NCBI GenBank assembly: GCA_007753915.1
Contig: CP036352.1
Coordinates: 2,542,001-2,606,000, forward strand
Source of the DNA: Phycisphaerae bacterium RAS2
Lineage (GTDB): Bacteria; Planctomycetota; Phycisphaerae; UBA1845; UTPLA1
Direction of reading: 5' to 3'
DNA length: 64,000 nucleotides
Positions 1-64,000 of the stretch are shown in pieces. Under the pieces are notes generated by a model, which did no database searches, was not told where the DNA came from, and saw only the letters and a program-made list of their open reading frames with translations. The position numbers and the translations under genes are program-made. How positions within the stretch are numbered: position 1 is the stretch's first letter; every line of letters starts with the position of its first letter.

Positions 1-2925
1 GATCTCGCACTTCGCGGACCGGGTCCCGTCTTTTCAGAGGTTATAGACGGCGTCATCGGGAACATGCCGCACGAACCCAAAGAAACTGGACTCTTCCTTG
101 GCAAACATGCTTCGATGGATCAGGTCATGAAGCTCTCGCGAGATGGGTTCCTGACGCTTGAGTACCTCTCGGAATTGAGATTGCGGTTTTCGAATGACCA
201 ACTTGAACCTTGTCTTGAGGCGGTCATCGAACACGATCGCCGTGAGATGCCAGTCCGACGGGAGAAGGCTGAACAGAATGAAATCGGGAAAACCACCTTC
301 TGGGCAACGCTGGTAGTTGAATACAGCGATAAGATTCCGTGCTTTGTTTCGGCTGGGCAGCCGCAAATGGCGGCGGAAATGATCCGGATGATCTTTCGAA
401 TTGGTTCTCCAAAGAACCATCTTGCGATTGCGGGCTGCCTTGTTATGGACATTGGAAAGGCGTCCGAGTTGGCGGCAGAGCGTGGGCACGTCGAGTGGGT
501 GCGAGTTCTAATGGAAGCTTGGCCTCAAGACATCGACCAGAACAACAAGTGGGTCGGAGAAAATGCGATTTGGCGGCTGGGAAGAGCGGGGTACTTAGAT
601 GGGATTGAAATCCTGTTTGAGTCACTTCCTCCGGATGATCGACGAAGTCTATGGGTCCAGGAGTACTACGGGATCGCGGCGATGTTCGCGGCGGGTCAAA
701 GAAACTGGCAGCTAAAGGACGAATGGTATCGCGTTTCAGAAGAAATCTTTAAACGGTTTCCCAGAGACTATCAAACGGCCTATCGAGCATGTTACCTTGT
801 TGCGACTCGAGTCTTAAGTGAGAGGGACCTGAATGTATCCAACCTCCGATACGAGTATCCGGGCGTGACATGGTCGGATCTGCTCTCGGAAACTCTTGAA
901 TCACTTTATTATCGAGATTTCAAGGACGAATCAGCAATTGAACGATTGACTCGCGACATCGAACCTGCTCGCAGGTGCGAACTGTGGTTGCGCTTGGCCC
1001 ATCGCAAGACGCCTTTCGACGACGAGCAAGCCAAGCGGTCCAACAGCGACGAAGTTAAGTCACTGCTGCGGCGCGTCGCTCGAGAAGCGAAGAACCTTCC
1101 GGCGCATGAGCGATCGGGGGTCTTCCTGGGCCTTGCGGCCCATTATGGCAACCAAAAGATGAAAGCGGAATCGCTCCAGGCGGCGCGCGAGGCGGCGCGA
1201 TGGATTTCCAGCGCAACCGAAGATGAAATGAGCTTGCGGAGAGGAATCGCTTCTTGTCTTATCGATGCGGGCTTTCCAGAGGAGGCGGAGAAGATGATCC
1301 CCAAGCGCGCTCCGTCTGTAGATTCCAAAGGCGTTTACGGCGCTGCAGGTCATTACCACGACATGCTAATTCGAATTGCAGAGGCCTTTGGGGAGAAGTC
1401 GAAGTATCAGCGGGCATTCGAAGTACTCGGACGGCCGTTGGCCATGGATTTGTTCAAGGGTGAGGTTCTCGAAGACCAATACAATTGCAAAGTTCTGCTT
1501 CCCCGCGAGCTCTCGGAGAATGCCGCCAAGGCTGGCGAGGGCTGGCGCGCAATCAATCACATCAAGCGGTTTGCAAATGCGGACATGCCCCACCTTGAGA
1601 AGTTTCTGCGCTTGCTCATTGATGGGATGGAAGAGTACGGTGACGACAGAGGATTGGAGGAGGCGTTTCAGCTTTTTGTGGACAGGTTGCGAGTCATTGA
1701 CAAGGTTGACTATTCGGATCGGGACGATGTGCTAAGGGAGCTGGCCGGACGGTGCCTAAGCATGGGGAGGTTTGACTTGGCCCTGCGTGCATTAGAGCAG
1801 CAGTCGGACCCCGATTCGTCCAGTTATCGCGCAACTATCGATACTGATTACGCAAAGCGCCGCGCGGCGCGGTTGCGAATCGCGAACAAGTCCCTGTCAA
1901 AGGACAAGGCAATCATTCAGTGGGTGTTGTATGAAATTGCGAGCGCTGATCGAGCCAAGGATGCGCATGATAAAAAATTACAACTGGCCAGATCACTTGG
2001 GGAATGCAACCTGCTGGAAATGCTGCCTCTCGTGATGGAGGGAGTCAGTGGAAAAGAAGCGCGACGGGAAGTGCTCCAGCGGGCGGTCCGGGGACGAATC
2101 GAATTCGAGCCTCCGGAGAAGGAACAGCCCGACGACAAGACGGAATCCGACGAAAGTCGCGATCGACGCGAGCGAGAGAAGAGGGCTCGGATTGCTGAAT
2201 CCAACGCGGTCGCTGTCCTCGACTATCTCGAGGCATTAACCGCTTCGGCCGAGGCGAAAATGATCTGCTTGCAGTCGGTTTCTTCAGCATTTCTTCCATC
2301 GCTAAAGGAAAGCGATTCGGATGATTCGAGTGATTCGCGAACAGCTCTCGATTCGAAGATCATTGATCGCTTTTCAGGGTTGCTAGTCGCGTACGCAACC
2401 AAAGCCCTTGCAGATCCAAACTACGACGCTCATCAGGGGCGTGTTCATTATCAAGTTGTGGAGACGATTGGGCGCCTCAAAGGCGAGACCTTCCTCACCG
2501 AATGGGTGGAGAAATTCCAGGGGGATCGGCGGGATTTCCTGATCGCACCCTTAGTCGCGAATGTACGGCAAACGGGGGATGTACGACTCCTGAAGACATG
2601 GGCAGATCACATCACCGACGGGGAGTTTTCCAAAAGCGCCCGCCGGGCGTTGTTCAACCTCGCCATCCAACGAAACTCATTCGTGGACGCACTCATGTTT
2701 CTCGGCGAAGAGGACCAGGGAGAACGGAGCAGCCGCTTGAGGCAGATTGCGTACGGAGAAGGCCTGGCCGGTGAAAACTCGGCCATAAAGTCCCTGTATC
2801 GGGAGTATTCCGGGACACGATCGGATGATCGGCTGAACACTGCCATCGGTGCGCTCTGCGGCGTGGGAGAGCGAAAAAGGCGAGCAACAACCCGTGACGT
2901 CGCCGAGGTTCGTGATTCAGACTGA
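1..2925 (+). CDS. Large helical-repeat protein, 5'-truncated
   Basis: The reading frame is open from the first base of the window, so the ATG at 64 is probably internal and the gene is cut by the window edge. About 974 residues are visible. The sequence is rich in Leu, Ala, Arg and Glu and falls into many amphipathic helix pairs, for example around 'AERGHVEWVRVLMEAWP' and 'AGFPEEAEKMIPKRAP', which suggests a TPR- or ankyrin-like alpha-solenoid. A charged, low-complexity stretch lies near codon 700 (position about 2110-2190). No catalytic motif, signal peptide or membrane segment can be seen in the visible part. It precedes the caspase cluster on the same strand, with 198 bp in between, and the next unit has its own promoter-like motif. 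I do not recognise a specific family. Confidence 0.8.
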   Translation, partial: DLALRGPGPVFSEVIDGVIGNMPHEPKETGLFLGKHASMDQVMKLSRDGFLTLEYLSELRLRFSNDQLEPCLEAVIEHDRREMPVRREKAEQNEIGKTTFWATLVVEYSDKIPCFVSAGQPQMAAEMIRMIFRIGSPKNHLAIAGCLVMDIGKASELAAERGHVEWVRVLMEAWPQDIDQNNKWVGENAIWRLGRAGYLDGIEILFESLPPDDRRSLWVQEYYGIAAMFAAGQRNWQLKDEWYRVSEEIFKRFPRDYQTAYRACYLVATRVLSERDLNVSNLRYEYPGVTWSDLLSETLESLYYRDFKDESAIERLTRDIEPARRCELWLRLAHRKTPFDDEQAKRSNSDEVKSLLRRVAREAKNLPAHERSGVFLGLAAHYGNQKMKAESLQAAREAARWISSATEDEMSLRRGIASCLIDAGFPEEAEKMIPKRAPSVDSKGVYGAAGHYHDMLIRIAEAFGEKSKYQRAFEVLGRPLAMDLFKGEVLEDQYNCKVLLPRELSENAAKAGEGWRAINHIKRFANADMPHLEKFLRLLIDGMEEYGDDRGLEEAFQLFVDRLRVIDKVDYSDRDDVLRELAGRCLSMGRFDLALRALEQQSDPDSSSYRATIDTDYAKRRAARLRIANKSLSKDKAIIQWVLYEIASADRAKDAHDKKLQLARSLGECNLLEMLPLVMEGVSGKEARREVLQRAVRGRIEFEPPEKEQPDDKTESDESRDRREREKRARIAESNAVAVLDYLEALTASAEAKMICLQSVSSAFLPSLKESDSDDSSDSRTALDSKIIDRFSGLLVAYATKALADPNYDAHQGRVHYQVVETIGRLKGETFLTEWVEKFQGDRRDFLIAPLVANVRQTGDVRLLKTWADHITDGEFSKSARRALFNLAIQRNSFVDALMFLGEEDQGERSSRLRQIAYGEGLAGENSAIKSLYREYSGTRSDDRLNTAIGALCGVGERKRRATTRDVAEVRDSD

Positions 2926-3074
2926 CACAACACTGCATCCACATTGCCGAGGCCTTAATGACCCAAACGCGCTTGCAGGCCCGATTTGCGGCTGACTCGC
3001 GATTCCGGTGAGAATGTCGTCAGATGACCGATTGAGGGCCTCCGGCCCGATCTTCGGTCGCCCCGAAAAAGGCA

Positions 3075-3105
3075 GCGCAAGAAGCCCCCATTGCCCGGTC
3101 TGATA
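3075..3105 (+). promoter_or_regulatory. Cluster promoter motif, site 1
   Basis: GCGCAAGA (3075-3082), 14 bases, then GGTCTGATA (3097-3105). The same two boxes at exactly the same spacing precede six other units in this cluster. It reads like an ECF-sigma promoter with -35 and -10 boxes. A strong Shine-Dalgarno, AGGAGG (3110-3115), follows directly, so the leader would be very short. Confidence 0.65.
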
Positions 3106-3123
3106 CATCAGGAGGTTCGTCCG

Positions 3124-5184
3124 ATGATGCTTTGCCGCCGTCAGCTTGCCGTCGTCATCAGCTTCGCGACCGCATGGCTTTCGGCCGCACCGGCGCCGGC
3201 GCAGCAGGGCAAGGCCGTTGGCGTCGAGGAAGTGCGGGCGACCGACACACTCGGCGCCGCCCGGTACGCCGTCGTCATCGGCATTAATACCTATCAGGAC
3301 GCCACCATCCCCAAACTCAACTACGCCGAGGCCGACGCCCGCGCGATTCATCAAACGCTTATCGATCCCCAGGTCGGGGGCATCGAGCCGAAGAACGCGG
3401 TGCTGCTGCTCGGGAAGGACGCCACCACGCGCAACATCCGCAAGGCTTTGACCGATCTGCGCACCATCCCGAAAGACGCCACCGTCTTCATTTTCTTCTC
3501 CGGTCACGGCGCTAAGGAGGCCGGCGAAGCCTTCTGGGTGACGACCGACTCCGAACTCGGCGGCCTGGGTTTCTCGGCGATCCCCGATCGCGAGGTCCGC
3601 GCCCTGACCGATCGCATCCCGTCGAACCGGCTCATCATGCTGCTGGATTGCTGCTACGCCGCGGCGACGGTCAAGGAGCAGAAGAGCATCGTGGACATCG
3701 CCGAGGCGCTGAAAAGCTTCGTCGGCAAGGGCCGCGTCACCATCACGGCATCGGGCCCCGGCGACGAGGCCATCGAGGCCGACGATCTGGCGCACGGTGT
3801 CTTCGCGCACTACCTGCTGGAGGCGTTGCGCGGCAAGGCCGACGGACTGGGCGGCCCGGCCGATGGGATCGTGACGCTGCCCGAGCTGACCGCCTACCTC
3901 GATCGCCACGTGGCTGACGCGGCCCGGCAGCGCAAGGGCATCCAGAAGCCGAACATCTTCATGGAAGAGGTGCAGGAACCGGGCAAGTTTCTGGTGACGA
4001 TCGATCCGAAGCGGCTGCTGGATCTGGCGGCCGCCGCGCAACGGGAATCGGATTTGGTCAGACAGCGAATCGAAGCACTCAAAAAGATGTTCGTGGATGA
4101 ACGCATCGATGATTCGCAATACCGGCTGGGCAAGTCGCTTCTGGAGTCCGCCCCTGACCGGCTGGACAAGCCCGACCGGGAGCGGCTGGCGATCTTTGTG
4201 GAATTGATCGCCGGCGCCGTGCCGGCCAATCGGTTGCAGGCTCTGCTCGACAGCGTCGAGACGCCCGAGCAGCGGGCGGCGCGGCTGGAGCGGGAGCGCA
4301 TGGCGGCGCGTGTCACGGCGACGCTGGGCAAGCTGGAGGCCGCTTTTGAGAAAAAGAACGGTGACGAGGCCTTCCGGTTACTTGGTGAGTTGACGAGTCT
4401 TTCGCCGAGTCATCCGGCGCTGGATGATTGGCGAAAGCGTGTCGAGGGGCTCGGCCCGCCAAAAGAGCTGACGCTCGATCTTGGCGGCGGGGTGAAGCTG
4501 GATCTGGTGCTGATTCCGGCGGGTGAGTTCATGATGGGCTCGCCGGATGATGAGGAGGATCGCGACAGCGACGAAGGCCCGCAACATCGGGTTCGAATCA
4601 GCAAGCCATTCTACATGGGCAAGTACGAGGTAACGCAGGCGCAGTGGCAGGCGATAATGGGGAGCAATCCGAGCCGTTTCAAGGGCGATGGCACCCTGCC
4701 GGTCGATTCGGTTTCATGGGAGGACTGCCAGGCGTTCTGCAAAAAGCTCTCGAGCCGCTCTGGTAAAGAGGTCCGTCTTCCGAGCGAGGCCGAATGGGAA
4801 TACGCCTGCCGGGCGGGGACGACGACGCGGTTCTGCTTCGGGGATTCGGACAGCAGCTTGGGCTCGTATGCGTGGTACGATGAGAATTCGGACAACAAGA
4901 CCCACTCCGTGGGCGGCAAACGTGCCAACGCATGGGGCTTGCATGACATGCACGGCAACGTGTGGGAGTGGTGCGAGGACACGCATCATGACAACTACAC
5001 CGGCGCGCCGACGGATGGGCGGGCGTGGACGACCGGAGGCAAGCAGACGTCCCGTGTCCTGCGGGGCGGCTCGTGGGTCATCGGCGATCGCTGGGTCCTG
5101 CGCTCGGCGTTCCGCAGCAGGAACACGCCCGACTTCCGCAACTTCTTCAACGGCTTGCGTGTTGCGGCAGGGATCTCTCCATAG
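3124..5184 (+). CDS. Secreted caspase-like protein fused to an FGE/C-type-lectin module
   Basis: The start at 3124 is chosen because AGGAGG lies 8 bases upstream and a signal peptide follows (hydrophobic core, then Ala-rich cleavage region near residue 27). Right after it comes 'KAVGVE', shared with three other caspases here. The peptidase C14 domain spans about residues 46-280. It has beta-strand 'AVVIGIN', catalytic His in 'FFSGHG' (about 128) and catalytic Cys in 'LLDCCYA' (176-177). A helical linker (about 295-450) leads to an FGE-sulfatase-type domain (about 455-686) with 'LVLIPAGEFMMGS', 'YEVTQAQW', 'RLPSEAEWEYACRAG' and 'NVWEWCED', ending in a variable C-type-lectin-like segment. FGE folds can bind ligands rather than modify sulfatases, and no sulfatase is nearby. 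It is a paralogue of the gene at 20113. The likely role is an envelope protease with a recognition domain; the substrate is unknown. Confidence 0.9.
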   Translation: MMLCRRQLAVVISFATAWLSAAPAPAQQGKAVGVEEVRATDTLGAARYAVVIGINTYQDATIPKLNYAEADARAIHQTLIDPQVGGIEPKNAVLLLGKDATTRNIRKALTDLRTIPKDATVFIFFSGHGAKEAGEAFWVTTDSELGGLGFSAIPDREVRALTDRIPSNRLIMLLDCCYAAATVKEQKSIVDIAEALKSFVGKGRVTITASGPGDEAIEADDLAHGVFAHYLLEALRGKADGLGGPADGIVTLPELTAYLDRHVADAARQRKGIQKPNIFMEEVQEPGKFLVTIDPKRLLDLAAAAQRESDLVRQRIEALKKMFVDERIDDSQYRLGKSLLESAPDRLDKPDRERLAIFVELIAGAVPANRLQALLDSVETPEQRAARLERERMAARVTATLGKLEAAFEKKNGDEAFRLLGELTSLSPSHPALDDWRKRVEGLGPPKELTLDLGGGVKLDLVLIPAGEFMMGSPDDEEDRDSDEGPQHRVRISKPFYMGKYEVTQAQWQAIMGSNPSRFKGDGTLPVDSVSWEDCQAFCKKLSSRSGKEVRLPSEAEWEYACRAGTTTRFCFGDSDSSLGSYAWYDENSDNKTHSVGGKRANAWGLHDMHGNVWEWCEDTHHDNYTGAPTDGRAWTTGGKQTSRVLRGGSWVIGDRWVLRSAFRSRNTPDFRNFFNGLRVAAGISP

Positions 5185-5260
5185 CCCTTGGCTCTTGGTC
5201 CCTTGATCCCTTGGCTCTTTTGGTTTCTTGTTTTTTTGCACGGGCCTTCAGGCCCGTGCG
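5185..5260 (+). repeat. 3' flank shared with 22348-22435, with hairpin
   Basis: The non-coding sequence after the stop codon (motif 'TTGGCTCTTGGTCCCTTGAT' and a T-rich run) is repeated after the stop of the paralogue ending at 22347. It ends with a perfect hairpin, GCACGGGCC-TTCA-GGCCCGTGC (5238-5259). The T-run lies before the hairpin, not after it, so this is not a canonical intrinsic terminator for the + strand. From 5261 to 5532 I see nothing else recognisable. Confidence 0.75.
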
Positions 5261-5532
5261 CAGGAGGGGAAATGGTTGGCACGCATTACCGCCCGGCGTC
5301 AGTTCTCCCCGCACCGCCCCGCATTTCCGCCCTCTGCCCCGACCGGCGACTCCGCCCACTGCAACGGTTGACGTCTTCGCCCCCGTAGCGGCCGGCGTCC
5401 CTGCCGGCCGACGAACCCGCGCCACCTCCAACTCACCTCGTTCGCTCCAACCTTCGACGCAGCCAACCGCGCAAACCACCGGCCGATGTACGACTCTGGA
5501 CTCAATTCTCGGATTGTTTGCGAATTCCCCAG

Positions 5533-5560
5533 CCGCAAGGACCGCGCTTTCGGCGGTCTG
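5533..5560 (+). promoter_or_regulatory. Cluster promoter motif, site 2
   Basis: CCGCAAGG (5533-5540), 14 bases, GGTCTG (5555-5560). The first base differs from the usual G. It precedes the anti-sigma-like gene at 5586. Confidence 0.6.
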
Positions 5561-5585
5561 AAGGTTGGGAGATAATGGACGGCTC

Positions 5586-6545
5586 ATGGATTCGGAACCC
5601 GATAACCTGGTCGCCTTCCTCGCACGCGAGCACGACGCGATGGCTGAATCGCCGGGGGCTTGCCCCGATGAAAATGTGTGGGCGTCGCTGGAGACGGGGT
5701 TGCTCTCGCCCGAACAGCGGGACGAATTGCTGGTCCACGCGCAGGTGTGTTCCCCCTGCCGCCGGCGGATGAGCGAGATCGTCGGCGAGTGGCCCGCGGA
5801 CATGGCGATTCCCGAAACGGCTCGCGAGTCGGGAGGCAGCGCGCTGCCCACGGGCCGCGGCCCAAATCAGGACACGCGCGGCGCGGGCCCGCGCGCCGGC
5901 GAGCGGAACATTCTCTTTCGCATCGGGCCGCGACACTATGCCATCGCGGCGGCACTGCTGATGGCCGTCACGTTGTGGCTGGCCTGGCCCGGCGGCGCGC
6001 CCGACGCCTCGCTGCTGGGCACGCCAATCGCGCGGTTGACCGACTTCGGCGACATCGGCATCCTGCAGCGGCGAACGCTCTCGGAGAGGACCGATCCGCA
6101 GCGGCAAGCCGTGACCGAACTGGCCGCACGGCTGGAGGCCCACGCGGCGAAGAACCCGAACGAGGCCGACGTCTGGAGAGACCTGGCCCGCGCGCAGCTT
6201 CGGCTGGGCCGGATCGAGTCGGCCGCATCGGCGGCGCGCCGTGCTACGGCGGCCGCGCCGAATCGCGCCGAGCTGCAAAATCTCGCCGGCCTGATTGCGT
6301 ATCGCACCGGGCACTACGTCGAAGCGGTGGAGGCTTTTGGCGAGGCGATTCGGCTGGCGCCGGGCGTCGCGGATTATCACCTCAACGCCGCGCTGGCGCT
6401 GGAGGAACTGCAACGGATTGACGAGGCCATGCTGCATTGGAAGGAGTTTTTGCGGTTGGCGCCGCGCGACCCGCGCGCGGAGGAAGCGGCCCGATGGATC
6501 GGCGTCCTGCAAGGCCGGACGGATGCGAATCCCGCGACGCCGTAG
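5586..6545 (+). CDS. Anti-sigma-like membrane protein with TPR repeats
   Basis: The ATG at 5586 is preferred; a TTG at 5565 in the same frame is possible. The N-terminal cytoplasmic part contains 'HAQVCSPC', which matches the H-x3-C-x2-C core of zinc-binding anti-sigma (ZAS) domains. One membrane helix follows (about residues 117-136, 'AIAAALLMAVTLWLAW'). The C-terminal part, which would be outside, has at least two or three TPR units (about 175-310, e.g. 'GHYVEAVEAFGEAIRLAP'). The architecture is that of a trans-membrane sensor holding a sigma factor. The next gene, a caspase-DUF4384 protein, starts 24 bases downstream and is probably co-transcribed. The nearest ECF-type sigma gene is at 19009-20037, so pairing with it is an inference. 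The family is plausible but not certain. Confidence 0.75.
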   Translation: MDSEPDNLVAFLAREHDAMAESPGACPDENVWASLETGLLSPEQRDELLVHAQVCSPCRRRMSEIVGEWPADMAIPETARESGGSALPTGRGPNQDTRGAGPRAGERNILFRIGPRHYAIAAALLMAVTLWLAWPGGAPDASLLGTPIARLTDFGDIGILQRRTLSERTDPQRQAVTELAARLEAHAAKNPNEADVWRDLARAQLRLGRIESAASAARRATAAAPNRAELQNLAGLIAYRTGHYVEAVEAFGEAIRLAPGVADYHLNAALALEELQRIDEAMLHWKEFLRLAPRDPRAEEAARWIGVLQGRTDANPATP

Positions 6546-6569
6546 CGCGGCGGGCCGGAGCGATTGTCG

Positions 6570-8612
6570 ATGCGAGCATTTGCCACGAAAAAGACACTTT
6601 GGCGGGCGCCGCTTGTGGCCGGCGTGTGGCTTGCGCTGTTGGCTCCGGAGGCCGGTGCGGCCGTTCGCGTGCTGCTGGTCGGTGTGAGCGAGTATGCTGA
6701 CGCGGCGGTGGTCAGCCCGGCCGGCGCGGCGAACGATGTGCGCGCGATGCGCGAAACGCTCACCGAGCGATACGGGCTGGGCGACGCGCAAGTTCGCGCG
6801 CTGGTCGGCAAGGCCGCGACGCGCGAGGCCATCCTCGATTCCCTCGGCAACTGGCTTCTCAAAAACGCGACGGCGGGAGATGAACTCGTATTCTATTTCT
6901 CCGGTCATGGGTCCAATCGCCCGGACGACAACGGCGACGAGGACGACGGGCAGGACGAGATTCTGTGCCCGTCGGATTACGTGCAAGAGACCGGTCAGAA
7001 CGGCATCGTCGATGACGAGTTGGGCGAGATGCTGCGCGCCGCAGCGGAAGCCCATGTGCTCGTGATCCTCGACGCCTGTCACAGCGGCACCGCGACCAAG
7101 TCGCTGGGGAATCGCCTCGTGGAACTGCCGACCATTCGCGCGGGGCGCACCCAGGCGCGGTACATCCCGCCGCCCCGCCGCCCGGCCAATGCGCCGGGCG
7201 CCGCGCCGCGCCGGACCAAGGGGATCACGACGGTTCGCGACCTTCCCGCGGCGACGTTCAGCGCCTGTCGCGATCATCAGCGCGCGGTGAGTACGAAGTT
7301 CATGATCGGCGGCCGGCTCGTGGATCACGGCGCTTTCACGTACATGCTCGTGCAGGGCATGGCCGGCGCGGCGGATGCCGACGGCGACAAGGCGGTGACA
7401 CTGGCCGAGCTGGATGCGTTTGTGGAGCGCTCGCTTCGGCAAAGCGTCTATCAATTCGAACAACAGCCGCAGTTGCTCGTGCACGACGACGAACCGCGGC
7501 GGCGACTTCTCGGCACGGAACTGCGCGTCACGCCCGTGACGCTGGCGGCGATGGATCGCGATCGCTACCGCGTGAATCTCGGTGCGCTGGACGGACTGGC
7601 CGCAGGCGGGCGCGTGCAGATCACCGTTCAGGATCGCGGCATCAGACCCCAACTGGCGGTGCTGGAAACCTCCGACGCGCACAGCGCGGTGGTACGGCTG
7701 GAAGAGAAGCCGCCGGCCGAGTGGCGAACGCGCTTGGAATCCAATCAGGCGATCGGTGTATCCGTGGCGCCCGCGAGCCTGCCCGTCAGTGAGAATGTGC
7801 TGCGCGTCTGGCTCGGCACGTTCTTCGAGGGCGGGCGCGAAGCCATGCCGCCCAAAGCGATCATCGACGCGCTGGGTCGCCTCGACGGCGTGCAAGTCGT
7901 GAGAGGGGAGGCCGACGCCGATCGGCTGATTGTCGGTGAATTCAACGGCGCTCGGTTGAAACTGGCCGTCGCGCTGCGCTCCGAACGCATTATCCGCGTC
8001 ATCGAAGGGACGGAGGCCGAAGTCGTTCACGCTATGCGCGAGCAGATGGAAGCGGAGCGCGCTAAACAAGTAATCATTTGCATGCAGGATCCCGGCGGGC
8101 CCTCCCGCGTCAAGATGCGAACCGTGGACGGCCGCACCGAGTTTGTGGTGCGCCGCACGGGCGAGAAAGATTACCTGGAGCTGGAGATAGATGTCCCGGC
8201 CGACGGTTTCTTGATGCTGCTGAACGTCGATGGAGAGGGCACGTTCACTCAATTGTTTCCCAATCAATATCATCCCGACGGGCGCGTTTCCGCCGGTCGT
8301 CTGCGTATTCCGCAGCCCGGCAAGTTCAAGCTACCGATCAATCCGCCTGCCGGTCGCGATCTGATCAAGGCCATCTGGTCGCGCGCTCCGCTCGACGCCG
8401 GCAGCATTCGCACAAAATCGATCGCCCACGGCATGGTGCAAATCACCCGCCCCGCCGACGCCCTTGCGCTGGTCGATTCAATCCAGCGCGGCCTTATTGA
8501 GGCGCCGCGCACCAAGGGCTTCGTGCCCGAAGCCGCCGTGCCCGGCACACTCGGGGCCGATCTTGGCTGGTCCTGCGACGCGATTTTTATTGATACCTTT
8601 GACGAGGAGTGA
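6570..8612 (+). CDS. Secreted caspase-like protein with DUF4384 domain
   Basis: ATG 6570 gives a clean signal peptide (hydrophobic core, Ala-rich cleavage near residue 30). The C14 caspase domain occupies about residues 31-300, with His in 'YFSGHGSN' and Cys in 'ILDACHSG'. Between the catalytic half and the end of the domain sits 'DADGDKAVTLAE', a full EF-hand loop pattern with acidic residues at 1, 3, 5 and Glu at 12, suggesting calcium control. The C terminus (about 510-610) contains a DUF4384-type module ('LEIDVPADGFLMLLNVD', 'FTQLFPNQYHPD'), a domain usually found with bacterial caspases and peptidases. It lacks the 'KAVGVE' leader of its neighbours. It is probably in an operon with the anti-sigma-like gene. 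The likely role is a periplasmic or surface cysteine protease; the substrate is unknown. Confidence 0.88.
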   Translation: MRAFATKKTLWRAPLVAGVWLALLAPEAGAAVRVLLVGVSEYADAAVVSPAGAANDVRAMRETLTERYGLGDAQVRALVGKAATREAILDSLGNWLLKNATAGDELVFYFSGHGSNRPDDNGDEDDGQDEILCPSDYVQETGQNGIVDDELGEMLRAAAEAHVLVILDACHSGTATKSLGNRLVELPTIRAGRTQARYIPPPRRPANAPGAAPRRTKGITTVRDLPAATFSACRDHQRAVSTKFMIGGRLVDHGAFTYMLVQGMAGAADADGDKAVTLAELDAFVERSLRQSVYQFEQQPQLLVHDDEPRRRLLGTELRVTPVTLAAMDRDRYRVNLGALDGLAAGGRVQITVQDRGIRPQLAVLETSDAHSAVVRLEEKPPAEWRTRLESNQAIGVSVAPASLPVSENVLRVWLGTFFEGGREAMPPKAIIDALGRLDGVQVVRGEADADRLIVGEFNGARLKLAVALRSERIIRVIEGTEAEVVHAMREQMEAERAKQVIICMQDPGGPSRVKMRTVDGRTEFVVRRTGEKDYLELEIDVPADGFLMLLNVDGEGTFTQLFPNQYHPDGRVSAGRLRIPQPGKFKLPINPPAGRDLIKAIWSRAPLDAGSIRTKSIAHGMVQITRPADALALVDSIQRGLIEAPRTKGFVPEAAVPGTLGADLGWSCDAIFIDTFDEE

Positions 8613-8702
8613 GGCACTCGGTCCGGGCCTGTTCCCCCGCCGGCCCCCCGCCCCCCAACGCCCTTCTTGTGACCCTAATCCCCGAAATTTCTCCGGCAAA
8701 GC

Positions 8703-8733
8703 GCGCAAGACGCGACCAGCCACCGGTCTGGTA
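8703..8733 (+). promoter_or_regulatory. Cluster promoter motif, site 3
   Basis: GCGCAAGA (8703-8710), 14 bases, GGTCTGGTA (8725-8733), followed by GAGGTTC as at sites 1 and 7. The downstream gene starts at 8769. Confidence 0.65.
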
Positions 8734-8768
8734 TGCAGAGGTTCAAACGAACCCAAAGGAGACATGCC

Positions 8769-9725
8769 ATGAACCGTTGCAAACTGACTTGTGCCCTGTG
8801 TGTATTGGCCCTCACTCAAGCAGCGGCGGCCGGGATCCAGCCGCGTGGTCAACTGATGGCGAGGCGAGCGGCCGAACTGGACGCGTATCGCCTGCTGGCC
8901 GAACGAGTCCTCGGGCTGCAGCTCACGAGCGAGACGACCGTGCGGGACTTTGTTCTGGAATCAGACGAAATCGCCACACGGGTGAGCGGCTTCCTTCGCG
9001 GCGTCCGCACGACGGACACCCGGGAATTCGCTGATGGCTCGGTCGAAGTCGACGTGGAGCTGCCGCTTGTCAGCGTGGTGGAAACGTTGACGCGCATCCG
9101 AACGGCGTGCTACCGCGGCGGCCGATTCAGCAAGACCGATTTCACCGAGATTACGCGCCATCACAAGGAGACCATGATCAAGGCCACCGGCACCGGCGCG
9201 CCGCGAGCCAGCGGTCCCGCCGATCCGCTCAACACCCTCAAGCCGGCCGCGCCAGCGCCCGCCGCGCTCCCGCCCATCTGGAAGGACTTCGCACCACAAC
9301 AGCGGCTGATGGCCCGGCGAGCCGCGCTGCTTGACGGGTATCGCCGCCTAGCGGAGCAGGTCTGGGGCCTGCGGATCGACAGCGAGACGACAGTGCGCGA
9401 CTTCGTGACACAGAGCGATGAGATTCGCACGCAGGTTGAGGCGTTTCTCCGGGGAGCTCGCGAAGTGGAGACGCGCTACACCGAAGACGGCATCGTCGAA
9501 GTCGATGTCGCCATCACGCTGGAGAGCATCGTGACGACCTTGCGGCGCATCCACTCGGAGAAATCCTCGTGGGGTCGATTTGAGAAACTTGACTTCGAGC
9601 AGATTCAACGGAACGCCACTCGCAAGATTGTTACCGCGACCGGCATGGGGGCCCCCGCTGCGGCCGCCACGCAACCTGACACAGCCGTCACCATTGAATC
9701 GGAAATCGTCATCATCGAGCGCTGA
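8769..9725 (+). CDS. Secreted protein with two LPP20-like repeats
   Basis: ATG 8769 follows AAGGAG (8756-8761). A signal peptide covers about residues 1-22. The mature protein is an internal duplication. Two units of about 110 residues, each starting with 'MARRAA-LD-YRLLAEQVWGL'-like sequence and containing 'SETTVRDFV' and 'FLRG', are separated by an Ala/Pro-rich linker. The repeat resembles the LPP20/FlgT-N type domain (helix followed by a small beta-sheet) found in outer-membrane-associated lipoproteins and flagellar accessory proteins. There is no lipobox, so it should be soluble in the periplasm. It is a single-gene unit bounded by the cluster promoter motif upstream and a strong terminator downstream. 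The function is unknown. Confidence 0.82.
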   Translation: MNRCKLTCALCVLALTQAAAAGIQPRGQLMARRAAELDAYRLLAERVLGLQLTSETTVRDFVLESDEIATRVSGFLRGVRTTDTREFADGSVEVDVELPLVSVVETLTRIRTACYRGGRFSKTDFTEITRHHKETMIKATGTGAPRASGPADPLNTLKPAAPAPAALPPIWKDFAPQQRLMARRAALLDGYRRLAEQVWGLRIDSETTVRDFVTQSDEIRTQVEAFLRGAREVETRYTEDGIVEVDVAITLESIVTTLRRIHSEKSSWGRFEKLDFEQIQRNATRKIVTATGMGAPAAAATQPDTAVTIESEIVIIER

Positions 9726-9759
9726 CTGATTGATGACGGAGGCTCTTCTACCGGGCCGC

Positions 9760-9796
9760 GGGGTCGGGGTTGACGTTGACCCCGGCCCCGATTTTT
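9760..9796 (+). terminator. Intrinsic terminator after the LPP20-repeat gene
   Basis: An 11-bp stem (GGGGTCGGGGT / ACCCCGGCCCC, one G-U pair), an 8-base loop, then GATTTTT. It lies 34 bases after the stop codon. Confidence 0.85.
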
Positions 9797-9870
9797 CGGT
9801 AAGCTGATACGCACGCATTGGGTCCGTCAGGGCCTGGCAACGCGGAATCGTGCAATCGGAGGAGTGCCTC

Positions 9871-11565
9871 GTGACATTCGCACGAAGAATTCTGATCGCC
9901 GTCTTATTCATCGGCCCAGTGTTCATAATGGCCCTGTATCAGCCAGCCTCGGCGCAGGACAAAGCTGTCGGCGTCGAGCCGGTCGAGGCTGCGAAGCAGC
10001 TCGGGTCCAATCGCCGGGCGTTGATCATCGGTATCAACGACTATGCCGATGAGCGCATCAAGGACCTGGCATTTGCCGAAGACGACGCGGGATCGCTGTT
10101 CAAAACCTTGACCGACCCGCGCATTGGTGGTTTTGCGAAGGAACAGGTCACGCTGCTCACCGGCCGGCAGGCGTCGACGAAAGACATTCGCAAGGCCCTC
10201 TACGCCCTGCGGACTTCCGGCAAAGACGATCTGGTGGTCATTTTCTTTTCCGGCCACGGCGCGAAGCAGGCCGGTGAAACGTTCTGGATATCGCAGGACG
10301 CCGAACTGGCCGATCTCGGGCCCACGGCCCTGCCCAACGCGGAGATTCAGCGGCTGCTGGCCGCGATTCCCAGCGAACGCGTGGTCACGCTGCTCGACTG
10401 CTGCTATGCCGCCGATACCGTTCTCAATCAGAAATCCGTCCTGAACGTGGGGGACGTCGCCAAGCTCTTTGCCGGCAAGGGCCGGGTCACGATTGCTGGC
10501 GCGGGCGGCGGCGAGGAGGCCATTGAAGTCCCCGGAATGAAGCAAGGCGTCTTTACGCACTTCCTCGTCGGCGGACTGCGCGGTCAGGCCGACGCCAACC
10601 GCGATGGCGTTGTCACGCTCATGGAGCTATGGGCGTGGCTCGAGCCGAACGTTGAGCAATCCGCCCGGCAGCACAAGGGCATCCAGAAGCCGACCATGCA
10701 CATGGAGACTGGCCAGCAGACCGACCGCTTTCTGCTGTCGCTCAACCCGGTTGCCGCGGCAGATGTGCAACAGGCCCTGGCAAAGCTGCGCCAGCTCTTC
10801 CTGGAAGAGAAGATCGCCGCGGCGCACTACGAAGAAGGGCGCGAACTGATCGGCGGCGTTGTCGCTGATCCAGCGAAGAAGAAGCGGCGGGAGATTTATC
10901 TCGATCTGGCGAAAGGCAAGCTCGACGCAAAGTATCTTGCGAGCGCGCTTTCTTCGAATTCAGAGGTTCGTGAGAGGGCTCCCACGCGCCCTTCGGCAGA
11001 AGTCCCGACTGAAACAGATGGCGAACTCGGTAAGATTGACCATACTCAATCAAACCAAGGAGCGACACCTTCACTCGAAGAGGCTTTGCGCGCAGGGGCA
11101 CCCGGCGAGCATCACAAGAACCTGGGCAAATTCGTCGGGCGATGGGATGTTAAGTCAAAATTCTTTTTAAACCCAGATGCACCGCCGATTATCGGGAAAT
11201 ATCAGTCAGAAGGTAAATGGACATTGGGCAATCGATATGTGACGATTGTTGACGTTGGCAGAATGATGGAGCAAGAGTATGAAAACCAAACAACATTGGG
11301 CTACGACAATCTCAAGAAGGAGTACACTATGGAAACTAGAGACAACATGTCGACGACAACTTATAGATTCACGGGCAGGTGTTCTAGCGATGGATCGGCG
11401 TTTGATTTTAACGGCAGTACTAACAATGCAATCACCGGCGAGTTGGAGAAATATCGCTTCAAGACGACCTTCCAGGACGCAGACCACTACTCAGTTGAGG
11501 GGTGGATCCTAACAAATGGATCAGAACAGAAGCTTCTTGAGTTGAACTACACTCGGAAGAAATAG
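9871..11565 (+). CDS. Secreted caspase-like protein with C-terminal DUF1579-like domain
   Basis: GTG 9871 is preferred over GTG 9850 because GGAGG (9858-9862) fits it. A signal peptide ends in 'ASAQD', followed by the shared 'KAVGVE' motif. The C14 domain (about residues 42-285) has 'ALIIGIND', His in 'FFSGHGAKQAG' and Cys in 'LLDCCYAAD'. An EF-hand-like loop, 'DANRDGVVTLME', lies near its end. The linker 'LRQLFLEEKIAAAHYEEG' resembles the linker in the caspase-FGE proteins. The C-terminal 140 residues ('LGKFVGRWDVKSKF', 'GKWTLGNRYV') look like DUF1579, a lipocalin-like beta-barrel. From about 11130 the DNA is clearly richer in A+T than the caspase part, so the C-terminal module may be a separate acquisition. 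No cluster promoter motif was found upstream. Confidence 0.87.
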   Translation: MTFARRILIAVLFIGPVFIMALYQPASAQDKAVGVEPVEAAKQLGSNRRALIIGINDYADERIKDLAFAEDDAGSLFKTLTDPRIGGFAKEQVTLLTGRQASTKDIRKALYALRTSGKDDLVVIFFSGHGAKQAGETFWISQDAELADLGPTALPNAEIQRLLAAIPSERVVTLLDCCYAADTVLNQKSVLNVGDVAKLFAGKGRVTIAGAGGGEEAIEVPGMKQGVFTHFLVGGLRGQADANRDGVVTLMELWAWLEPNVEQSARQHKGIQKPTMHMETGQQTDRFLLSLNPVAAADVQQALAKLRQLFLEEKIAAAHYEEGRELIGGVVADPAKKKRREIYLDLAKGKLDAKYLASALSSNSEVRERAPTRPSAEVPTETDGELGKIDHTQSNQGATPSLEEALRAGAPGEHHKNLGKFVGRWDVKSKFFLNPDAPPIIGKYQSEGKWTLGNRYVTIVDVGRMMEQEYENQTTLGYDNLKKEYTMETRDNMSTTTYRFTGRCSSDGSAFDFNGSTNNAITGELEKYRFKTTFQDADHYSVEGWILTNGSEQKLLELNYTRKK

Positions 11566-11900
11566 CATCAAAGATTGGTCTGTCCTCGCTTTCCGCGCCG
11601 AGCGATAATGATGGATTAGTTAACCCGCGCTCGCACTTTCTTAGATTCCGGGGTGGCAATTCAGTTTTTGGATCCCCTTTAGTCAGTTCTGTGGGCAAAC
11701 ACATATATCGAACAAATGACCGAGAGTCGGTTTCTTGCTGTAGAAGTGACGTTCCGTGATTTTGTATCGTAGCGGGACATGCACTGAAGGGAGCAGCATT
11801 TTCTTTAAGAATCCATATCGTAGTTTCCAATTTCTTCAGTTGGGACAATTCATTACGGGACAAAGCAACTTCAAGGGAAGCCGAACTCTCGACGATGATC
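11566..11900. other. Gene-free stretch
   Basis: This A+T-richer intergenic DNA lies between the caspase-DUF1579 gene and the zinc-ribbon genes. I see no convincing ORF, repeat or terminator. A lone GGTCTG at about 11578 lacks the partner box. Confidence 0.5.
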
Positions 11901-11928
11901 GCGCAAGAAAAGTTCGGCCTCCGGTCTG
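11901..11928 (+). promoter_or_regulatory. Cluster promoter motif, site 4
   Basis: GCGCAAGA (11901-11908), 14 bases, GGTCTG (11923-11928). It precedes the zinc-ribbon membrane gene at 11959. Confidence 0.65.
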
Positions 11929-11958
11929 TCTACGGGAATCGTAACGAAAGGAGCCCGT

Positions 11959-12549
11959 ATGGCAGCCAACCATCAGAAATCACATGCTCATGCAACGGTC
12001 GATGCCGGGCGACCGATTGCATCCGGCAACGACGGCACGCGACGCCGGCGAGGGGCACTCCGCCTCACGTGGTTGCTCTTCGCACTTTGTTTAGCTGGCT
12101 GGGGGGCAAGCCTGATTTACGGCATCGGCCTGAACTGCGTTCAGTGGAACTGGACCTGGAACGGGGAGCCGGTCCGGGTCCGCTTCATGGCTCATCTTGC
12201 CGATGGCAACATTCGTTTCTACGACCTGACCCACTTTCGAGGCGATCCGGGCGGAGACGAACCCTGGATTTACACCTTTGAAGCGAAAGGCCAGCTCGGG
12301 CTGCGCCTGCCGTCGGTGGTCCACACGTCGTGCCATCACTGCACGCCGAGCTCCTATCGAATCGATCTTCCGCTTTGGCTGCCCGCCGCGCTGCTGCTGG
12401 CGACCGGCCTGGCGCTACGCCATCGTGACCAGGTTCGTGACCGGCATGGGCACTGCCGCGTCTGCGGATACAACCTGGCCGGAAACGTGAGCGGCCGATG
12501 CCCGGAGTGTGGCACGTTGGTTTCAATTGGCGCGAGAGCGGCGGGTTGA
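11959..12549 (+). CDS. Two-TM membrane protein with C-terminal zinc ribbon
   Basis: AAAGGAG ends 5 bases before the ATG. The protein has 196 residues. One membrane helix lies at about 36-55 ('LTWLLFALCLAGWGASLIYG') and a second at about 137-152 ('LPLWLPAALLLATGLAL'). The region between them is Trp-rich and presumably outside. The cytoplasmic tail carries a four-Cys zinc ribbon, 'CRVCGYNL' and 'CPECG', of the kind very common in Planctomycetota. The next gene is a diverged paralogue. It is under the cluster promoter motif, which links it to the caspase regulon. The function is unknown. The zinc ribbon may only be structural or may mediate protein contact. Confidence 0.8.
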   Translation: MAANHQKSHAHATVDAGRPIASGNDGTRRRRGALRLTWLLFALCLAGWGASLIYGIGLNCVQWNWTWNGEPVRVRFMAHLADGNIRFYDLTHFRGDPGGDEPWIYTFEAKGQLGLRLPSVVHTSCHHCTPSSYRIDLPLWLPAALLLATGLALRHRDQVRDRHGHCRVCGYNLAGNVSGRCPECGTLVSIGARAAG

Positions 12550-12674
12550 CTGCCCACCGAAGAGTCAGGCTGGACGGCTGTGCACAGGTGTGGCGCGATG
12601 TGAAAACCGTATTCCGGCACCTGGCGTACAGACTGTGTCGCGCCAAGCAAGCGCGAACCGCAGGGAGCTAACGA

Positions 12675-13307
12675 ATGACCCAATCAGCAAGCCCTGTTGC
12701 TAGCGACAAGACGCCCAGTACAGAGGAAGATTCGACGCGGTTGGCGAAGAACTCATACACGTGTTCGCGTATGCCCCGCCGACGCCGGCCAAGCATCCTC
12801 TTTGCGATTGGGATGATTTTATTGGCTGGCGCCTTTGGGTTGAGTCATGCGGGCCAGTTTGAGTACTCCTATGACATGACCCGGCTTGGTTTCGGGCTGC
12901 GCCCGGAACAAGCCTGCCTTGATGCATGGGTGCTTCTGCGGCTCGGGACGCTGCATGTAGCCCTCGTTTCTACCGTCGAGCCCGACGGTCTGTTCGGCTG
13001 GCCATTCTGGGGGCCCAGCGGTGGTTGGGCGCATGACTGGTACAATGAAATCCAAGCGCCTCAAATTCGTTGGCCCGGCTGGGTCGGCAACCCGGCCGAC
13101 CTGGGGCATTCCTGGCAAATCGATCTTCCGCTATGGATTCCTCTGGCGCTGGGCGCGGTCTGGGCTCTCGCCGGATGGCACCGGGGCGACCACATCGCCT
13201 TGGCAACTCACTGTAAGGCATGCGGTTACGACTTGACCGGCAATGTCAGCGGGCGCTGCCCGGAATGCGGTGATTTCATTCCATCCCACCCGCGAAGCGA
13301 TTCTTAA
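12675..13307 (+). CDS. Two-TM membrane protein with C-terminal zinc ribbon (paralogue)
   Basis: The protein has 210 residues with the same plan as its upstream neighbour: N-terminal basic segment, helix at about 42-58 ('ILFAIGMILLAGAFGL'), Trp/Gly-rich external loop, second helix at about 152-168, then the zinc ribbon 'CKACGYDLTGNVSGRCPECG'. The identical stretch 'GNVSGRCPECG' in both proteins shows recent common ancestry. The 125-bp gap from the previous gene contains no clear terminator or cluster motif, so they may form one transcript. GGGAG lies 8 bases before the ATG. The function is unknown. Confidence 0.75.
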   Translation: MTQSASPVASDKTPSTEEDSTRLAKNSYTCSRMPRRRRPSILFAIGMILLAGAFGLSHAGQFEYSYDMTRLGFGLRPEQACLDAWVLLRLGTLHVALVSTVEPDGLFGWPFWGPSGGWAHDWYNEIQAPQIRWPGWVGNPADLGHSWQIDLPLWIPLALGAVWALAGWHRGDHIALATHCKACGYDLTGNVSGRCPECGDFIPSHPRSDS

Positions 13308-13325
13308 TGAAAGCAACAAACTTCC

Positions 13326-13353
13326 GCGCAAGAAACCTGAGTCCGGCAGTCTG
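13326..13353 (+). promoter_or_regulatory. Cluster promoter motif, site 5
   Basis: GCGCAAGA (13326-13333), 14 bases, AGTCTG (13348-13353; first base A instead of G). It precedes the Cys-rich protein and subtilase pair. Confidence 0.6.
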
Positions 13354-13435
13354 TCCTGGTGTGAGGTTGCCATGAAGCCGGACGATCGGTCGGCGGCGAC
13401 CCATCAGAAGATTGCAACGAACAAAGAGAGTGAAA

Positions 13436-13816
13436 ATGGCAACGAATTACAATACTCTGAAGACTACGTTGGTGGCGACGGTGATGAGCCTTCAAGCTGC
13501 CGGAACCGGCGGCATAGCGGCGACCGCCGAAGTCGGAAAGGCCGATGCTCATCAAAACGTTGAAACGCCGGTGACAATCAAATTTCTGCGGCCCTGTGAT
13601 GTCGATTGTTCTGACGCTGTGACATATCGTGTTCTCGAAGGCAACTGTCCTCCAACATGCTTTGTCGTCGAGCGAGTGATGCCGGGTGAGTGCACTAATC
13701 CGTGCCTTGTGCTGGAAGACGAGCCGACGAGCGAGAGCAGCTATCGCATCCTTCTGAAAGAGTGCGGAACAAACGACTGCTTGCCTAACTGCATCATCGA
13801 AGTAGAGCGAATGTGA
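13436..13816 (+). CDS. Small secreted Cys-rich protein
   Basis: ATG 13436 gives a 126-residue product with a signal peptide ending near residue 26-30. An upstream TTG at 13412 would only add charged residues. The mature part contains eight cysteines in a regular pattern, in pairs such as 'PCDVDC', 'CPPTC', 'CTNPC' and 'CGTNDCLPNC', separated by beta-like strands ('VTIKFL', 'TYRVLEG', 'SYRILLKE', 'IIEVERM'). This suggests a disulfide-stabilised repeat fold. The subtilase gene begins 41 bases downstream and is very likely co-transcribed, so a partner, inhibitor or substrate role is possible but unproven. I do not recognise the family. Confidence 0.7.
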   Translation: MATNYNTLKTTLVATVMSLQAAGTGGIAATAEVGKADAHQNVETPVTIKFLRPCDVDCSDAVTYRVLEGNCPPTCFVVERVMPGECTNPCLVLEDEPTSESSYRILLKECGTNDCLPNCIIEVERM

Positions 13817-13857
13817 GTTGAAGAATTGCGAACGGCACAACACGAACGGAGCCAACC

Positions 13858-15822
13858 ATGTTGAAAATAATCTGCTGCATAACAGTACTGATCAGTTTTC
13901 TCGGCACGGCGGCTCGAGCCGAGCTTGAGACTAAGGGTTTCGTCCCGATTGCGGATCGACCCGGCGAGTTTGGGGTAGTTATGGAGGTGGTGGGCGGGAG
14001 AACCACTTACCAATTGGGCGAATCTCTTCAGTTGCGGTTTAAGTGCGCCCAGCCGGGCCACTTAACCCTCGTTAGCATCGACTCGGCAGGCGACGCAGTG
14101 CTGATGTTTCCCAATAAGTGGTCGCCGGATTCAAAGGTGGTGGCGGGGAAGTGGTTGGACATTCCCTCAGCGGACTCCGGCTTCAAGTTAGTTGCCCGAC
14201 CGCCACTAGGGGCGACGTACGTTCGAGCTTTTGTTACGCCTCGACCGATCGTCTGCATCGAGTCTCTTCGCAAAGCAGACCCTGGCGCGAGCATGTCCGC
14301 ACTGGGTCAGCGAGGAGGCGAACAGATGAACCGCCTTCTTCGCGAGATTAAAGGATTCGAGCCTCAACCGGACACTCAACCCGTCAACGAGCGGGCGATG
14401 GCTGTCATTACGTTACGCTTGACCATCGCCGATGGCAAACCACGCCGGGCCGACGGAAAGCTCCTCGGCGAGATTCCCGAAGGAGCCGACCTCGACGGTC
14501 TGACGCCGGCCGCTCATCCCAAGGCCAAGTTGTTGGCGGCGCTGCGCGATGGCAACGTTGGTTACCGCAAGCACCATGAGAAGGGCTTGGTCATTCCACC
14601 AACCTTTTCGTTTGATTCTCAAACGGGGACCGTAAGATTCGGTGAACGTGTGATAAGTACGCGACAACGGGAAGAGAAGGTCGACGTTGAGTTTCTCGTC
14701 GAAACCGCCGACCCGAACGCCAACGAGATCGATCGGCTCCGTTCGATGCGCGTGAAGCGGGTAGCCGTGCGAGGGCCTGGTGGACTGGCCGAGGCCCAGG
14801 CAAAATTGCGAAGCGAAGGCGCACGCAATGTTCAGCCGGTGGTCTATTACCATGTCTTCGGACCGGCCACCAAGGACGAGCCGATGCTTAAGCTGCAATG
14901 GGCGATGCGGAACGAGTTCGCTCGAGCCGCCGAGACCGGCGCCATCGAGGCGATATCGAAGGCGGTTCGTCGGCCGATTGTCGTCGCGGTTGTAGACTCG
15001 GGAATGGCCGCCAACCATCCCGATCTTGCGGGCGCGCTCCATCGCAACAGCGACGAAATACCGGGAAACGATCTCGATGATGACGACAACGGTTTTGTGG
15101 ATGACGTCAGCGGATACGATTTCGTCGAGATGAAGGGAAGCCATCTCATCGGTGCTGCGGATGATCACGGGACCTTCGTCGCATCCGTGATTGCCTCTCG
15201 CGCCGATGGCAAAGGAATCCTTGGTGTGTGCCCGTGGGCCGAGATTCTGCCAATCCGCGCCGCGGGCTTGGACGGCTCGTTCTCCACGCTTGCAGCCGTA
15301 CAATCGCTCCTTTATGCGGCGGCATGCGGTGCCAAGATTGTGAATTGCAGTTGGGGTGGCTATGGCAGCGATCCGGCTATTTACCGCGCCATGGCGGTTC
15401 TTCGAGAGAAGGGAGTACTGATTATCTGCGCGGCCGGCAACGAAGCCAACGATAACGACGTTTATCCGGCGACACCGGCGTCCTATGACTTGGATAACAT
15501 TATTTCAGTGGCAGCACTTCGCGTCGACGGCGACTTGGCGAGTTTCAGTAATTGGGGGGCGCGATCCGTTCACATTGCGGCACCGGGCGAGCTGATTCTC
15601 GGATACCCGGATGGTTCGGGAAACGTCGCCGCGTGGGACGGTACGAGTTTTTCGGCTCCTATGGTGGCTGGTGCAGCGGCACTAGTCTGGGCAAAACACC
15701 CCGATTGGGATTACGGGCAAGTCAAAAACGCGATCCTTTCCAGCGCGCGACGCACCGAAGCATTGCAGGGCCGCATCCAGACAGGTGGAATGCTGGATCT
15801 GGCCGCCGCCGTGTCAAAATAA
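13858..15822 (+). CDS. Secreted subtilisin-like serine protease with N-terminal DUF4384
   Basis: The protein has 654 residues. A signal peptide (about 1-21) is followed by a DUF4384-type module (about 35-130: 'TYQLGESLQLRFKC', 'GHLTLVSIDSAGDAVLMFP'). A middle region of unknown fold reaches about residue 370. The C-terminal S8 peptidase domain has the full triad: Asp in 'VAVVDSGMA', His in 'DDHGTFVASV' and Ser in 'DGTSFSAPMVAGAAAL', plus the oxyanion Asn in 'CAAGNEAN'. The DUF4384 module is shared with the caspase at 6570 and two lipoproteins in the cluster, which suggests that all bind a common partner. It is expected in the periplasm or at the cell surface. A short insert rich in Asp/Asn near 'DLDDDDNGFVDD' looks like a calcium site. 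Confidence 0.92.
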   Translation: MLKIICCITVLISFLGTAARAELETKGFVPIADRPGEFGVVMEVVGGRTTYQLGESLQLRFKCAQPGHLTLVSIDSAGDAVLMFPNKWSPDSKVVAGKWLDIPSADSGFKLVARPPLGATYVRAFVTPRPIVCIESLRKADPGASMSALGQRGGEQMNRLLREIKGFEPQPDTQPVNERAMAVITLRLTIADGKPRRADGKLLGEIPEGADLDGLTPAAHPKAKLLAALRDGNVGYRKHHEKGLVIPPTFSFDSQTGTVRFGERVISTRQREEKVDVEFLVETADPNANEIDRLRSMRVKRVAVRGPGGLAEAQAKLRSEGARNVQPVVYYHVFGPATKDEPMLKLQWAMRNEFARAAETGAIEAISKAVRRPIVVAVVDSGMAANHPDLAGALHRNSDEIPGNDLDDDDNGFVDDVSGYDFVEMKGSHLIGAADDHGTFVASVIASRADGKGILGVCPWAEILPIRAAGLDGSFSTLAAVQSLLYAAACGAKIVNCSWGGYGSDPAIYRAMAVLREKGVLIICAAGNEANDNDVYPATPASYDLDNIISVAALRVDGDLASFSNWGARSVHIAAPGELILGYPDGSGNVAAWDGTSFSAPMVAGAAALVWAKHPDWDYGQVKNAILSSARRTEALQGRIQTGGMLDLAAAVSK

Positions 15823-15846
15823 GGTAGTACTTTCCATTGTCGAAAC

Positions 15847-15876
15847 TTGACGAACTTTGCGTCGTTTTGCTATGCT
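15847..15876 (+). promoter_or_regulatory. Candidate sigma70-type promoter
   Basis: TTGACG (15847-15852), 18-base spacer, TATGCT (15871-15876). It lies 57 bases before the caspase start at 15933. This unit lacks the cluster motif, so it may be expressed constitutively. Confidence 0.45.
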
Positions 15877-15932
15877 TGGTGCCTGGGTCACAAAAAGCAT
15901 TGAACTGAATTAGACACAGTCGTTCCATTCGC

Positions 15933-17096
15933 ATGCGAACGCTTATCATCGCTATGACTGCATCGTGCCTTCTGCCAGCCGCCCATGCGGCGACGCCACC
16001 GGAGAAAGCCGTCGGTGTCGAGCCGGTGCACAACACTGGCCGATCGGTGCGGTTGGCGCTGGTAGTCGGCATCAATGAATACCAACATCACCCACACCTG
16101 CGGTATTGCGTGGATGATGCCGCTCTCTTGGCCGACACGCTTAGACGACACTGTCTATACGACGTCCAAAACGTATTGCTCCTCACTGACGGCGCCAAGC
16201 CGCTGAAGGATCAGCCAACCAAAGCGAGTATTTTGCAGGCTGCCTCGCAGCTCGCGGAATTGGCCGAACCCAATGACACTGTCCTGTTCTTTTTATCTGG
16301 GCACGGCGTACTTCTGGATGGTCGCGCTTACTTTGTGCCTGTTGAAGCTGACCAAGCATTCCAGGAGATGGTATCCATCGCCGAGCTACGTCGGATACTC
16401 CGCAAGTCCAAGGCGCAGCGCCGTGTATTGATATTGGATGCCTGTCACTCCGGCGGAGAAAAATCATCTGAGACAGCCAAGATGAGCCAGTCATTTGAAG
16501 ATGATTTACGAGCCGACAGCGAAGGCATCGTCACCTTGGCAAGCTGTCGCGCTGAAGAAACGTCTTTGGAAGCTCCGTCCAAGGGGCACGGCCTCTTTAC
16601 CTACTGGCTGATTCAGGGCTTGAAGGGTGAAGCAGATACGACCGGAGATCGAAACCACCGCATTGATATTCTTGAGCTGTATCGATTCGTTTCGGACCGA
16701 GTCAAGCAGGAGGCGATGGCCGAGTTTCGACATCTCCAACGGCCAACGTTGATCGCCGCAATTAGCGGCCAGATCGAGCTCGCCGTTGTCGATCAAAGCA
16801 GCGCGAAACCGGCGCCCGACCGGACCGCCGATCGGCCCGCAGATGGAAAACTTATTGTGGCTCCCGATCGTCTGACGGCAGTCGTACATGCACCGCTCAA
16901 GTCTGCGTCAACTGCCGACATGCTTGAGGCGAAGCAACAGCTGCGAATCAAGGCGCAAAGCATTCTCAAGGCCGCACTCGAAGAACGTGGATTTACCGAT
17001 CCATTGCCAACTCTTCGACATTGGAACGAAAGCGTCAAGACGCTTGATGCCGAAACTGTTCAGGGAACGTACTCCGTCACCTTAGGAAAGCCATAA
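15933..17096 (+). CDS. Secreted caspase-like protein, stand-alone
   Basis: The protein has 387 residues. A short signal peptide (about 1-19) is followed by 'EKAVGVEPV', the motif shared with three other caspases in the cluster. The C14 domain (about 35-290) contains 'LALVVGINEYQ', catalytic His in 'FFLSGHGV' and catalytic Cys in 'LILDACHSGG'. An imperfect EF-hand-like loop, 'DTTGDRNHRIDILE', occurs at the position of the canonical loop in two sister proteins. The remaining 100 residues are helical and charged without a recognised domain. It appears to head an operon with a CsgG-like lipoprotein (17-base gap) and a DUF4384-type lipoprotein. Confidence 0.88.
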   Translation: MRTLIIAMTASCLLPAAHAATPPEKAVGVEPVHNTGRSVRLALVVGINEYQHHPHLRYCVDDAALLADTLRRHCLYDVQNVLLLTDGAKPLKDQPTKASILQAASQLAELAEPNDTVLFFLSGHGVLLDGRAYFVPVEADQAFQEMVSIAELRRILRKSKAQRRVLILDACHSGGEKSSETAKMSQSFEDDLRADSEGIVTLASCRAEETSLEAPSKGHGLFTYWLIQGLKGEADTTGDRNHRIDILELYRFVSDRVKQEAMAEFRHLQRPTLIAAISGQIELAVVDQSSAKPAPDRTADRPADGKLIVAPDRLTAVVHAPLKSASTADMLEAKQQLRIKAQSILKAALEERGFTDPLPTLRHWNESVKTLDAETVQGTYSVTLGKP

Positions 17097-17112
17097 GAAC
17101 AAGGAGCAGCAT

Positions 17113-18228
17113 GTGAGGAGTTACATGAAACTCATCGTATATGCATTCTGTCTGGCCACGTTCGCCGTGGGCTGCACGAAGCCGAGCGTCAAATTCTCCC
17201 AGTATCCGCCTCCCGTACCCAAGGCCCCGATCTACCAGCTCAACGGACCGGAAGATGCGATGGCGATGGTTCGCACCGACGTCAGCGACGCTATGTCTAA
17301 TTGGGATGCCGGCAAGATCAAGGTCGGCAAGACAATCGCTATTCTCCCGGTAGCTGGGCCGGCGACGAGCGGTGATTTATTGTCAACCTTCCTGATGATG
17401 CATCTGAAGCAAGGGGGTATCACGGTTGTCGAACGACAGGTGACTCGCGCCTTGCTCGAGGAGTTCGAGTTGTTGAAGCATTCCGGGGAGATTCCGGATG
17501 ACCAGCTCGCTCGATTGCGCAAAGTGATCCCTGCAGATTACTTTCTGGCCACCGGGGTGACGTCCCTTCGGTCCGAGACGGTCAGCGTCGCTCTGCCGGA
17601 ACGAAAGCTCGACCCGCAAGATCGAGTTCGTTATCAGCGCGACTATGAAGAGTGGAGAACTAAGGCCATTGCCTACATTGACGCATTGGATTCCGCGGCA
17701 CAGATCTTCAATCACACGCCGGAATACGAGGAAGCCGATAAGTACTACGCATGGCTGTTTCGTAATAGCCTGGCTAAGGCCCGCCGCGACATTGAGGCGA
17801 CCGATTTCATCGGTTTTCAGGCGGTAGTCGAACAGCTCGCGTGGTTGCCGGCGCTGGCGTGGCCCCCCTTTTTCAATCGTGACGAACATGAAGCGCCTGC
17901 AACGACAACCAAGAAACAATCATTCGATTATTCTCGTGTCAGTCCCTTTGGTCCGTATGCGGGCGGCGGGTATCGACCGTTGCTGAACCATCTTCCCGAG
18001 GCCTTGCCCAAGTCTGCACGGCGCATCGAGTTCGAGCTCAATCAACGCCGCTCGCTTGTGATTCCAGTCGAACGGACCAATGCCAGCATTGCTTTTCGGA
18101 TCATCGATACCTCAACGGGCGAATACGGCGCCATTGGCGTGCTTGAAATTGTTGACAACTCCGAAACTAAAGCGCTGCAGCGCCTGGCTGAATCCTTAGC
18201 CGGCTCGCTGACTGCCAAGCTCAAGTAG
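17113..18228 (+). CDS. CsgG-like lipoprotein
   Basis: GTG 17113 has AAGGAG (17101-17106) at good spacing. ATG 17125 is an alternative with AGGAG nearer. The N terminus has a lipoprotein signal with lipobox 'FAVGC', so the mature protein is lipid-anchored. The region 'KTIAILPVAG...STFLMMHL' to 'IPADYFLATGVTSLRSE' resembles CsgG-family or FlgO-like domains, which sit in the periplasm or outer membrane and in CsgG form a secretion pore. A proline-rich middle part and a C-terminal strand-rich region ('IAFRIIDTSTGEYGAIGVLEI') follow. It is 371 residues, somewhat longer than CsgG (about 260). It follows the caspase by 17 bases and precedes a DUF4384-type lipoprotein. Confidence 0.75.
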   Translation: MRSYMKLIVYAFCLATFAVGCTKPSVKFSQYPPPVPKAPIYQLNGPEDAMAMVRTDVSDAMSNWDAGKIKVGKTIAILPVAGPATSGDLLSTFLMMHLKQGGITVVERQVTRALLEEFELLKHSGEIPDDQLARLRKVIPADYFLATGVTSLRSETVSVALPERKLDPQDRVRYQRDYEEWRTKAIAYIDALDSAAQIFNHTPEYEEADKYYAWLFRNSLAKARRDIEATDFIGFQAVVEQLAWLPALAWPPFFNRDEHEAPATTTKKQSFDYSRVSPFGPYAGGGYRPLLNHLPEALPKSARRIEFELNQRRSLVIPVERTNASIAFRIIDTSTGEYGAIGVLEIVDNSETKALQRLAESLAGSLTAKLK

Positions 18229-18322
18229 TTAAATCGCGTTTAGCGCGGGTCTGTGAATCAGAGGAATCCATGCGCGCCCTGCCGCAGGAGCCCTTGCCGT
18301 GCATGCCGGAGCTATTGACGGT

Positions 18323-18976
18323 ATGAAGACTACATCGCTTACGCCCCGATGCTTCATTTGCCTAATCTTCTTGTTGCTCGGTCAATCGGCGGGCTGTTCC
18401 GAAGTGCAGATCAACAGTGCCTTCGCCATCGAGCAGGACGGAAAGAAGTATGCAGCCAACTTTCTCTATGCCGCCGATGATCCCTATCGCATCGTCCTTT
18501 CCAACTACGAGTTTGCAAACGTCTACCTGTTCCGAAAGGAGCCGAGCGGCTCCTACCAGACGCTCTTCCCGGACCCTCGGATCAATGACGGGCGAGCGCT
18601 TCTCTTCTCCGATTCTCACGTAATTCTGCCGCCCGAGGGCCACTACAACTTTCCCCTCGAGAACGGCGTCACGCACTTCCTTCTTATCGTCACGACTCAA
18701 CGAATCGATGATTTGAACATGCTCGGTTTGCGAAAGCGAATTGATGCTTCCGTCGTCGATGATGTGGTTGCTAACCTCGCCGAGCTTCCGGGCACGCGCG
18801 TTCAGGACTTGCTGGAACCATTGACCGTCCGAGTCGGGACCGGCTCGCCGATCGATCTGGCCGAAGATCTCGCGTCGTTCTCTGAATCGTTCTCCGGGCA
18901 TCGACTTGTCGTCATTTCCAATAGCAGCAAGGTGTCGATCATCGCCCGGTTTGCATTGCGCTATGAAATCCGCTGA
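18323..18976 (+). CDS. DUF4384-type lipoprotein
   Basis: ATG 18323 is chosen over an upstream GTG (18299) because it gives a proper lipoprotein signal with lipobox 'QSAGC'. The product is 217 residues. The N-terminal half ('YRIVLSNYEFANVYLFR', 'GSYQTLFPDPRINDG', 'LPPEGHYNF') matches the pattern of DUF4384 domains, including the typical 'LFP' segment. The rest, with 'ELPGTRVQDLLEPLTVRVG', is not recognised. It ends 32 bases from the convergently transcribed sigma factor gene. It is one of four proteins in the cluster carrying this domain. A GGTCTG with no clear upstream box lies at about 18249. Confidence 0.72.
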   Translation: MKTTSLTPRCFICLIFLLLGQSAGCSEVQINSAFAIEQDGKKYAANFLYAADDPYRIVLSNYEFANVYLFRKEPSGSYQTLFPDPRINDGRALLFSDSHVILPPEGHYNFPLENGVTHFLLIVTTQRIDDLNMLGLRKRIDASVVDDVVANLAELPGTRVQDLLEPLTVRVGTGSPIDLAEDLASFSESFSGHRLVVISNSSKVSIIARFALRYEIR

Positions 18977-19008
18977 ACCGCCAACGTTCGTCCCGGCCGG
19001 TGCATAGT

Positions 19009-20037
19009 TCACTCGACCATCAAACCGCGACGATTGAGCAATAACTCGACGCAACTCTTGACAGCTTCGTGCGAGAGTCGTGCTGTCGTGCTAGCCAGTT
19101 CCAGAAACCGACTTCGAAGCTTTTCCAACGCGGATTGCCGCACGCGCGTCACTTGGTAGTCTCGCATTCCCAGGAGCTGCCCAATCTTGACGCCCGGAAC
19201 ATGATCGACCAAAGACATTTTGACAATCGCATTCTCTTCAGATGTCAGCACACTAAACACATCGCGAAACATGGGCATGAGCCGCTTGCGACAGTCCTTT
19301 GCCGCATACTCATCGGCTGGATCGATGGCGCCGGCATCTGCAATCTCAAGCGATCCTCCCCTTTCGCGTTCGCTGTATTGAAATGATTGAGCGGCCGGGC
19401 CCGCTGCCAGCCGCCGCCGATCCGCCTGCGTGCGAAACACCTGCTTCAGCCACGCAACGAGGGGCGCATGCCCTTTGTAGGAGTCAATTCGCGGTCCGCT
19501 CTTCTCACGGGGCAGCAACAGATCACCCAGGAAATCCTCCGCGGCCTCTGCGTCGCCGCAGGCATACTTGCCTGCCCAGATTTGTAGATCCCGCTTGAAA
19601 CGTGCGCGAAACAGCGCGACCGCCTCCGCATCGCGCGCCGAAAGAAAGACTGCCAGCATAATGTCATGCCACAAATTGCATCCATCAAACGGCCGCGCGG
19701 CAAATCGTCCTTGCGACAACGCCCTGGCTGCCTCATCAGGCGAGACTGGCCTGCCCTGCGCTCTGAACTGATCCAGATGGTAAGCGAGGGCCGCACCAAG
19801 TACCTCCGCCAGCCGGCCGCGCACCCCTTCGACCAGCTTGGACAGCCCGGCTGGAACCTGTGTTTCAAGAACCCATGCCAATGCGGATTGCACGTTCGTC
19901 TTCCAATGATATGCCCGGGAACGCCGTTGCGCCCCGGTCCAATCGATCGGGGCGGCTTCTCCCGGCCCATGCTGGCTTTGATTATACTGTCTGATGGACG
20001 AGGCAGCGTCAACGCTTGCTCGAAGGGCTATCTGCAT
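19009..20037 (-). CDS. ECF-type RNA polymerase sigma factor with long N-terminal extension
   Basis: The protein has 342 residues, longer than the usual 180-200 of ECF sigma factors. Region 2 is at about 130-220 ('DAEAVALFRARFKRDLQIWA', 'AAEDFLGDLL', 'PLVAWLKQVFRTQADRRR'), matching the core-binding and -10-recognition pattern. Region 4 is at about 265-320 ('LTSEENAIVKMSLVDHVPG' then 'IGQLLGMRDYQVTRVRQSAL'), a helix-turn-helix for the -35 box. The first 110 residues are helical and unlike other sigma factors; they could be a sensor or anti-sigma contact. It is the only sigma gene in the window and sits inside the cluster whose promoters share one motif, divergent from the caspase-FGE gene at 20113. 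It is the best candidate for reading that motif. Confidence 0.8.
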   Translation of the reverse strand: MQIALRASVDAASSIRQYNQSQHGPGEAAPIDWTGAQRRSRAYHWKTNVQSALAWVLETQVPAGLSKLVEGVRGRLAEVLGAALAYHLDQFRAQGRPVSPDEAARALSQGRFAARPFDGCNLWHDIMLAVFLSARDAEAVALFRARFKRDLQIWAGKYACGDAEAAEDFLGDLLLPREKSGPRIDSYKGHAPLVAWLKQVFRTQADRRRLAAGPAAQSFQYSERERGGSLEIADAGAIDPADEYAAKDCRKRLMPMFRDVFSVLTSEENAIVKMSLVDHVPGVKIGQLLGMRDYQVTRVRQSALEKLRSRFLELASTTARLSHEAVKSCVELLLNRRGLMVE

Positions 20038-20048
20038 TCTTCAACCTG

Positions 20049-20064
20049 AAAAAAAAAAAAAAAA
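20049..20064. repeat. Homopolymer A16 tract
   Basis: Sixteen consecutive A bases lie in the 75-bp region between the divergent sigma factor and caspase-FGE genes. On the + strand the tract ends just before the -35-like box, in the position of an UP element. On the minus strand it is a T-run 12-27 bases before the sigma gene ATG. Tracts of this length are prone to slippage. Confidence 0.9.
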
Positions 20065-20065
20065 G

Positions 20066-20093
20066 GCGCAATGTGCGGCCGGCTTCCGGTCTA
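20066..20093 (+). promoter_or_regulatory. Cluster promoter motif, site 6
   Basis: GCGCAATG (20066-20073), 14 bases, GGTCTA (20088-20093). It precedes the caspase-FGE gene at 20113 and is flanked upstream by the A16 tract. Confidence 0.6.
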
Positions 20094-20112
20094 CGACCTT
20101 GGGAGAGCCTGT

Positions 20113-22347
20113 ATGCAAGAGCGATCAACGAGCAGAACTGATTCGCGCCGGACCCTTTCGGGGTTACTCATCATGGCCTGTGCGGCCTGGTTCGCCCCAT
20201 GGGCGATGGGGCAGAACCCGTCGCAAACCAACAAAGCCGTCGGCGTCGAGGACGCTCCGAAGTTCGCCCCCGTGCGCGAGATGGGCGCCGGCAATGCCGC
20301 CCTGTTCATCGGCATCAACGCCTTCACCAAGGACACGCACCTGGCCCCGCTAAAGTTCGCCGTCAATGACGCGATCGGCACGGCCCATCTCTTCGCCCTG
20401 GAGCTGAAGCTCGTCGCGCCCAAGCGCACCGCTCTGGCACTGTCGGGTGAGCCGAACGGCGACGCCGCCAAGGCCCAGCTCGCGACCCTTAAGGCCGCCG
20501 GTGCAAGAATCGGCCCGGCCGCCAAGTCGGACATCTTTCTAAGCCTTCAGCAGGTCATTGCCTCGCCCGCAAACGAGAACGACATCCTGATCGTCGGCCT
20601 TTCCTCACACGGTTTCGAAGAAGCCGGCGTTCCCTACGTCATGCCGGCCGACGGCGTCAAGGCCTTCCTCGCCGACACGGCGATCAACCTTACCAGCGTC
20701 GAGCAGGCACTCACCCGCAGCAAGGCCGGCAAACGCCTGCTCATTCTCGATGCCTGTCGAGAAAAGCCGCTGGCGGGTGGCCGCGGTGGCGATGCGCCGA
20801 TGGCCGTGGCCTTTAAGGAAGCCCTGGCCAAGGCCGCCGGGCAGGCCGTGCTGGCTTCCTGCGACGTCGGCGAGGTCTCCTTCGAGAATGCCGCCGTCGG
20901 GCACGGTGTCTTCACGCATTACCTACTGAAGGCCCTGCGCGGCGAGGCCCCGACCGATGACGCCGGCATGATCCGCATCGATCAGGTCATCGGATACGTC
21001 GCAGGAAATGTCGAGCGCTGGTCGAAGCAAAACGGGCCGCAGGTTCAGCGCCCCTGGTTCAAGGGGCCGCAGGTCGCGCGGGAGATCCCTCTGGCGATGG
21101 ACACCGCCCGCGTCGCGGCGATCGCCGAAGCCGCGCGACAGAAATCCGCGATGGTTCAGTCTCGCCTTGAGGCCCTGCGCAAGCTGGCCATCGATGACGC
21201 CATCACCGTCGCCCAGCATGCGCTGGGAAAGTCGCTCTTTACCGCAAGTCCAGACACGCTCGACGCCCAGGACCGCGAGCGGCTGGAAGTTTTTGTGGAT
21301 CTCATCGAGTCAAAGATCCCCGCAAGACGGCTGCAAGCGCTGCTGGACGCAGTCGAGACGCCCGAGCAGCGGGCGGCTCGGCTGGAGCGGGAGCGCATGG
21401 CGGCGCATGTTACGGCGACGCTGGGCATGCTGAAGGCTGCTCTTGAGAAAAAGAACCGTGACGAGGCCTTCCAGTTGCTTGGCGAACTGACGAGTCTTTC
21501 GCCGAGTCATCCGTCGCTGGATGATTGGCGAAAGCGTGTCGAGGGGCTCGGCCGGCCGAAAGAGCTCACGCTCGATCTCGGCGGCGGAGTGACAATGGAT
21601 CTGGTACTAATTCCGGCGGGTGAATTCATGATGGGCTCGCCGGAAGAGGAAGAGGGCCGCAACATCAACGAAGGCCCGCAACACCGCGTTCGTTTCAGCA
21701 AGCCATTCTATATGGGCAAGTACGAGGTGACCAATGCACAGTACCGGCGGTTCAAACCGGACCACGATTCGGGCGATTACAGAGGCGTGAGTCTGAATAA
21801 TGACAACCAGCCAGTGGTTGATGTAAGCAGGGAGGATGCAAAAGCGTTCTGCGACTGGCTCCGCCGCCAGAGTGGCAGGGAGGTTCGTCTTCCCAGCGAA
21901 TCCGAATGGGAATACGCCTGCCGGGGGGGCGATGGACGAGAATTCCCGTGGAGCGGTAGTTGGCCACCATCAGCCCAATCAGGGAATTACGCCGACGAGA
22001 CAATCAAGAGTATGTTTTCAGATTGGACACCCGTCGACGGTTACCGGGATGGCTATGCGGTGAGTTCTCCGGTGGGCTCTTTTTCGGCAAATCCATATGG
22101 CCTTCACGACATGGGAGGAAATGTGTGGGAGTGGTGCGAGGACTGGTATCATGACGATTACACCGGCGCGCCGACGGATGGGCGGGCCTGGACGACCGGC
22201 GGAAAGCAGACGTCCCCTGTCTTTCGTGGCGCCGCGTGGAGCTACGAGGATGGCAGGAATCTGCGCTCGGCCTGCCGTAGTATCGGCGGGCCTGACTTCC
22301 GCAGCCGCAGCGGCGGCTTTCGTGTTGCGACAGGGGCCTCTCCATAG
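20113..22347 (+). CDS. Secreted caspase-like protein fused to an FGE/C-type-lectin module (paralogue)
   Basis: ATG 20113 is chosen over ATG 20071 because GGGAG (20101-20105) lies at the right distance and the promoter-like boxes overlap the earlier start. An Arg-containing signal peptide is followed by 'NKAVGVED'. The C14 domain is divergent, but both catalytic residues are kept: His in 'VGLSSHGFEEAG' and Cys in 'LLILDACREKP'. From about residue 405 on, the linker and first half of the FGE domain are almost identical to the gene at 3124 ('ETPEQRAARLERERMAA', 'LTLDLGGGV', 'LVLIPAGEFMMGSP'). The last 30-40 residues differ strongly, although flanking residues and length are conserved. A mosaic origin is clear: an older caspase part with a recently shared FGE cassette. 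It is probably a single-gene unit. Confidence 0.9.
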   Translation: MQERSTSRTDSRRTLSGLLIMACAAWFAPWAMGQNPSQTNKAVGVEDAPKFAPVREMGAGNAALFIGINAFTKDTHLAPLKFAVNDAIGTAHLFALELKLVAPKRTALALSGEPNGDAAKAQLATLKAAGARIGPAAKSDIFLSLQQVIASPANENDILIVGLSSHGFEEAGVPYVMPADGVKAFLADTAINLTSVEQALTRSKAGKRLLILDACREKPLAGGRGGDAPMAVAFKEALAKAAGQAVLASCDVGEVSFENAAVGHGVFTHYLLKALRGEAPTDDAGMIRIDQVIGYVAGNVERWSKQNGPQVQRPWFKGPQVAREIPLAMDTARVAAIAEAARQKSAMVQSRLEALRKLAIDDAITVAQHALGKSLFTASPDTLDAQDRERLEVFVDLIESKIPARRLQALLDAVETPEQRAARLERERMAAHVTATLGMLKAALEKKNRDEAFQLLGELTSLSPSHPSLDDWRKRVEGLGRPKELTLDLGGGVTMDLVLIPAGEFMMGSPEEEEGRNINEGPQHRVRFSKPFYMGKYEVTNAQYRRFKPDHDSGDYRGVSLNNDNQPVVDVSREDAKAFCDWLRRQSGREVRLPSESEWEYACRGGDGREFPWSGSWPPSAQSGNYADETIKSMFSDWTPVDGYRDGYAVSSPVGSFSANPYGLHDMGGNVWEWCEDWYHDDYTGAPTDGRAWTTGGKQTSPVFRGAAWSYEDGRNLRSACRSIGGPDFRSRSGGFRVATGASP

Positions 22348-22435
22348 CCTTTGGCTCTTGGTCCCTTGATCCATTAGTTTCTTGTTTTCTTGCTTTTTTG
22401 TTTTTGTTTTTTTGCACGGGACTTCAGGCCCGTAC
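22348..22435 (+). repeat. 3' flank shared with 5185-5260
   Basis: After the stop codon the sequence repeats the 3' flank of the first caspase-FGE gene, including 'TTGGCTCTTGGTCCCTTGAT', a longer T-rich run and a decayed version of the hairpin (ACGGG 22416-22420 with CCCGT 22429-22433). The remaining gap to 22667 holds nothing recognisable. Confidence 0.75.
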
Positions 22436-22667
22436 GCAAAGGGGAACGCCGTGCGACGAGGACTGGTGAAAGACTGGCGACAGTGGCCGTGGACGAAGGC
22501 CTTTCTGCAGACTTGAGCGCTGGGCGGGTTCGCGATCGGCACCGACGCCGCCGGCGAATCGATGTGCCGGGCGGCGACGATGAACGCAGCGCGTGGTCTC
22601 CGCCCGGCGGAGACGCCGGCCGCTACGCAGGCGTGCAACCGCTCGGACGAAAAATGCCCGATGGACA

Positions 22668-22698
22668 GCGCAAGGGCCTTCCCGACGGCGGTCTGGTA
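22668..22698 (+). promoter_or_regulatory. Cluster promoter motif, site 7
   Basis: GCGCAAGG (22668-22675), 14 bases, GGTCTGGTA (22690-22698), then GAGGTTC as at sites 1 and 3. The gene start is at 22756. Confidence 0.65.
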
Positions 22699-22755
22699 TG
22701 ATAGAGGTTCGGTCTGCCGGACCCGTAAAACGCCTCTTCTTGAGAGAAACCCGAA

Positions 22756-24420
22756 ATGAACGCATTTCCAGTTTGCCGGATGTCGCTGTTTGTGCTGGTC
22801 GGCCTGTCGGCCCTTGCCAGCCGGCCGGTTTTGGCGGGCATCAAGCCGATCGCCGAGGTAACCGCCAAGGGTGCGGCGCCGATCGAAAAGGGGCAGGTCA
22901 CGCAGGCTCGCGAGCGCGCCGTTCATGACGCATTGCGCCGCGCCGTGGAAACCGGCGTGGGCATGCTCCTGGTCAGCGAATCGAGCACGCACAACATGAA
23001 GCTGATCTCCGACTCGATCTATGCCCGCGCTGAAGGCTTCGTCGAACGATACGACGTGCTGGACGAATCGAAGACAGACGACATGTACCACATCACGATT
23101 CGTGCCCGCGTGCAAAAGGCGACACTGGCATCGCGCTTGGTTGATCTGCTCGTGCTCGACCAGCAAATGGGGATGCCACAAGTCATGGTGCTGGTCAGTG
23201 ATGACGGCGGCGAATACGGCGATGCCCAGGCATCCGGCCGCACCGTGCTCGTCAAGAAGTTCACCGAGAAGCGCTTTCGGCTGATCAACCCGCAGGTGGC
23301 CGAGAAGCTCCAGCAGGACCGATCGCTGCTGGCGAACCTGCGCGAGGACAAGAGCGCCGCAGTGCGCCTGGCCAACGAGCACGCGGCCGAACTGGTCATC
23401 GTCTGCACGCTTCGCTCGGAAGACAAGGGCAGCGCGCGGGGCCTGGCGCAGGCTCAAGCCGTGCTGCGCATGATGGCCATCAATCCGACGACGGGGCAGG
23501 AGTTCATCGGCGAGGAATCCGAACTAACCGGCGCGGGCGACGTCCAGACTGAAGCCGCGCGGGCCGCGGCGCGCCGCGTCGCCGAGGAAGCGGGTGACTA
23601 CGCCATCAACCAGATGGTGCTGTGGTGGATTCGTCAAGCCGGTCCGGGCGCCGGCCAGGAGTACACCGTCGAGCTTCAGAATCCCGGCAATCTGCTGCGC
23701 GTCGGCCGGCCGTTTCGAGAGGCCGTCGAGCGCGTGCAAGGGGTCCGACAGGTCAAAGTGGAGAGCCAATCGAAGGAACTGCTGCGCCTGCGCGTGCTGT
23801 TTGAAGGCGGCGGCAAAGGCCTGTTGATTGACGGCATCGCCGACAAGTGCGGCGCCGTGGCCGCCCTGACGACGCTGGACCTTGTTCTAGACCGAGGAAA
23901 CCAACTGGTGTTCGCGCTGGAACGCGAGGGCGGCTCGCGAAGCGCCGACAATGAGCCGGGTGAGATGCGTCCCATGGTTGTCGCGATTGTGCCCTTTCGA
24001 AACGCCACGGACTGGGCGCAACTCGATAGCACGGCTGAAGCCTGTGCACGGCGGGCGGAGAGCGTTTGCGTCAAGGCAAAAGACCTGCGCGTCGTGGATC
24101 GCTCCCGGTTGGACGTGGTCTTGAAAGAGTCTGATCTCGCGGCGGCAGGAATCGTCGAAGGCGACGCCATCAAACTCGGGAAACTCCTGCCGGCGGATGC
24201 GATCGTGCTCGGAGAAATCTCCGGGCAGAAGCAAACGCTGCGCGTCTTTCTGCGAATCGTCCGCACGGACTCGGGCGAAGTGCTCACCACGGCTGAAGCA
24301 GAAGTGAACGTTGACGATCGCGACCGATTGCCCGATCAGTTGGCGTCCGTGCTTGATCGGGCGCTGAACAGCAAGGAAGTCGGTGGTTACCGCGGCAAGC
24401 TGGGACTGCCGCAGCCATGA
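22756..24420 (+). CDS. Secreted FlgT/LPP20-like and CsgG-like protein
   Basis: The protein has 554 residues. A signal peptide (about 1-28) is followed by a FlgT-N/LPP20-type domain ('VTAKGAAPIEKGQVTQARER', 'YARAEGFVERYDVLDESK'). The middle region ('VMVLVSDDGGEYGD', 'NEHAAELVIVCTL') resembles the second FlgT domain. The C-terminal part (about 415-535: 'VVAIVPFRNATDWAQ', 'LRVVDRSRLDVVLKESDLAA', 'LPADAIVLGEIS') is CsgG-like. Similar combinations are known in outer-membrane-associated proteins that assemble large envelope structures. It is probably in an operon with the DUF4384 lipoprotein that follows and is under the cluster promoter motif. The exact role is unknown. Confidence 0.78.
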   Translation: MNAFPVCRMSLFVLVGLSALASRPVLAGIKPIAEVTAKGAAPIEKGQVTQARERAVHDALRRAVETGVGMLLVSESSTHNMKLISDSIYARAEGFVERYDVLDESKTDDMYHITIRARVQKATLASRLVDLLVLDQQMGMPQVMVLVSDDGGEYGDAQASGRTVLVKKFTEKRFRLINPQVAEKLQQDRSLLANLREDKSAAVRLANEHAAELVIVCTLRSEDKGSARGLAQAQAVLRMMAINPTTGQEFIGEESELTGAGDVQTEAARAAARRVAEEAGDYAINQMVLWWIRQAGPGAGQEYTVELQNPGNLLRVGRPFREAVERVQGVRQVKVESQSKELLRLRVLFEGGGKGLLIDGIADKCGAVAALTTLDLVLDRGNQLVFALEREGGSRSADNEPGEMRPMVVAIVPFRNATDWAQLDSTAEACARRAESVCVKAKDLRVVDRSRLDVVLKESDLAAAGIVEGDAIKLGKLLPADAIVLGEISGQKQTLRVFLRIVRTDSGEVLTTAEAEVNVDDRDRLPDQLASVLDRALNSKEVGGYRGKLGLPQP

Positions 24421-24482
24421 GCTGCAGCGCCGGGAATTATTCCAAATGCAAGCGAGGCTTGACGAAAGGACGGCAGGGAACC

Positions 24483-25832
24483 ATGCGCACGTCAAGGCTG
24501 AACCATGTGGTCGCGCTGGTGTGCGTAGGCATGTCTGCGGGCTGCGCACCGAATAATGGCGTGGAAGTTCAGGAACGCCAAACGCGATACGAGCCATCGA
24601 ATCAGGATGAAAAAGTCGATTTCGCGAACGCTTCGGAGTCAATGCCGGCCGTTATCCGCGGCCTTGATCTTGACGCAGCAGTCGAACAGCTTGCGCAGGT
24701 CGTGACGGAGCTCGTAAACGATGGTGCAGCGGATCATCCGCTGGATATTGATCCGTTTGAAGGGCTGGGGGCCGTTCGGACCACGCTGGATCGGTATCTC
24801 GAGGAGCGATTTCTCGAAGCGCTAAACCGGCACGCACTGGTTGTCGTGCCGCGCACGGATGATGTCGTGAAGTTCAATCGACGGATCAGTCAGTCGCGGG
24901 AAGGGCAAGTCGCAGAACGCGATCGGCTCGAATTCGGGCGACAGCGCAGCGCATCGTTGCTCATCAAGGCACGGACGACGCGCCTTGCATCGCACATCGA
25001 ACTCTTTGTGACCGCGCATCGGATCGAGAGCGGAGAAATGGCTGCTAGCCGGCGGGTTGAGCTCGCGTGGGATGCCAATCTCCGCGAGCTGGACAAAGTG
25101 CGCTTGGTGTTGCCGGAAGAAGTCCATGACCCGACAGTCCTTTCGGCTGCTGCTCAATCGGGCGCGGCGCTGGCCGTCGAAGGTGAACCGTTGCATGTGG
25201 CCTGTCGAATGGATGCCTTTGTGCCAAGCGGTATCAGCAATCGACTCTTGCCGCGCGCCGAGCCGCTTGTCGATGGCGGGATGCTGCGCACCGATGACGC
25301 GTTTGCGATCCACTTCAAAACCAATCGCGATTGTCATGTCTATGCGTTCCTGCGTTCCAGCGACGGAAGCACCGTAACGATCTTCCCGCACGATGAGATT
25401 CAACTTCCAAACCGGGTAAGTGGAAACAAGTGGCACCGCATCCCCGATGCCGATGCAGCGGGTCAGGTGAAACAATACCAGCTTGACGACGTGACGGGAA
25501 TCGAAACGGTCTATCTGGTCGCAAGCGAAGAGCCGCTGAAAGACTTGGCTGACATCGCGCGGCGTCTTGGGGCTGCGGGGAGCGATTCTTCGAACGGTGA
25601 TACGTCCCAAAGGTTGATCGCCAAGATGAACGCCCCAGATAAGCAGACGTGGTTGCAACATCAATACGTGAGTCGGCCCGGGTCAAAGGGCATCCGCCAA
25701 CAGCTTGTGCCATCTGACAACACGACGCCACCGGGGCAGGACGAATCTAAGGCTGCGCGCATGATACGCGGCCTCGAATCTTACGGCGTTGTAACAGCGG
25801 TCTTGACGATCCGGCACGTCGATCGCCAATAA
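24483..25832 (+). CDS. DUF4384 lipoprotein
   Basis: ATG 24483 gives a short lipoprotein signal with lipobox 'MSAGC'. An earlier ATG (24417) overlaps the previous stop codon but would bury the signal. The product is 449 residues. The first half has a helical region followed by strands ('SLLIKARTTRLASHIELFVT'). The DUF4384 module (about 260-360) shows 'AFAIHFKTNRDCHVYAFLR', 'STVTIFPHDEIQLPN' and 'ETVYLVASEEPL'. The last 90 residues are unassigned. It is the final gene of the cluster; downstream DNA changes to phage-like genes on the other strand. Confidence 0.8.
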   Translation: MRTSRLNHVVALVCVGMSAGCAPNNGVEVQERQTRYEPSNQDEKVDFANASESMPAVIRGLDLDAAVEQLAQVVTELVNDGAADHPLDIDPFEGLGAVRTTLDRYLEERFLEALNRHALVVVPRTDDVVKFNRRISQSREGQVAERDRLEFGRQRSASLLIKARTTRLASHIELFVTAHRIESGEMAASRRVELAWDANLRELDKVRLVLPEEVHDPTVLSAAAQSGAALAVEGEPLHVACRMDAFVPSGISNRLLPRAEPLVDGGMLRTDDAFAIHFKTNRDCHVYAFLRSSDGSTVTIFPHDEIQLPNRVSGNKWHRIPDADAAGQVKQYQLDDVTGIETVYLVASEEPLKDLADIARRLGAAGSDSSNGDTSQRLIAKMNAPDKQTWLQHQYVSRPGSKGIRQQLVPSDNTTPPGQDESKAARMIRGLESYGVVTAVLTIRHVDRQ

Positions 25833-26111
25833 TTCGGGATGCCGGCCTTTTCGACGCGGCCAAGCGGCCAGCGCCGCTCCAACTCCTTGACGGTAAGAAC
25901 GACCGGGCATTCATCGACGCGCGCTTTCCGCTGCGGCCTGCCGTTGCCACCGTGCCATCCTGAATTGCTGCCGCCCATTCGCGTATTTCCCCGGCGATTT
26001 AGGAATATGACCGCCGTATCATTGCGCAGCGACCCGCGCCAAGGTTTGTGCCAAAATCTAACTCGCTCGTCTCCCGCATCACGCGCCGCGTCATCGCTCG
26101 ACCCATCCACC

Positions 26112-26579
26112 TCACGTCGGAAAGAACCGATTCTTCGGATCTTCCGGATTGCTCACCCGCCGCGGGACGGTCGTGACCCGGCTGCGGCTGCTGGGCGTCA
26201 TGCCGTACTCGACGCAGAACTTGTGCATCTGCTCCAGCGCCTTGTTGGCGATCGCGAGATAAGGGCTGGGCAACGGGAACTTCTTGTCCGGCGAGAGCAC
26301 CACCGGCCCGTACTTCTGCAATTGCCGTTCGGCGTATTGCCATCTGCTGTAAGCTTGGCAATAGCCCGCGAGCAAAGTCCCGTCGATCTCGCTCAAGATG
26401 CCGCTGCGGTCCAGCAGCACCGTCACGCGCTGCCACTCCTCCCGCGCCGCTCCATCAAGGAACTCTGGACACAACGGGATCGCCCGCGCTGGCTGCGGCT
26501 CGTTGTCGTTCAACGGCCGCTTGCCGGGATTGCCGCGCGCCCGCTTGATCGCTGTCGGGATGGGTTTGCGGCCGCGCAT
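26112..26579 (-). CDS. Phage terminase small subunit, P27 family
   Basis: The protein has 155 residues, the normal length of the family. The N terminus 'MRGRKPIPTAIKRARGNPGK' is the characteristic basic start of P27-type small terminases. 'CPEFLDGAAREEWQRVTVLL' followed by a helix with 'AYCQAYSRWQYAERQLQKYG' and 'LEQMHKFCVEYGMTPSSRSRV' completes the signature. It binds phage DNA at the packaging site and hands it to the large subunit. The large-subunit gene should follow within a few bases but is absent: after the stop there is only a short GTG-started frame with no terminase motif. It is likely an orphan in a decayed element. Confidence 0.88.
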   Translation of the reverse strand: MRGRKPIPTAIKRARGNPGKRPLNDNEPQPARAIPLCPEFLDGAAREEWQRVTVLLDRSGILSEIDGTLLAGYCQAYSRWQYAERQLQKYGPVVLSPDKKFPLPSPYLAIANKALEQMHKFCVEYGMTPSSRSRVTTVPRRVSNPEDPKNRFFPT

Positions 26580-26581
26580 GG

Positions 26582-26818
26582 TCAGGCTCCATCGGCCGCG
26601 CCTTTGATTGCACGGCGTGGTCCGGCATCGATTGCTTTCGCAATCGGTTCTTGCGTCGCGACAAACCGCCGTTCACATTCCGCCGCATGTTGAATATCCG
26701 ACGTGGCGGAATCGCGCTGACTCGGACCGGCACGGCGCGGATTGGCGCGGCGGATCGGATCGCGCGTTATCACTTCACCGCCACCCAGGCCGCGAAGTTC
26801 ATCCACCGCCAGAAGCAC
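26582..26818 (-). CDS. Possible small phage ORF upstream of terminase
   Basis: A 78-codon frame overlaps the end of the CmoA-like gene by 49 bases and stops 2 bases before the terminase start, which would fit translational coupling. The product is charged and Ala/Arg-rich with no recognised motif. Composition alone could produce it in this G+C-rich DNA, so support is weak. Confidence 0.25.
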   Translation of the reverse strand: MLLAVDELRGLGGGEVITRDPIRRANPRRAGPSQRDSATSDIQHAAECERRFVATQEPIAKAIDAGPRRAIKGAADGA

Positions 26819-27621
26819 TCGATCTGACCGAAGCCCGCGCTGTGGAGCAGGTCTTCATTCCACTTGGCAGCCACCGGCACCAGCACGCCTTCCAGCGCCG
26901 CCTTCTTCCGCTCAATCTCCTCGCACGAATACCCGTGTGCGGCCTTGAGACGGTAATACTCCTCAGTCAACAAGCCATCGACCCCGGCCGATGAGCCGAG
27001 CACCTTCTCGACGAGGATCACCGCCCCACCTTTGACCGTGCGTTCGTACATGTCGCGCAAGACGCGTTGGCGATGTTCGATGGGAACGAACTGGAGCGTG
27101 AGCACGCAGAGCGTCAGACTCGCGGCGACCGGTGGGTAGCTCTTCCTTAAGTCCAGGTCTCGGATATCGACCACCCCGCAGTCGATGTAGCCCTTGAACC
27201 GGTGGCGGCAGGCCGACAGCATCGGGGCCGAGACCTCGATGCCGAGGAACCGGTTCAGCGCCCCGAACCGGTCGACGAACGGCGCGAGCGCTTCACCGCG
27301 CGAGCAGCCGAGGTCCACGATGGCCGTCCCGGGCTGGACGTAGCGGCAGCCGACATCGAACACGGCCTTGCGCATCACGTCATATTGCGGAATCGACCGA
27401 GCCAGCATGTCATCGAAGACCCGGGCGACTTCTTCATTGAATGACCACTTGCCATCAGCCATCACATGATCGACGGCCTCAGGCAGGGAGTTGTCAGTGC
27501 GCTGCGGCGCTTCGGGTGAACGTGCCGGTTCGGCTGAAGCGCACGCGGCGGAGATGTCGGCGGCGGATTCACGCGCCGAGAAGTGCGCTGCTTGCGTTGT
27601 TGGTTTCATTTCAGTTTGCAT
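26770..27621 (-). CDS. CmoA-like SAM-dependent methyltransferase
   Basis: ATG 27621 (or 27609) overlaps the end of the preceding methyltransferase gene. The product is 283 residues. After a disordered, Ala-rich start, the core matches carboxy-SAM synthase CmoA and relatives: 'RVFDDMLARSIPQYDVM', SAM-binding 'GTAIVDLGCSRGEALAPF', 'LCVLTLQFVPIEHRQRVLRD', 'GGAVILVEK', 'YYRLKAAHGYSCEEIERKK' and 'FNEDLLHSAGFGQIECFWR'-like C terminus. CmoA makes carboxy-S-adenosyl-methionine for wobble-uridine modification of tRNA. CmoA-like proteins also occur in phages beside DNA-modification genes, and here the neighbours are phage-like. A role in nucleic acid modification is likely; the exact substrate is uncertain. 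Confidence 0.75.
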   Translation of the reverse strand: MQTEMKPTTQAAHFSARESAADISAACASAEPARSPEAPQRTDNSLPEAVDHVMADGKWSFNEEVARVFDDMLARSIPQYDVMRKAVFDVGCRYVQPGTAIVDLGCSRGEALAPFVDRFGALNRFLGIEVSAPMLSACRHRFKGYIDCGVVDIRDLDLRKSYPPVAASLTLCVLTLQFVPIEHRQRVLRDMYERTVKGGAVILVEKVLGSSAGVDGLLTEEYYRLKAAHGYSCEEIERKKAALEGVLVPVAAKWNEDLLHSAGFGQIECFWRWMNFAAWVAVK

Positions 27622-29102
27622 AGGATTCCATCCCGGACGGCTCGGGCAATGTGAGACATCATCACCGGCGGCACGGCCCGCCCGAGCCGCTCCCATTGCT
27701 GGGCGTAGCTGCCGGTCAATTGAAAGTCATCCGGGAAGCCGCAGAGGCGCTTGAGCTCCGCGATACTGAACTTGCGCCGCTCGGTCGGATGCACTACAGA
27801 GGCTGCGCCGGTGATGCCGCCGGTCTGCGTGACGGTCGGACATGGCCGGTCGATGCGTGGCTTGATGAAGTTGAGGTACTTGCCCTTCTGGCCCGCGCCG
27901 AGCCGATCCCACTCCTTGCCGATGGCGTAGCCGGTGATGTCGCTCTCGGATTCGACGTGTGGCGCGGTGAGTTCGCCTGACTCGCGCGGCGTGACCACCT
28001 GATAGTGATACGAGTTGCAGCCATCGACGCCGACCGTGATCGTCGGGCAGGGCCCATCAGTGAAGTCCTTCGCCGGCCGGTTGCCGCGCGTATCGTGGAT
28101 CAGGCGCGTGCCGCCGCGCATCGCCTCGACCAGCTCCAGACCCTGCGTGTTGTTCGCCGGATTGCGGGCCATCGAGGCCGAGACGGTCGGGCTGGGCGCA
28201 TCAGCAGATCGCCAGTTCGCCCCGTACTTGCCGCGCACAATCCACGGCAGCGCTTCGCGGACGCTGTAGCGATAGGGTAGCGGTTTGGGGAACACAGGGT
28301 CCATTCCCAAATCGTTCCGCACGCCGATGAAGATCAGTCGCTGGCGCGCCTGCGGCACACCGAGCCACTGCGCATCGAGCAGACGTGACGCCACGCGATA
28401 GCCGCAGGCCTTGAGCGCTCTCAACACTTCGAGGTAGTAGCCCTTGGCCACACCTTTCACCAAGCCACTGACGTTCTCGGCGACGAAGACCTTCGGTTGA
28501 ATCCCCTTCAGCAGGCGCGCGTATTCGTGGAAGAGGTCATCGGTACGCTGCTGGGTGTCGCTGTACTTCTTGACCTTGCCCCAATCCTCGGAGCGGTTGC
28601 CGGCCGTGCTGAACGATGCACACGGCGGCGAGCCATCCAGCAGGTCCAACTCGCCCGCGTTCAACTTGATCGCGTCGAGCACGTCCTCCGATTTGATCGT
28701 TCGGATGTCGCGGGCATCGATTACCGCGCCGGGATGGTTGGCGGCGTAGGTCTCGCGCGCAGCCGGTATAAACTCGTTGGCCCAGATCACGCGAATACCC
28801 GCCATGCGGTTGCCGAGGCAACTCCCCCCGCATCCGGCGAAGAGTGATAAGGCGCGGTAGCCGCTGTCGGCCACCGACGCAATCTCGGCCATCGACGGCA
28901 CGCGGTAGGGTGGCTTCACTAGCGGCGCGGAAATTGACTGCCGCGCGGGCTCGACGGAGCGCGACGGCGCAGCACGACGAGTGTGCTTTCGCGGCGCAGG
29001 CGCGATGTCGTTCGCGCCTAGCGTCCCATCCTTCGACGCGCGTGGCTTGCGCTGACCCCCGCTCACCTTCTTCTTGGTCTGACCCATTCGTGCAGGCATC
29101 AC
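27606..29102 (-). CDS. C5-cytosine-specific DNA methyltransferase
   Basis: The protein has 498 residues. A basic, disordered N terminus (about 1-75) precedes a complete C5-MTase: motif I 'LSLFAGCGGSCLGNRMAG', motif IV 'GSPPCASFSTAG' with the catalytic Cys, motif VI 'VFVAENVSGLV', motif VIII 'PQARQRLIFIGV', and late motifs 'CPTVTQTGGITG' and 'CGFPDDFQLTGSYAQQWERLG'. It transfers a methyl group to carbon 5 of cytosine in a specific DNA site. No restriction endonuclease is next to it, so it is an orphan, probably protecting phage DNA. The start overlaps the ParB-like gene by 4 bases (ATGA). The target site cannot be read from the sequence. Confidence 0.93.
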   Translation of the reverse strand: MMPARMGQTKKKVSGGQRKPRASKDGTLGANDIAPAPRKHTRRAAPSRSVEPARQSISAPLVKPPYRVPSMAEIASVADSGYRALSLFAGCGGSCLGNRMAGIRVIWANEFIPAARETYAANHPGAVIDARDIRTIKSEDVLDAIKLNAGELDLLDGSPPCASFSTAGNRSEDWGKVKKYSDTQQRTDDLFHEYARLLKGIQPKVFVAENVSGLVKGVAKGYYLEVLRALKACGYRVASRLLDAQWLGVPQARQRLIFIGVRNDLGMDPVFPKPLPYRYSVREALPWIVRGKYGANWRSADAPSPTVSASMARNPANNTQGLELVEAMRGGTRLIHDTRGNRPAKDFTDGPCPTITVGVDGCNSYHYQVVTPRESGELTAPHVESESDITGYAIGKEWDRLGAGQKGKYLNFIKPRIDRPCPTVTQTGGITGAASVVHPTERRKFSIAELKRLCGFPDDFQLTGSYAQQWERLGRAVPPVMMSHIARAVRDGILCKLK

Positions 29103-29632
29103 GCATCTCCATCCGAATCACCCGCCCCGCCCGGCGAGCCGCTCCACCGATACCCGCACTTCGGGCAGCAGTAGGCGGTCTCAAGGGTCTCATCGATCTC
29201 CTTGAACTCCGCCGGAGCGATCGCCTCGGCCACCTTCGACGTCATGCCCTCCCACATTGCCGACAGGGCTGCGCTGTCGGTCTTCAACCCGGCAAGCAGC
29301 GCATCCAACTGCGCCGGGTCGCTGCCGGCCATTGAAGCCAGCGAATCGAGCGAGGCCAGCAGCTTCGCGGCTTCGGCATCATCCAGGTCCACGACCAGCA
29401 CCGGCACGCGCGTGTGCGGCGTCGTCTCTGCGCGGAGATGGCCATCGAGGAGTTGGTAGCTCTTGTCGGGCAACTGCCGTGCGATCAGCGCATCGGCGTA
29501 GCCGACCTCGCAGAGCAGGCCCTGCAACGCCTCGCGCTGCGCTTGCGTGTGGATGCGCCAGTTCTGGGGATGCGGCCGCAGGTCCGCGGCCTTGATGCGC
29601 TTGAGTCCCGTGATCCGGTCCTTGATCTTCAT
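29099..29632 (-). CDS. ParB-like nuclease-domain protein
   Basis: ATG 29632 is chosen because GGAG sits just upstream; an earlier ATG at 29665 is less likely. The product is 177 residues. The N-terminal ParB/Srx-type domain has 'IKAADLRPHPQNWRIHTQ', 'GYADALIARQLPDKSYQLLD' and 'GHLRAETTPHTRVPVLVVDL'. The C terminus holds a small Cys-x2-Cys motif, 'AYCCPKCGYRW', which may be half of a zinc ribbon. Phage proteins of this kind accompany DNA methyltransferases and terminases and are thought to act on DNA; their exact task is not established. Three TGTCAC repeats lie just upstream of the start. Confidence 0.8.
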   Translation of the reverse strand: MKIKDRITGLKRIKAADLRPHPQNWRIHTQAQREALQGLLCEVGYADALIARQLPDKSYQLLDGHLRAETTPHTRVPVLVVDLDDAEAAKLLASLDSLASMAGSDPAQLDALLAGLKTDSAALSAMWEGMTSKVAEAIAPAEFKEIDETLETAYCCPKCGYRWSGSPGGAGDSDGDA

Positions 29633-29652
29633 GGTCTCCATCCTTGGAGTTG

Positions 29653-29674
29653 TGTCACGTGTCACGCTGTCACG
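29653..29674 (-). promoter_or_regulatory. Three TGTCAC/GTGACA repeats, operator-like
   Basis: TGTCAC occurs at 29653, 29660 and 29668, spaced 7 and 8 bases. The repeats lie 21-41 bases upstream of the ParB-like gene start on the minus strand. Their close, regular spacing suggests a repressor or ParB-like binding site. Confidence 0.4.
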
Positions 29675-30109
29675 GACAAATGTTCAACAGAATGCAGCAG
29701 TGCTTCGGCCCGATTCGCCGCGCGTGAAAAGCAACGCGACAATTATACGTTCGGCGTCGACGCGAAGCGAGAAAAATCAGACCCCCCCCAGGGGAATTTC
29801 GCGGAAAAAAATGCGCTGCTGGGGGGACGGTCCACGGAGGTTCAGTGTTAGAGATTCGACACCCCCCTCCGGGGGCGAGGACGTACGTGCGTGCCATCCT
29901 CATGCGCCGACGGTCGTCTTGATGCGCGTGTTGTCATCGTCGTGCGCTGCGTGTCGCTTTCCTGCGCGAATGCAATGCGTGAAGTTCATCGTGCGGGAGC
30001 AAACTCGCGCGGGCGAGCAACCCAGCGCGGCACCGATGCCACTCGCCGTTGTTCTCATTCGCGCGTTGGCTTGCTTCATTCAAAGGATGCACAGGTTGCG
30101 TGTGAAGCC
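29675..30109. other. Gene-free stretch with homopolymer G/C tracts
   Basis: No convincing gene was seen between the ParB-like and HNH genes. Several G/C homopolymers occur, including C8 at 29782-29789, G6 near 29822 and C6 and G5 near 29862-29876. In related phages the cohesive-end (cos) site lies near HNH and terminase genes, so a cos remnant is conceivable but not shown. Confidence 0.4.
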
Positions 30110-30508
30110 CTACCGGCCCGATGCCGTCTTGCGGCTGTGGCAGGGCCCGCAGAGGCCTTGGAGATTTTCCAGAGTGTCCGGCCCACCCGCGCGCTTGGGG
30201 AGGATGTGATCGACATCGGTGGAAGCTTCACGGCCGCAGGCGCGGCAGACCGGATCGCGTTTGAGCACCACGAGCCGAAGGCGCTGCCAACGACGGCCGT
30301 AGCCGCGCCGGGCTGCGCTGGCGCGTGTGCCGTGGGCCCGTGTTAAGCCGCCCAGCACATTCCCGCAGCGTGCGCTCCCGTTCCGCGCGGGGCTACCCTT
30401 GAGCTTGGTTCCCCGACTCCGCTTGCGATGCCGCTCGCAGTACCGCTCCGGCGAGGCCACGCCGCAGCCCGGTTCCGCACAGGGATAGAAGATCCCGCCC
30501 GCCATCAT
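30110..30508 (-). CDS. Phage HNH endonuclease
   Basis: The protein has 132 residues. An N-terminal small metal-binding cluster ('CAEPGCGVASPERYCERH') is followed by a basic region and the HNH core: 'WQRLRLVVLKRDPVCRACG', 'ASTDVDHILPKRAGGPDTL' and 'NLQGLCGPCHSRKTASGR'. The paired Cys residues bind structural zinc, and the 'DVDH' and 'CHSRKT' elements form the active site. In tailed phages such enzymes work with the terminase in DNA packaging, and a small terminase lies in the same gene block. The start overlaps the stop of a preceding frame (ATGATG). Confidence 0.9.
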   Translation of the reverse strand: MMAGGIFYPCAEPGCGVASPERYCERHRKRSRGTKLKGSPARNGSARCGNVLGGLTRAHGTRASAARRGYGRRWQRLRLVVLKRDPVCRACGREASTDVDHILPKRAGGPDTLENLQGLCGPCHSRKTASGR

Positions 30509-30795
30509 GCCTGCTCCCCGGCTGCTGCCGAAAGGCCTTCGCCGCCGTCTCGCTGCCTGTTTGCGGTGTTCTTACCGTCCGGCCCGGTGAACGCCCGGAC
30601 CATGCCGACGATCCCGGCTCGGACAGCCTCCGGCAGCGCAGACCACGCACGGCAGATCAGCGCGAGGCCCAAGTCACTCGGAGGATTTGGTCCGGTTCTT
30701 GGTCTTGCCGCACGGCCGCACTTGCGTAAGTCGTTATTCGATAAGGCTTGAGCGAGCGATCCGTTGTAGGTTCGAGTCCTACTCGGGGAGATCAC
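30505..30795 (-). pseudogene. Truncated ORF at the element edge
   Basis: A 96-codon frame ends in the HNH start codon (TGATG overlap), which suggests real translation coupling. Its last 60 residues ('LALICRAWSALPEAVRAGIV') resemble, from memory, the C-terminal tail of phage-type integrase-like proteins of Planctomycetota. Its first 25 codons read antisense through the tRNA-like 3'-half, so the true N terminus is missing. It is probably the 3' end of a gene cut at the element boundary. Confidence 0.3.
30766..30790 (+). other. tRNA 3'-half-like sequence, candidate attachment site
   Basis: A perfect T-arm (GTAGG-TTCGAGT-CCTAC, 30766-30782) is followed by TCGGGGAG, which looks like the 3' acceptor strand. 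No matching 5' acceptor strand, D-arm or anticodon stem could be found upstream. Duplicated tRNA 3' ends mark integration sites, and this one is at the edge of the phage-like block. Confidence 0.4.
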
Positions 30796-30798
30796 TTC

Positions 30799-30825
30799 GC
30801 CGCCGCGAAATACGGCGGCTTTTTT
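30799..30825 (+). terminator. Intrinsic terminator
   Basis: A 7-bp stem (GCCGCCG / CGGCGGC), a 7-base loop and six T bases, directly after the tRNA-like 3'-half. This is the usual place for a tRNA terminator. Confidence 0.85.
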
Positions 30826-31217
30826 GTTGACAGAGTTCGCGGAATCCGCGCTTTTCGACGAGCGTCATAACTCGCGACCCCGCCAACGTCTTAGCGACGG
30901 CAGCCGCGCGACAGAACTCTCTGTTTTGAAATGCCGTTCCGGGGTTCGAACCGAAACCATCTGGTTTGCATTCGTCACCCTGCGCACAACGCGCACCCGC
31001 CCGGTGTGCCGGAACCCAAGCGCGCCCTTCAACGCGGCACACGTCGGCAGAGCGTTGCATTGGGCGACTTCTTTGGTTAATTGGGCTCTTGGAGCAGGCG
31101 GGATGATAGGACCGTGGGTATAATACATATAGGTTTCTTGATCAGATTGCTGGGTGCAATGCTGTGTTAGGACTGAACAACTTGAACAGCTCGTGCAATT
31201 GACTGGTGAACGTTGAT
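30826..31217. other. Gene-free stretch with a TATAAT box
   Basis: No supported gene. A perfect TATAAT at 31119-31124 lies about 95 bases before the small zinc-ribbon gene, but no good -35 is at the right distance. A tRNA-like GGGTTCGAACC at about 30943 does not extend into a tRNA fold. Confidence 0.35.
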
Positions 31218-31565
31218 ATGAATGTTGCATATCCGCCGAGCATCAGGGAGCGTATCAAAGGAAGTCCGATTCTCTCCGCGTGCTTTGGTATTAGCTTGCT
31301 CGGACCGGCTCTTGTTGTTCTTGACCTGCTGGACTTTGTTCGGTTTGGGAGTGGAAATCATGTGCGATTCATCGTTTTCCTGTCGGCCTGGCTAATGTAC
31401 CAAATGTGGAAGCGTGGATCTGTAGAAGTTGCACTAAAGAGACGGCCGCCCAACTGCTGTATTTCTTGTGGCTATAGCCTTAAGGGGCTTTCGCGTGACA
31501 AAGAATGCCCGGAATGCGGGAGCATTGCCCAATCGTTACCAAGCAATGAGAGTGATCTTGTTTAG
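31218..31565 (+). CDS. Small two-TM protein with C-terminal zinc ribbon
   Basis: The start is uncertain (GTG 31206 or ATG 31218; no Shine-Dalgarno). The product is about 115 residues. Two hydrophobic segments are visible, 'ILSACFGISLLGPALVVLDLL' without its last residues and 'FIVFLSAWLMYQMW'. The tail has the four-Cys ribbon 'CISCGYSL' and 'CPECGS', the same type as the proteins at 11959 and 12675. Composition here is poorer in G+C than the surroundings. The function is unknown. It lies alone between the phage-like block and a repeat array. Confidence 0.7.
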   Translation: MNVAYPPSIRERIKGSPILSACFGISLLGPALVVLDLLDFVRFGSGNHVRFIVFLSAWLMYQMWKRGSVEVALKRRPPNCCISCGYSLKGLSRDKECPECGSIAQSLPSNESDLV

Positions 31566-31580
31566 GTAAAATGGAGACGG

Positions 31581-31610
31581 TCATTCTATTGGAACTCCCC
31601 AGTAGAATGA
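31581..31610 (+). repeat. Perfect inverted repeat after the zinc-ribbon gene
   Basis: TCATTCTA (31581-31588) and TAGAATGA (31603-31610) with a 14-base loop, 16 bases after the stop codon. There is no T-run, so it is a weak terminator at best. Confidence 0.6.
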
Positions 31611-31680
31611 TCACAAATGTAAATGGCAAATGTAAATGGGACGCAGCTCATTATTACGGTTGCCATTAAATTGTGATCAT
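31607..31680 (+). repeat. Imperfect palindrome, MITE/REP-like
   Basis: The left arm 31607-31629 (ATGATCACAA...) pairs with the right arm 31660-31680 (...TTGTGATCAT) over about 21 bp with a few mismatches. The loop again contains AATG/CATT pairing. The right part is included in the tandem duplication below. Confidence 0.65.
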
Positions 31681-31811
31681 GCCCAGTCGGAGGGAGAAAG
31701 GGGCGCGCGGGTCCGCCAGAAATGTAAATGGGACGCAGCTCATTATTACGGTTGCCATTAAATTGTGATCATGCCCAGTCGGAGGGAGAAAGGGGCGCGC
31801 GGGTCCGCCAG
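31628..31811 (+). repeat. Two perfect tandem copies of a 92-bp unit
   Basis: Copy 1 is 31628-31719 and copy 2 is 31720-31811, with no mismatch visible. The unit begins AAATGTAAATGGGACGCAGC and ends GGGTCCGCCAG. It contains the right arm of the palindrome and no ORF. Perfect identity implies a very recent duplication. The rest of the gap to 32060 shows nothing else. Confidence 0.92.
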
Positions 31812-32060
31812 AGTGGGTCCAAAATGTTGAAGTGCCTCCCTTTCATCTTCGGAAGGAGATTTTGATCGGCAATAATGCGAGCGAAGCGGCACGGCTGCGA
31901 GCGACACCCGATTCCGCGCCGCAACACATCGAAATGCATGAGAGCGCTGCGCAAGAGCCGGCGCCGCGCCGGTCCCAGTACAAGCAGACCGACGGCGCCA
32001 ACCTCTCGGTCGAATGGATGCGGATTGGTGTTGGGGCGGACCTGGCCGCTGAAGCCGGCG

Positions 32061-32843
32061 CTACAGGGCCAGCAGCATGAAGTCGATGAAGCCCTGGATG
32101 TCGTTCCCGTCGGCATCGCCGTCGCAATCGGCGTCCACCGCGTTGACGTGTGCCGGGTCAGTGTCATTGCCCAGGAGCACTTCAACGGCAGCGGCGATGT
32201 CGAACAGGTCGTAGTCCAGGTCAAGATCCACATCGCCCAGCAGGCAGTCGCAGGCATCGGCGACCTTGAAGGTGGCGATGCTGCTGATGTCGCCGGTGAT
32301 GTCGTTGGCGTTGTTGTCCGAGATTTGCGTCAACTCAAAGGCGCGCTCGGCGATCATGCGCACGTCCGTACCCGCGGTCGGAGTGAGCACTCGGAACTTG
32401 AACGTGGTCACCAGCATTCCGTTCGTGTTGTTGGCGGGCGCGACCGGCAAATTGAACGTCTGCGGAACGGCGTAATACGAGGCATCGCCGTCGGAGTAGT
32501 CGGGATTCAGGCCGCCCGCGGGATAAAACTGACTCGACCACAGGTAATTCGGATTCGTGTTGGGAATGTGCTCCATGAATTCCAGCACGGCCGGGTCCCA
32601 CTCGAGAATCACGCTTAGCGCGCTGAATTGCTCCGGCGCGGCCGTGGAAGACCTCGCCCGAAGCTGAACGGTCAGGATCTGATCAACGGTGCAATCCGGC
32701 GCGGGGCTGAAGATCAGTGTCGGATTGAAGAACAGATCCACGTTCGCCGCGGCCGACGGCACATTTGCCGCGACCGACAACATCGACAAGACCAGGAGAA
32801 CCCGGCCGAAACGCTTTGCTGTGATGATGGAGCGATGAATCAC
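32061..32843 (-). CDS. Secreted cohesin-like protein with C-terminal dockerin
   Basis: GTG 32843 is chosen because GGAGG lies 6 bases upstream and the signal peptide follows directly; the frame also offers an ATG at 32906. The product is 260 residues. After the signal peptide, a beta-sandwich region ('LTVQLRARSST', 'ALSVILEWDPAVLEFMEH', 'MLVTTFKFRVLT') resembles cohesin or other carbohydrate-binding folds. The C terminus is a type-I dockerin-like pair of calcium loops ('GDVDLDLDYDLFDIAAAVEV' and 'DADCDGDADGNDIQGFIDFM'). Such short dockerin ends are very common on secreted planctomycete proteins. It is transcribed in the same direction as the giant protein gene at 38566-32993, after a 149-bp gap. 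Confidence 0.8.
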   Translation of the reverse strand: MIHRSIITAKRFGRVLLVLSMLSVAANVPSAAANVDLFFNPTLIFSPAPDCTVDQILTVQLRARSSTAAPEQFSALSVILEWDPAVLEFMEHIPNTNPNYLWSSQFYPAGGLNPDYSDGDASYYAVPQTFNLPVAPANNTNGMLVTTFKFRVLTPTAGTDVRMIAERAFELTQISDNNANDITGDISSIATFKVADACDCLLGDVDLDLDYDLFDIAAAVEVLLGNDTDPAHVNAVDADCDGDADGNDIQGFIDFMLLAL

Positions 32844-32992
32844 GACATTCCTCCAAACGACCGCATGGACGGACCTGTATGCGGCTCCAATCCCCCAATT
32901 AAGCACGAATCGAACGTCGTCCGAGTTCCAAAAGTTGAGAAGAGTCCCGGCGCGAGTTGAATCTCTCCGCCGGGACCCTTCGGGTCAATCAC

Positions 32993-35900
32993 TTACTTGC
33001 CGTTCACGGCCGGCACTGCGACTGCCTGCGAAGCAGCCTGCCGCAGTTTCGTCGAGACCGTGTTGGGCAACTGGTTCCGCTGCTCAAAGACAGCGATGTC
33101 GCGGTAATCGACGACGCCGTCCTTGTTCAGGTCGAGCCGCAACGCATCACCAGCCGGCAGGCGCTTGGCCGGGATCGACAGTTCCACGCCGCCGCCCATG
33201 AGCGCCGGCACACAACTGCAATTGGACGCGAACGGGAACCCGAAGCCCGGCGCTGCCGCCAAGTTCGTGTAGAAGCTGTAGTCCAGCGCGTTCACGTTGG
33301 CGTCGTTGTTGAAGTTGGCGCTTCGGGTCGCCGGACTGACCACGAACGGACAGGCCGGAGCCGGTCCAGGTCCGGTGGCGACCGTCAACACCCACTGGGT
33401 GATGTCGTTGATATCCACGTCGCCGTCGTTGTCCGTGTCGCCGCCGCGGAGCAAGTGCGGCGTCGCCGCAACGTACTCGTTGTCCACGATCGACAGCGTT
33501 TGCGACGCCCAGAGCGTGTGCTGTTCATCCTTGGCACACAGGCTGTCCCATTCACCACACGGCAGCTCAATCGTGGCCGTGCCGGTTGCCGGTGCCGTGC
33601 CACTGAAGAACACGTTGACACAGATCGGGTCCGAGCAGCCGTCGGCGTTGCGAGCGACGAACTTGATCGGGCGATAGTAACCCGCGCCGGCGTTGACCAG
33701 GTTCAGGCGAACGGTGGCCGTGGCCTTGGTGACATCCAGAACGCGGATCGTGCCCTCGGTGACAGTCATGTTCCCGCACTCGTCGGTGACGGTGCAGGTG
33801 ACTGCCGTGTCGCCGACCGGGAAGAAGCTGCCCGACGGCGGCACGCACTCAACCGTAACCTTGCCGCCGCCGCACTTGGAATCCGCGGTGACGGAGTAGT
33901 GAACGGTCGCACCACAGACGCCGGCATCGGAGTACGCGACGAGCAGGTCGCATTGATCCGACGATGTGAGGCCCGGTTGCGAAATCGGTACGAGGCAGCC
34001 GACATTCGGCGGAATGTGGTTGTTCACGTTGATCGTGAAACACTCCGTCGTCTTACCTTGCTGCTGGTCGCCCTGCTTCGGACCCTGGCATTTGGCGCAT
34101 TCATCCTGCGCGTTCACGCAGAGCTCGACCGATACCTGGCAGGACGAAACGTTCTGCACGTAGATGTTGCCGCTGATCGTGGCGGAGTCAACATCGTATT
34201 CAACCTGCAGATCGTCCGACACGTTCGCGTTTCCGTTCACGTTGTACCAGTGATCCACGTACTCGAGATTGCAGTCCTCAACCGTGACACTCACCGGAAT
34301 TGTGGCCGAGCACTTGGAGTCAATGTCAACCTGCTTCGGCAGCTTGCCGGCATCGATTCGCGGCGGCATGCTGTCCTGAAGAATGATGACCGCCTTGCAG
34401 GGCAGGGACACGTTGCCCGAGCCATCGACGGCTTCATAGATCAGGACAATGATCGCCGAGTTGGGGGCGCACTGCGGAGCGAACGGGTTGCCCGCGATGA
34501 AGTAGTTAACGAGATGGACCTGGACCTTGTTGTCACCGCAATTGTCGGTGACCGATCCGCCCAGAAACTCCTCGAAGTACTCCTTGCAGTTCACATCCTT
34601 CGAAGGCTGACCCTGGAGGCAACCTTGCTGCAACGGGAGTCCGCAATCCAGCCCGCAGATGCCGGGCAGATTGTCAATGCACTCCAGGTACTTCGTCGGC
34701 GGACATACGAGCACAGGCGGCTCTTCGTCGTTGAACGTGATGACCTGATCGCAGGACGCGCTGTTCTTGCAATCGTCTGTGGCCGACCAGTGCCGGACGA
34801 TTCGCTTCGGATTCGTCAGACACTCGTCCCAATAGCTCACACTGGGGAGCTCGGTGCAATTGTCCGTGGCCGTTGCGAAGCCCGTATCCTTCGGGGTCGA
34901 AGGATCCCCGCATTCCAGGAGGACATCCTTCGGGCACTGAATGACCGGCGCCGTATCGTCGGAGATCGTCGTCGTGAGACAGCAACCGCCGATCGATTCG
35001 TTGCCGCAGCAATCCGTCGCCGAGAAGTGCAGCTTCACGGATGCCGGGCAGCTTGTCAGATCACTGACTGGAACTTCACCACAGAGGTAGAGAGTTGTTC
35101 CGGAGTTCTTCCCGGTTCCGCTTGTTTCACAGAAACCGAACGTTGGCTCGCCAACCGTTACGCCGGTCGCATTCTGCACGGTGATGTTCAGACCGGACAA
35201 GTCAATGCAGCAGTTGTCCGAGATGCTGACCGAGAACTGAATCACACCCGTGCAGTCTTCACCCAGCGATACGGATTGCGTGCCTTCGCAGTAGTTGACA
35301 ACCGGCGGGGACAGATCCAGCTGCGTGATCGTTTGTTGACAGGACGCCGTGTTGCCGCAGGCATCCGTCGCCGTCCAGGTGCGAACGATCGACTGGAACG
35401 GGCACTCGCTGTCACCCAACCCCGGGCTCGGCTCGTCCGTATATTCAACCAACGGCTCTAGTGTGCAATTGTCGCCCACCTTCGGATAGCCGACGTTCGG
35501 ATTCTCATTCGGGTCGGTGGACTCGTCGCAATCGACTTCAACGTCCGCCGGACAGAGGATGTACGGCTCCATCTCGTCAATCACGCTGGCGCTATCGGTG
35601 CAGGCCGTCGCCTGATTCGAGCAGCAATCCGTGGCATTGATCGTCACCAGTACCGTCGCCGGGCAGCCGGACAGGCCTGACACGGGAACGTAACCGGTCA
35701 CATGGAGAATCCTCGGATTCTTCGGGTCAACTTCGACATTCCAGGAGGGCTCCCCAACCGTCGTGGTGTGCAGGCTCTTGGGATCGAGCTGCGCACTGAC
35801 CGAAACGCCCTTCGAACTGATGCAGCAATTGTCTTCAACCGTGGCGGTGAAATTCACCTGGCCGGAGCAGCCTTCGCCCAGGCTCGCATCCTCGGCGACG

Positions 35901-38566
35901 CAGGACGTAATCACCGGCGCCGTCGTATCCACGACGTAGATGTCCTGGTAACAAGTCGACTGATTTCCACAGGCGTCGGTCGCCTTCCACGTGCGAATGA
36001 TGTGCTTCTCTTCGCCACACTCGCCGCTCTGCACGGAGTCGCAGTAGATAATGCTCTCGATCGGCACTTCGCCGCTGCAGGTGTCGGTCGCTTCGGCCTG
36101 GCCGGTTATGGACGGAGCAATCAGCTCTTCCAACGGAATCGACGGGTTGCACTCGACGGTGAATTCCTTCGGGCAGACCGTGAAGATCGGCCCCGTTCCA
36201 TCGAGAACAAAGAGACGCGTATTGACAGTATTCGTCGGTGTGATCGGGATGCCGTTGCAGCTCAACTCGGAAACAAACGAGCCTTGCGTCCGGAAGTCGA
36301 TGCTGGTCTCCATGCAGTCGTTGCCGGGTTCAACATCGAACACCAGCGTCGCCAGGAGCGCATCCTGATTCGAACACGGCGTGTTGGGATTCGTCGAGCC
36401 GTCAAGCTGAAGCTGGCCCACGCCCGTTTGCGCGAGGTTAATCGGGAAAACGTGCAGCGGGAAAATCGGGCTGTACGAACTCAAATCGCCGCGATAGTTC
36501 AGCTTGACGTCGTCGAAACTCAAGAACGCCTGAAAGCCGTTGGCGTCCGCCGTCAACTGGCGCATCCACAATTCAACGGTGACCTGGCCGCCCGTTCCCA
36601 GACAGCCGGACGGAACCTCAAGCACCAGCGAATTGTTGAACGGCACGCGATCGCAGGCATCGCCGATTCCGTCCATGTCGTTGTCGGCCTGCGTCGGATT
36701 GGCGACCGACGGACAGTTGTCGCAGGCGTCGCCGAAGCCGTCGCCATCGGGGTCTTCCTGCAACGGGTTCGGTGTATTAACGCAATTGTCAACACAATCC
36801 GCGATGCCGTCCTTGTCCGTGTCGGTGTCGGGATTGCCGCAGCCGCACTGGCCCTCGAGGATCTTGGCCGGATCATTCGGACATTCATCGCAGGCATCGC
36901 CCGCGCTGTCCATGTCGACGTTCTCCTGGCCGGCGTTGGGAACAGTCACGCAGTTGTCGCAGGCATCGCCCACGCCGTCCTTGTCCTGATCCTCCTGCAT
37001 GGAATTCGGCGTACCCGGACAATTGTCGTTGCAGTCGGCAACGCCGTCCTTGTCCGTGTCGGTGTCCGGATTGCCGCACCCGCACTGGCCGGGTTCAATC
37101 TTGGCGGGATCGTTCGGGCAGCCGTCGTTGCAATCGGCCGTTCCATCCTTGTCCGTGTCCGTATCAGGGAAACCACAGCCGCATTGGCCGGGGCTGATCT
37201 TGGCCGGGTCTTCCGGACAGTCGTCCTTGCAATCCGGTGTTCCATCCTTATCCGTGTCGGTCTCGGGTTCGCCGCAGCCGCAGATACCCGGCTCAATCTT
37301 GTCGGGATCCATCGGGCAGCCGTCGTTGCAATCGGCCGTTCCATCCTTGTCCGTGTCGGTGTCGGGCGTGCCGCAACCGCAGATGCCCGGCTCGATCTTG
37401 TCGGGATCCATCGGGCATCCGTCGTTGCAATCCGGCGTGCCGTCCTTGTCCGTGTCGGTGTCGGGCGTGCCGCAACCGCAGATACCCGGCTCAATCTTGT
37501 CGGGGTCGTTCGGGCAACCGTCGTTGCAATCCGGCGTGCCGTCCTTGTCCGTGTCGGTGTCGGGCGTGCCGCAACCGCAGATGCCCGGCTCGATCTTGTC
37601 GGGATCCATCGGGCAGCCGTCGTTGCAATCCGGCGTGCCGTCCTTGTCCGTGTCGGTGTCGGGCGTGCCGCAACCGCAGATGCCCGGCTCGATCTTGTCG
37701 GGGTCGTTCGGGCAACCGTCAGCACAATCCGCAACACCGTCCATGTCCGTGTCGGTGTCGGGCGTGCCGCAGCCGCAGATGCCCGGCTCGGTCTTGTTCG
37801 GATCCATCGGGCAGCCGTCGCAGGCGTCGCCGGCAGAGTCGCCGTCGCCGTTCGCCTGGCCGGGGTTGGCAATACTCGGACAGTTGTCGCTCGAGTCCGG
37901 AATGCCGTCGCAATCACCGTCCGCGGGGAATCCGCACAGGTGAACCGCAGTGGAACTGTTTCGGGGATTCGGAGTGCCGGAGGCGAAATCGGTGCCGTTC
38001 TGGTCATTCTCGGTGCAGCCGCTGGAGCCGCGGATGGCAGCCGTCGTCACGCTCAACGTCGCGGTTGCCGCGGCGCCCTCGAAGCAGTTAGCCGTCGCGC
38101 CGTAGCCGACGAAGTCGATGATCTGCGGGCCGGAGGGGCAAGCGCCCGAGAGCAGCGTCGTATTGTTTACCAGGGCGACTTTGCCGGTCGTCGTGGACAT
38201 ACCGATGGCACCCGTAGCGTCGGGAGTCGGCAGCGGTGCGCCGTTCGCGCCGCTGGAGCCTTCCTGAACCAAGTAGTACCCACCGGGAGGAATGCTTCCC
38301 GACAGATCGGTCTTGATCCACGTGGAGCCGGTGGCGGAGGTGTACTGAACCGACCAGCCGGTGACGTTGACCGTGGCCGAGCCGCGGTTGAACAGCTCGA
38401 TGAAGTCATTCTGTCTGGATGCGCCGACATTACCGCCGCCGCCATAGACCTGGCTGATCACAACGCAGGAAGATGTCGCCTCCGCGGCCTGGCCGGCCAC
38501 CAAAAGACAACATGAACAGATCAGGCCGAAAATCGCCGCACGTTGTGATGCAGAAAATCTCAACAT
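32993..38566 (-). CDS. Giant secreted protein: lamin-tail domain, TSP3 repeats, HYR-like repeats, dockerin-like end
   Basis: The protein has 1857 residues. AGGAG lies about 9 bases before the ATG, and a signal peptide ends near residue 28. Domains in order: lamin-tail-like domain (about 30-205, '[13 protein letters not shown]', '[20 protein letters not shown]'), thrombospondin type 3 calcium repeats (about 215-640), a cohesin-like beta-sandwich (about 645-775), several HYR/immunoglobulin-like repeats each with 'WKATDACGN' or '[10 protein letters not shown]' signatures (about 785-1640), then dockerin-like calcium loops (about 1700-1857, '[18 protein letters not shown]', '[19 protein letters not shown]'). 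It must be an extracellular or surface protein stabilised by calcium, probably in adhesion or matrix. Long open frames on the opposite strand are composition artefacts. Confidence 0.9.
36820..37800 (-). repeat. 99-bp tandem repeats encoding TSP3 units
   Basis: The DNA repeats with a 99-bp period (33 codons, '[18 protein letters not shown]' type), for example between 37381 and 37480. Neighbouring copies are nearly identical, so copy number can change by recombination. Confidence 0.9.
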
Positions 38567-38846
38567 TTCAAACCTCTCCTGATGATGCCGATGCCCGGAT
38601 CCCCTGCCGAGTCATCAATCTTGCTCAACGTTTCAAAAAACCGAGTTCAATTGACCCGCGTCAATGCGAGGCCCTACGAGCCTCGCCCGCGAAGTCGGAG
38701 TTTCAGTCAAACGATTGAAATCGGAGTCCAAATAGCGACGATCGCCCATCGCCATGGCATGGCTGCGCGCAAACCCGTGAAAATTTGTCGAAATTGCGCT
38801 TCCTCCCCAAGGCATCCGTACCAAACGAACTCCCCGCTAGGGGGCG

Positions 38847-38875
38847 ACTATCCCACAATTCAAAAAGAATGTCAA
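38847..38875 (-). promoter_or_regulatory. Sigma70-type promoter for the giant protein
   Basis: On the minus strand: TTGACA (38875-38870), 17-base spacer, GATAGT (38852-38847). It implies a 5' leader of about 270 bases before the ATG at 38566. No known riboswitch was recognised in the leader. Confidence 0.6.
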
Positions 38876-39342
38876 CCCCCCCTTTGGGGCGCCGAATCAA
38901 GAATTCCGTCTTCAAAAAAAGGGGCGGATCGCATGGCTCGCTTGCTGACTGATCCCAACACTGCCGGGAAACGGAGCGGTCCGATGTCAGTACTTTGCCG
39001 GCGATGACATGGTTCGTTTCGATCATAGACACCGCACGAGGTTTCATTCGGATTGGTTCAAATGGCACAGGCAACCCAACCGACACGACTAAAATCGTTT
39101 GCGGCAAACGACTTGCGTGCCGGGGGGCATTCCCGTACCATATTTCACATTGAAGCTTCGGAAAGTTCGGCCCCCGGTCGCGTTCTGTGGGGAACCTTTC
39201 CGAGTTGACGTTCAAAGTACCTCGCGTTCAGTAAGACGTGCACGCACACCCGGTTGCAGGTGTTCCCATTTCACAGGGAACGCGGAAAGCCGGGCGACCG
39301 GCTCGTCTCGACATCGAAACTTCGTTTGGGAGCATACGGATC
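38876..39342. other. Divergent intergenic region
   Basis: This region lies between the two TSP3 genes. It contains a hairpin, GTTCCC-8-GGGAAC, at about 39264-39283, and poor promoter candidates for the + gene (for example TTGACG near 39204). No gene was seen. Confidence 0.4.
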
Positions 39343-41934
39343 ATGAAGAACGAAACCGTCACGCGTTCAACCTTCGTCAAGCCCGGCCCCTTTGAGCGCT
39401 TCCGGAAACTCGGGATCGCTTCGCTCATCGCAATGTTCCTGCTGCTGGGCGCGACGACCGAGTCGCGCGCTTTCATCGGGGGCGACACGGACGGTGACGG
39501 AGTCGACGATGTCATTGACAACTGTCCTGATGTCGCCAATCCCGATCAATTCGACATGGACAGCGACGGGCTCGGCGATGATTGCGATAATTGTATATTT
39601 GACGTCAACCCCGGCCAAGAAGACGCAGACTTTGATGGCATCGGCGACGAGTGCGACTCCTGCACCGACACCGATGGCGACGGCTTCGGCGATCCCGGCT
39701 TCCTGAACAACACTTGCGCGGAGGATGGCTGCCCGGCCGACGCGCTTAAGAGCGATCCCGGCGTCTGCGGCTGCGGCGTGGCCGATGACGACAGCGACAG
39801 CGACGGCACCCCGGATTGCAATGACGGCTGCCCCAGTGATCCCAACAAGATTGATCCCGGCGCATGCGGATGTGGCGCGGCGGACGATGACACCGACAGC
39901 GACGGCGTCGCGGATTGCAACGACTTCTGCCCGAACGACTTCGACCCCGGCAATCCCTTCGTGGACAGCGACGGCGACGGCGTGCAGGACTGCATCGACT
40001 TCTGCCCCGATGATTTCGATCCGGGTAATCTCTTTGTCGACACGGACGGTGATGGCGTGCAGGACTGCCTCGACAATTGCGTTGACGATGCGAATCCGGG
40101 ACAGGAGGACGGTGACAGCGACGGAATCGGCGATGCCTGCGACGTCTGCCCGGTGGAATTCGATCCCGGCCAGGAAGACACGGACATCGACGGCGTCGGC
40201 GACGCATGCGACAACTGCCCCGGCACCTTTAATCCCGCTCCCCAGGCCGATGCAGACGGCGACGGCGTCGGCGATGATTGCGATGGTTGCCCGGCCGATC
40301 CCAACAAGACAGTTCCAGGCGCCTGCGGCTGCGGCGTGGCCGACACCGATACCGACAGCGACGGAACGCCGGACTGCAACGACGGCTGTCCGAATGATCC
40401 GGCGAAGATCGCGCCGGGCGCTTGCGGTTGTGGCGTTGCGGACACCGACACCGACAGCGACGGAACGCCAGACTGCAACGACGGCTGCCCGAACGATCCG
40501 GCGAAGACCATGCCGGGCATCTGCGGCTGCGGCGTCGCCGACACGGATTCAGACTCGGACGGCGTAGCGGACTGCAACGACAATTGTCCCGGCGAGCCGG
40601 ACGTTGACTCCGACGGTGACGGTACGCTGGACTGCGCAGACGGATGTCCGAATGACCCGGCAAAAATCGCGCCGGGCGCCTGCGGTTGCGGCGTCGCGGA
40701 CACCGACACCGACAGCGACGGCACTCCGGACTGCAACGACGGCTGCCCGAACGACCCGGCGAAGATCGCGCCGGGCGCCTGCGGTTGCGGCGTCGCGGAC
40801 ACCGACACCGACAGCGACGGCACTCCGGACTGCAACGATGGTTGCCCGAATGATCCGGCCAAGACCATGCCGGGTGCCTGCGGCTGCGGCGTCGCCGACA
40901 CCGACACCGACAGCGACGGCACACCGGATTGCAACGACGGCTGTCCCAACGATCCGGCGAAGACCATGCCTGGCATCTGCGGCTGCGGCACGGCTGACAC
41001 GGACACAGACAGCGACGGCACCGCGGATTGCAACGACGGCTGCCCGAACGATCCTGCCAAAACCATGCCGGGCGCCTGCGGTTGCGGCGTGGCGGACACC
41101 GACACCGACAGCGACGGCACACCGGATTGCAACGATGGCTGCCCGAACGATGCCAACAAGACCGCGCCGGGAGCATGTGGTTGCGGGGTAGCCGATGATG
41201 ACAGCGACAGCGATGGCGTCGTGGACTGCAACGACGATTGCCTCGGCACGCCGGGCGGCGAAACCGCCAATGCCAACGGTTGCTCGTGCAGCCAACTGGA
41301 TTGCGACGACAGCGATCCGTGCACGATCGACTCCTGCACTGACGGCGTCTGCTCCAACGTGCTTCAAGACGCTGACAATGACGGGATTTGTGACCTGAAC
41401 GACATCTGTGCCGACACGCCGACCGGCGAAACGCCGAACGGCAAGGGATGCTCGTGCAGTCAGGTCGATTGCGACGACGGCGATCCGTGCACGATCGATT
41501 CCTGCACCGACGGCCTCTGCTCAAACGTCTTCCAGGATACGGATGGCGACGGCGTTTGCGATGCGAGCGACGTTTGCCCCGACTTCGACGACAACATCGA
41601 TACCGACTCCGACGGCACGCCGGACGGCTGTGATGGATGCCCTGAAGATGACAACAAGACCGCGGCCGGCGCGTGCGGGTGCGGCAACTCGGATGCCGAC
41701 GCCGACGGCAACGGCACAGCGGATTGTCTGGATAACGACAACGGCAATGCCAACGAGAACGAAAACGAGAATGAAAACCAAAACGGCAACAGCAACGAGG
41801 ACCCCGGTCCGCAGCCCAACCCCGAAGCTTGCGGCGTAACCTGCGGCCCCGGCATGGGCACGATGATGCCGCTCGTGGGCATCTTCCTGATCGGCATGCG
41901 ACGCCGTGGACGTCCTCGGCGCACGGTTTCCTGA
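39343..41934 (+). CDS. Secreted TSP3-repeat protein with C-terminal sorting-like signal
   Basis: ATG 39343 follows GGAG and starts an extended signal peptide (about 45 residues, core 'IASLIAMFLLLGA'). The product is 863 residues. Almost all of the mature part consists of thrombospondin type 3 calcium repeats: classic 'DxDxDGxxDxxDNCP' units first, then about a dozen 33-residue units of the '[18 protein letters not shown]' type, then two 'CSCSQLDCDDSDPCTIDSC'-like units. Next comes an Asn/Glu run, a Pro-rich stretch, 'ACGVTCGPGMGT', a short hydrophobic segment ('MMPLVGIFLIGM') and an Arg cluster at the very end. That tripartite end resembles CTERM sorting signals. It should be anchored at the surface. 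It is divergent from the giant TSP3 protein. Confidence 0.9.
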   Translation: MKNETVTRSTFVKPGPFERFRKLGIASLIAMFLLLGATTESRAFIGGDTDGDGVDDVIDNCPDVANPDQFDMDSDGLGDDCDNCIFDVNPGQEDADFDGIGDECDSCTDTDGDGFGDPGFLNNTCAEDGCPADALKSDPGVCGCGVADDDSDSDGTPDCNDGCPSDPNKIDPGACGCGAADDDTDSDGVADCNDFCPNDFDPGNPFVDSDGDGVQDCIDFCPDDFDPGNLFVDTDGDGVQDCLDNCVDDANPGQEDGDSDGIGDACDVCPVEFDPGQEDTDIDGVGDACDNCPGTFNPAPQADADGDGVGDDCDGCPADPNKTVPGACGCGVADTDTDSDGTPDCNDGCPNDPAKIAPGACGCGVADTDTDSDGTPDCNDGCPNDPAKTMPGICGCGVADTDSDSDGVADCNDNCPGEPDVDSDGDGTLDCADGCPNDPAKIAPGACGCGVADTDTDSDGTPDCNDGCPNDPAKIAPGACGCGVADTDTDSDGTPDCNDGCPNDPAKTMPGACGCGVADTDTDSDGTPDCNDGCPNDPAKTMPGICGCGTADTDTDSDGTADCNDGCPNDPAKTMPGACGCGVADTDTDSDGTPDCNDGCPNDANKTAPGACGCGVADDDSDSDGVVDCNDDCLGTPGGETANANGCSCSQLDCDDSDPCTIDSCTDGVCSNVLQDADNDGICDLNDICADTPTGETPNGKGCSCSQVDCDDGDPCTIDSCTDGLCSNVFQDTDGDGVCDASDVCPDFDDNIDTDSDGTPDGCDGCPEDDNKTAAGACGCGNSDADADGNGTADCLDNDNGNANENENENENQNGNSNEDPGPQPNPEACGVTCGPGMGTMMPLVGIFLIGMRRRGRPRRTVS
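39760..41215 (+). repeat. 99-bp tandem repeats encoding TSP3 units
   Basis: Repeated 99-bp units of the '[20 protein letters not shown]' type. Some neighbouring copies are almost identical at DNA level (for example around 40,680-40,860). Confidence 0.88.
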
Positions 41935-42078
41935 TCGGAAGCGAAACAATCGGCGCGGTTTCAGCCTGCGAACGCAGCAGGACCGCGCTCAACAGATAGC
42001 GAACGATCGAACATCGGGGCCGCACGCCGAAGCCGGCGCTGCGGTCCCGATTCACATCTCTTGAACGGAGTCAACCCT

Positions 42079-42819
42079 ATGTCAAATCATCTGCGCCGGA
42101 CATTGTTTCTTGCTGCACTTGCACTCCTTGTCGCCGCGCCGGTTCGAGCCGAAACGCTCGAAGCCGTCGAGAAGAAACTCGCGGAGCAGTCGCGCAAGAC
42201 GACCTCCATGTCCATGAAAATGAAAACCGTCTCCGATGTCAGCGGCGCGGGCTTCAAGTCAAAGACCGCGATCGACGGGACGTATGAGTACATGATGGAC
42301 GGGAAGAAGACCCTGACGCGCATCGACGTTTCCACCAAGACTCAAATGGACCTGGGCGGCGCCCAGCAGAGCATCGACGCCAAGTCCCTCTCCATCAGCG
42401 ACGGCGAGGTCATGTGGGTGCTTTCCGAACAAAGCGGCCAGAAGATGGTCTCGAAGATGAAGGCGGACGAGAAGCAGGTGACCACCTGGCGCGAGGACAT
42501 GAAGGAGTGGTACAACCTCAAGCTACTCCCCGATGAGACCGTCGACGGCAAACCTTGCTTCGTCATTGAGATGACGCCCAAGAAGTCCCCCACCGCCGCG
42601 ACCGAATACCGAACCGTGCAGTATTACCAGAAAGACACGTGCGTCGCGGTTAAGGCCGTCAGCTACGGTGCGGATCGCAAGCCGGTTTCCACGACGACGT
42701 ACACCGACATCAAGATCAATCCGAAGCTCGACAAGGGCCGCTTCAAATTCACACCGCCGGCCGGTGTCCCGGTCATGGACATGACCCAGAACGCCGGATT
42801 CAACTCTTCGGGCGGTTGA
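42079..42819 (+). CDS. LolA-like outer-membrane lipoprotein-sorting family protein
   Basis: ATG 42079 has CGGAG about 8 bases upstream. The product is 246 residues with a signal peptide (about 1-24). The mature part shows the alternating strands of a LolA/LppX-like half-barrel: 'MSMKMKTVSDVSGAGFKSK', 'TYEYMMDGKKTLTRIDV', 'SISDGEVMWVL', 'CFVIEMTPK', 'KPVSTTTYTDIKINPKLDKG' and 'FKFTPPAGVPVMD'. The family binds lipids or lipoproteins in the periplasm. Planctomycete genomes contain many such proteins of unknown cargo. It follows the TSP3 gene by 144 bp and may be independent. Confidence 0.75.
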   Translation: MSNHLRRTLFLAALALLVAAPVRAETLEAVEKKLAEQSRKTTSMSMKMKTVSDVSGAGFKSKTAIDGTYEYMMDGKKTLTRIDVSTKTQMDLGGAQQSIDAKSLSISDGEVMWVLSEQSGQKMVSKMKADEKQVTTWREDMKEWYNLKLLPDETVDGKPCFVIEMTPKKSPTAATEYRTVQYYQKDTCVAVKAVSYGADRKPVSTTTYTDIKINPKLDKGRFKFTPPAGVPVMDMTQNAGFNSSGG

Positions 42820-42837
42820 TCGAGTCGAACCGACGGC

Positions 42838-43947
42838 TTAGCTCTGCGATTTCACATCAAGCTGGTGCGCCTTACGTCCGCCGCGCGTCGTCCTCGCCGC
42901 GGTCGGCTCGCCGGTCAGCAGCACCTTTGCCACGTCGACCGCCCGCGAGACCAGGTCGGCCGCCCCGTCGCGAAGCTCCCGGCTTTGTGCCACGTAGGCG
43001 ACGTTTCGCTCCATGTCCTCGGCGCTCCAGCCGCGCGAATGCGCGATGTACGGAAACGGCGGAAGGTGGCAGCCCAGCTCAGCGAAGAAACCGAGCATCT
43101 GCCCGGCGACGGCCTGCACGTTGTCCTGCCCGCCGGTGATGATGAACGCGGCGACTTTGTTGTGCATCAGCACCTTGTTCGAAATCGTTATCTGGTTCTG
43201 AATGCAGTTCATCCGCTCGACCATCTTGTAATACAGCGAGCTGGCGCAGCCCCAGCGGATCGGCGTGGCGACCAGAATCACGTCAGCCCAGTGGACAATC
43301 GCTTCGTACACACGGTCAAGCTGATCGTTCGGGTCCATCTGCGTGATGCTGCACGGCCAGGTGCAGGCGTGCGAGCTTTTGGAGTAATACCCCTCGCACG
43401 CGCGAAAGGCGAGCTCGTTCAACTTCACAAGCCGGGTCTGCACGCCGAGTTTCGTCGCAGCGTGCGCCATGGCATGATCCAGCAGGGCGTCTGACGTTGA
43501 GTACCGCGGATTCGCAGCATCCATGACGGTCGTCGAGATGCCCACGACGCGAATCGGCCCCTCATCGCGCTGGACCGGCCGGGCCAACGGGTGAGGATCG
43601 TGCTTCTTACGCGTGCGCGGCGTGATCTGCTTCGAATTGATCAGCACGCGGCCGTTCTCGACCTTTACGGCGTACGTGGGCACGGCGTCTTCTTCGTAGC
43701 CCGGCTCGCCCAAGCCTGTCTCGCAGTGGAACTTCCAGTTGTGCCAGGGGCAGACCACGTAGTCGCCGTCGAGCCGGCCCTCGCCCAGCGGACCGGCAAC
43801 ATGGTTGCAGACACCGTTGATTGCCGTGAAACGTCCGCCGCGATGAATCAGCGCGATCTTCGTGCCGCCGGCCGTGACCTGCTGGAGCGGCTTCGTCGCC
43901 AATTCGTCGGCCGATCCGACATCGTGCCATTGTTCTGACGCTGCCAT
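42838..43947 (-). CDS. Rieske [2Fe-2S] domain fused to flavodoxin-like NAD(P)H-dependent reductase
   Basis: The protein has 369 residues. The N-terminal Rieske domain (about 5-108) has both ligand pairs, 'CNHVAG' (Cys-x-His) and 'CPWHNWKF' (Cys-x2-His). A linker leads to a flavodoxin-like domain (about 130-340) of the NADPH-dependent FMN reductase type: 'IRVVGISTTVMDAANPRYS', 'VHWADVILVATPIRWG' and 'AAFIITGGQDNVQAVAGQML'. It could pass electrons between flavin and the iron-sulfur cluster within one chain. The partner gene is unknown. The downstream gene on the same strand side (43982-44347) encodes a SnoaL-like protein 35 bp upstream of this start, so they are probably one operon with SnoaL first. 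Confidence 0.87.
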   Translation of the reverse strand: MAASEQWHDVGSADELATKPLQQVTAGGTKIALIHRGGRFTAINGVCNHVAGPLGEGRLDGDYVVCPWHNWKFHCETGLGEPGYEEDAVPTYAVKVENGRVLINSKQITPRTRKKHDPHPLARPVQRDEGPIRVVGISTTVMDAANPRYSTSDALLDHAMAHAATKLGVQTRLVKLNELAFRACEGYYSKSSHACTWPCSITQMDPNDQLDRVYEAIVHWADVILVATPIRWGCASSLYYKMVERMNCIQNQITISNKVLMHNKVAAFIITGGQDNVQAVAGQMLGFFAELGCHLPPFPYIAHSRGWSAEDMERNVAYVAQSRELRDGAADLVSRAVDVAKVLLTGEPTAARTTRGGRKAHQLDVKSQS

Positions 43948-43981
43948 CGGCTGCGACTCCTCGATGCCGGAGCGGCATCGC

Positions 43982-44347
43982 TCAATGCTTGTTGTAGTAG
44001 AACCGCTCGCTCGCGACCATTCCGCCCTTCCATCGCCGAACGGTTGCCTGATGGGACTGCGCTCGCGTCCCGCCCTTGTAGGTGATGTCCATCATCCACT
44101 CGGAAAACGACATCCCGTCGCCGACGGCGCTGCCCAGCAACTGGATCGCGTGAACCTCCCCCACCGAATCGACAAACGCCTGCTCGCGCGCGCGATTGGC
44201 CGCCTTGCCCTTGCACGGCGGCTCGGCGTTCTCGCGCATCTCGACATCCTCCGCGTAGAACTTCTCAAACGCCCCGAGGATATCACCCTTCAGGATCATC
44301 TGATTCAGTTCGTGTTCCAGTGCCGCGATGCCGGTTGTGGCGCTCAT
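43982..44347 (-). CDS. SnoaL-like (NTF2-fold) protein
   Basis: ATG 44347 follows AAGGAG; longer upstream starts are not supported. The product is 121 residues, the normal size for the fold. Typical features are 'LNQMILKGDILGAFEKFYAE' (first helix), 'DVEMRENAEPPCKGKAANRA' and 'FSEWMMDITYKGGTRAQ' followed by 'RRWKGGMVASERFYYNK'. SnoaL-like proteins include small enzymes and binding proteins; no specific substrate can be given. It precedes the Rieske-flavodoxin fusion with a short gap and is likely co-transcribed. Confidence 0.8.
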   Translation of the reverse strand: MSATTGIAALEHELNQMILKGDILGAFEKFYAEDVEMRENAEPPCKGKAANRAREQAFVDSVGEVHAIQLLGSAVGDGMSFSEWMMDITYKGGTRAQSHQATVRRWKGGMVASERFYYNKH

Positions 44348-44567
44348 CGTGTCTCGCTCCTTCGCATGATGGGCGGCGTCCGATTGATGCGCCGCGCCTT
44401 TGCGATGTCCCGTTGGGTTCCATCCCACGCCTGCGATTATAGCGATGATGCGACGGCGTGACCCCTGCAAACCCACTCAATCCAATCGCTCGAATCACCG
44501 TCCTCCGCTATTCTGTTATCATTGACCGGCGAGTCGCATTTCATCCCAACCAGATTTGGACACTGCC

Positions 44568-46190
44568 ATGACATTTGGACGCCCCGTAAGCATTCGGCTG
44601 CCAAAACCGATGCAAGCTCAACGATCGCGGACAGCAAGTTGGTGCATCGGATGCGCCATTTTCTCAATGCTGACGCTTGCGCATATCGATTTTGTCCGCG
44701 GCGAGCCGACGCCCGCGACTCAATCCGCGGCAGCCGCCCGCGTCCAATTCACGCTCACTTTCGACCGCAAGCTCAAGGCGGACGCATTCACCGGCCGAAT
44801 CATCCTCTATCTCGACACCGATCTGAAATCCGAGCCGCGGCTTGGCTATTCCTGGACGACGCGCCGCCCCGTCTTCGGACACGACGTGACGAACTGGAAA
44901 CCCGGCAAACCGATCACAATTCAACCGGCAACCGGTTACCCACATGACTTGGCCGACCTGCCGCCCGGACGATACGTCGCGCAGGCCGTTATGCACACGA
45001 ATCCGGACGTGCCGCACAGCGGCGACGCGCCGGGGAATCTGTACTCCAAGCCGGTTGAATTTGAATTGGCCGACGATGACACGCCCGAGCCGCAAACCGT
45101 CACGCTGAAGATCCGCCGGCGCGTCAAGCATGAGGAGAAATTACTCGACACGCCGACGATGAAATCGATCAAGCTGCGCAGCGCGCTGCTCTCGAAGTTT
45201 CACAAGCGCGATGTCTATCTCCGCGCGGTCGTCGAGCTGCCAAAGGAATACGCGGAGCAGGCCGACCGGCGATTCCCGGCGGTCTATGTCATCCCCGGTT
45301 TCGGCGGTGATCATTTTCAGACCGCGGTGTTCGCCGGCATGATGCTTCGCAATCCGAAGACGCCGTTCGTGCGCGTCAGCCTCGACGCGACCTGCCCGCT
45401 GGGGCATCACGTGTTCGCGGATTCCGACAACAACGGGCCGTATGGGGCCGCGCTGGTGGAAGAATTGATCCCGTGGCTGGAAAAAGAATATCGTCTCATT
45501 CCCGAGCCGACTGCACGACTCCTCACCGGCCACTCCTCGGGCGGCTGGTCCACGCTCTGGTTGCAGGTCAATTACCCTGACACGTTCGGCGGCACGTGGT
45601 CGACCTCGCCCGATCCGGTCACTTTTGCCGATTTCACCGGCGTCAATCTGTACGACCCGATGGCCAACTTCTACACCGATGCCGAAGGCGAGTCGCGCCC
45701 GATCATGCGGCAGAACGGTCGCGTCATACTGCTGCTGCGCGACTTCGTGCAAATGGAAGACGCCATCGGCCCCGGCGGACAGGTGCATTCGTTCGAGGCC
45801 GTCTTCAGCCCGCGCGGACCGGACGGCCGACCGAGGCTGGTGTTCGACCGCAAGACCGGCGCGATTGACGCCGAGACGGTCAAGGCATGGCGGAGAAAAT
45901 ATGACATTGTCGAGAAACTCCAGCGCGAATGGCCGACGCTGGGGCCGAAGCTCAAGGGGAAGATCACGGTCATCATGGGCGAGGACGACAACTTCTACCT
46001 TGCCGGCGCGGCCCATCGGCTCAAGGATACCCTCGCTGAACTAGACAGCGACGCCCGCGTCATCATCGAGCCGGGCAAGGACCACGGCACCATCATGATG
46101 ACCAAGCCGTTCCAGGCGATCATGTCAGAAATGTGCGAGGAGTTCCTCGCGGCCCATCCGCAGGCGAGCGAGAACGACGACCAACCTTAA
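44568..46190 (+). CDS. Secreted alpha/beta-hydrolase, Fes/esterase-D-like
   Basis: ATG 44568 is used; TTG 44556 and ATG 44610 are possible. The product is about 540 residues with a hydrophobic N-terminal signal ('IGCAIFSMLTLAHI'). An N-terminal beta-sandwich-like region (about 55-200: 'VQFTLTFDRKL', 'FTGRIILYLDTD') precedes the hydrolase core. The core has 'FPAVYVIPGFGGDHFQ', nucleophile elbow 'LLTGHSSGGWSTLW' and a late 'GKDHGTIMM' with the probable catalytic His. It is similar to the esterase family of enterochelin esterase and S-formylglutathione hydrolase. The likely substrate is an ester in the periplasm; the specificity is unknown. Confidence 0.85.
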   Translation: MTFGRPVSIRLPKPMQAQRSRTASWCIGCAIFSMLTLAHIDFVRGEPTPATQSAAAARVQFTLTFDRKLKADAFTGRIILYLDTDLKSEPRLGYSWTTRRPVFGHDVTNWKPGKPITIQPATGYPHDLADLPPGRYVAQAVMHTNPDVPHSGDAPGNLYSKPVEFELADDDTPEPQTVTLKIRRRVKHEEKLLDTPTMKSIKLRSALLSKFHKRDVYLRAVVELPKEYAEQADRRFPAVYVIPGFGGDHFQTAVFAGMMLRNPKTPFVRVSLDATCPLGHHVFADSDNNGPYGAALVEELIPWLEKEYRLIPEPTARLLTGHSSGGWSTLWLQVNYPDTFGGTWSTSPDPVTFADFTGVNLYDPMANFYTDAEGESRPIMRQNGRVILLLRDFVQMEDAIGPGGQVHSFEAVFSPRGPDGRPRLVFDRKTGAIDAETVKAWRRKYDIVEKLQREWPTLGPKLKGKITVIMGEDDNFYLAGAAHRLKDTLAELDSDARVIIEPGKDHGTIMMTKPFQAIMSEMCEEFLAAHPQASENDDQP

Positions 46191-46288
46191 AGAGACGATT
46201 GCGCGAACAATCGAAAGAACACACGACGCGCGCGACCGGTTCCTTGCGGATCGAAAACCTGCGCGCCGGCGAACTTGAATGCCCCGCG

Positions 46289-47659
46289 TCAGACCAGCAG
46301 CAGATTCAGCGGATTCTCAAGGTACCCGATCACGGCGCGGATGAACCTCGCGCCGTCGGCCCCGTCGATCACGCGATGGTCGAACGACAGAAACAGCGGC
46401 AGGACCTTTCGCGGCACGACCTGCATGTCGCGCACGACCGGCTTCCATTCCAGTTTGCCCATGCCAAGGATCGCTACTTCGGGGTAGTTGATGATCGGTG
46501 TGGCCATCGTGCCGCCCAGTGCGCCGACGTTCGTCACGGTGAACGTGCCGCCGCGCATCGCCGCGACATCGAGCTTGAACTCGCGCGCCTTGTCGGCCAG
46601 GTCCTTCATCTCTTTCGAGATGCTCACCAGCCCCTTGCGGTCGGCATCGCGCACCACGGGGACCATCAGGCCCTTCGGTGAATCGACCGCCACGCCGACG
46701 TGAACATAATCCTTGAACACCATCTCCGACGCGGCCTCGTCATACGACGCGTTGAACATCGGGAACTGTCGCAGCGCCCCTGCCACGGCCTTCACCACGA
46801 ACGCCGTCAGCGTCAGCTTCGCGCCGGTGCTCGCCAAGGCCTCACCCTGGCGCTTGCGGAAATCCTCCAGGTCGGTGACATCGACTTCGTCGGCGTGCAT
46901 CACATGCGGAATCGTCAGGTACGACCGCACCATCTGCCGCGAGATTGTCTTGCGAATCTGCGGCAGCGCCTCGCGGCGCACCGGGCCCCATTGCGCGAAA
47001 TCCGGCATCGCCTCGGCCGGCATCGACCGCACGGCGGCGCTCTCTCCGCCGTAGCTCATCGGGGCAGCCGACGCGCGACTCGTTTCGGCGACGGCGGTCC
47101 CGCGTGATACACCCGAACTCGGCGCTGCGCCGGTCGGCGATCCGCCGGAAACCAGATAGCGCTCGACATCTTCGCGGACGATCCGCCCGCCCGGACCGGT
47201 CCCATGCACCACCGCCAGGTCCACGCCCTGTTCGCGCGCGTAGCGCCGAACTGCCGGCGCGGCCGGAATCGGGCCATCGCCCCGACGCGGCGCTTCGGCG
47301 ACGGCCGTCTGACTTGCCGCAGGGCGCGCGGGCATCGCCGGAGCAGAAGCCATCGCGACCGACTTGGCGGGCGCGGCCTTCGGCGCTTCGGCCTTGGCGG
47401 GCGCGGAACCAGCCGATTCGCCAGCCTCGCCGACGCTCAAGAGCACCGAGCCGACCTTGACCGTGTCGCCGACCTTCACGTTCAGCTTGCTGATCGTGCC
47501 GCCGAACGGGACGGGCAGCTCCACGGCGGCCTTGTCCGTCTCGACTTCCATGATGGCTTGGTCGGGCTGAACCGAATCGCCCTCTTTCACCATCACCTTG
47601 ATGATTTGCGCCTCGTGGATGCCTTCGCCCAGGTCCGGCAGCTTGAAATCTTTGGCCAT
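46289..47659 (-). CDS. Dihydrolipoamide acyltransferase (E2) of a 2-oxoacid dehydrogenase complex
   Basis: ATG 47659 is chosen at the start of the lipoyl domain. The product is 456 residues. The lipoyl domain has the attachment Lys in 'VETDKAAVELP' (about residue 44). An Ala/Pro-rich linker leads to the E1/E3-binding domain ('VRRYAREQGVDLAVVHGTG', 'GRIVREDVERYL'). The catalytic acyltransferase domain ends with 'SFDHRVIDGADGARF' containing the HxxxDG active site. It transfers an acyl group from lipoate to coenzyme A in pyruvate or branched-chain oxoacid dehydrogenase. E1 and E3 genes are not in the window, so which complex it serves is not decided. Confidence 0.93.
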   Translation of the reverse strand: MAKDFKLPDLGEGIHEAQIIKVMVKEGDSVQPDQAIMEVETDKAAVELPVPFGGTISKLNVKVGDTVKVGSVLLSVGEAGESAGSAPAKAEAPKAAPAKSVAMASAPAMPARPAASQTAVAEAPRRGDGPIPAAPAVRRYAREQGVDLAVVHGTGPGGRIVREDVERYLVSGGSPTGAAPSSGVSRGTAVAETSRASAAPMSYGGESAAVRSMPAEAMPDFAQWGPVRREALPQIRKTISRQMVRSYLTIPHVMHADEVDVTDLEDFRKRQGEALASTGAKLTLTAFVVKAVAGALRQFPMFNASYDEAASEMVFKDYVHVGVAVDSPKGLMVPVVRDADRKGLVSISKEMKDLADKAREFKLDVAAMRGGTFTVTNVGALGGTMATPIINYPEVAILGMGKLEWKPVVRDMQVVPRKVLPLFLSFDHRVIDGADGARFIRAVIGYLENPLNLLLV

Positions 47660-47768
47660 GTCCCTCACACCTGTTGATGGATTGCGTTTGCGGTAGGATG
47701 GTAACACCCGGAGCGGGACAATTCAAAACGCCCCGTCTTGTTCACATTTTCAAGCCGATAGAAGGCCC

Positions 47769-48590
47769 TTGGACGCCACGAACGCTATCCTGTTGCCTGT
47801 TGCTTTCTTCGTCGCCGCCCTGCTTTATTCGTCGGTCGGCCACGCCGGGGCATCAGCCTATCTCGCGGTCATGGCGCTGGCGTCGATCGAGCCGGCGGTG
47901 ATGAAGCCGACGGCGCTTACCCTGAACATCCTCGTTGCGGCCGTCGCGTCATACAACTTCAGGCAAGCCGGGCATTTCTCGTGGCGACTCTTCTGGCCGT
48001 TCGCTGTGACGTCGATCCCCTGCGCGTATCTCGGCGGTGCGATGACCGCCCCACCGACTGCTTATAAGTATGTCGTTGGGGCCGTACTGCTTTTCGCAGC
48101 TTTTCGGATGTTCGCCAAGCCCACGGAAATGCACCTCCGAGATCTGCGACCGCCCCGCGCGCTCATTGCCTTTCCTCTTGGCGCGATCATCGGTTTCCTC
48201 TCGGGTCTGACGGGCGTCGGCGGCGGCATCTTTCTTAGCCCGCTGCTTGTCATGGCTGGTTGGGCTTCGATTCGTACTGCTTCCGGCGTCGCGGCGTTGT
48301 TCATTTTTGTGAACTCCTCCGCCGGACTTCTTGGTATGGGCAATTCTCTCTCACGCGTCCCACCCGAGATTCTGTTCTGGCAACCCGTGGCGCTGCTGGG
48401 CGGCTTCCTCGGGTCTTACTGGGGTAGTCGGAGGCTTCCGGTCGTCGCGCTAAGGCGATTGCTCGCCGTCGTGCTCATCATTGCCGGGGCGAAGATGATT
48501 CTGACCGGGAGCCAATCAAAGCCCGTGGCGGTGTCGCCCACTCGAGCTATGATTTCCGGACAGACAAACCTTTTTGGAGGAACGCCATGA
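47769..48590 (+). CDS. TauE/SafE family membrane transporter
   Basis: TTG 47769 starts a 273-residue protein with about eight membrane helices in two related halves. The family signature glycines appear twice ('GHAGASAYLAVMAL' and 'SGLTGVGGGIFLSPLL'). The family exports sulfite or organosulfonates or imports other small anions; the cargo cannot be deduced here. The stop codon overlaps the start of the next ORF (ATGA at 48587-48590), and a GGAGG lies in its last codons, so the two genes are translationally coupled. Confidence 0.88.
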   Translation: MDATNAILLPVAFFVAALLYSSVGHAGASAYLAVMALASIEPAVMKPTALTLNILVAAVASYNFRQAGHFSWRLFWPFAVTSIPCAYLGGAMTAPPTAYKYVVGAVLLFAAFRMFAKPTEMHLRDLRPPRALIAFPLGAIIGFLSGLTGVGGGIFLSPLLVMAGWASIRTASGVAALFIFVNSSAGLLGMGNSLSRVPPEILFWQPVALLGGFLGSYWGSRRLPVVALRRLLAVVLIIAGAKMILTGSQSKPVAVSPTRAMISGQTNLFGGTP

Positions 48591-48856
48591 AGATGCTTTC
48601 CGGTCCAATCGCCCTTGCCCTTGCCGCTGTCGCCTGCGGCGGAGCCAGCCTGCGACTGTTCTATTGTTGAGGCGATCCCCGAGCGACGATCGGTTCGATC
48701 GCCTTTCTTGCAGGAATCGTGTTCTCCGCCCCCGCATCGTTGAGCGGCGCCAACCGCGCTTCGCACCCCATCAGTACCTGGGCTGCGATTCTCCTCAACA
48801 CGGCGGCGCTGGTCGCCCTTGTGTACAGCATGATTTCGTCCGGCGGCATTTCGCCG
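48587..48856 (+). CDS. Small membrane protein with in-frame UGA: candidate selenoprotein or nonsense mutant
   Basis: The ATG overlaps the transporter stop codon and is preceded by GGAGG (48576-48580) at 6 bases. After 27 codons a TGA occurs (48668-48670), directly after a Cys codon ('FYC-stop-GDPR'). The same frame continues for 61 more codons to TAA at 48854-48856. The continuation is clearly protein-like, with two hydrophobic segments ('ATIGSIAFLAGIVFS' and 'WAAILLNTAALVALVYSMI'). If the UGA is read, the product is 89 residues with three membrane helices and a Cys-Sec pair. The alternative is a simple nonsense mutation. A hairpin follows the UGA directly. Confidence 0.55.
48668..48703 (+). 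promoter_or_regulatory. Hairpin directly after the in-frame UGA, SECIS-like
   Basis: GGCGATC (48671-48677) pairs perfectly with GATCGCC (48697-48703). Inside, CCGA (48679-48682) pairs with TCGG (48690-48693), leaving a 7-base apical loop that begins with G. Bacterial SECIS elements are hairpins immediately after the UGA with a G at the start of the loop. The distance to the loop (12 bases) is shorter than usual. Confidence 0.35.
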
Positions 48857-48917
48857 TAATCGGCAGCCCTCTCGTCGCGCCGATAGCCGAATCGGTCTCG
48901 CGCGATAGAATGCCGCC

Positions 48918-50885
48918 GTGATCGACGCGCCCGTCAATCCGACCTTCCTCGCCAATCTGTGCGCCCTTTGGCGCACCGATCCGCGCTTGGCGCAGCGCAT
49001 CGACGAGCTGCCGCTCGAGGCGTCGCTGGCGCTTCACCCGACGCGAACGGATTGCCAGACTGCCTCGGTATCGACCGCCGACGGTCGCACGCTCTTCCTG
49101 CACAGCCGCTACGACCCGATCCGCGAGGCGACCGACTTCATCAAAGGGCTGGATCGAACCGAGGCGCGGTGCGTCATCCTCTGCGGCCTGGGCCTGGGGT
49201 ATCACATTCATCCGATTTTCGATATTCTCGGCGAGGAGCTGGTGATCCTCGTCTCCGAGCCCGATCTGGTGACCATCAAGACCGCACTCGAACACACCGA
49301 CCTGTCTGCAGGCATCGCCGCGGGGCGCATCGAGTTCCTCACAACCCCTGCCAAGGCTGCCCTGCACGAGCGCCTCGTCCGGCACTCCACCATGCTCATG
49401 CTTGGCGCGGTCATCGCCGTGCCCCCGGTCGCGCGCGATCATCAGGCGCCGGCCCATGCGATCATCCGACAGGCCGTGCTGGATTTCGCGGCCTTCGCCA
49501 AGATGTCGCTGGTGACCCTTGTAAAAAACGCCGGCATCACGGCGCGAAATGTCGCCAACAACCTTCCGGTGTATGCCTCGACGCCGCCGCCCGATGTCCT
49601 TCGCGGCCGATTCACCGGCTGCCCCGCGATCCTCGTCGCCGCCGGCCCCTCACTCGCGAAGAACATCGATCAACTCGCCGCCCTGCGCGACCGCGCGGTC
49701 ATCATCGCGGCGCAGACGACGCTCAAGCCGCTGCTGGAATGCGGGATCAAACCGCACTTTGTCACGTCGCTCGATTGGAGCGACCTTTCGCGCCAGTTCT
49801 TCGACGGCGTCGCGATCCCCGGCGATGTCATACTTGTGGCAGAGCCGAAGGCATCGTGGCATGTCGTGGACGCATTTCGCGGGGACACGTCGGCTGCTAC
49901 CAAACGCGTCATCCTCCTGCACAATCCGTTCGCCCAGCGATGCGTCGGCGACGTGCTCCCGCCGCGATCGCCGATGGATGCCGGGGCGACGGTCATGCAC
50001 CTGGCCTTTTACCTCGCGCAATGGCTCGGATGCGATCCTATTGTCTTCATCGGGCAGGACCTCGCCTTTGGCGGGCATGTCTATTACGCGCCGGGGGTCG
50101 CCATCCATCGCGCGTGGGACAGCGAGCTGGGCCGGTTCGGCACGCTGGAGATGAAGGAATGGGAGCGGATTGCGCGCCATCGGCCGATCCTGCGAAAAGT
50201 ACCGGGGCACGACGGCCGCGAGATTTACACCGACGAACAGATGTTCACCTACCTGGAGCAATTCGAACGAGACTTTGCGCGGTGCGCGGCGCGCGTGATT
50301 GACGCGACCGAGGGCGGCGCAAGGAAGCAAGGCGCGCAGGCGATGTCGCTGTCTGAAGCTGCGTCATCGCATCTTCAAGCGGTCATTCCTGCGTCGCGGT
50401 TCGACTTCGCCGATGTTCGCTGGCAGGATCGGTCGCGCCTTGAAGCGGCACGCGACACGCTGCGCCGTCGGCGGGAGGAACTCGCCGAATTCCGGGCGCT
50501 GTGTGACCGAACGCGCGAGCTGCTTCACGCGCTGGAGTCCCTCACGCACGACGCGAAGGCGTTCAACCGCAAGATCGCCGAGGTCGATGAACTTCGCACG
50601 CTGGTGCAGGAGCATGAGTTGATCTTCGCCATGGTGCGCGACGTCTCCCAGCTTGGCGAATTGCAGCGGTTCGCGGCCGACCGCCGGCTGGCCGAGTCCG
50701 ACGATCGCGGCCGGGACCGGGCCGTGCAGCAGCTTCGACGCGACGGGCAATTCATCTCATCGTTGCTGGAGGGTTGCGATACGCTCGCGTCGATCTTTGA
50801 CCAGGCGCTGGCTCGCTTCGACGCGGAATCGAATTGCCCTGTCTCCACTGCGACCCATCAGCCAACCGAAAGGGGCGCGTCGTGA
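48918..50885 (+). CDS. MAF (motility accessory factor)-type glycosyltransferase
   Basis: GTG 48918 starts a 655-residue protein. The central DUF115/MptE-like domain (about 215-420) has 'GRFTGCPAILVAAGPSLAKN', 'LRDRAVIIAAQTTLKPLLEC' and 'PIVFIGQDLAFGGHVYYAPG'. The family transfers nonulosonic acids such as pseudaminic acid onto flagellin or related surface proteins. The C terminus (about 480-640) is helical and charged. The stop overlaps the start of the next gene (GTGA), so the two are coupled. A TAGAAT box at 48906-48911 ends 6 bases before the GTG, which would give a leaderless mRNA if used. Confidence 0.85.
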   Translation: MIDAPVNPTFLANLCALWRTDPRLAQRIDELPLEASLALHPTRTDCQTASVSTADGRTLFLHSRYDPIREATDFIKGLDRTEARCVILCGLGLGYHIHPIFDILGEELVILVSEPDLVTIKTALEHTDLSAGIAAGRIEFLTTPAKAALHERLVRHSTMLMLGAVIAVPPVARDHQAPAHAIIRQAVLDFAAFAKMSLVTLVKNAGITARNVANNLPVYASTPPPDVLRGRFTGCPAILVAAGPSLAKNIDQLAALRDRAVIIAAQTTLKPLLECGIKPHFVTSLDWSDLSRQFFDGVAIPGDVILVAEPKASWHVVDAFRGDTSAATKRVILLHNPFAQRCVGDVLPPRSPMDAGATVMHLAFYLAQWLGCDPIVFIGQDLAFGGHVYYAPGVAIHRAWDSELGRFGTLEMKEWERIARHRPILRKVPGHDGREIYTDEQMFTYLEQFERDFARCAARVIDATEGGARKQGAQAMSLSEAASSHLQAVIPASRFDFADVRWQDRSRLEAARDTLRRRREELAEFRALCDRTRELLHALESLTHDAKAFNRKIAEVDELRTLVQEHELIFAMVRDVSQLGELQRFAADRRLAESDDRGRDRAVQQLRRDGQFISSLLEGCDTLASIFDQALARFDAESNCPVSTATHQPTERGAS

Positions 50886-52504
50886 AGTGCCTTGCCACCC
50901 TGGTCGCGGATCTTCGCTCGTCGCCGCTGGGTACGCGCAGCCGACTGGCGGATTCGCTCGGGGGCATTCCGTTACTTCGTCGGACGGTCGGGCGTGTTCT
51001 GCAATCGCGGCGAATCATGGGCGTTTGTCTCATTGCGCCGGCCGATCAGCATGCGGCACTGCGCGATTTGCTCGCCGGGCTCGATGTGAGCTTCTTCAAT
51101 CAGGCCGCCCCGCCGCCCTATGCTGCGCTCGTTCGCGCGGGGCGAATCTGGGGACTGGACGGCTGGCGCGGAGGCATCGGCAGCCTTTGCTGCTTTGACG
51201 AGGACCTGGACATCGCTGCCGCCGCCCAGGCCGCCCGCCATCACAGCGCGGCGCTCGTCGCATCAATTCCTGCGGCCGCGCCGTTATTCGATGCAACGAT
51301 TCTTGACGCGATGATTGAGCATTTCGCGGCGGAGGCCCAGGCAATGCGCTTCACGTTTGCTTGCGCGCCGCCGGGGCTTACCGGCCTGATCATCGCCCGT
51401 GAAATGCTCGAAGAGCTCGCACCGACCGGTCAGCCTCTGGGCGCAGCGCTTACCTATCAGCCCGACCGCCCGTTCGCCGATCTGACGGCCAAGGAAGCCT
51501 GCTGGCGTGCACCGGTGGAATTGGTCGAATCGCGTGGTCGCCTGCTGGCAGACACGCATCGGTCAAGGCAGCGCATCGAGGCACTGGTGAACGTCGGCGC
51601 TGCGGATTGGCCGGCACGTCGAATCGGCGCGTGGTTGAGCGAGCAAGCCGCCCTGCGATTCGAGGATGTACCGGAGGAGATCGAGATCGAGCTAACTACC
51701 GAAATCCGCGACGGCAAAGCAACCCTGCTGCGGCCGCGACCGCCGGAGTTCGCGCCGCGCGGACCGATTTCGCAGGACGCCATCCGACGCGTACTTCACT
51801 CGATTGGCGACTTCGATGACGTGCGCATCGTCCTCGGCGGATTCGGTGACCCGTGCCTGCATCCCGAGTTCCCGATGATTTGCCGCATCCTTCGGGAAGG
51901 CGGCGCAGCAGCCATCGCGGTGCGCACGACCGCGCGCGAACTGACTCCGGCAGCCGAAGAGGCGATCTTCGCCGCACCGGTCGATGTGGTGGAAGTCATG
52001 CTCGACGCCGCCACGCCGCAGACCTACTCGCGCATCCACGGAATCGATGCCTTCGATGCCGTTGTCGCGCGCGTGGATGCCTGGATGGCTCGCCGCGAGC
52101 GTGAGCGCCGCGTGCTGCCGTTGATCGTTCCATCGTTCGTCAAGAGCACGGAGAACCTCGACGACATGGAAGCGTTTTTCGACCATTGGCAGCGGCGATT
52201 GGGCTGCGCGCTGATCACGGGCTACTCGTCCTGCGCGGGTCAGCGCCCCGAGCGGACGGTCACGCATACCGCGCCGTCGCCGCGCCGACCCTGCCGACGC
52301 ACGCGCTCGCGCGCGATGATCCTTGCCGACGGTCGCATGACCACCTGCGATCAGGATTTCGCTGGCCGGCAATCGCTCGGCAGCGTCGTCGAGACGTCCT
52401 TTGCAGAACTCTGGCGAAACTCCGCCGTGCTCAACGCTGCGCGGTCGAACTCCGTCGCCGAGTTGCCCCTTTGCCCGGCCTGCACCGATTGGCATCGGCC
52501 GTGA
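50882..52504 (+). CDS. Spiro-SPASM-like protein without radical-SAM cysteine triad
   Basis: GTG 50882 overlaps the MAF stop codon. The product is 540 residues. The N-terminal half resembles a nucleotidyltransferase ('LADSLGGIPLLRRTVGRVLQ', 'DVSFFNQAAPP'). The second half has the TIM-barrel-like pattern of radical-SAM proteins ('FDDVRIVLGGFGDPCLHPEF', 'VDVVEVMLDAATPQTYSRIH'), but no Cx3Cx2C motif is seen. The C-terminal SPASM-like cysteines are present ('MTTCDQDFAGRQSLG', 'LPLCPACTDWH'). Proteins of this plan are known from spirochetes next to flagellar genes. With the MAF gene it suggests a flagellin-modification pair. The biochemical role is unknown. Confidence 0.75.
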   Translation: MKCLATLVADLRSSPLGTRSRLADSLGGIPLLRRTVGRVLQSRRIMGVCLIAPADQHAALRDLLAGLDVSFFNQAAPPPYAALVRAGRIWGLDGWRGGIGSLCCFDEDLDIAAAAQAARHHSAALVASIPAAAPLFDATILDAMIEHFAAEAQAMRFTFACAPPGLTGLIIAREMLEELAPTGQPLGAALTYQPDRPFADLTAKEACWRAPVELVESRGRLLADTHRSRQRIEALVNVGAADWPARRIGAWLSEQAALRFEDVPEEIEIELTTEIRDGKATLLRPRPPEFAPRGPISQDAIRRVLHSIGDFDDVRIVLGGFGDPCLHPEFPMICRILREGGAAAIAVRTTARELTPAAEEAIFAAPVDVVEVMLDAATPQTYSRIHGIDAFDAVVARVDAWMARRERERRVLPLIVPSFVKSTENLDDMEAFFDHWQRRLGCALITGYSSCAGQRPERTVTHTAPSPRRPCRRTRSRAMILADGRMTTCDQDFAGRQSLGSVVETSFAELWRNSAVLNAARSNSVAELPLCPACTDWHRP

Positions 52505-52523
52505 CTGCGAGCAAGCTCGCCGG

Positions 52524-54167
52524 CTAAATCACGCGTACGACGACCAGCGTGACGTCGTCCTCGACCGGGGCGAAGCCGACAAAGCGCCGCATGTCCCAGA
52601 AGATTTGTTTGGCGATGACATCGACCGGCGGCGCGTCCCCCGCGCTCGCCTGGCGCAGGAAAGACTCGTGAATGCGCGCTCGGCCGTACGCCTCGCCGTC
52701 GAAGTTCCGCGCCTCCAGCAACCCATCGGTGAACATCAGCATGAGGTCGCCCGGCTCCAGCGCTTCTTCGGCCGTCGCGTAGGTCTCATTCGGATCGATG
52801 CCCAGCGCCAGCCCGCCCGCGTCCAGCTCTCGAATGCGCCCGCCTCGCAACAGCAGCATCGGCTCGTGGCCCGCATTGCAATACTTGAGCAGCCGACCGT
52901 CGGCCGCCAGCTCCACGTAGAACGCCGTCGCAAACTCGCCCGGCAGCGTGTCGTGGAACAGCCGGCGGTTCACCGATTTAATGATCTCGCCCATGTCCGT
53001 GACGCGCCGCGCGTTGCTGCGCAGCGTCGACCGCGCGCTGGCCATCATCAGCGACGCCGGCACGCCCTTGCCGACCACGTCGGCCACGACCGCGCCGATG
53101 TCGCCGTTGTCAAAACGAATGAAATCGTAGAAGTCGCCGCCCAACTCCTGACTCGGCTGATAATCGCAGCCGAACTGATACCGATCGGTTTGAGGTGAAT
53201 ACGCGGGAATCATCCGCCGCTGAACTTCCGCGGCCAGCTTCACCTGTCGAGCGAGGTGCTCCTTCTTTCGCGCGTCCAGCATCAATCGCGCGTTGGCGAT
53301 CACCGCCCCCAGCTGCGCCGCAATCGCCTCCAGCAGCGACACCTCGAACGGACTGAATCGATGCGGTGTCCCCTTGTACGCACGCAGCGCGCCGATCGCT
53401 TTGCCGCGGCTCGCCACGCGCGTCACCAGCGCGCTGATCAGTCCTTCTTCCTTCGCATTCTTCTTGTACACCGTGCGCGGGTCGGTGCGCATGTCTTCGA
53501 CGTGCACCGTCTCCCCCGACAGCGCCGCCTGGTCTATCGAGCTGCCCCGCACGCGCACCGGACCCTTTGACAGGTACCGCTCCGACAGATTCGCCACGGA
53601 CGCGATCTTCAACTCGCCCGTATCCGGATCGAGCAGGCGCAGGCTGCACGCCTTCAGCTCCATCGCATCGACGAGCTGCCGCGTCGCCATGTCCAGCACA
53701 TCCTGCAGCGCCGCGTTGCCCGACAACATCGCGGACACTTCGTACAACGCCGCCAGTTCGTCCACGCGCCGGCGCAACTGCTGGGCGTGATGACAGAGCT
53801 GCTCGATCGTCGCGGCCAGGTCGCGCACAAAGCGCGCCGCGTCGCTCGAATCGGTCACGCCCGCTACCTGCACCTTGCCAACGCAGACGCCTTGTACGTC
53901 GATCACCGCTTCGAAGGACGCGTTGTCGAGAGCCCTCGCATCCGATACGTCGACGACTGCCGTCCCCGTCGAAACGGATCGTGACCGACCCGCCGCGCTA
54001 AGTTCAGTTGAAGACCGGGGCGGCGTCTCCGCGCCGGTAATGCAATGCCCTGTTGAGTCGCAAAACCGCACTTCGTGACCGGTCAGCGCGCGGAATGATT
54101 CCGCCAGCGCTTCCAGTGCTGCGCGATCCACAAACTCCGTCAGCGTTGGGTGATCCTGATCCGACAT
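52524..54167 (-). CDS. PocR-GAF-SpoIIE protein phosphatase
   Basis: ATG 54167 is chosen at the start of the sensor domain; the frame is open further upstream. The product is 547 residues. The N terminus ('FVDRAALEALAESFRALTGH', 'VRFCDSTGHCITG') looks like a PocR sensory domain. A GAF domain follows (about 155-310: 'LYEVSAMLSGNAALQDVLDM', 'EGLISALVTRVASRGKAIG'). A coiled linker leads to a SpoIIE/PP2C domain with the metal-binding residues in 'GGDFYDFI', 'VVADVVGKGVPASLMMA', 'MFTDGLLEARN' and 'EDDVTLVVVR'. Such enzymes dephosphorylate anti-sigma-factor antagonists in partner-switch stress signalling. No STAS or anti-sigma kinase gene is adjacent. Confidence 0.9.
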   Translation of the reverse strand: MSDQDHPTLTEFVDRAALEALAESFRALTGHEVRFCDSTGHCITGAETPPRSSTELSAAGRSRSVSTGTAVVDVSDARALDNASFEAVIDVQGVCVGKVQVAGVTDSSDAARFVRDLAATIEQLCHHAQQLRRRVDELAALYEVSAMLSGNAALQDVLDMATRQLVDAMELKACSLRLLDPDTGELKIASVANLSERYLSKGPVRVRGSSIDQAALSGETVHVEDMRTDPRTVYKKNAKEEGLISALVTRVASRGKAIGALRAYKGTPHRFSPFEVSLLEAIAAQLGAVIANARLMLDARKKEHLARQVKLAAEVQRRMIPAYSPQTDRYQFGCDYQPSQELGGDFYDFIRFDNGDIGAVVADVVGKGVPASLMMASARSTLRSNARRVTDMGEIIKSVNRRLFHDTLPGEFATAFYVELAADGRLLKYCNAGHEPMLLLRGGRIRELDAGGLALGIDPNETYATAEEALEPGDLMLMFTDGLLEARNFDGEAYGRARIHESFLRQASAGDAPPVDVIAKQIFWDMRRFVGFAPVEDDVTLVVVRVI

Positions 54168-54322
54168 TCCTGTCTCATGCTCCGCGCGGTCATGCGCCGC
54201 AGCCGATCCGCCGGGAACGTTGCTCCCGGGCGGTGCTGGACTGCCATTGTAGGCGGCTTTCACCTTCCGTTTCCGCGACCGATGGATGACCGGTCCCGCC
54301 CATGCCGCTATCCTTATTGACT

Positions 54323-55036
54323 ATGGAACTCCCGGTCGTGAAATCGCTGGAACGCTATGGCCGCTGGACCGGCCCGCTCCCCCGCGAAGTGGTGCTGCTG
54401 AAAGGGCTGCCCTGCGTATGGAGCCGGTGCAGCTTTTGTGACTACATCGACGACAACACGACCGATGAGGCACTCATTCAGCAAGTGGCCGACGAGACGC
54501 TCGCCCGCGTGACCGGCGAGTTCGGCCGTTTGCAGGTCATCAACAGCGGGTCGATTCAGGAACTGCCGTTGCAGGTGCGCGAGCAGATTCGCGACCTGCT
54601 GACGGCCAAGGGGATCACGGAATTCTGGACGGAATCCTACTGGGCGTATCGCAAGCGCTACAACGAAGACCGACAGTTCTTCCGGGTCCCCACGCATCTG
54701 TTCCTCGGCGTCGAGACATTCGACGACGGCCTCCGCAATGACGTGCTGAAAAAATCCATGCGCTGGGACTCGCCCGACGACGTCGCCGCCGCGACGGACT
54801 CGATTTGTCTGCTGATCGGCTTCCGCGGTCAGACACGGGACATTATTCGCCGTGACATCGACCTGTTGGTCAGCAAGTTTCGCTACGGGATCGTCAACTT
54901 GTTCACGGAGAATCGGCTCTCCGCCGGACTGATGGACGACGAAATCAAGCTGTGGTTTCGCGAGGAGTTCGCGTGGCTGGAAACGCACCCCGGCGTGAAT
55001 GTTCTGTGGCAGAACACGGATTTCGGCGTGGGATGA
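54323..55036 (+). CDS. Radical-SAM-like protein with unusual Cys spacing
   Basis: ATG 54323 or 54302 (same frame); the shorter form is about 237 residues. The N terminus has 'LPCVWSRCSFCDYIDD', a Cx4Cx2C pattern in place of the canonical Cx3Cx2C of radical-SAM enzymes. Radical-SAM-like barrel strands follow ('LQVINSGSIQELPLQV', 'FWTESYWAYRKRY', 'RVPTHLFLGVETFDDGLR' and 'GIVNLFTENRLSAG'). 'GVETFDDGLRNDVLKK' is the usual position of the SAM ribose contact. It probably reacts with S-adenosylmethionine through an iron-sulfur cluster; the substrate is unknown. It is transcribed divergently from the phosphatase gene. Confidence 0.8.
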   Translation: MELPVVKSLERYGRWTGPLPREVVLLKGLPCVWSRCSFCDYIDDNTTDEALIQQVADETLARVTGEFGRLQVINSGSIQELPLQVREQIRDLLTAKGITEFWTESYWAYRKRYNEDRQFFRVPTHLFLGVETFDDGLRNDVLKKSMRWDSPDDVAAATDSICLLIGFRGQTRDIIRRDIDLLVSKFRYGIVNLFTENRLSAGLMDDEIKLWFREEFAWLETHPGVNVLWQNTDFGVG

Positions 55037-55077
55037 CGAAGTTGATCGCCGCACCGCGGCAAGCAACATCAGGCGAA

Positions 55078-55608
55078 TTATCCACCCTGGGGCGGTGCCG
55101 CCGCAGGAACGGTTGATTCACTATCAAGCAAGTCTTCCAGCCGCCGCGTGAGCGTGTCACGGATATTCGCCTTGGCTCCGGAGACGACCTCTCGTATCTG
55201 CCCCCTTGCATCGAGCACATAAAGCGAGGGGAAACTGGTGGCCTTGAACATCGCCCCCACCTTGTTGCCGTCGTCGAGGGCGACTTCGCTGCGCGAGCCG
55301 ACGTTCGCCAGCACTTCCATGATCTGCTCGGTCGTGAAGGTCTGCTTCATCGTCTGCATGACATTCACAAATCGCACGCCGCGCTGCTCGAAGGCTTCGC
55401 GCACGCGCTCCACCTCCGGCAACTGCCGCTTGCAGTAACCGCAATTCGGCGCCACGAAGTTCAACACCGTCGCCGGGTGCGCCGAATAAACTGCCGGCGC
55501 GACCGGCTGCCCGCCGAGCGTTTCCAATTCAAATTGCGGCGATGGTTGATTCAACATGGTCATCGCCGGCCGAGGGCTCGTGTTCTTCGGCGTGATCTTC
55601 TCATTCAC
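55078..55608 (-). CDS. Thioredoxin-fold (TlpA-like) protein
   Basis: The protein has 176 residues. The thioredoxin-like core is clear: 'ATVLNFVAPNCGYCKRQLPE' with the active-site Cys-Gly-Tyr-Cys, 'VRFVNVMQTMKQ', cis-Pro loop 'KATSFPSLYVLDARGQIREV'. There is no signal peptide at the called start. The gene overlaps the end of the DUF1573 gene by 4 bases (ATGA), so both are translated together, and the thioredoxin part may be exported or cytoplasmic. TlpA-like proteins reduce or isomerise disulfides. DUF1573 and thioredoxin-like genes are often linked in Planctomycetota and Bacteroidetes. Confidence 0.85.
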   Translation of the reverse strand: MNEKITPKNTSPRPAMTMLNQPSPQFELETLGGQPVAPAVYSAHPATVLNFVAPNCGYCKRQLPEVERVREAFEQRGVRFVNVMQTMKQTFTTEQIMEVLANVGSRSEVALDDGNKVGAMFKATSFPSLYVLDARGQIREVVSGAKANIRDTLTRRLEDLLDSESTVPAAAPPQGG

Positions 55609-56804
55609 CCGGCCCGCGCCGTTCGTCGAACTCTCTCCCGCACCGGCACCCCCCGGGCCGCATTCGCTCCGGCCATTGCGCCGGGCGCCGTGGACTGCCC
55701 GGTGATTCGGATCGGAATCCGGAACTCGCCGTAATCCTTGTCGTCGGTCTTGACCGTGACAAACGTACCCTCTTTCGCGGGCTGAAACGACTTCGGCACG
55801 GTTACGGTCAGGCGGTATTCCTTGCCCGCCGCAACCAGCTCATCCGAGACTTTTATCTCCGCATCAGTCGCGGTCGCACTGACCAGCTTCACGGCCGATG
55901 CGCCGTGATTGAGCAATTGCAATTGGCGCACAATCGGCGCGGTCGTTCGTGACATCGCGGTGGCAGTCGGAAGCAGCACCACCGACGGGAACACCTCCAC
56001 GCGCTTCGGGATGACCGCATACGCCGAAATGGTCAACACATCCGAGGCGGCATCCCCGGTGCGAACCTTCAGCGTTTCGGAAATCGTGCCGGGGGCATAG
56101 GGCGGCTCCATGCGCACGGTCAGTCGGTACTCGCGGCCGGGCTTGACCTCATCCAGATTGCACTTGAACTTCTCGGGACTTGTTCCTCGAATCAACTGCG
56201 GCTTGATCGGCGACGGCATTGAGTTGGTCAACACGATTACGCGCTCGTGCGGCTGCTGATCGAGGATACGCCCGAAGCCGGCGTTGGGCGGCTTGGCCTC
56301 CACTTTGCGGCGGCAATTGCCCGCCAGCGTAAGTGTGATCGAAGGCGAAGCGGGATCGTTCGTCGTGACATGGATCGCCTTGGCGAATTGATTGTGAACT
56401 TTGTTCGAGTCCAGGCGAAACGGAATCGCGCCGGTCTTGCCTGGCGCGATGCGCTTTGAATACGCACCGGCGGTCGTGCAGCCACACGTGGGCGATACCT
56501 GGAGGATTTCCAAGTCTGCATTGCCGTCATTGGCGATTTCGAAAGCGTGCTCCAGCGTTGCCCCGGCCCAGACTTCGCCGAAGTCGTGGCGCGCCGCGGG
56601 AACCCGAACCTGCGGCGATGTTGTCCCGGCGGTCGCCGGCGGATTCTCCGCGCCGGGCTCGGTCGGTTCGTCCGTTTGCGAAAAGGCCGGTGACGCGAGT
56701 GCGATCGCAATGCATGCCGCCTGGACCAAGCGGGCGGGCCGACAAGTGCTCCGGCGACTGAACGGCTTTCGGCACTGCACCCTCGCCCGGAAAAAATCGA
56801 TCAT
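55605..56804 (-). CDS. DUF1573 secreted protein
   Basis: ATG 56804 (or 56843) starts a product of about 399 residues with an N-terminal signal ('LVQAACIAIALASPAFS'). The DUF1573 domain (about 70-175) shows 'HDFGEVWAGATLEHAFEIAN', 'LEILQVSPTCGCTTA' and 'IPFRLDSNKVHNQFAKAI', an Ig-like (ASPM-SPD-2-Hydin type) fold. Two further Ig-like units follow up to the C terminus ('YRLTVRMEPPYAPGTISETL', 'YRLTVTVPKSFQPAKEG'). It is expected in the periplasm or at the surface. It is coupled to the downstream thioredoxin gene, and the Cys-Gly-Cys motif may be its redox partner. Confidence 0.85.
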   Translation of the reverse strand: MIDFFRARVQCRKPFSRRSTCRPARLVQAACIAIALASPAFSQTDEPTEPGAENPPATAGTTSPQVRVPAARHDFGEVWAGATLEHAFEIANDGNADLEILQVSPTCGCTTAGAYSKRIAPGKTGAIPFRLDSNKVHNQFAKAIHVTTNDPASPSITLTLAGNCRRKVEAKPPNAGFGRILDQQPHERVIVLTNSMPSPIKPQLIRGTSPEKFKCNLDEVKPGREYRLTVRMEPPYAPGTISETLKVRTGDAASDVLTISAYAVIPKRVEVFPSVVLLPTATAMSRTTAPIVRQLQLLNHGASAVKLVSATATDAEIKVSDELVAAGKEYRLTVTVPKSFQPAKEGTFVTVKTDDKDYGEFRIPIRITGQSTAPGAMAGANAARGVPVRERVRRTARAG

Positions 56805-56999
56805 GATTCGTTCACCCGCTTCCCGCCCAGGTTGTCTAACCACGATCCCATTGTCCGAATACGCGGCGCTTCATGCAACATCCGCTTCGTAACGGGATTA
56901 TAAAATCGCCCGAAACTTCGACTACCGCCCCTGCGTATTCACGCTAGAATCCGCCGATCTTTAATTCGGCCCGGATTCATTCACTGCGAGGAACTGATC

Positions 57000-57686
57000 A
57001 TGTTCTTTGACCCGATGTACCTGGTCTTCATGGCCCCGGCCATTCTGCTGGCCCTTTGGGCACAGGTGCGCGTCAAATCCGCCTTTCACCACGGCAACGA
57101 GTTTCAGCCGCGAAGCGGCCTCTCCGGCGCGGAAACCGCCCAGCGGATCCTCGATACGTACCAACTTCACGATGTCACAATCGAGCCGGTGAATTCCTTC
57201 CTCGGCGATCATTACGACCCGCGCAACAAGGTGCTGCGGCTTAGCCCGGATGTCTTCAACGGTCGCACGCTTTCGGCGCTGGGAATCGCCGCGCACGAAG
57301 TCGGCCATGCGATTCAGCACGCACACTCCTACGGGCCGCTCGCCGTACGGAACAGCCTCGTGCCGGTCGCCGCTGTCGGGACGAATCTCGCGTGGATCTT
57401 CATCATCGCCGGGCTGGCGCTGGCGCCGTTCCGGGCGCTGGCGATGGTCGGCCTTGCGTTGTTCGCGGCCGGCGTGCTGTTCTCAATCATCACGTTGCCG
57501 GTGGAGTTTGATGCATCGAAGCGCGCCCGCGCGATCCTCCTGACCAACGGCATGGTCACCACGGAAGAAGATCGCATCGTCGGAAAGGTGCTGAACGCCG
57601 CCGCTCTGACGTATGTCGCAGCAGCCATCGGCGCACTCCTGCAATTGGCCTATTGGGCGCTGGTCGTGTTCGGCCGCCGCGACTGA
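57000..57686 (+). CDS. YugP-family membrane zinc metallopeptidase
   Basis: The protein has 228 residues, the normal length of the family. The N-terminal membrane helix 'MYLVFMAPAILLALWAQV' is followed by 'SGLSGAETAQRILD' and 'VNSFLGDHYDPRNKVLRLSP'. The active site is 'GIAAHEVGHAIQHAHSY' (HExxH). Two or three further membrane helices follow ('LAWIFIIAGLALAPF', 'LFAAGVLFSIITLP') and 'EFDASKRARAILLTNGMV'. The family consists of poorly studied membrane metalloproteases. It ends 3 bases before the convergent HEAT-repeat gene. Confidence 0.9.
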   Translation: MFFDPMYLVFMAPAILLALWAQVRVKSAFHHGNEFQPRSGLSGAETAQRILDTYQLHDVTIEPVNSFLGDHYDPRNKVLRLSPDVFNGRTLSALGIAAHEVGHAIQHAHSYGPLAVRNSLVPVAAVGTNLAWIFIIAGLALAPFRALAMVGLALFAAGVLFSIITLPVEFDASKRARAILLTNGMVTTEEDRIVGKVLNAAALTYVAAAIGALLQLAYWALVVFGRRD

Positions 57687-57689
57687 TTG

Positions 57690-58916
57690 TCAAACCCCGT
57701 TGTCATCGGCCCATTTCAACCACGCCGCCGCGTCGAAGCCCAGGTTCTGCCCGGAGATTTCGATGAGCGCCTCCTGCACTTCCGTGCGGTGGATCGAAAT
57801 CACCTGATACTCGTACCCCGAGACCGTTCCGATGATCGACCCCGGCCCCATCGCCCAGATGCAGGACGGTTTGTACAGCACCGGAAACCCGCCGACGCGA
57901 TAGCGCTGCCAATCCGAATAGGCGCCGTAGAGGCTGTCCAACGATACCCAGCGCGACACGCGCACTAAGCCGACCGTCTCCGTCGACAACACGGGCACCA
58001 GATCGCGCACGGCTGATTTCGCTTTCAAGATGCCCAGGGCAGCCGCGGCATTGCGTAGGATCGCCTCCTCCTCGCTACGCAGTGCCGATCGAAGCTCCAG
58101 GACGATGCGATCATCCTTTCGAGGCTTCAATGCTCGAGCCGCCATCGCGCGAACTTCTTTCGACGGGTCCAGCAGCGCGATCGCGACGAGGTTCATCGTT
58201 GCTTCATCCACGTCGAACTGCGCCAGGGCCTCGACCATGAGCCGCCGCGCCGCGACGTGGCCGCTGCTCAATACCGACGTGATCCCCGGGATGGCCAGCG
58301 GGTCGCTGATTTCCAGAATCTGCCTGCGGCCGTCGGCGAACGCCTTGCTCCCTTCGCCGCCGACTTTCTCCGAGAGTCGCCCGCGATAAACGGCCTTTAC
58401 TTTCACGGTATATTCCGTGATTTTCTCCTGCACGCGTCGCTCATCGGCCTGCGCGCGACGCCGTTCGGTTCGCTCCGCTTCGGACATTGCCCCCGTTGAT
58501 TTCGGCTTGATCCATTTGCCGCCCTCCTGCACGAAGCCCAGGCGCCGCCGAGCGTCGACGTGGTGGGCGTCCAGCGCGATCACGCGATCCAGATGACGAC
58601 GCTCCTCCGTTTTCATGCCCGTCGCGCGGCACCAGTCGGCCAGTGCGAGTTGGTCCTTGATGGTCTCGCCGCATTTCTTCAGCTTTTTTTCGTATCGCAC
58701 CCAGGGCGGGTCGCCTTTTTCGATTCGTGCAACGCGTTCTTTTTCGATGTCGCTGACGCCGTTCACCGTTCGAATTCGCAGCGCGTCGCCGAGGTCTTCA
58801 ACAATCGCCCCGTCGAGCTTGCCGCCTTCTCGCAGATGAAACACGTCCGCTCGCACCGCACCTGCCGCGCAGAGGCACACGACGCCTGCCCGCAATACGC
58901 CCTTGGTGGAAATCAC
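57690..58916 (-). CDS. Secreted HEAT-repeat protein
   Basis: GTG 58916 has GGGAG about 8 bases upstream and gives a signal peptide ('AGVVCLCAAGAVRA'), so it is preferred to the far upstream ATG. The product is 408 residues. A short beta region ('FHLREGGKLDGAIVEDLGD') and TPR-like helices ('DWCRATGMKTEERRHLDRVI') come first. A charged coiled-coil-like segment follows ('MSEAERTERRRAQADERRVQ'). HEAT repeats occupy about 210-320 ('LLDPSKEVRAMAARALKP', 'EEAILRNAAAALGILKAKSA'). The last 80 residues are aromatic and unassigned, ending in 'FDAAAWLKWADDNGV', typical of planctomycete HEAT proteins. Confidence 0.8.
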   Translation of the reverse strand: MISTKGVLRAGVVCLCAAGAVRADVFHLREGGKLDGAIVEDLGDALRIRTVNGVSDIEKERVARIEKGDPPWVRYEKKLKKCGETIKDQLALADWCRATGMKTEERRHLDRVIALDAHHVDARRRLGFVQEGGKWIKPKSTGAMSEAERTERRRAQADERRVQEKITEYTVKVKAVYRGRLSEKVGGEGSKAFADGRRQILEISDPLAIPGITSVLSSGHVAARRLMVEALAQFDVDEATMNLVAIALLDPSKEVRAMAARALKPRKDDRIVLELRSALRSEEEAILRNAAAALGILKAKSAVRDLVPVLSTETVGLVRVSRWVSLDSLYGAYSDWQRYRVGGFPVLYKPSCIWAMGPGSIIGTVSGYEYQVISIHRTEVQEALIEISGQNLGFDAAAWLKWADDNGV

Positions 58917-59077
58917 GATTCTGCTCCCGACTCGGCTCGCCACGCAATTATACACCTGCGACAACCGCCGCACGCCGGGATCGAAGCAATTGCCCGGATG
59001 CGGCCGGGAAGGTCTAATAGAGCCGTGATGGCGCATCACACGCCCTTTGGTCAATCTGCCGGAGCAAGCCTGAAACC

Positions 59078-61210
59078 ATGAACGCCCCCGCTTCACAGCC
59101 CGCTGCCGCCGACACGCGATCCGGCTCCATCATCGGCCCCTGCGCCATCGCTTTCATCGCCAGTGCCGCGGTCATGATCGTCGAGCTGCTCGCTTTTCGA
59201 CTCATCGCGCGCTACCTCGGCAGTTCCAACTACACCACCACCGCCATCATCGGCGTCGTGCTGGGCGGGCTGGCCATCGGCAACTTCATCGGCGGCCTGC
59301 TGGCGGATCGCTTTCGCGTCGGGCGCATGCTGGCACTTCTGTTTGTGCTGTCGTCGGCCGGCTGCTTCGCCGTGCCGGTGTTGAACAGCCTTGTGGGCGA
59401 TTGGTCGGCGCTGTGGTTCTTAAGCTGGCCGCGGCGAATCGCAACGCATGTAACGCTTGTCTTCTCATTGCCCGCCATCCTGCTTGGAACCATTGGCCCG
59501 GTCGTGGCGCGCATGGCGCTGCTTCGGAGCGAACGGGTCGGCAGGACGGTGGGCGCGGTCTACGCGTGCGGAGCGTTGGGGAGCATCATCGGGACCTTCG
59601 CGTGCGGCTTCTACCTGATCCCGTACTTCGGAAACCACGCGGTGATTCAGGCCGTCGGCGCGGGCCTTGCCATCATGGCCATCATTTGTGCCCGCACCTA
59701 TTGGGCGACTCACGCATGGACCGCGGCCACGATCGTACTTGTTTTGATCGGCGCAGGGCCTTGGGCCTGGGCGAAAGGAATCGGTGCCGACCTCGGTCTG
59801 CGCGAGCGCCTAACGCCGAATGTCCTCTTCGACGCCGACAGCGAATACGGCCATGTGCGCGTCGAAATCAATCCCGATCATCCCACCCGCCGCATCATGG
59901 TGCTCGACAAACTGGAACACAGCTACATCGACACGGCGCGCCCCGACGTGCTGCAGTATGGTTATGAGAGGGTGTACGCCGCCGTGACCGACCATGTCGC
60001 CGCCGGGCGCGACGCGATTCGCGCGCTCATTCTGGGCGGCGGCGGATACACGCATCCGCGGCACATCCTCCGCGAGCGGCCTCGCAGCGAAGTCGAGGTC
60101 GTGGAGATCGATCCGATCGTGACCCAGGCGGCGATGGAAGCGTTCGAACTCTCGCCGCAACCGGGCCTGACCATCGTCCATCTCGATGCGCGTCAGCATG
60201 TGGCGGACCTGGTTCGATGGCGGGCGGCGAGTGGAGCCATCAGGCCGTTTGATTTTGTGTTTCTTGATGCGGTCAACGACTTCAACGTGCCGTTTCACCT
60301 GACGACCGAAGAGTTTCAGTCGTCGGTCGCGAAGCTGCTGGGGAACGACGGCGTTTTTCTCATGACGCTGATCGACATTTACGAAGTCGGCGGATTTCTC
60401 GGATCCACGCTGCGCACGATGAAAGAGTCGTTCTCTCACGTCGCCTGCTTCTATGCCGGCTACGAAAGCGAAGCGTTCGAGCCCTCGTCGCGCTACACGT
60501 TCATCGTCGTGGCCTCGCAACGAGACTTAAAGCTCGGCGAAATGGAGGCAGATTCGCGGCATCGCGCGACCGCGCGCCAGCGACTAACAAGTGAGCAAAT
60601 CGAGGCGGTCATTAAGAACCCGCTCGCAACGGTCCTGACCGATGACCACGCTCCAGTGGAGTTCCTCCTGATGCACGTTGTGGAGTTGACCGGTCGCTCC
60701 ATTTGGAACGAGGCGGCGATGCGATTCTACAATCGCGGCAATACAGACTATGCCTTGAAGCGATTTGACCGCGCCATCGAAAGCTATCTGCGCGCCATCG
60801 AACTCGAGCCAACCATGCACATGGCCCACATGAATCTCGGACTGGCCTACAAAGACACCGGTCGGATGGACAAGGCGGTGGAAGCCTTCCTCGCTGCGGC
60901 GGCGGCGCGCCCCGACATGCCCGGGCCGGCGATGAATCTCGGCGGGGTCTACATGCTGCTTCACGATTATGAGTCCGCCCGCGCGGCGTACGAAAAGGCG
61001 ATTCAACTGGATCCGCAATTCGCCCCGGCACACAACGGCCTCGGCATGGCGCTGGCGAATCTCGGGGAGCTTGTCCCGGCTCGCGACGCACTTCGCCGCG
61101 CGGTGGAATTGGATCCTGCCTACGCAGCGGCCGTCAACAACTTCCAACGAGTCGAGGCAGCGATCAGGCTCCGGGCGACCTCCAGCGCGCCGAGCCGGAT
61201 TGACCCATGA
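59078..61210 (+). CDS. Spermidine-synthase-like membrane protein with C-terminal TPRs (copy 1)
   Basis: The protein has 710 residues. The first 240 form about seven membrane helices ('GPCAIAFIASAAVMIVELLA', 'GVVLGGLAIGNFIGGLLADR'). A Rossmann SAM-binding domain follows (about 275-490): 'RALILGGGGYTHPRHILRER', 'VEVVEIDPIVTQAAMEAF' and 'FDFVFLDAVNDFNVPFHLTT'. Compared with true aminopropyltransferases the motif 'GGGDGG' is replaced by 'GGGGY'. The C terminus has about four TPR units (from about 570). Such transmembrane spermidine-synthase-like proteins are widespread, but their reaction is unknown. The stop overlaps the start of a tandem copy (ATGA), so the pair is an operon. Confidence 0.85.
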   Translation: MNAPASQPAAADTRSGSIIGPCAIAFIASAAVMIVELLAFRLIARYLGSSNYTTTAIIGVVLGGLAIGNFIGGLLADRFRVGRMLALLFVLSSAGCFAVPVLNSLVGDWSALWFLSWPRRIATHVTLVFSLPAILLGTIGPVVARMALLRSERVGRTVGAVYACGALGSIIGTFACGFYLIPYFGNHAVIQAVGAGLAIMAIICARTYWATHAWTAATIVLVLIGAGPWAWAKGIGADLGLRERLTPNVLFDADSEYGHVRVEINPDHPTRRIMVLDKLEHSYIDTARPDVLQYGYERVYAAVTDHVAAGRDAIRALILGGGGYTHPRHILRERPRSEVEVVEIDPIVTQAAMEAFELSPQPGLTIVHLDARQHVADLVRWRAASGAIRPFDFVFLDAVNDFNVPFHLTTEEFQSSVAKLLGNDGVFLMTLIDIYEVGGFLGSTLRTMKESFSHVACFYAGYESEAFEPSSRYTFIVVASQRDLKLGEMEADSRHRATARQRLTSEQIEAVIKNPLATVLTDDHAPVEFLLMHVVELTGRSIWNEAAMRFYNRGNTDYALKRFDRAIESYLRAIELEPTMHMAHMNLGLAYKDTGRMDKAVEAFLAAAAARPDMPGPAMNLGGVYMLLHDYESARAAYEKAIQLDPQFAPAHNGLGMALANLGELVPARDALRRAVELDPAYAAAVNNFQRVEAAIRLRATSSAPSRIDP

Positions 61211-63342
61211 TTGAGGCCGCGAAAAGCGATGCCAACATCCGGCGGCCGCAATCAATCGCGGTTCCCTGTATCATCGCATTCGTTGCCAGCGCGGCCGTCA
61301 TGATCGTGGAGTTGCTCGCGTTTCGCCTGGTTGCCCGCTGGTTTGGAAATTCGATTTTCGCAACGACCTCGATCATCGGCGTGGTACTGGGCGGCCTGGC
61401 GATTGGGAACTACGTGGGCGGGCTTCTCGCTGACCGATATCGGGCCGGGCGATGCCTGTCCGCGCTGTTTGTTCTTGCATCGGCGGCGTGTTTCGCGGTT
61501 CCAATCCTGAACAAGTACGCAGGAGCATGGTCGGCACTTTCGACCCTGACATTACCGCAGAGAATCGCATCGCATGTTGTCTTCGTCTTCATGTTACCGG
61601 CGCTGCTTCTGGGGGCCATCGGCCCCGTGGTTGCCCGCATGGCGCTCCTGCGCAGCAATCGCGTCGGGCGCACGGTCGGAGTCGTCTATGCGCTCGGGGC
61701 GCTCGGCAGCATTGTCGGAACCTTTGCGTGCGGGTTCTTTCTGATCCCGCAATTCGGAAACTACGTGGTCATCCAGGCGGTGGCGGCCGGGATGGCGCTC
61801 ATGGCGATTTCCTGCGCCGCCACGCATTGGCCACCCTACGCATGGACCGGAGCGACGGCAGCGCTACTCTTCCTCGGGCAATCGTCGGCCAGTTGGGCCG
61901 TCGATCTGGGCGACACGCTTGGGCTGCGCGAAAAGCTCACCGAGGGTGTTCTCTTTGACGCGGACAGCGAATACAGCCACGTGCGCGTTCAGGTTGACGC
62001 CGATCACCCGACGCGCCGCCGAATGATCCTCGATAAGCTGTGCCACAGCGTGATGGACTCGAAGAATCCCCATGCGCTTCAATACGGCTACGAGCGCGTC
62101 TATGCGGCCGTCGCAGATTGCGTGACGAAACCGGGGCAACCCATTCGCGTGCTCATTCTGGGAGGAGGAGGTTACACCCACCCGCGGCATATTCTTCACA
62201 TGCGGCCGGGCAGCTACGTCGAAGTCGTCGAGATTGACCCGGTCGTCACGCGCGCGGCCCGGGAGACGTTTGGGCTGGCTCCGCAGCAGGGGCTGGAGAT
62301 CGTTCACCTCGATGCGCGCCAGCACCTGACGGACCTTGTTCGGCGGCGCGCGGCGGGCGAGGCGATTCCCCTGTTTGACTTCGTCTATCTCGACGCAATC
62401 AACGATTTCAGCGTCCCGTTTCACTTGATGACGCAGGAGTGTCATCAACTCATTGCTGAACTGATGTCCGATAGCGCTGTCTACATGATTAACATGGTGG
62501 ATATCTATGCCGAGGGCCGCCTGCTGGGATCCTCCATTCGCACCCTTCGCCGGACGTTTCCATTCGTCGAGGGCTTCTTTGCAAGTTTCGAAGGCGATCG
62601 GCTGCACCACTTTGACCGCTACACGTTCGTACTCGCCGCGTCGAGGCGAGACATGCAACTCGATCGATTGAAGGATTCCCCCACGAGTCGGGCAATTGCC
62701 AAACAACAATTGACTCCCGCCCAGTTCGACACGCTGCTGGCCCGTTGCAATCCGCTTGTGCTGGTGGACGATCACGCGCCCATGGAGTTTCTGCTGATGA
62801 ACGTCGTTCAATCGTCACGCAAGGCCGGTTGGAACGAAGACGCACGCAAGGCATACAGTCAGGGGAATGCGGAGTTCGAGCAGAACCGGGTGCCGCAAGC
62901 GGTCGAATACTACCGGGAGGCGATCCGGCTCGATCCCACGATGTACCTGGCGCACCTCAACCTGGGATTGGCGTACATTGAGTTGGGCCAATACGATCGG
63001 GCCAATGAGGCGTTTCGTGCCGCGATTGATATCCAGCCGAATCGGGCAGACCCGTTCGTCAATCTTGGCGGCCTCTCCATGCGAACACACGATTACGACG
63101 CGGCTTGCCGACACTACGAGGAGGCCATCGCGCGCGAACCCAAGGATGCCCATGCCCACAACGGCCTCGGCATGGCGCTGGCGAATCTCGGTCGATTGAC
63201 CGAAGCACGCGCCGCGATTCAACGTGCGATCGAACTACAGCCGGATTATCCCGCCGCCGTTCGCAATCTTGCACAGGTCGATGCCGCCATTGCGTCACGC
63301 TCAAGCGGTCGTGGCACGGCGACTGCACCGGCCGGCGACTAG
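61207..63342 (+). CDS. Spermidine-synthase-like membrane protein with C-terminal TPRs (copy 2)
   Basis: The protein has 711 residues and is a full-length paralogue of the gene at 59078, with the same order of membrane part, Rossmann domain ('RVLILGGGGYTHPRHILHMR', 'VEVVEIDPVVTRAARETF', 'FDFVYLDAINDFSVPFHLMT') and TPR tail. The TPR tail keeps 'HNGLGMALANLG' in both. The two copies have diverged over their whole length, so the duplication is old. Coupling by the ATGA overlap implies equal production, possibly a heterodimer. The next gene starts 8 bases downstream. Confidence 0.85.
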   Translation: MIEAAKSDANIRRPQSIAVPCIIAFVASAAVMIVELLAFRLVARWFGNSIFATTSIIGVVLGGLAIGNYVGGLLADRYRAGRCLSALFVLASAACFAVPILNKYAGAWSALSTLTLPQRIASHVVFVFMLPALLLGAIGPVVARMALLRSNRVGRTVGVVYALGALGSIVGTFACGFFLIPQFGNYVVIQAVAAGMALMAISCAATHWPPYAWTGATAALLFLGQSSASWAVDLGDTLGLREKLTEGVLFDADSEYSHVRVQVDADHPTRRRMILDKLCHSVMDSKNPHALQYGYERVYAAVADCVTKPGQPIRVLILGGGGYTHPRHILHMRPGSYVEVVEIDPVVTRAARETFGLAPQQGLEIVHLDARQHLTDLVRRRAAGEAIPLFDFVYLDAINDFSVPFHLMTQECHQLIAELMSDSAVYMINMVDIYAEGRLLGSSIRTLRRTFPFVEGFFASFEGDRLHHFDRYTFVLAASRRDMQLDRLKDSPTSRAIAKQQLTPAQFDTLLARCNPLVLVDDHAPMEFLLMNVVQSSRKAGWNEDARKAYSQGNAEFEQNRVPQAVEYYREAIRLDPTMYLAHLNLGLAYIELGQYDRANEAFRAAIDIQPNRADPFVNLGGLSMRTHDYDAACRHYEEAIAREPKDAHAHNGLGMALANLGRLTEARAAIQRAIELQPDYPAAVRNLAQVDAAIASRSSGRGTATAPAGD

Positions 63343-63350
63343 GAACCACC

Positions 63351-64000
63351 ATGCTCTACGACATCACGCCGCCGATCTCTCCGGACTTGGCCGTTTGGCC
63401 GGGCGATACGTCGCCGCGGCGGGAAATACTGCTGGACCTCGCACGGGGCGACAACGTGACGCTCTCCACGCTACATGCCACGGTCCATCTGGGCGCGCAT
63501 GCCGACGGGCCGAATCACTACGCCCAAGACGGGGCCGACATTGCCTCCCGGCAGCTTGGTTATTACCTAGGACCGTGTCGCGTGGTGCGCACGCGGACGG
63601 CCAAGCGAACGCGCGTGGAATTAGCCGACATTGCGACGCAGCTTGAAGCGAAGGACGAATCCGGCATGGGCACTCGTCGGCCGCTGCCCCCGCGCATACT
63701 GATTGCCACCGGCACCGCGCCGGACCCGATTCACTTCTCACAGGACTTTGCCGGGCTGGACCCTGATCTCGTTGATGCCCTGGCCGCGCGCGGGGTCATC
63801 ACGATCGGCGTTGACACGCCCAGTGTGGACCTGTTTGAATCGAAGGACCTTCCCGCGCATCAGGCTTTTCACCGAAATGACATGGCGATTCTCGAGGGGC
63901 TGGACCTTCACGCGGTGCCGGAGGGCGACTACGAATTGATCGCGCTGCCGCTGCCGCTGATGGGCTTTGACGCCAGCCCGGTGCGAGCCATCTTGCGAAC
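63351..64000 (+). CDS. kynB: Cyclase-family protein, kynurenine formamidase-like, 3'-truncated
   Basis: ATG 63351 opens a frame that runs off the window end (216 codons seen). The metal-binding motif HxGxHxDxP appears as 'HLGAHADGPNHY' near residue 41. 'MLYDITPPISPDLAVWPGDT' at the N terminus and 'GVITIGVDTPSVDLFESKD', 'LEGLDLHAVPEGDYELIALP' are typical of KynB, which hydrolyses N-formylkynurenine in tryptophan breakdown. Related cyclase-family enzymes act on other amides, so the symbol is tentative. It is 8 bases after the second spermidine-synthase-like gene and probably in the same operon. Confidence 0.85.
   Translation, partial: MLYDITPPISPDLAVWPGDTSPRREILLDLARGDNVTLSTLHATVHLGAHADGPNHYAQDGADIASRQLGYYLGPCRVVRTRTAKRTRVELADIATQLEAKDESGMGTRRPLPPRILIATGTAPDPIHFSQDFAGLDPDLVDALAARGVITIGVDTPSVDLFESKDLPAHQAFHRNDMAILEGLDLHAVPEGDYELIALPLPLMGFDASPVRAILR

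Follow-up and report, generated by a model that had tools for sequence, protein, structure and literature searches.

Does a UGA triplet inside an otherwise open bacterial reading frame mark a damaged gene, a genuine stop or a site of selenocysteine (Sec) insertion? The question is raised by a 90-codon ORF at 48587-48856 on the forward strand of the 64,000-nucleotide stretch of DNA analysed here (the window). The frame opens with an ATG at 48587, closes with codon 48854-48856 ahead of a TAA stop (48857-48859) and is interrupted only once, by a UGA at codon 28 (48668-48670) immediately behind Cys27, giving the translation MKMLSGPIALALAAVACGGASLRLFYC-U-GDPRATIGSIAFLAGIVFSAPASLSGANRASHPISTWAAILLNTAALVALVYSMISSGGISP. 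An earlier sequence-only reading had drawn attention to this UGA after Cys in a small membrane protein ORF, which is indeed as described, and had put forward a candidate selenoprotein. That proposal is now strongly supported by the combination of Sec machinery in the genome, homologues with UGA or Cys at the same site and a covarying hairpin, albeit with no bench demonstration. We hold with high confidence that the ORF is a genuine selenoprotein gene and that its UGA is very probably decoded as Sec; selenium incorporation has not been shown, and our confidence extends to the identity of the protein as a selenoprotein and not to its function.

Genomic setting and selenocysteine machinery

The perfect Shine-Dalgarno sequence ascribed to the ORF is present, as GGAGG at 48576-48580 (forward strand), 6 nt ahead of the ATG. 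Upstream lies a TauE/SafE family transporter gene (47769-48590, forward strand; PF01925, E 2.7e-36) whose stop overlaps the start of the ORF as ATGA, and in the same-genus genome G108 a TauE relative (72% identity over 243 residues) also stands upstream of the family gene. The ATGA overlap is seen in the window, but the suggested coupling to the transporter is not general: among 75 neighbouring proteins, selected from ORFs around member loci, the window and its own neighbours, no family occurred in more than two and TauE did not recur. Clustering of 235 ORFs from 40 loci similarly gave no cluster found in more than three loci, both analyses having used a home-made ORF caller. Downstream, on the same strand, Pfam matching identifies an MptE-like gene (PF01973; 48918-50885), to which no functional link has been shown. 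Elsewhere in the window, tandem repeats of 75 and 99 bp are arrayed over 39754-41236, and their translation would give DTDSDG-like motifs, which we infer to be possibly calcium-binding, and 42838-43947 encodes a protein joining a Rieske domain to an FMN reductase domain.

The genome is equipped to read UGA as Sec. The selA (508.6 bits), selB (297.8 bits) and selD (372 bits) genes all score above their cut-offs, as does a tRNA-Sec gene (71 bits) to which ARAGORN assigns the anticodon tca; the search for selA, selB, selC and selD that had been proposed as a check has therefore found each of them, favouring a selenoprotein. The selD gene (G000:C1:2633461-2634384) carries an in-frame UGA of its own within NCAGUAGK, a known location for Sec. 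Across the window's order, selA was detected in 97 of 114 genomes (above cut-off in 93), and the family gene occurs in 49 of the 97 selA-positive genomes and in none of the other 17 (Fisher 2.8e-5), a value that is indicative only, because the genomes are related and some are incomplete. With selA also present in all ten carriers tested elsewhere in the phylum, the overlap stands at 59 of 59 tested carriers.

Homologues and the hairpin behind the UGA

Homologues were sought at several depths. When the window protein was compared with the 114 genomes of its order, 30 loci were viewed (weaker matches were not examined individually), and 26 of these, the window included, proved to be members, all with UGA at the equivalent place; L038, L043, L045 and L047 were judged non-members. 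A profile of 51 aligned rows (A3), from which most divergent members, a locus with a long C-terminal stretch (L048) and a cut one (L055) were left out, returned 55 matches in 49 of the 114 genomes. All 55 were inspected, and the column of the window's UGA holds TGA in 53 and Cys in one, the remaining match (G090:C419) being spurious. An earlier profile, A1, matched 17 of 392 genomes across the phylum, of which 11, including the window's, contain UGA genes; matches in G147, G193, G250, G307, G321 and G379 were unrelated or shared the motif only. Within the class, A3 matched 53 of 397 genomes, 47 of them inside the order; one of the six others (G748) has a UGA gene, and the remaining five, G147 and four with an LptF-like protein, were set aside. 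The sum of these searches (53 from the order with A3, 10 from the phylum and 1 from the class) is 64 genes with UGA in the equivalent column, the window's included, in 60 genomes, together with a single Cys gene.

A scan of the genome collection for an exact DNA pattern returned 43 loci, 39 of them genuine and four false (L064, L070, L077 and L079); the genuine loci overlap the profile-search members and were not added to the 64. By name, 34 are planctomycete (one Pirellulaceae), four are labelled only 'bacterium' and one is Limisphaerales, whereas the family's DNA pattern was absent from viral contigs. The family has so far been seen almost only in planctomycete bacteria. Around the Sec the typical motif is [YF]-C-U-G-[HD]-P-L, and a check that had been proposed, the residue found at this site in homologues, yields UGA in 64 genes, Cys in one, and Trp or Arg in no recognised member. 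Gly occurs in this column only in a protein from four genomes of one genus whose matching C-terminal module we presume from its sequence to be LptF-like; the module is not counted as a homologue.

The RNA behind the UGA is conserved as well. For 35 homologues found by protein similarity (set A2, which omits G267 (L208) and members found later), a hairpin lies at a fixed place in 34, its stem having at most seven pairs and its loop, which mostly reads GGUNC, beginning 21 nt after the UGA. In the window this is CGAUC-GGUUC-GAUCG (48687-48701, forward strand; loop 48692-48696), a 5-bp stem with its GGUUC loop 21 nt behind the UGA. Over the set, 91.8% of the 245 stem cells are paired and the covariation score is 0.480, neither value being reached by any of 500 shuffles; two-sided changes occur in five of the seven pairs, a number attained in 6 of 500 shuffles, pairing falls to 29-53% when the partner is slid by one to three columns, and RNAalifold, unprompted, returned the same stem with one extra pair. 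Resampling of synonymous codons gave 73.2% pairing (sd 2.2) with a maximum of 81.2% in 2000 trials, below the observed value. A stricter control, in which codons were swapped within columns, averaged 88.8%, and its maximum in 2000 trials equalled the observed 91.8%, so that much of the pairing is also set by column make-up. For the Gly in the loop, 33 of 35 homologues use GGT, a codon that accounts for 30 of 252 Gly residues across seven ORFs of the window.

Departures from the loop pattern do occur. L203 and L208 lack GGUNC, and in L036 the pattern seems to be present but out of register. Inspection by eye gave GGUN for L146-L150, L152-L154, L157 and L162-L165, GGGAC for L151 and AGUUC for L155, L156, L158 and L160, the sequence of L159 being cut; neither L203 nor L208 has any of these loops.

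The hairpin that the sequence-only reading had offered as the SECIS is a different one (48669-48705, forward strand), mutually exclusive with the conserved stem. When the 45 nt starting at the UGA are folded, it has the lowest energy (-19.4 kcal/mol, z -3.11) and, as only 1 of 200 shuffles did as well, is more than chance; the conserved hairpin, at -5.2 kcal/mol on its own, is not the window's most stable fold. That earlier hairpin begins at the UGA itself, however, and the comparison across homologues selects 48687-48701 in its place. Because the first 12 nt after the UGA are expected to lie inside the ribosome's mRNA channel, we omitted them from a second round of folding. The window's best fold (-8.2 kcal/mol) then contains the conserved hairpin, 32 of the 35 sequences fold with at least four of its five inner pairs and 34 of 35 reach -7.5 kcal/mol or lower, although the same-genus relative L019 fails to form the hairpin even so. 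In the part of a 2026 review available to us, the consensus for bacterial SECIS elements (bSECIS) asks for an upper stem of 4-16 bp, a free energy of at most -7.5 kcal/mol and a loop of 3-9 nt that carries G in the first two positions and lies 16-37 nt from the UGA (PMC13188914). Measured against that account, the conserved hairpin satisfies the requirements for loop, distance and stem; the energy limit is reached by the fold from which the first 12 nt have been omitted (-8.2 kcal/mol), but not by the 5-bp hairpin alone (-5.2 kcal/mol). The loop of the alternative hairpin lies 12 nt from the UGA, short of the 16-37 nt of the model as available to us, a weakness that had been conceded when it was proposed. 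The conserved GGUNC hairpin, and not the one noted earlier, is likely to be the SECIS.

These data bear on the explanations that dispense with Sec. From the window alone one could not have ruled out that an ordinary gene for a small membrane protein had acquired a nonsense mutation or been wrongly sequenced, the competing explanation recognised from the start, and a dN/dS of 0.50 behind the UGA in the window's genus pair is in keeping with such decay. Yet UGA stands in the equivalent column of 64 genes with a covarying hairpin behind it, and its retention in 60 genomes would call for independent errors at one codon, which makes this explanation very unlikely; it is not borne out, and we give it almost no credence. 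Nor do we find much room, though perhaps a shade more, for the UGA as a real stop, with a 27-residue peptide as the product and the hairpin as some other RNA element. Conserved RNA structure behind the codon and low synonymous change there in some pairs would suit such an arrangement; what it leaves unexplained is coding beyond the hairpin, where the stretch for helix 3, read in frame, exceeds a hydropathy of 0.5 in all 28 long members, against 1 of 28 for either of the other frames, the one Cys paralogue (in G030), which reads straight through, and selA in every one of the 59 tested carriers. Judged by this frame-specific hydropathy, the region behind the UGA is translated. Substitution rates say less, since dN/dS in four close pairs was 0.50 (window and G108), 0.12, 0.90 and 0.19, so purifying selection is not clear in each, and the test is blunt in that pressure to keep the RNA would itself depress synonymous change.

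There remains decoding of UGA as some other amino acid, through general reassignment or suppression. The frame would be open under such codes, but UGA terminates 17 of the 30 long coding-like ORFs in the window, the sole member without UGA has Cys, and the Sec machinery is complete; the chance that this holds is, in our view, negligible.

Decoding of the UGA as Sec would run along familiar lines, an account that rests on comparative genomics and lacks bench evidence. A SelB-type factor loaded with Sec-tRNA would bind the hairpin with the GGUNC loop 21 nt behind the UGA, a step that follows from established knowledge of Sec insertion, and Sec would be inserted at codon 28. In its in-frame UGA, complete machinery, hairpin with an early loop G at 16-37 nt and Cys counterpart, the gene resembles other bacterial selenoproteins of the SelB/bSECIS type; it differs from them as a small membrane protein without a known domain, and in a ratio of one Cys gene to 64 UGA genes.

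A small membrane protein and its possible roles

The AlphaFold2 model of the window protein places helices at residues 6-25, 31-57 and 61-85. The membrane segments expected on either side of the UGA are thereby recovered as predicted helices, if only at low confidence (mean pLDDT 66.6). The 51 rows of the A3 alignment share G19, C27, G29 and G36, as well as position 28, which is Sec except for the Cys of one paralogue. Averages of Lys plus Arg are 0.9 in the N-terminal tail, 0.8-1.2 near the Sec and 2.3 after helix 2, a distribution that weakly favours an outer position for the Sec. From helix prediction and charge distribution we infer, on weak grounds, that the product is a membrane protein of two or three helices and that helix 1 ends at the Sec, which may face the periplasm; short forms of about 50-60 residues would have two helices and long forms three, some with an extra helix in front. 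The Pirellulaceae member at L048:3624-4619 has a C-terminal extension of about 200 residues with no Pfam match.

Cys directly precedes Sec in 55 of 64 members, and in the other nine its place is taken by Gly (six) or by Ser, Val or Thr (one each). Since that Cys can be missing, the Sec is the fixed residue. Five of the nine have a Cys at -4, -3 or +1 and four have none near, which argues against an obligate Cys-Sec pair.

Function can only be inferred. The likeliest role is redox, although we would not credit it with a majority share of the probability; part of the remainder falls to binding of soft metals and the rest is open. For redox, the hint is the Cys that adjoins Sec in 55 of 64 members: the selenol, usually with that Cys as resolving thiol, may reduce peroxides or disulfides at the membrane surface. 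A selenoprotein whose business is capture or transport of soft metals (Hg, Cu or Ag) in place of redox catalysis is a possibility we rate well below this, at around one in several. MerT is a small membrane protein with vicinal thiols near a helix end, and the family resembles it in size and in the placement of its thiols; the Cys paralogue has a His-rich tail; and the CopA model was weakly matched by 1 of 51 members (E 0.0012) and the CbiM model by one divergent member (E 0.047), both probably by chance. Set against these, the vicinal Cys is not invariant (missing in 9 of 64), the His tail belongs to one gene only, no family recurs beyond 2 of the 75 neighbouring proteins, and a scan of 51 members that admitted E values up to 1 gave no match to PF02411, the MerT model, whose presence in the model set is assumed. 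As far as the accessible part of the review goes, the Sec-containing transporters in the literature have been tied to resistance against metals or metalloids, which lends soft-metal binding some support, whereas the motif listed there for the Sec-containing MerT-like mercuric transport protein is C/SxxU (Table 1), as against the CUG[HD]P of the present family (PMC13188914).

Searches for known relatives of the family returned little. Scans of the 51 members gave no convincing match in Pfam (best E 0.0087, to Tom22, 1 of 51) or NCBIfam (best the CopA match already mentioned), and NCBIfam selenoprotein models matched neither these nor six divergent members, the presence of each model not having been checked. 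Foldseek found no match at E 0.001 or better, the best VIA-align hit (Z 8.4) falls within a range that the program warns is common for helical models, and a sequence search of solved structures yielded at best a designed protein (E 0.79). Eukaryotic selenoproteins K and S are likewise small and membrane-anchored and carry Sec in a short chain, there in a soluble tail and here between two helices; no homology was tested. The review counts 119 selenoprotein families and subfamilies, and in its Table 1, as available to us, no motif equals CUG[HD]P; hypothetical entries given without a motif (GOS_B and DF, for example) are excluded only by the absent NCBIfam match (PMC13188914). In SaoC, SaoL, HgcA, MbdU, KCU-star and CopZ form 2, listed in that table, Cys also adjoins Sec, but the motif of the new family differs in lying between two predicted membrane helices. 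We found no published description of the family within the open-licence literature. By that measure the family is undescribed; its mechanism is that of a selenoprotein, and it is unusual as a membrane microprotein in which Cys forms are nearly absent.

A family with few cysteine forms

The one Cys gene (L028:1105-1482, in G030) is a tandem copy directly upstream of a Sec gene, reads CATYCCGHPLAAIGS and carries TGC in place of the neighbouring gene's TGA. In the tree the pair group as sisters (support 99/99), which suggests that the Cys form was derived late, although the tree rests on few columns and is elsewhere poorly resolved. Its hairpin loop is GGATC, without GGU, and its C-terminal tail is His-rich (HDHKHGHGE, HDHDHDHEQEQ). 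The plasmids searched with this paralogue gave no match.

An older Cys form might be sought in proteins of about 500 residues from another planctomycete family with a similar N-terminal hairpin, which we presume to be MotA/TolQ/ExbB-like (L104, L105, L107, L170-L199). In most of 30 copies viewed, RYFC[SGN]HPLEY lies between two N-terminal hydrophobic stretches. Alignment of the family with this hairpin by hhalign gave a probability of 87, with Cys aligned to Sec, and a score of 36.3, where 60 column shuffles averaged 9.8 and reached at most 15.3. Once the five motif columns were masked, the score fell to 12.0; the resemblance is then at background, and the hairpin is not counted as a homologue. 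If it were one, it would be an old Cys form.

On balance we lean towards a selenium-dependent family of membrane microproteins for which Sec is practically obligate, with the Sec invariant, the adjacent Cys drifting and the only clear Cys form a late tandem duplicate. If so, it would represent a class of membrane-surface selenol proteins invisible to homology methods that rely on Cys relatives. The authors of deep-Sep state, in the part of their paper available to us, that every selenoprotein known seems to have a homologue with Cys, and that genes lacking one may be filtered out (PMC12013277). The present family, which 49 of the 114 genomes in the window's order carry and for which there is no convincing Pfam or NCBIfam match, is a near exception to that rule. 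Selenoprotein searches depend on Cys/Sec pairs, and the family suggests that further Sec-only families may stay hidden; it also offers a concrete test of the benefit of selenium to a protein that seems hardly ever to exchange it for sulfur. Two Sec genes in tandem occur at L147 (G012:C101:33586-33828 and 33965-34213), one of them with CUVPP instead of CUGHM.
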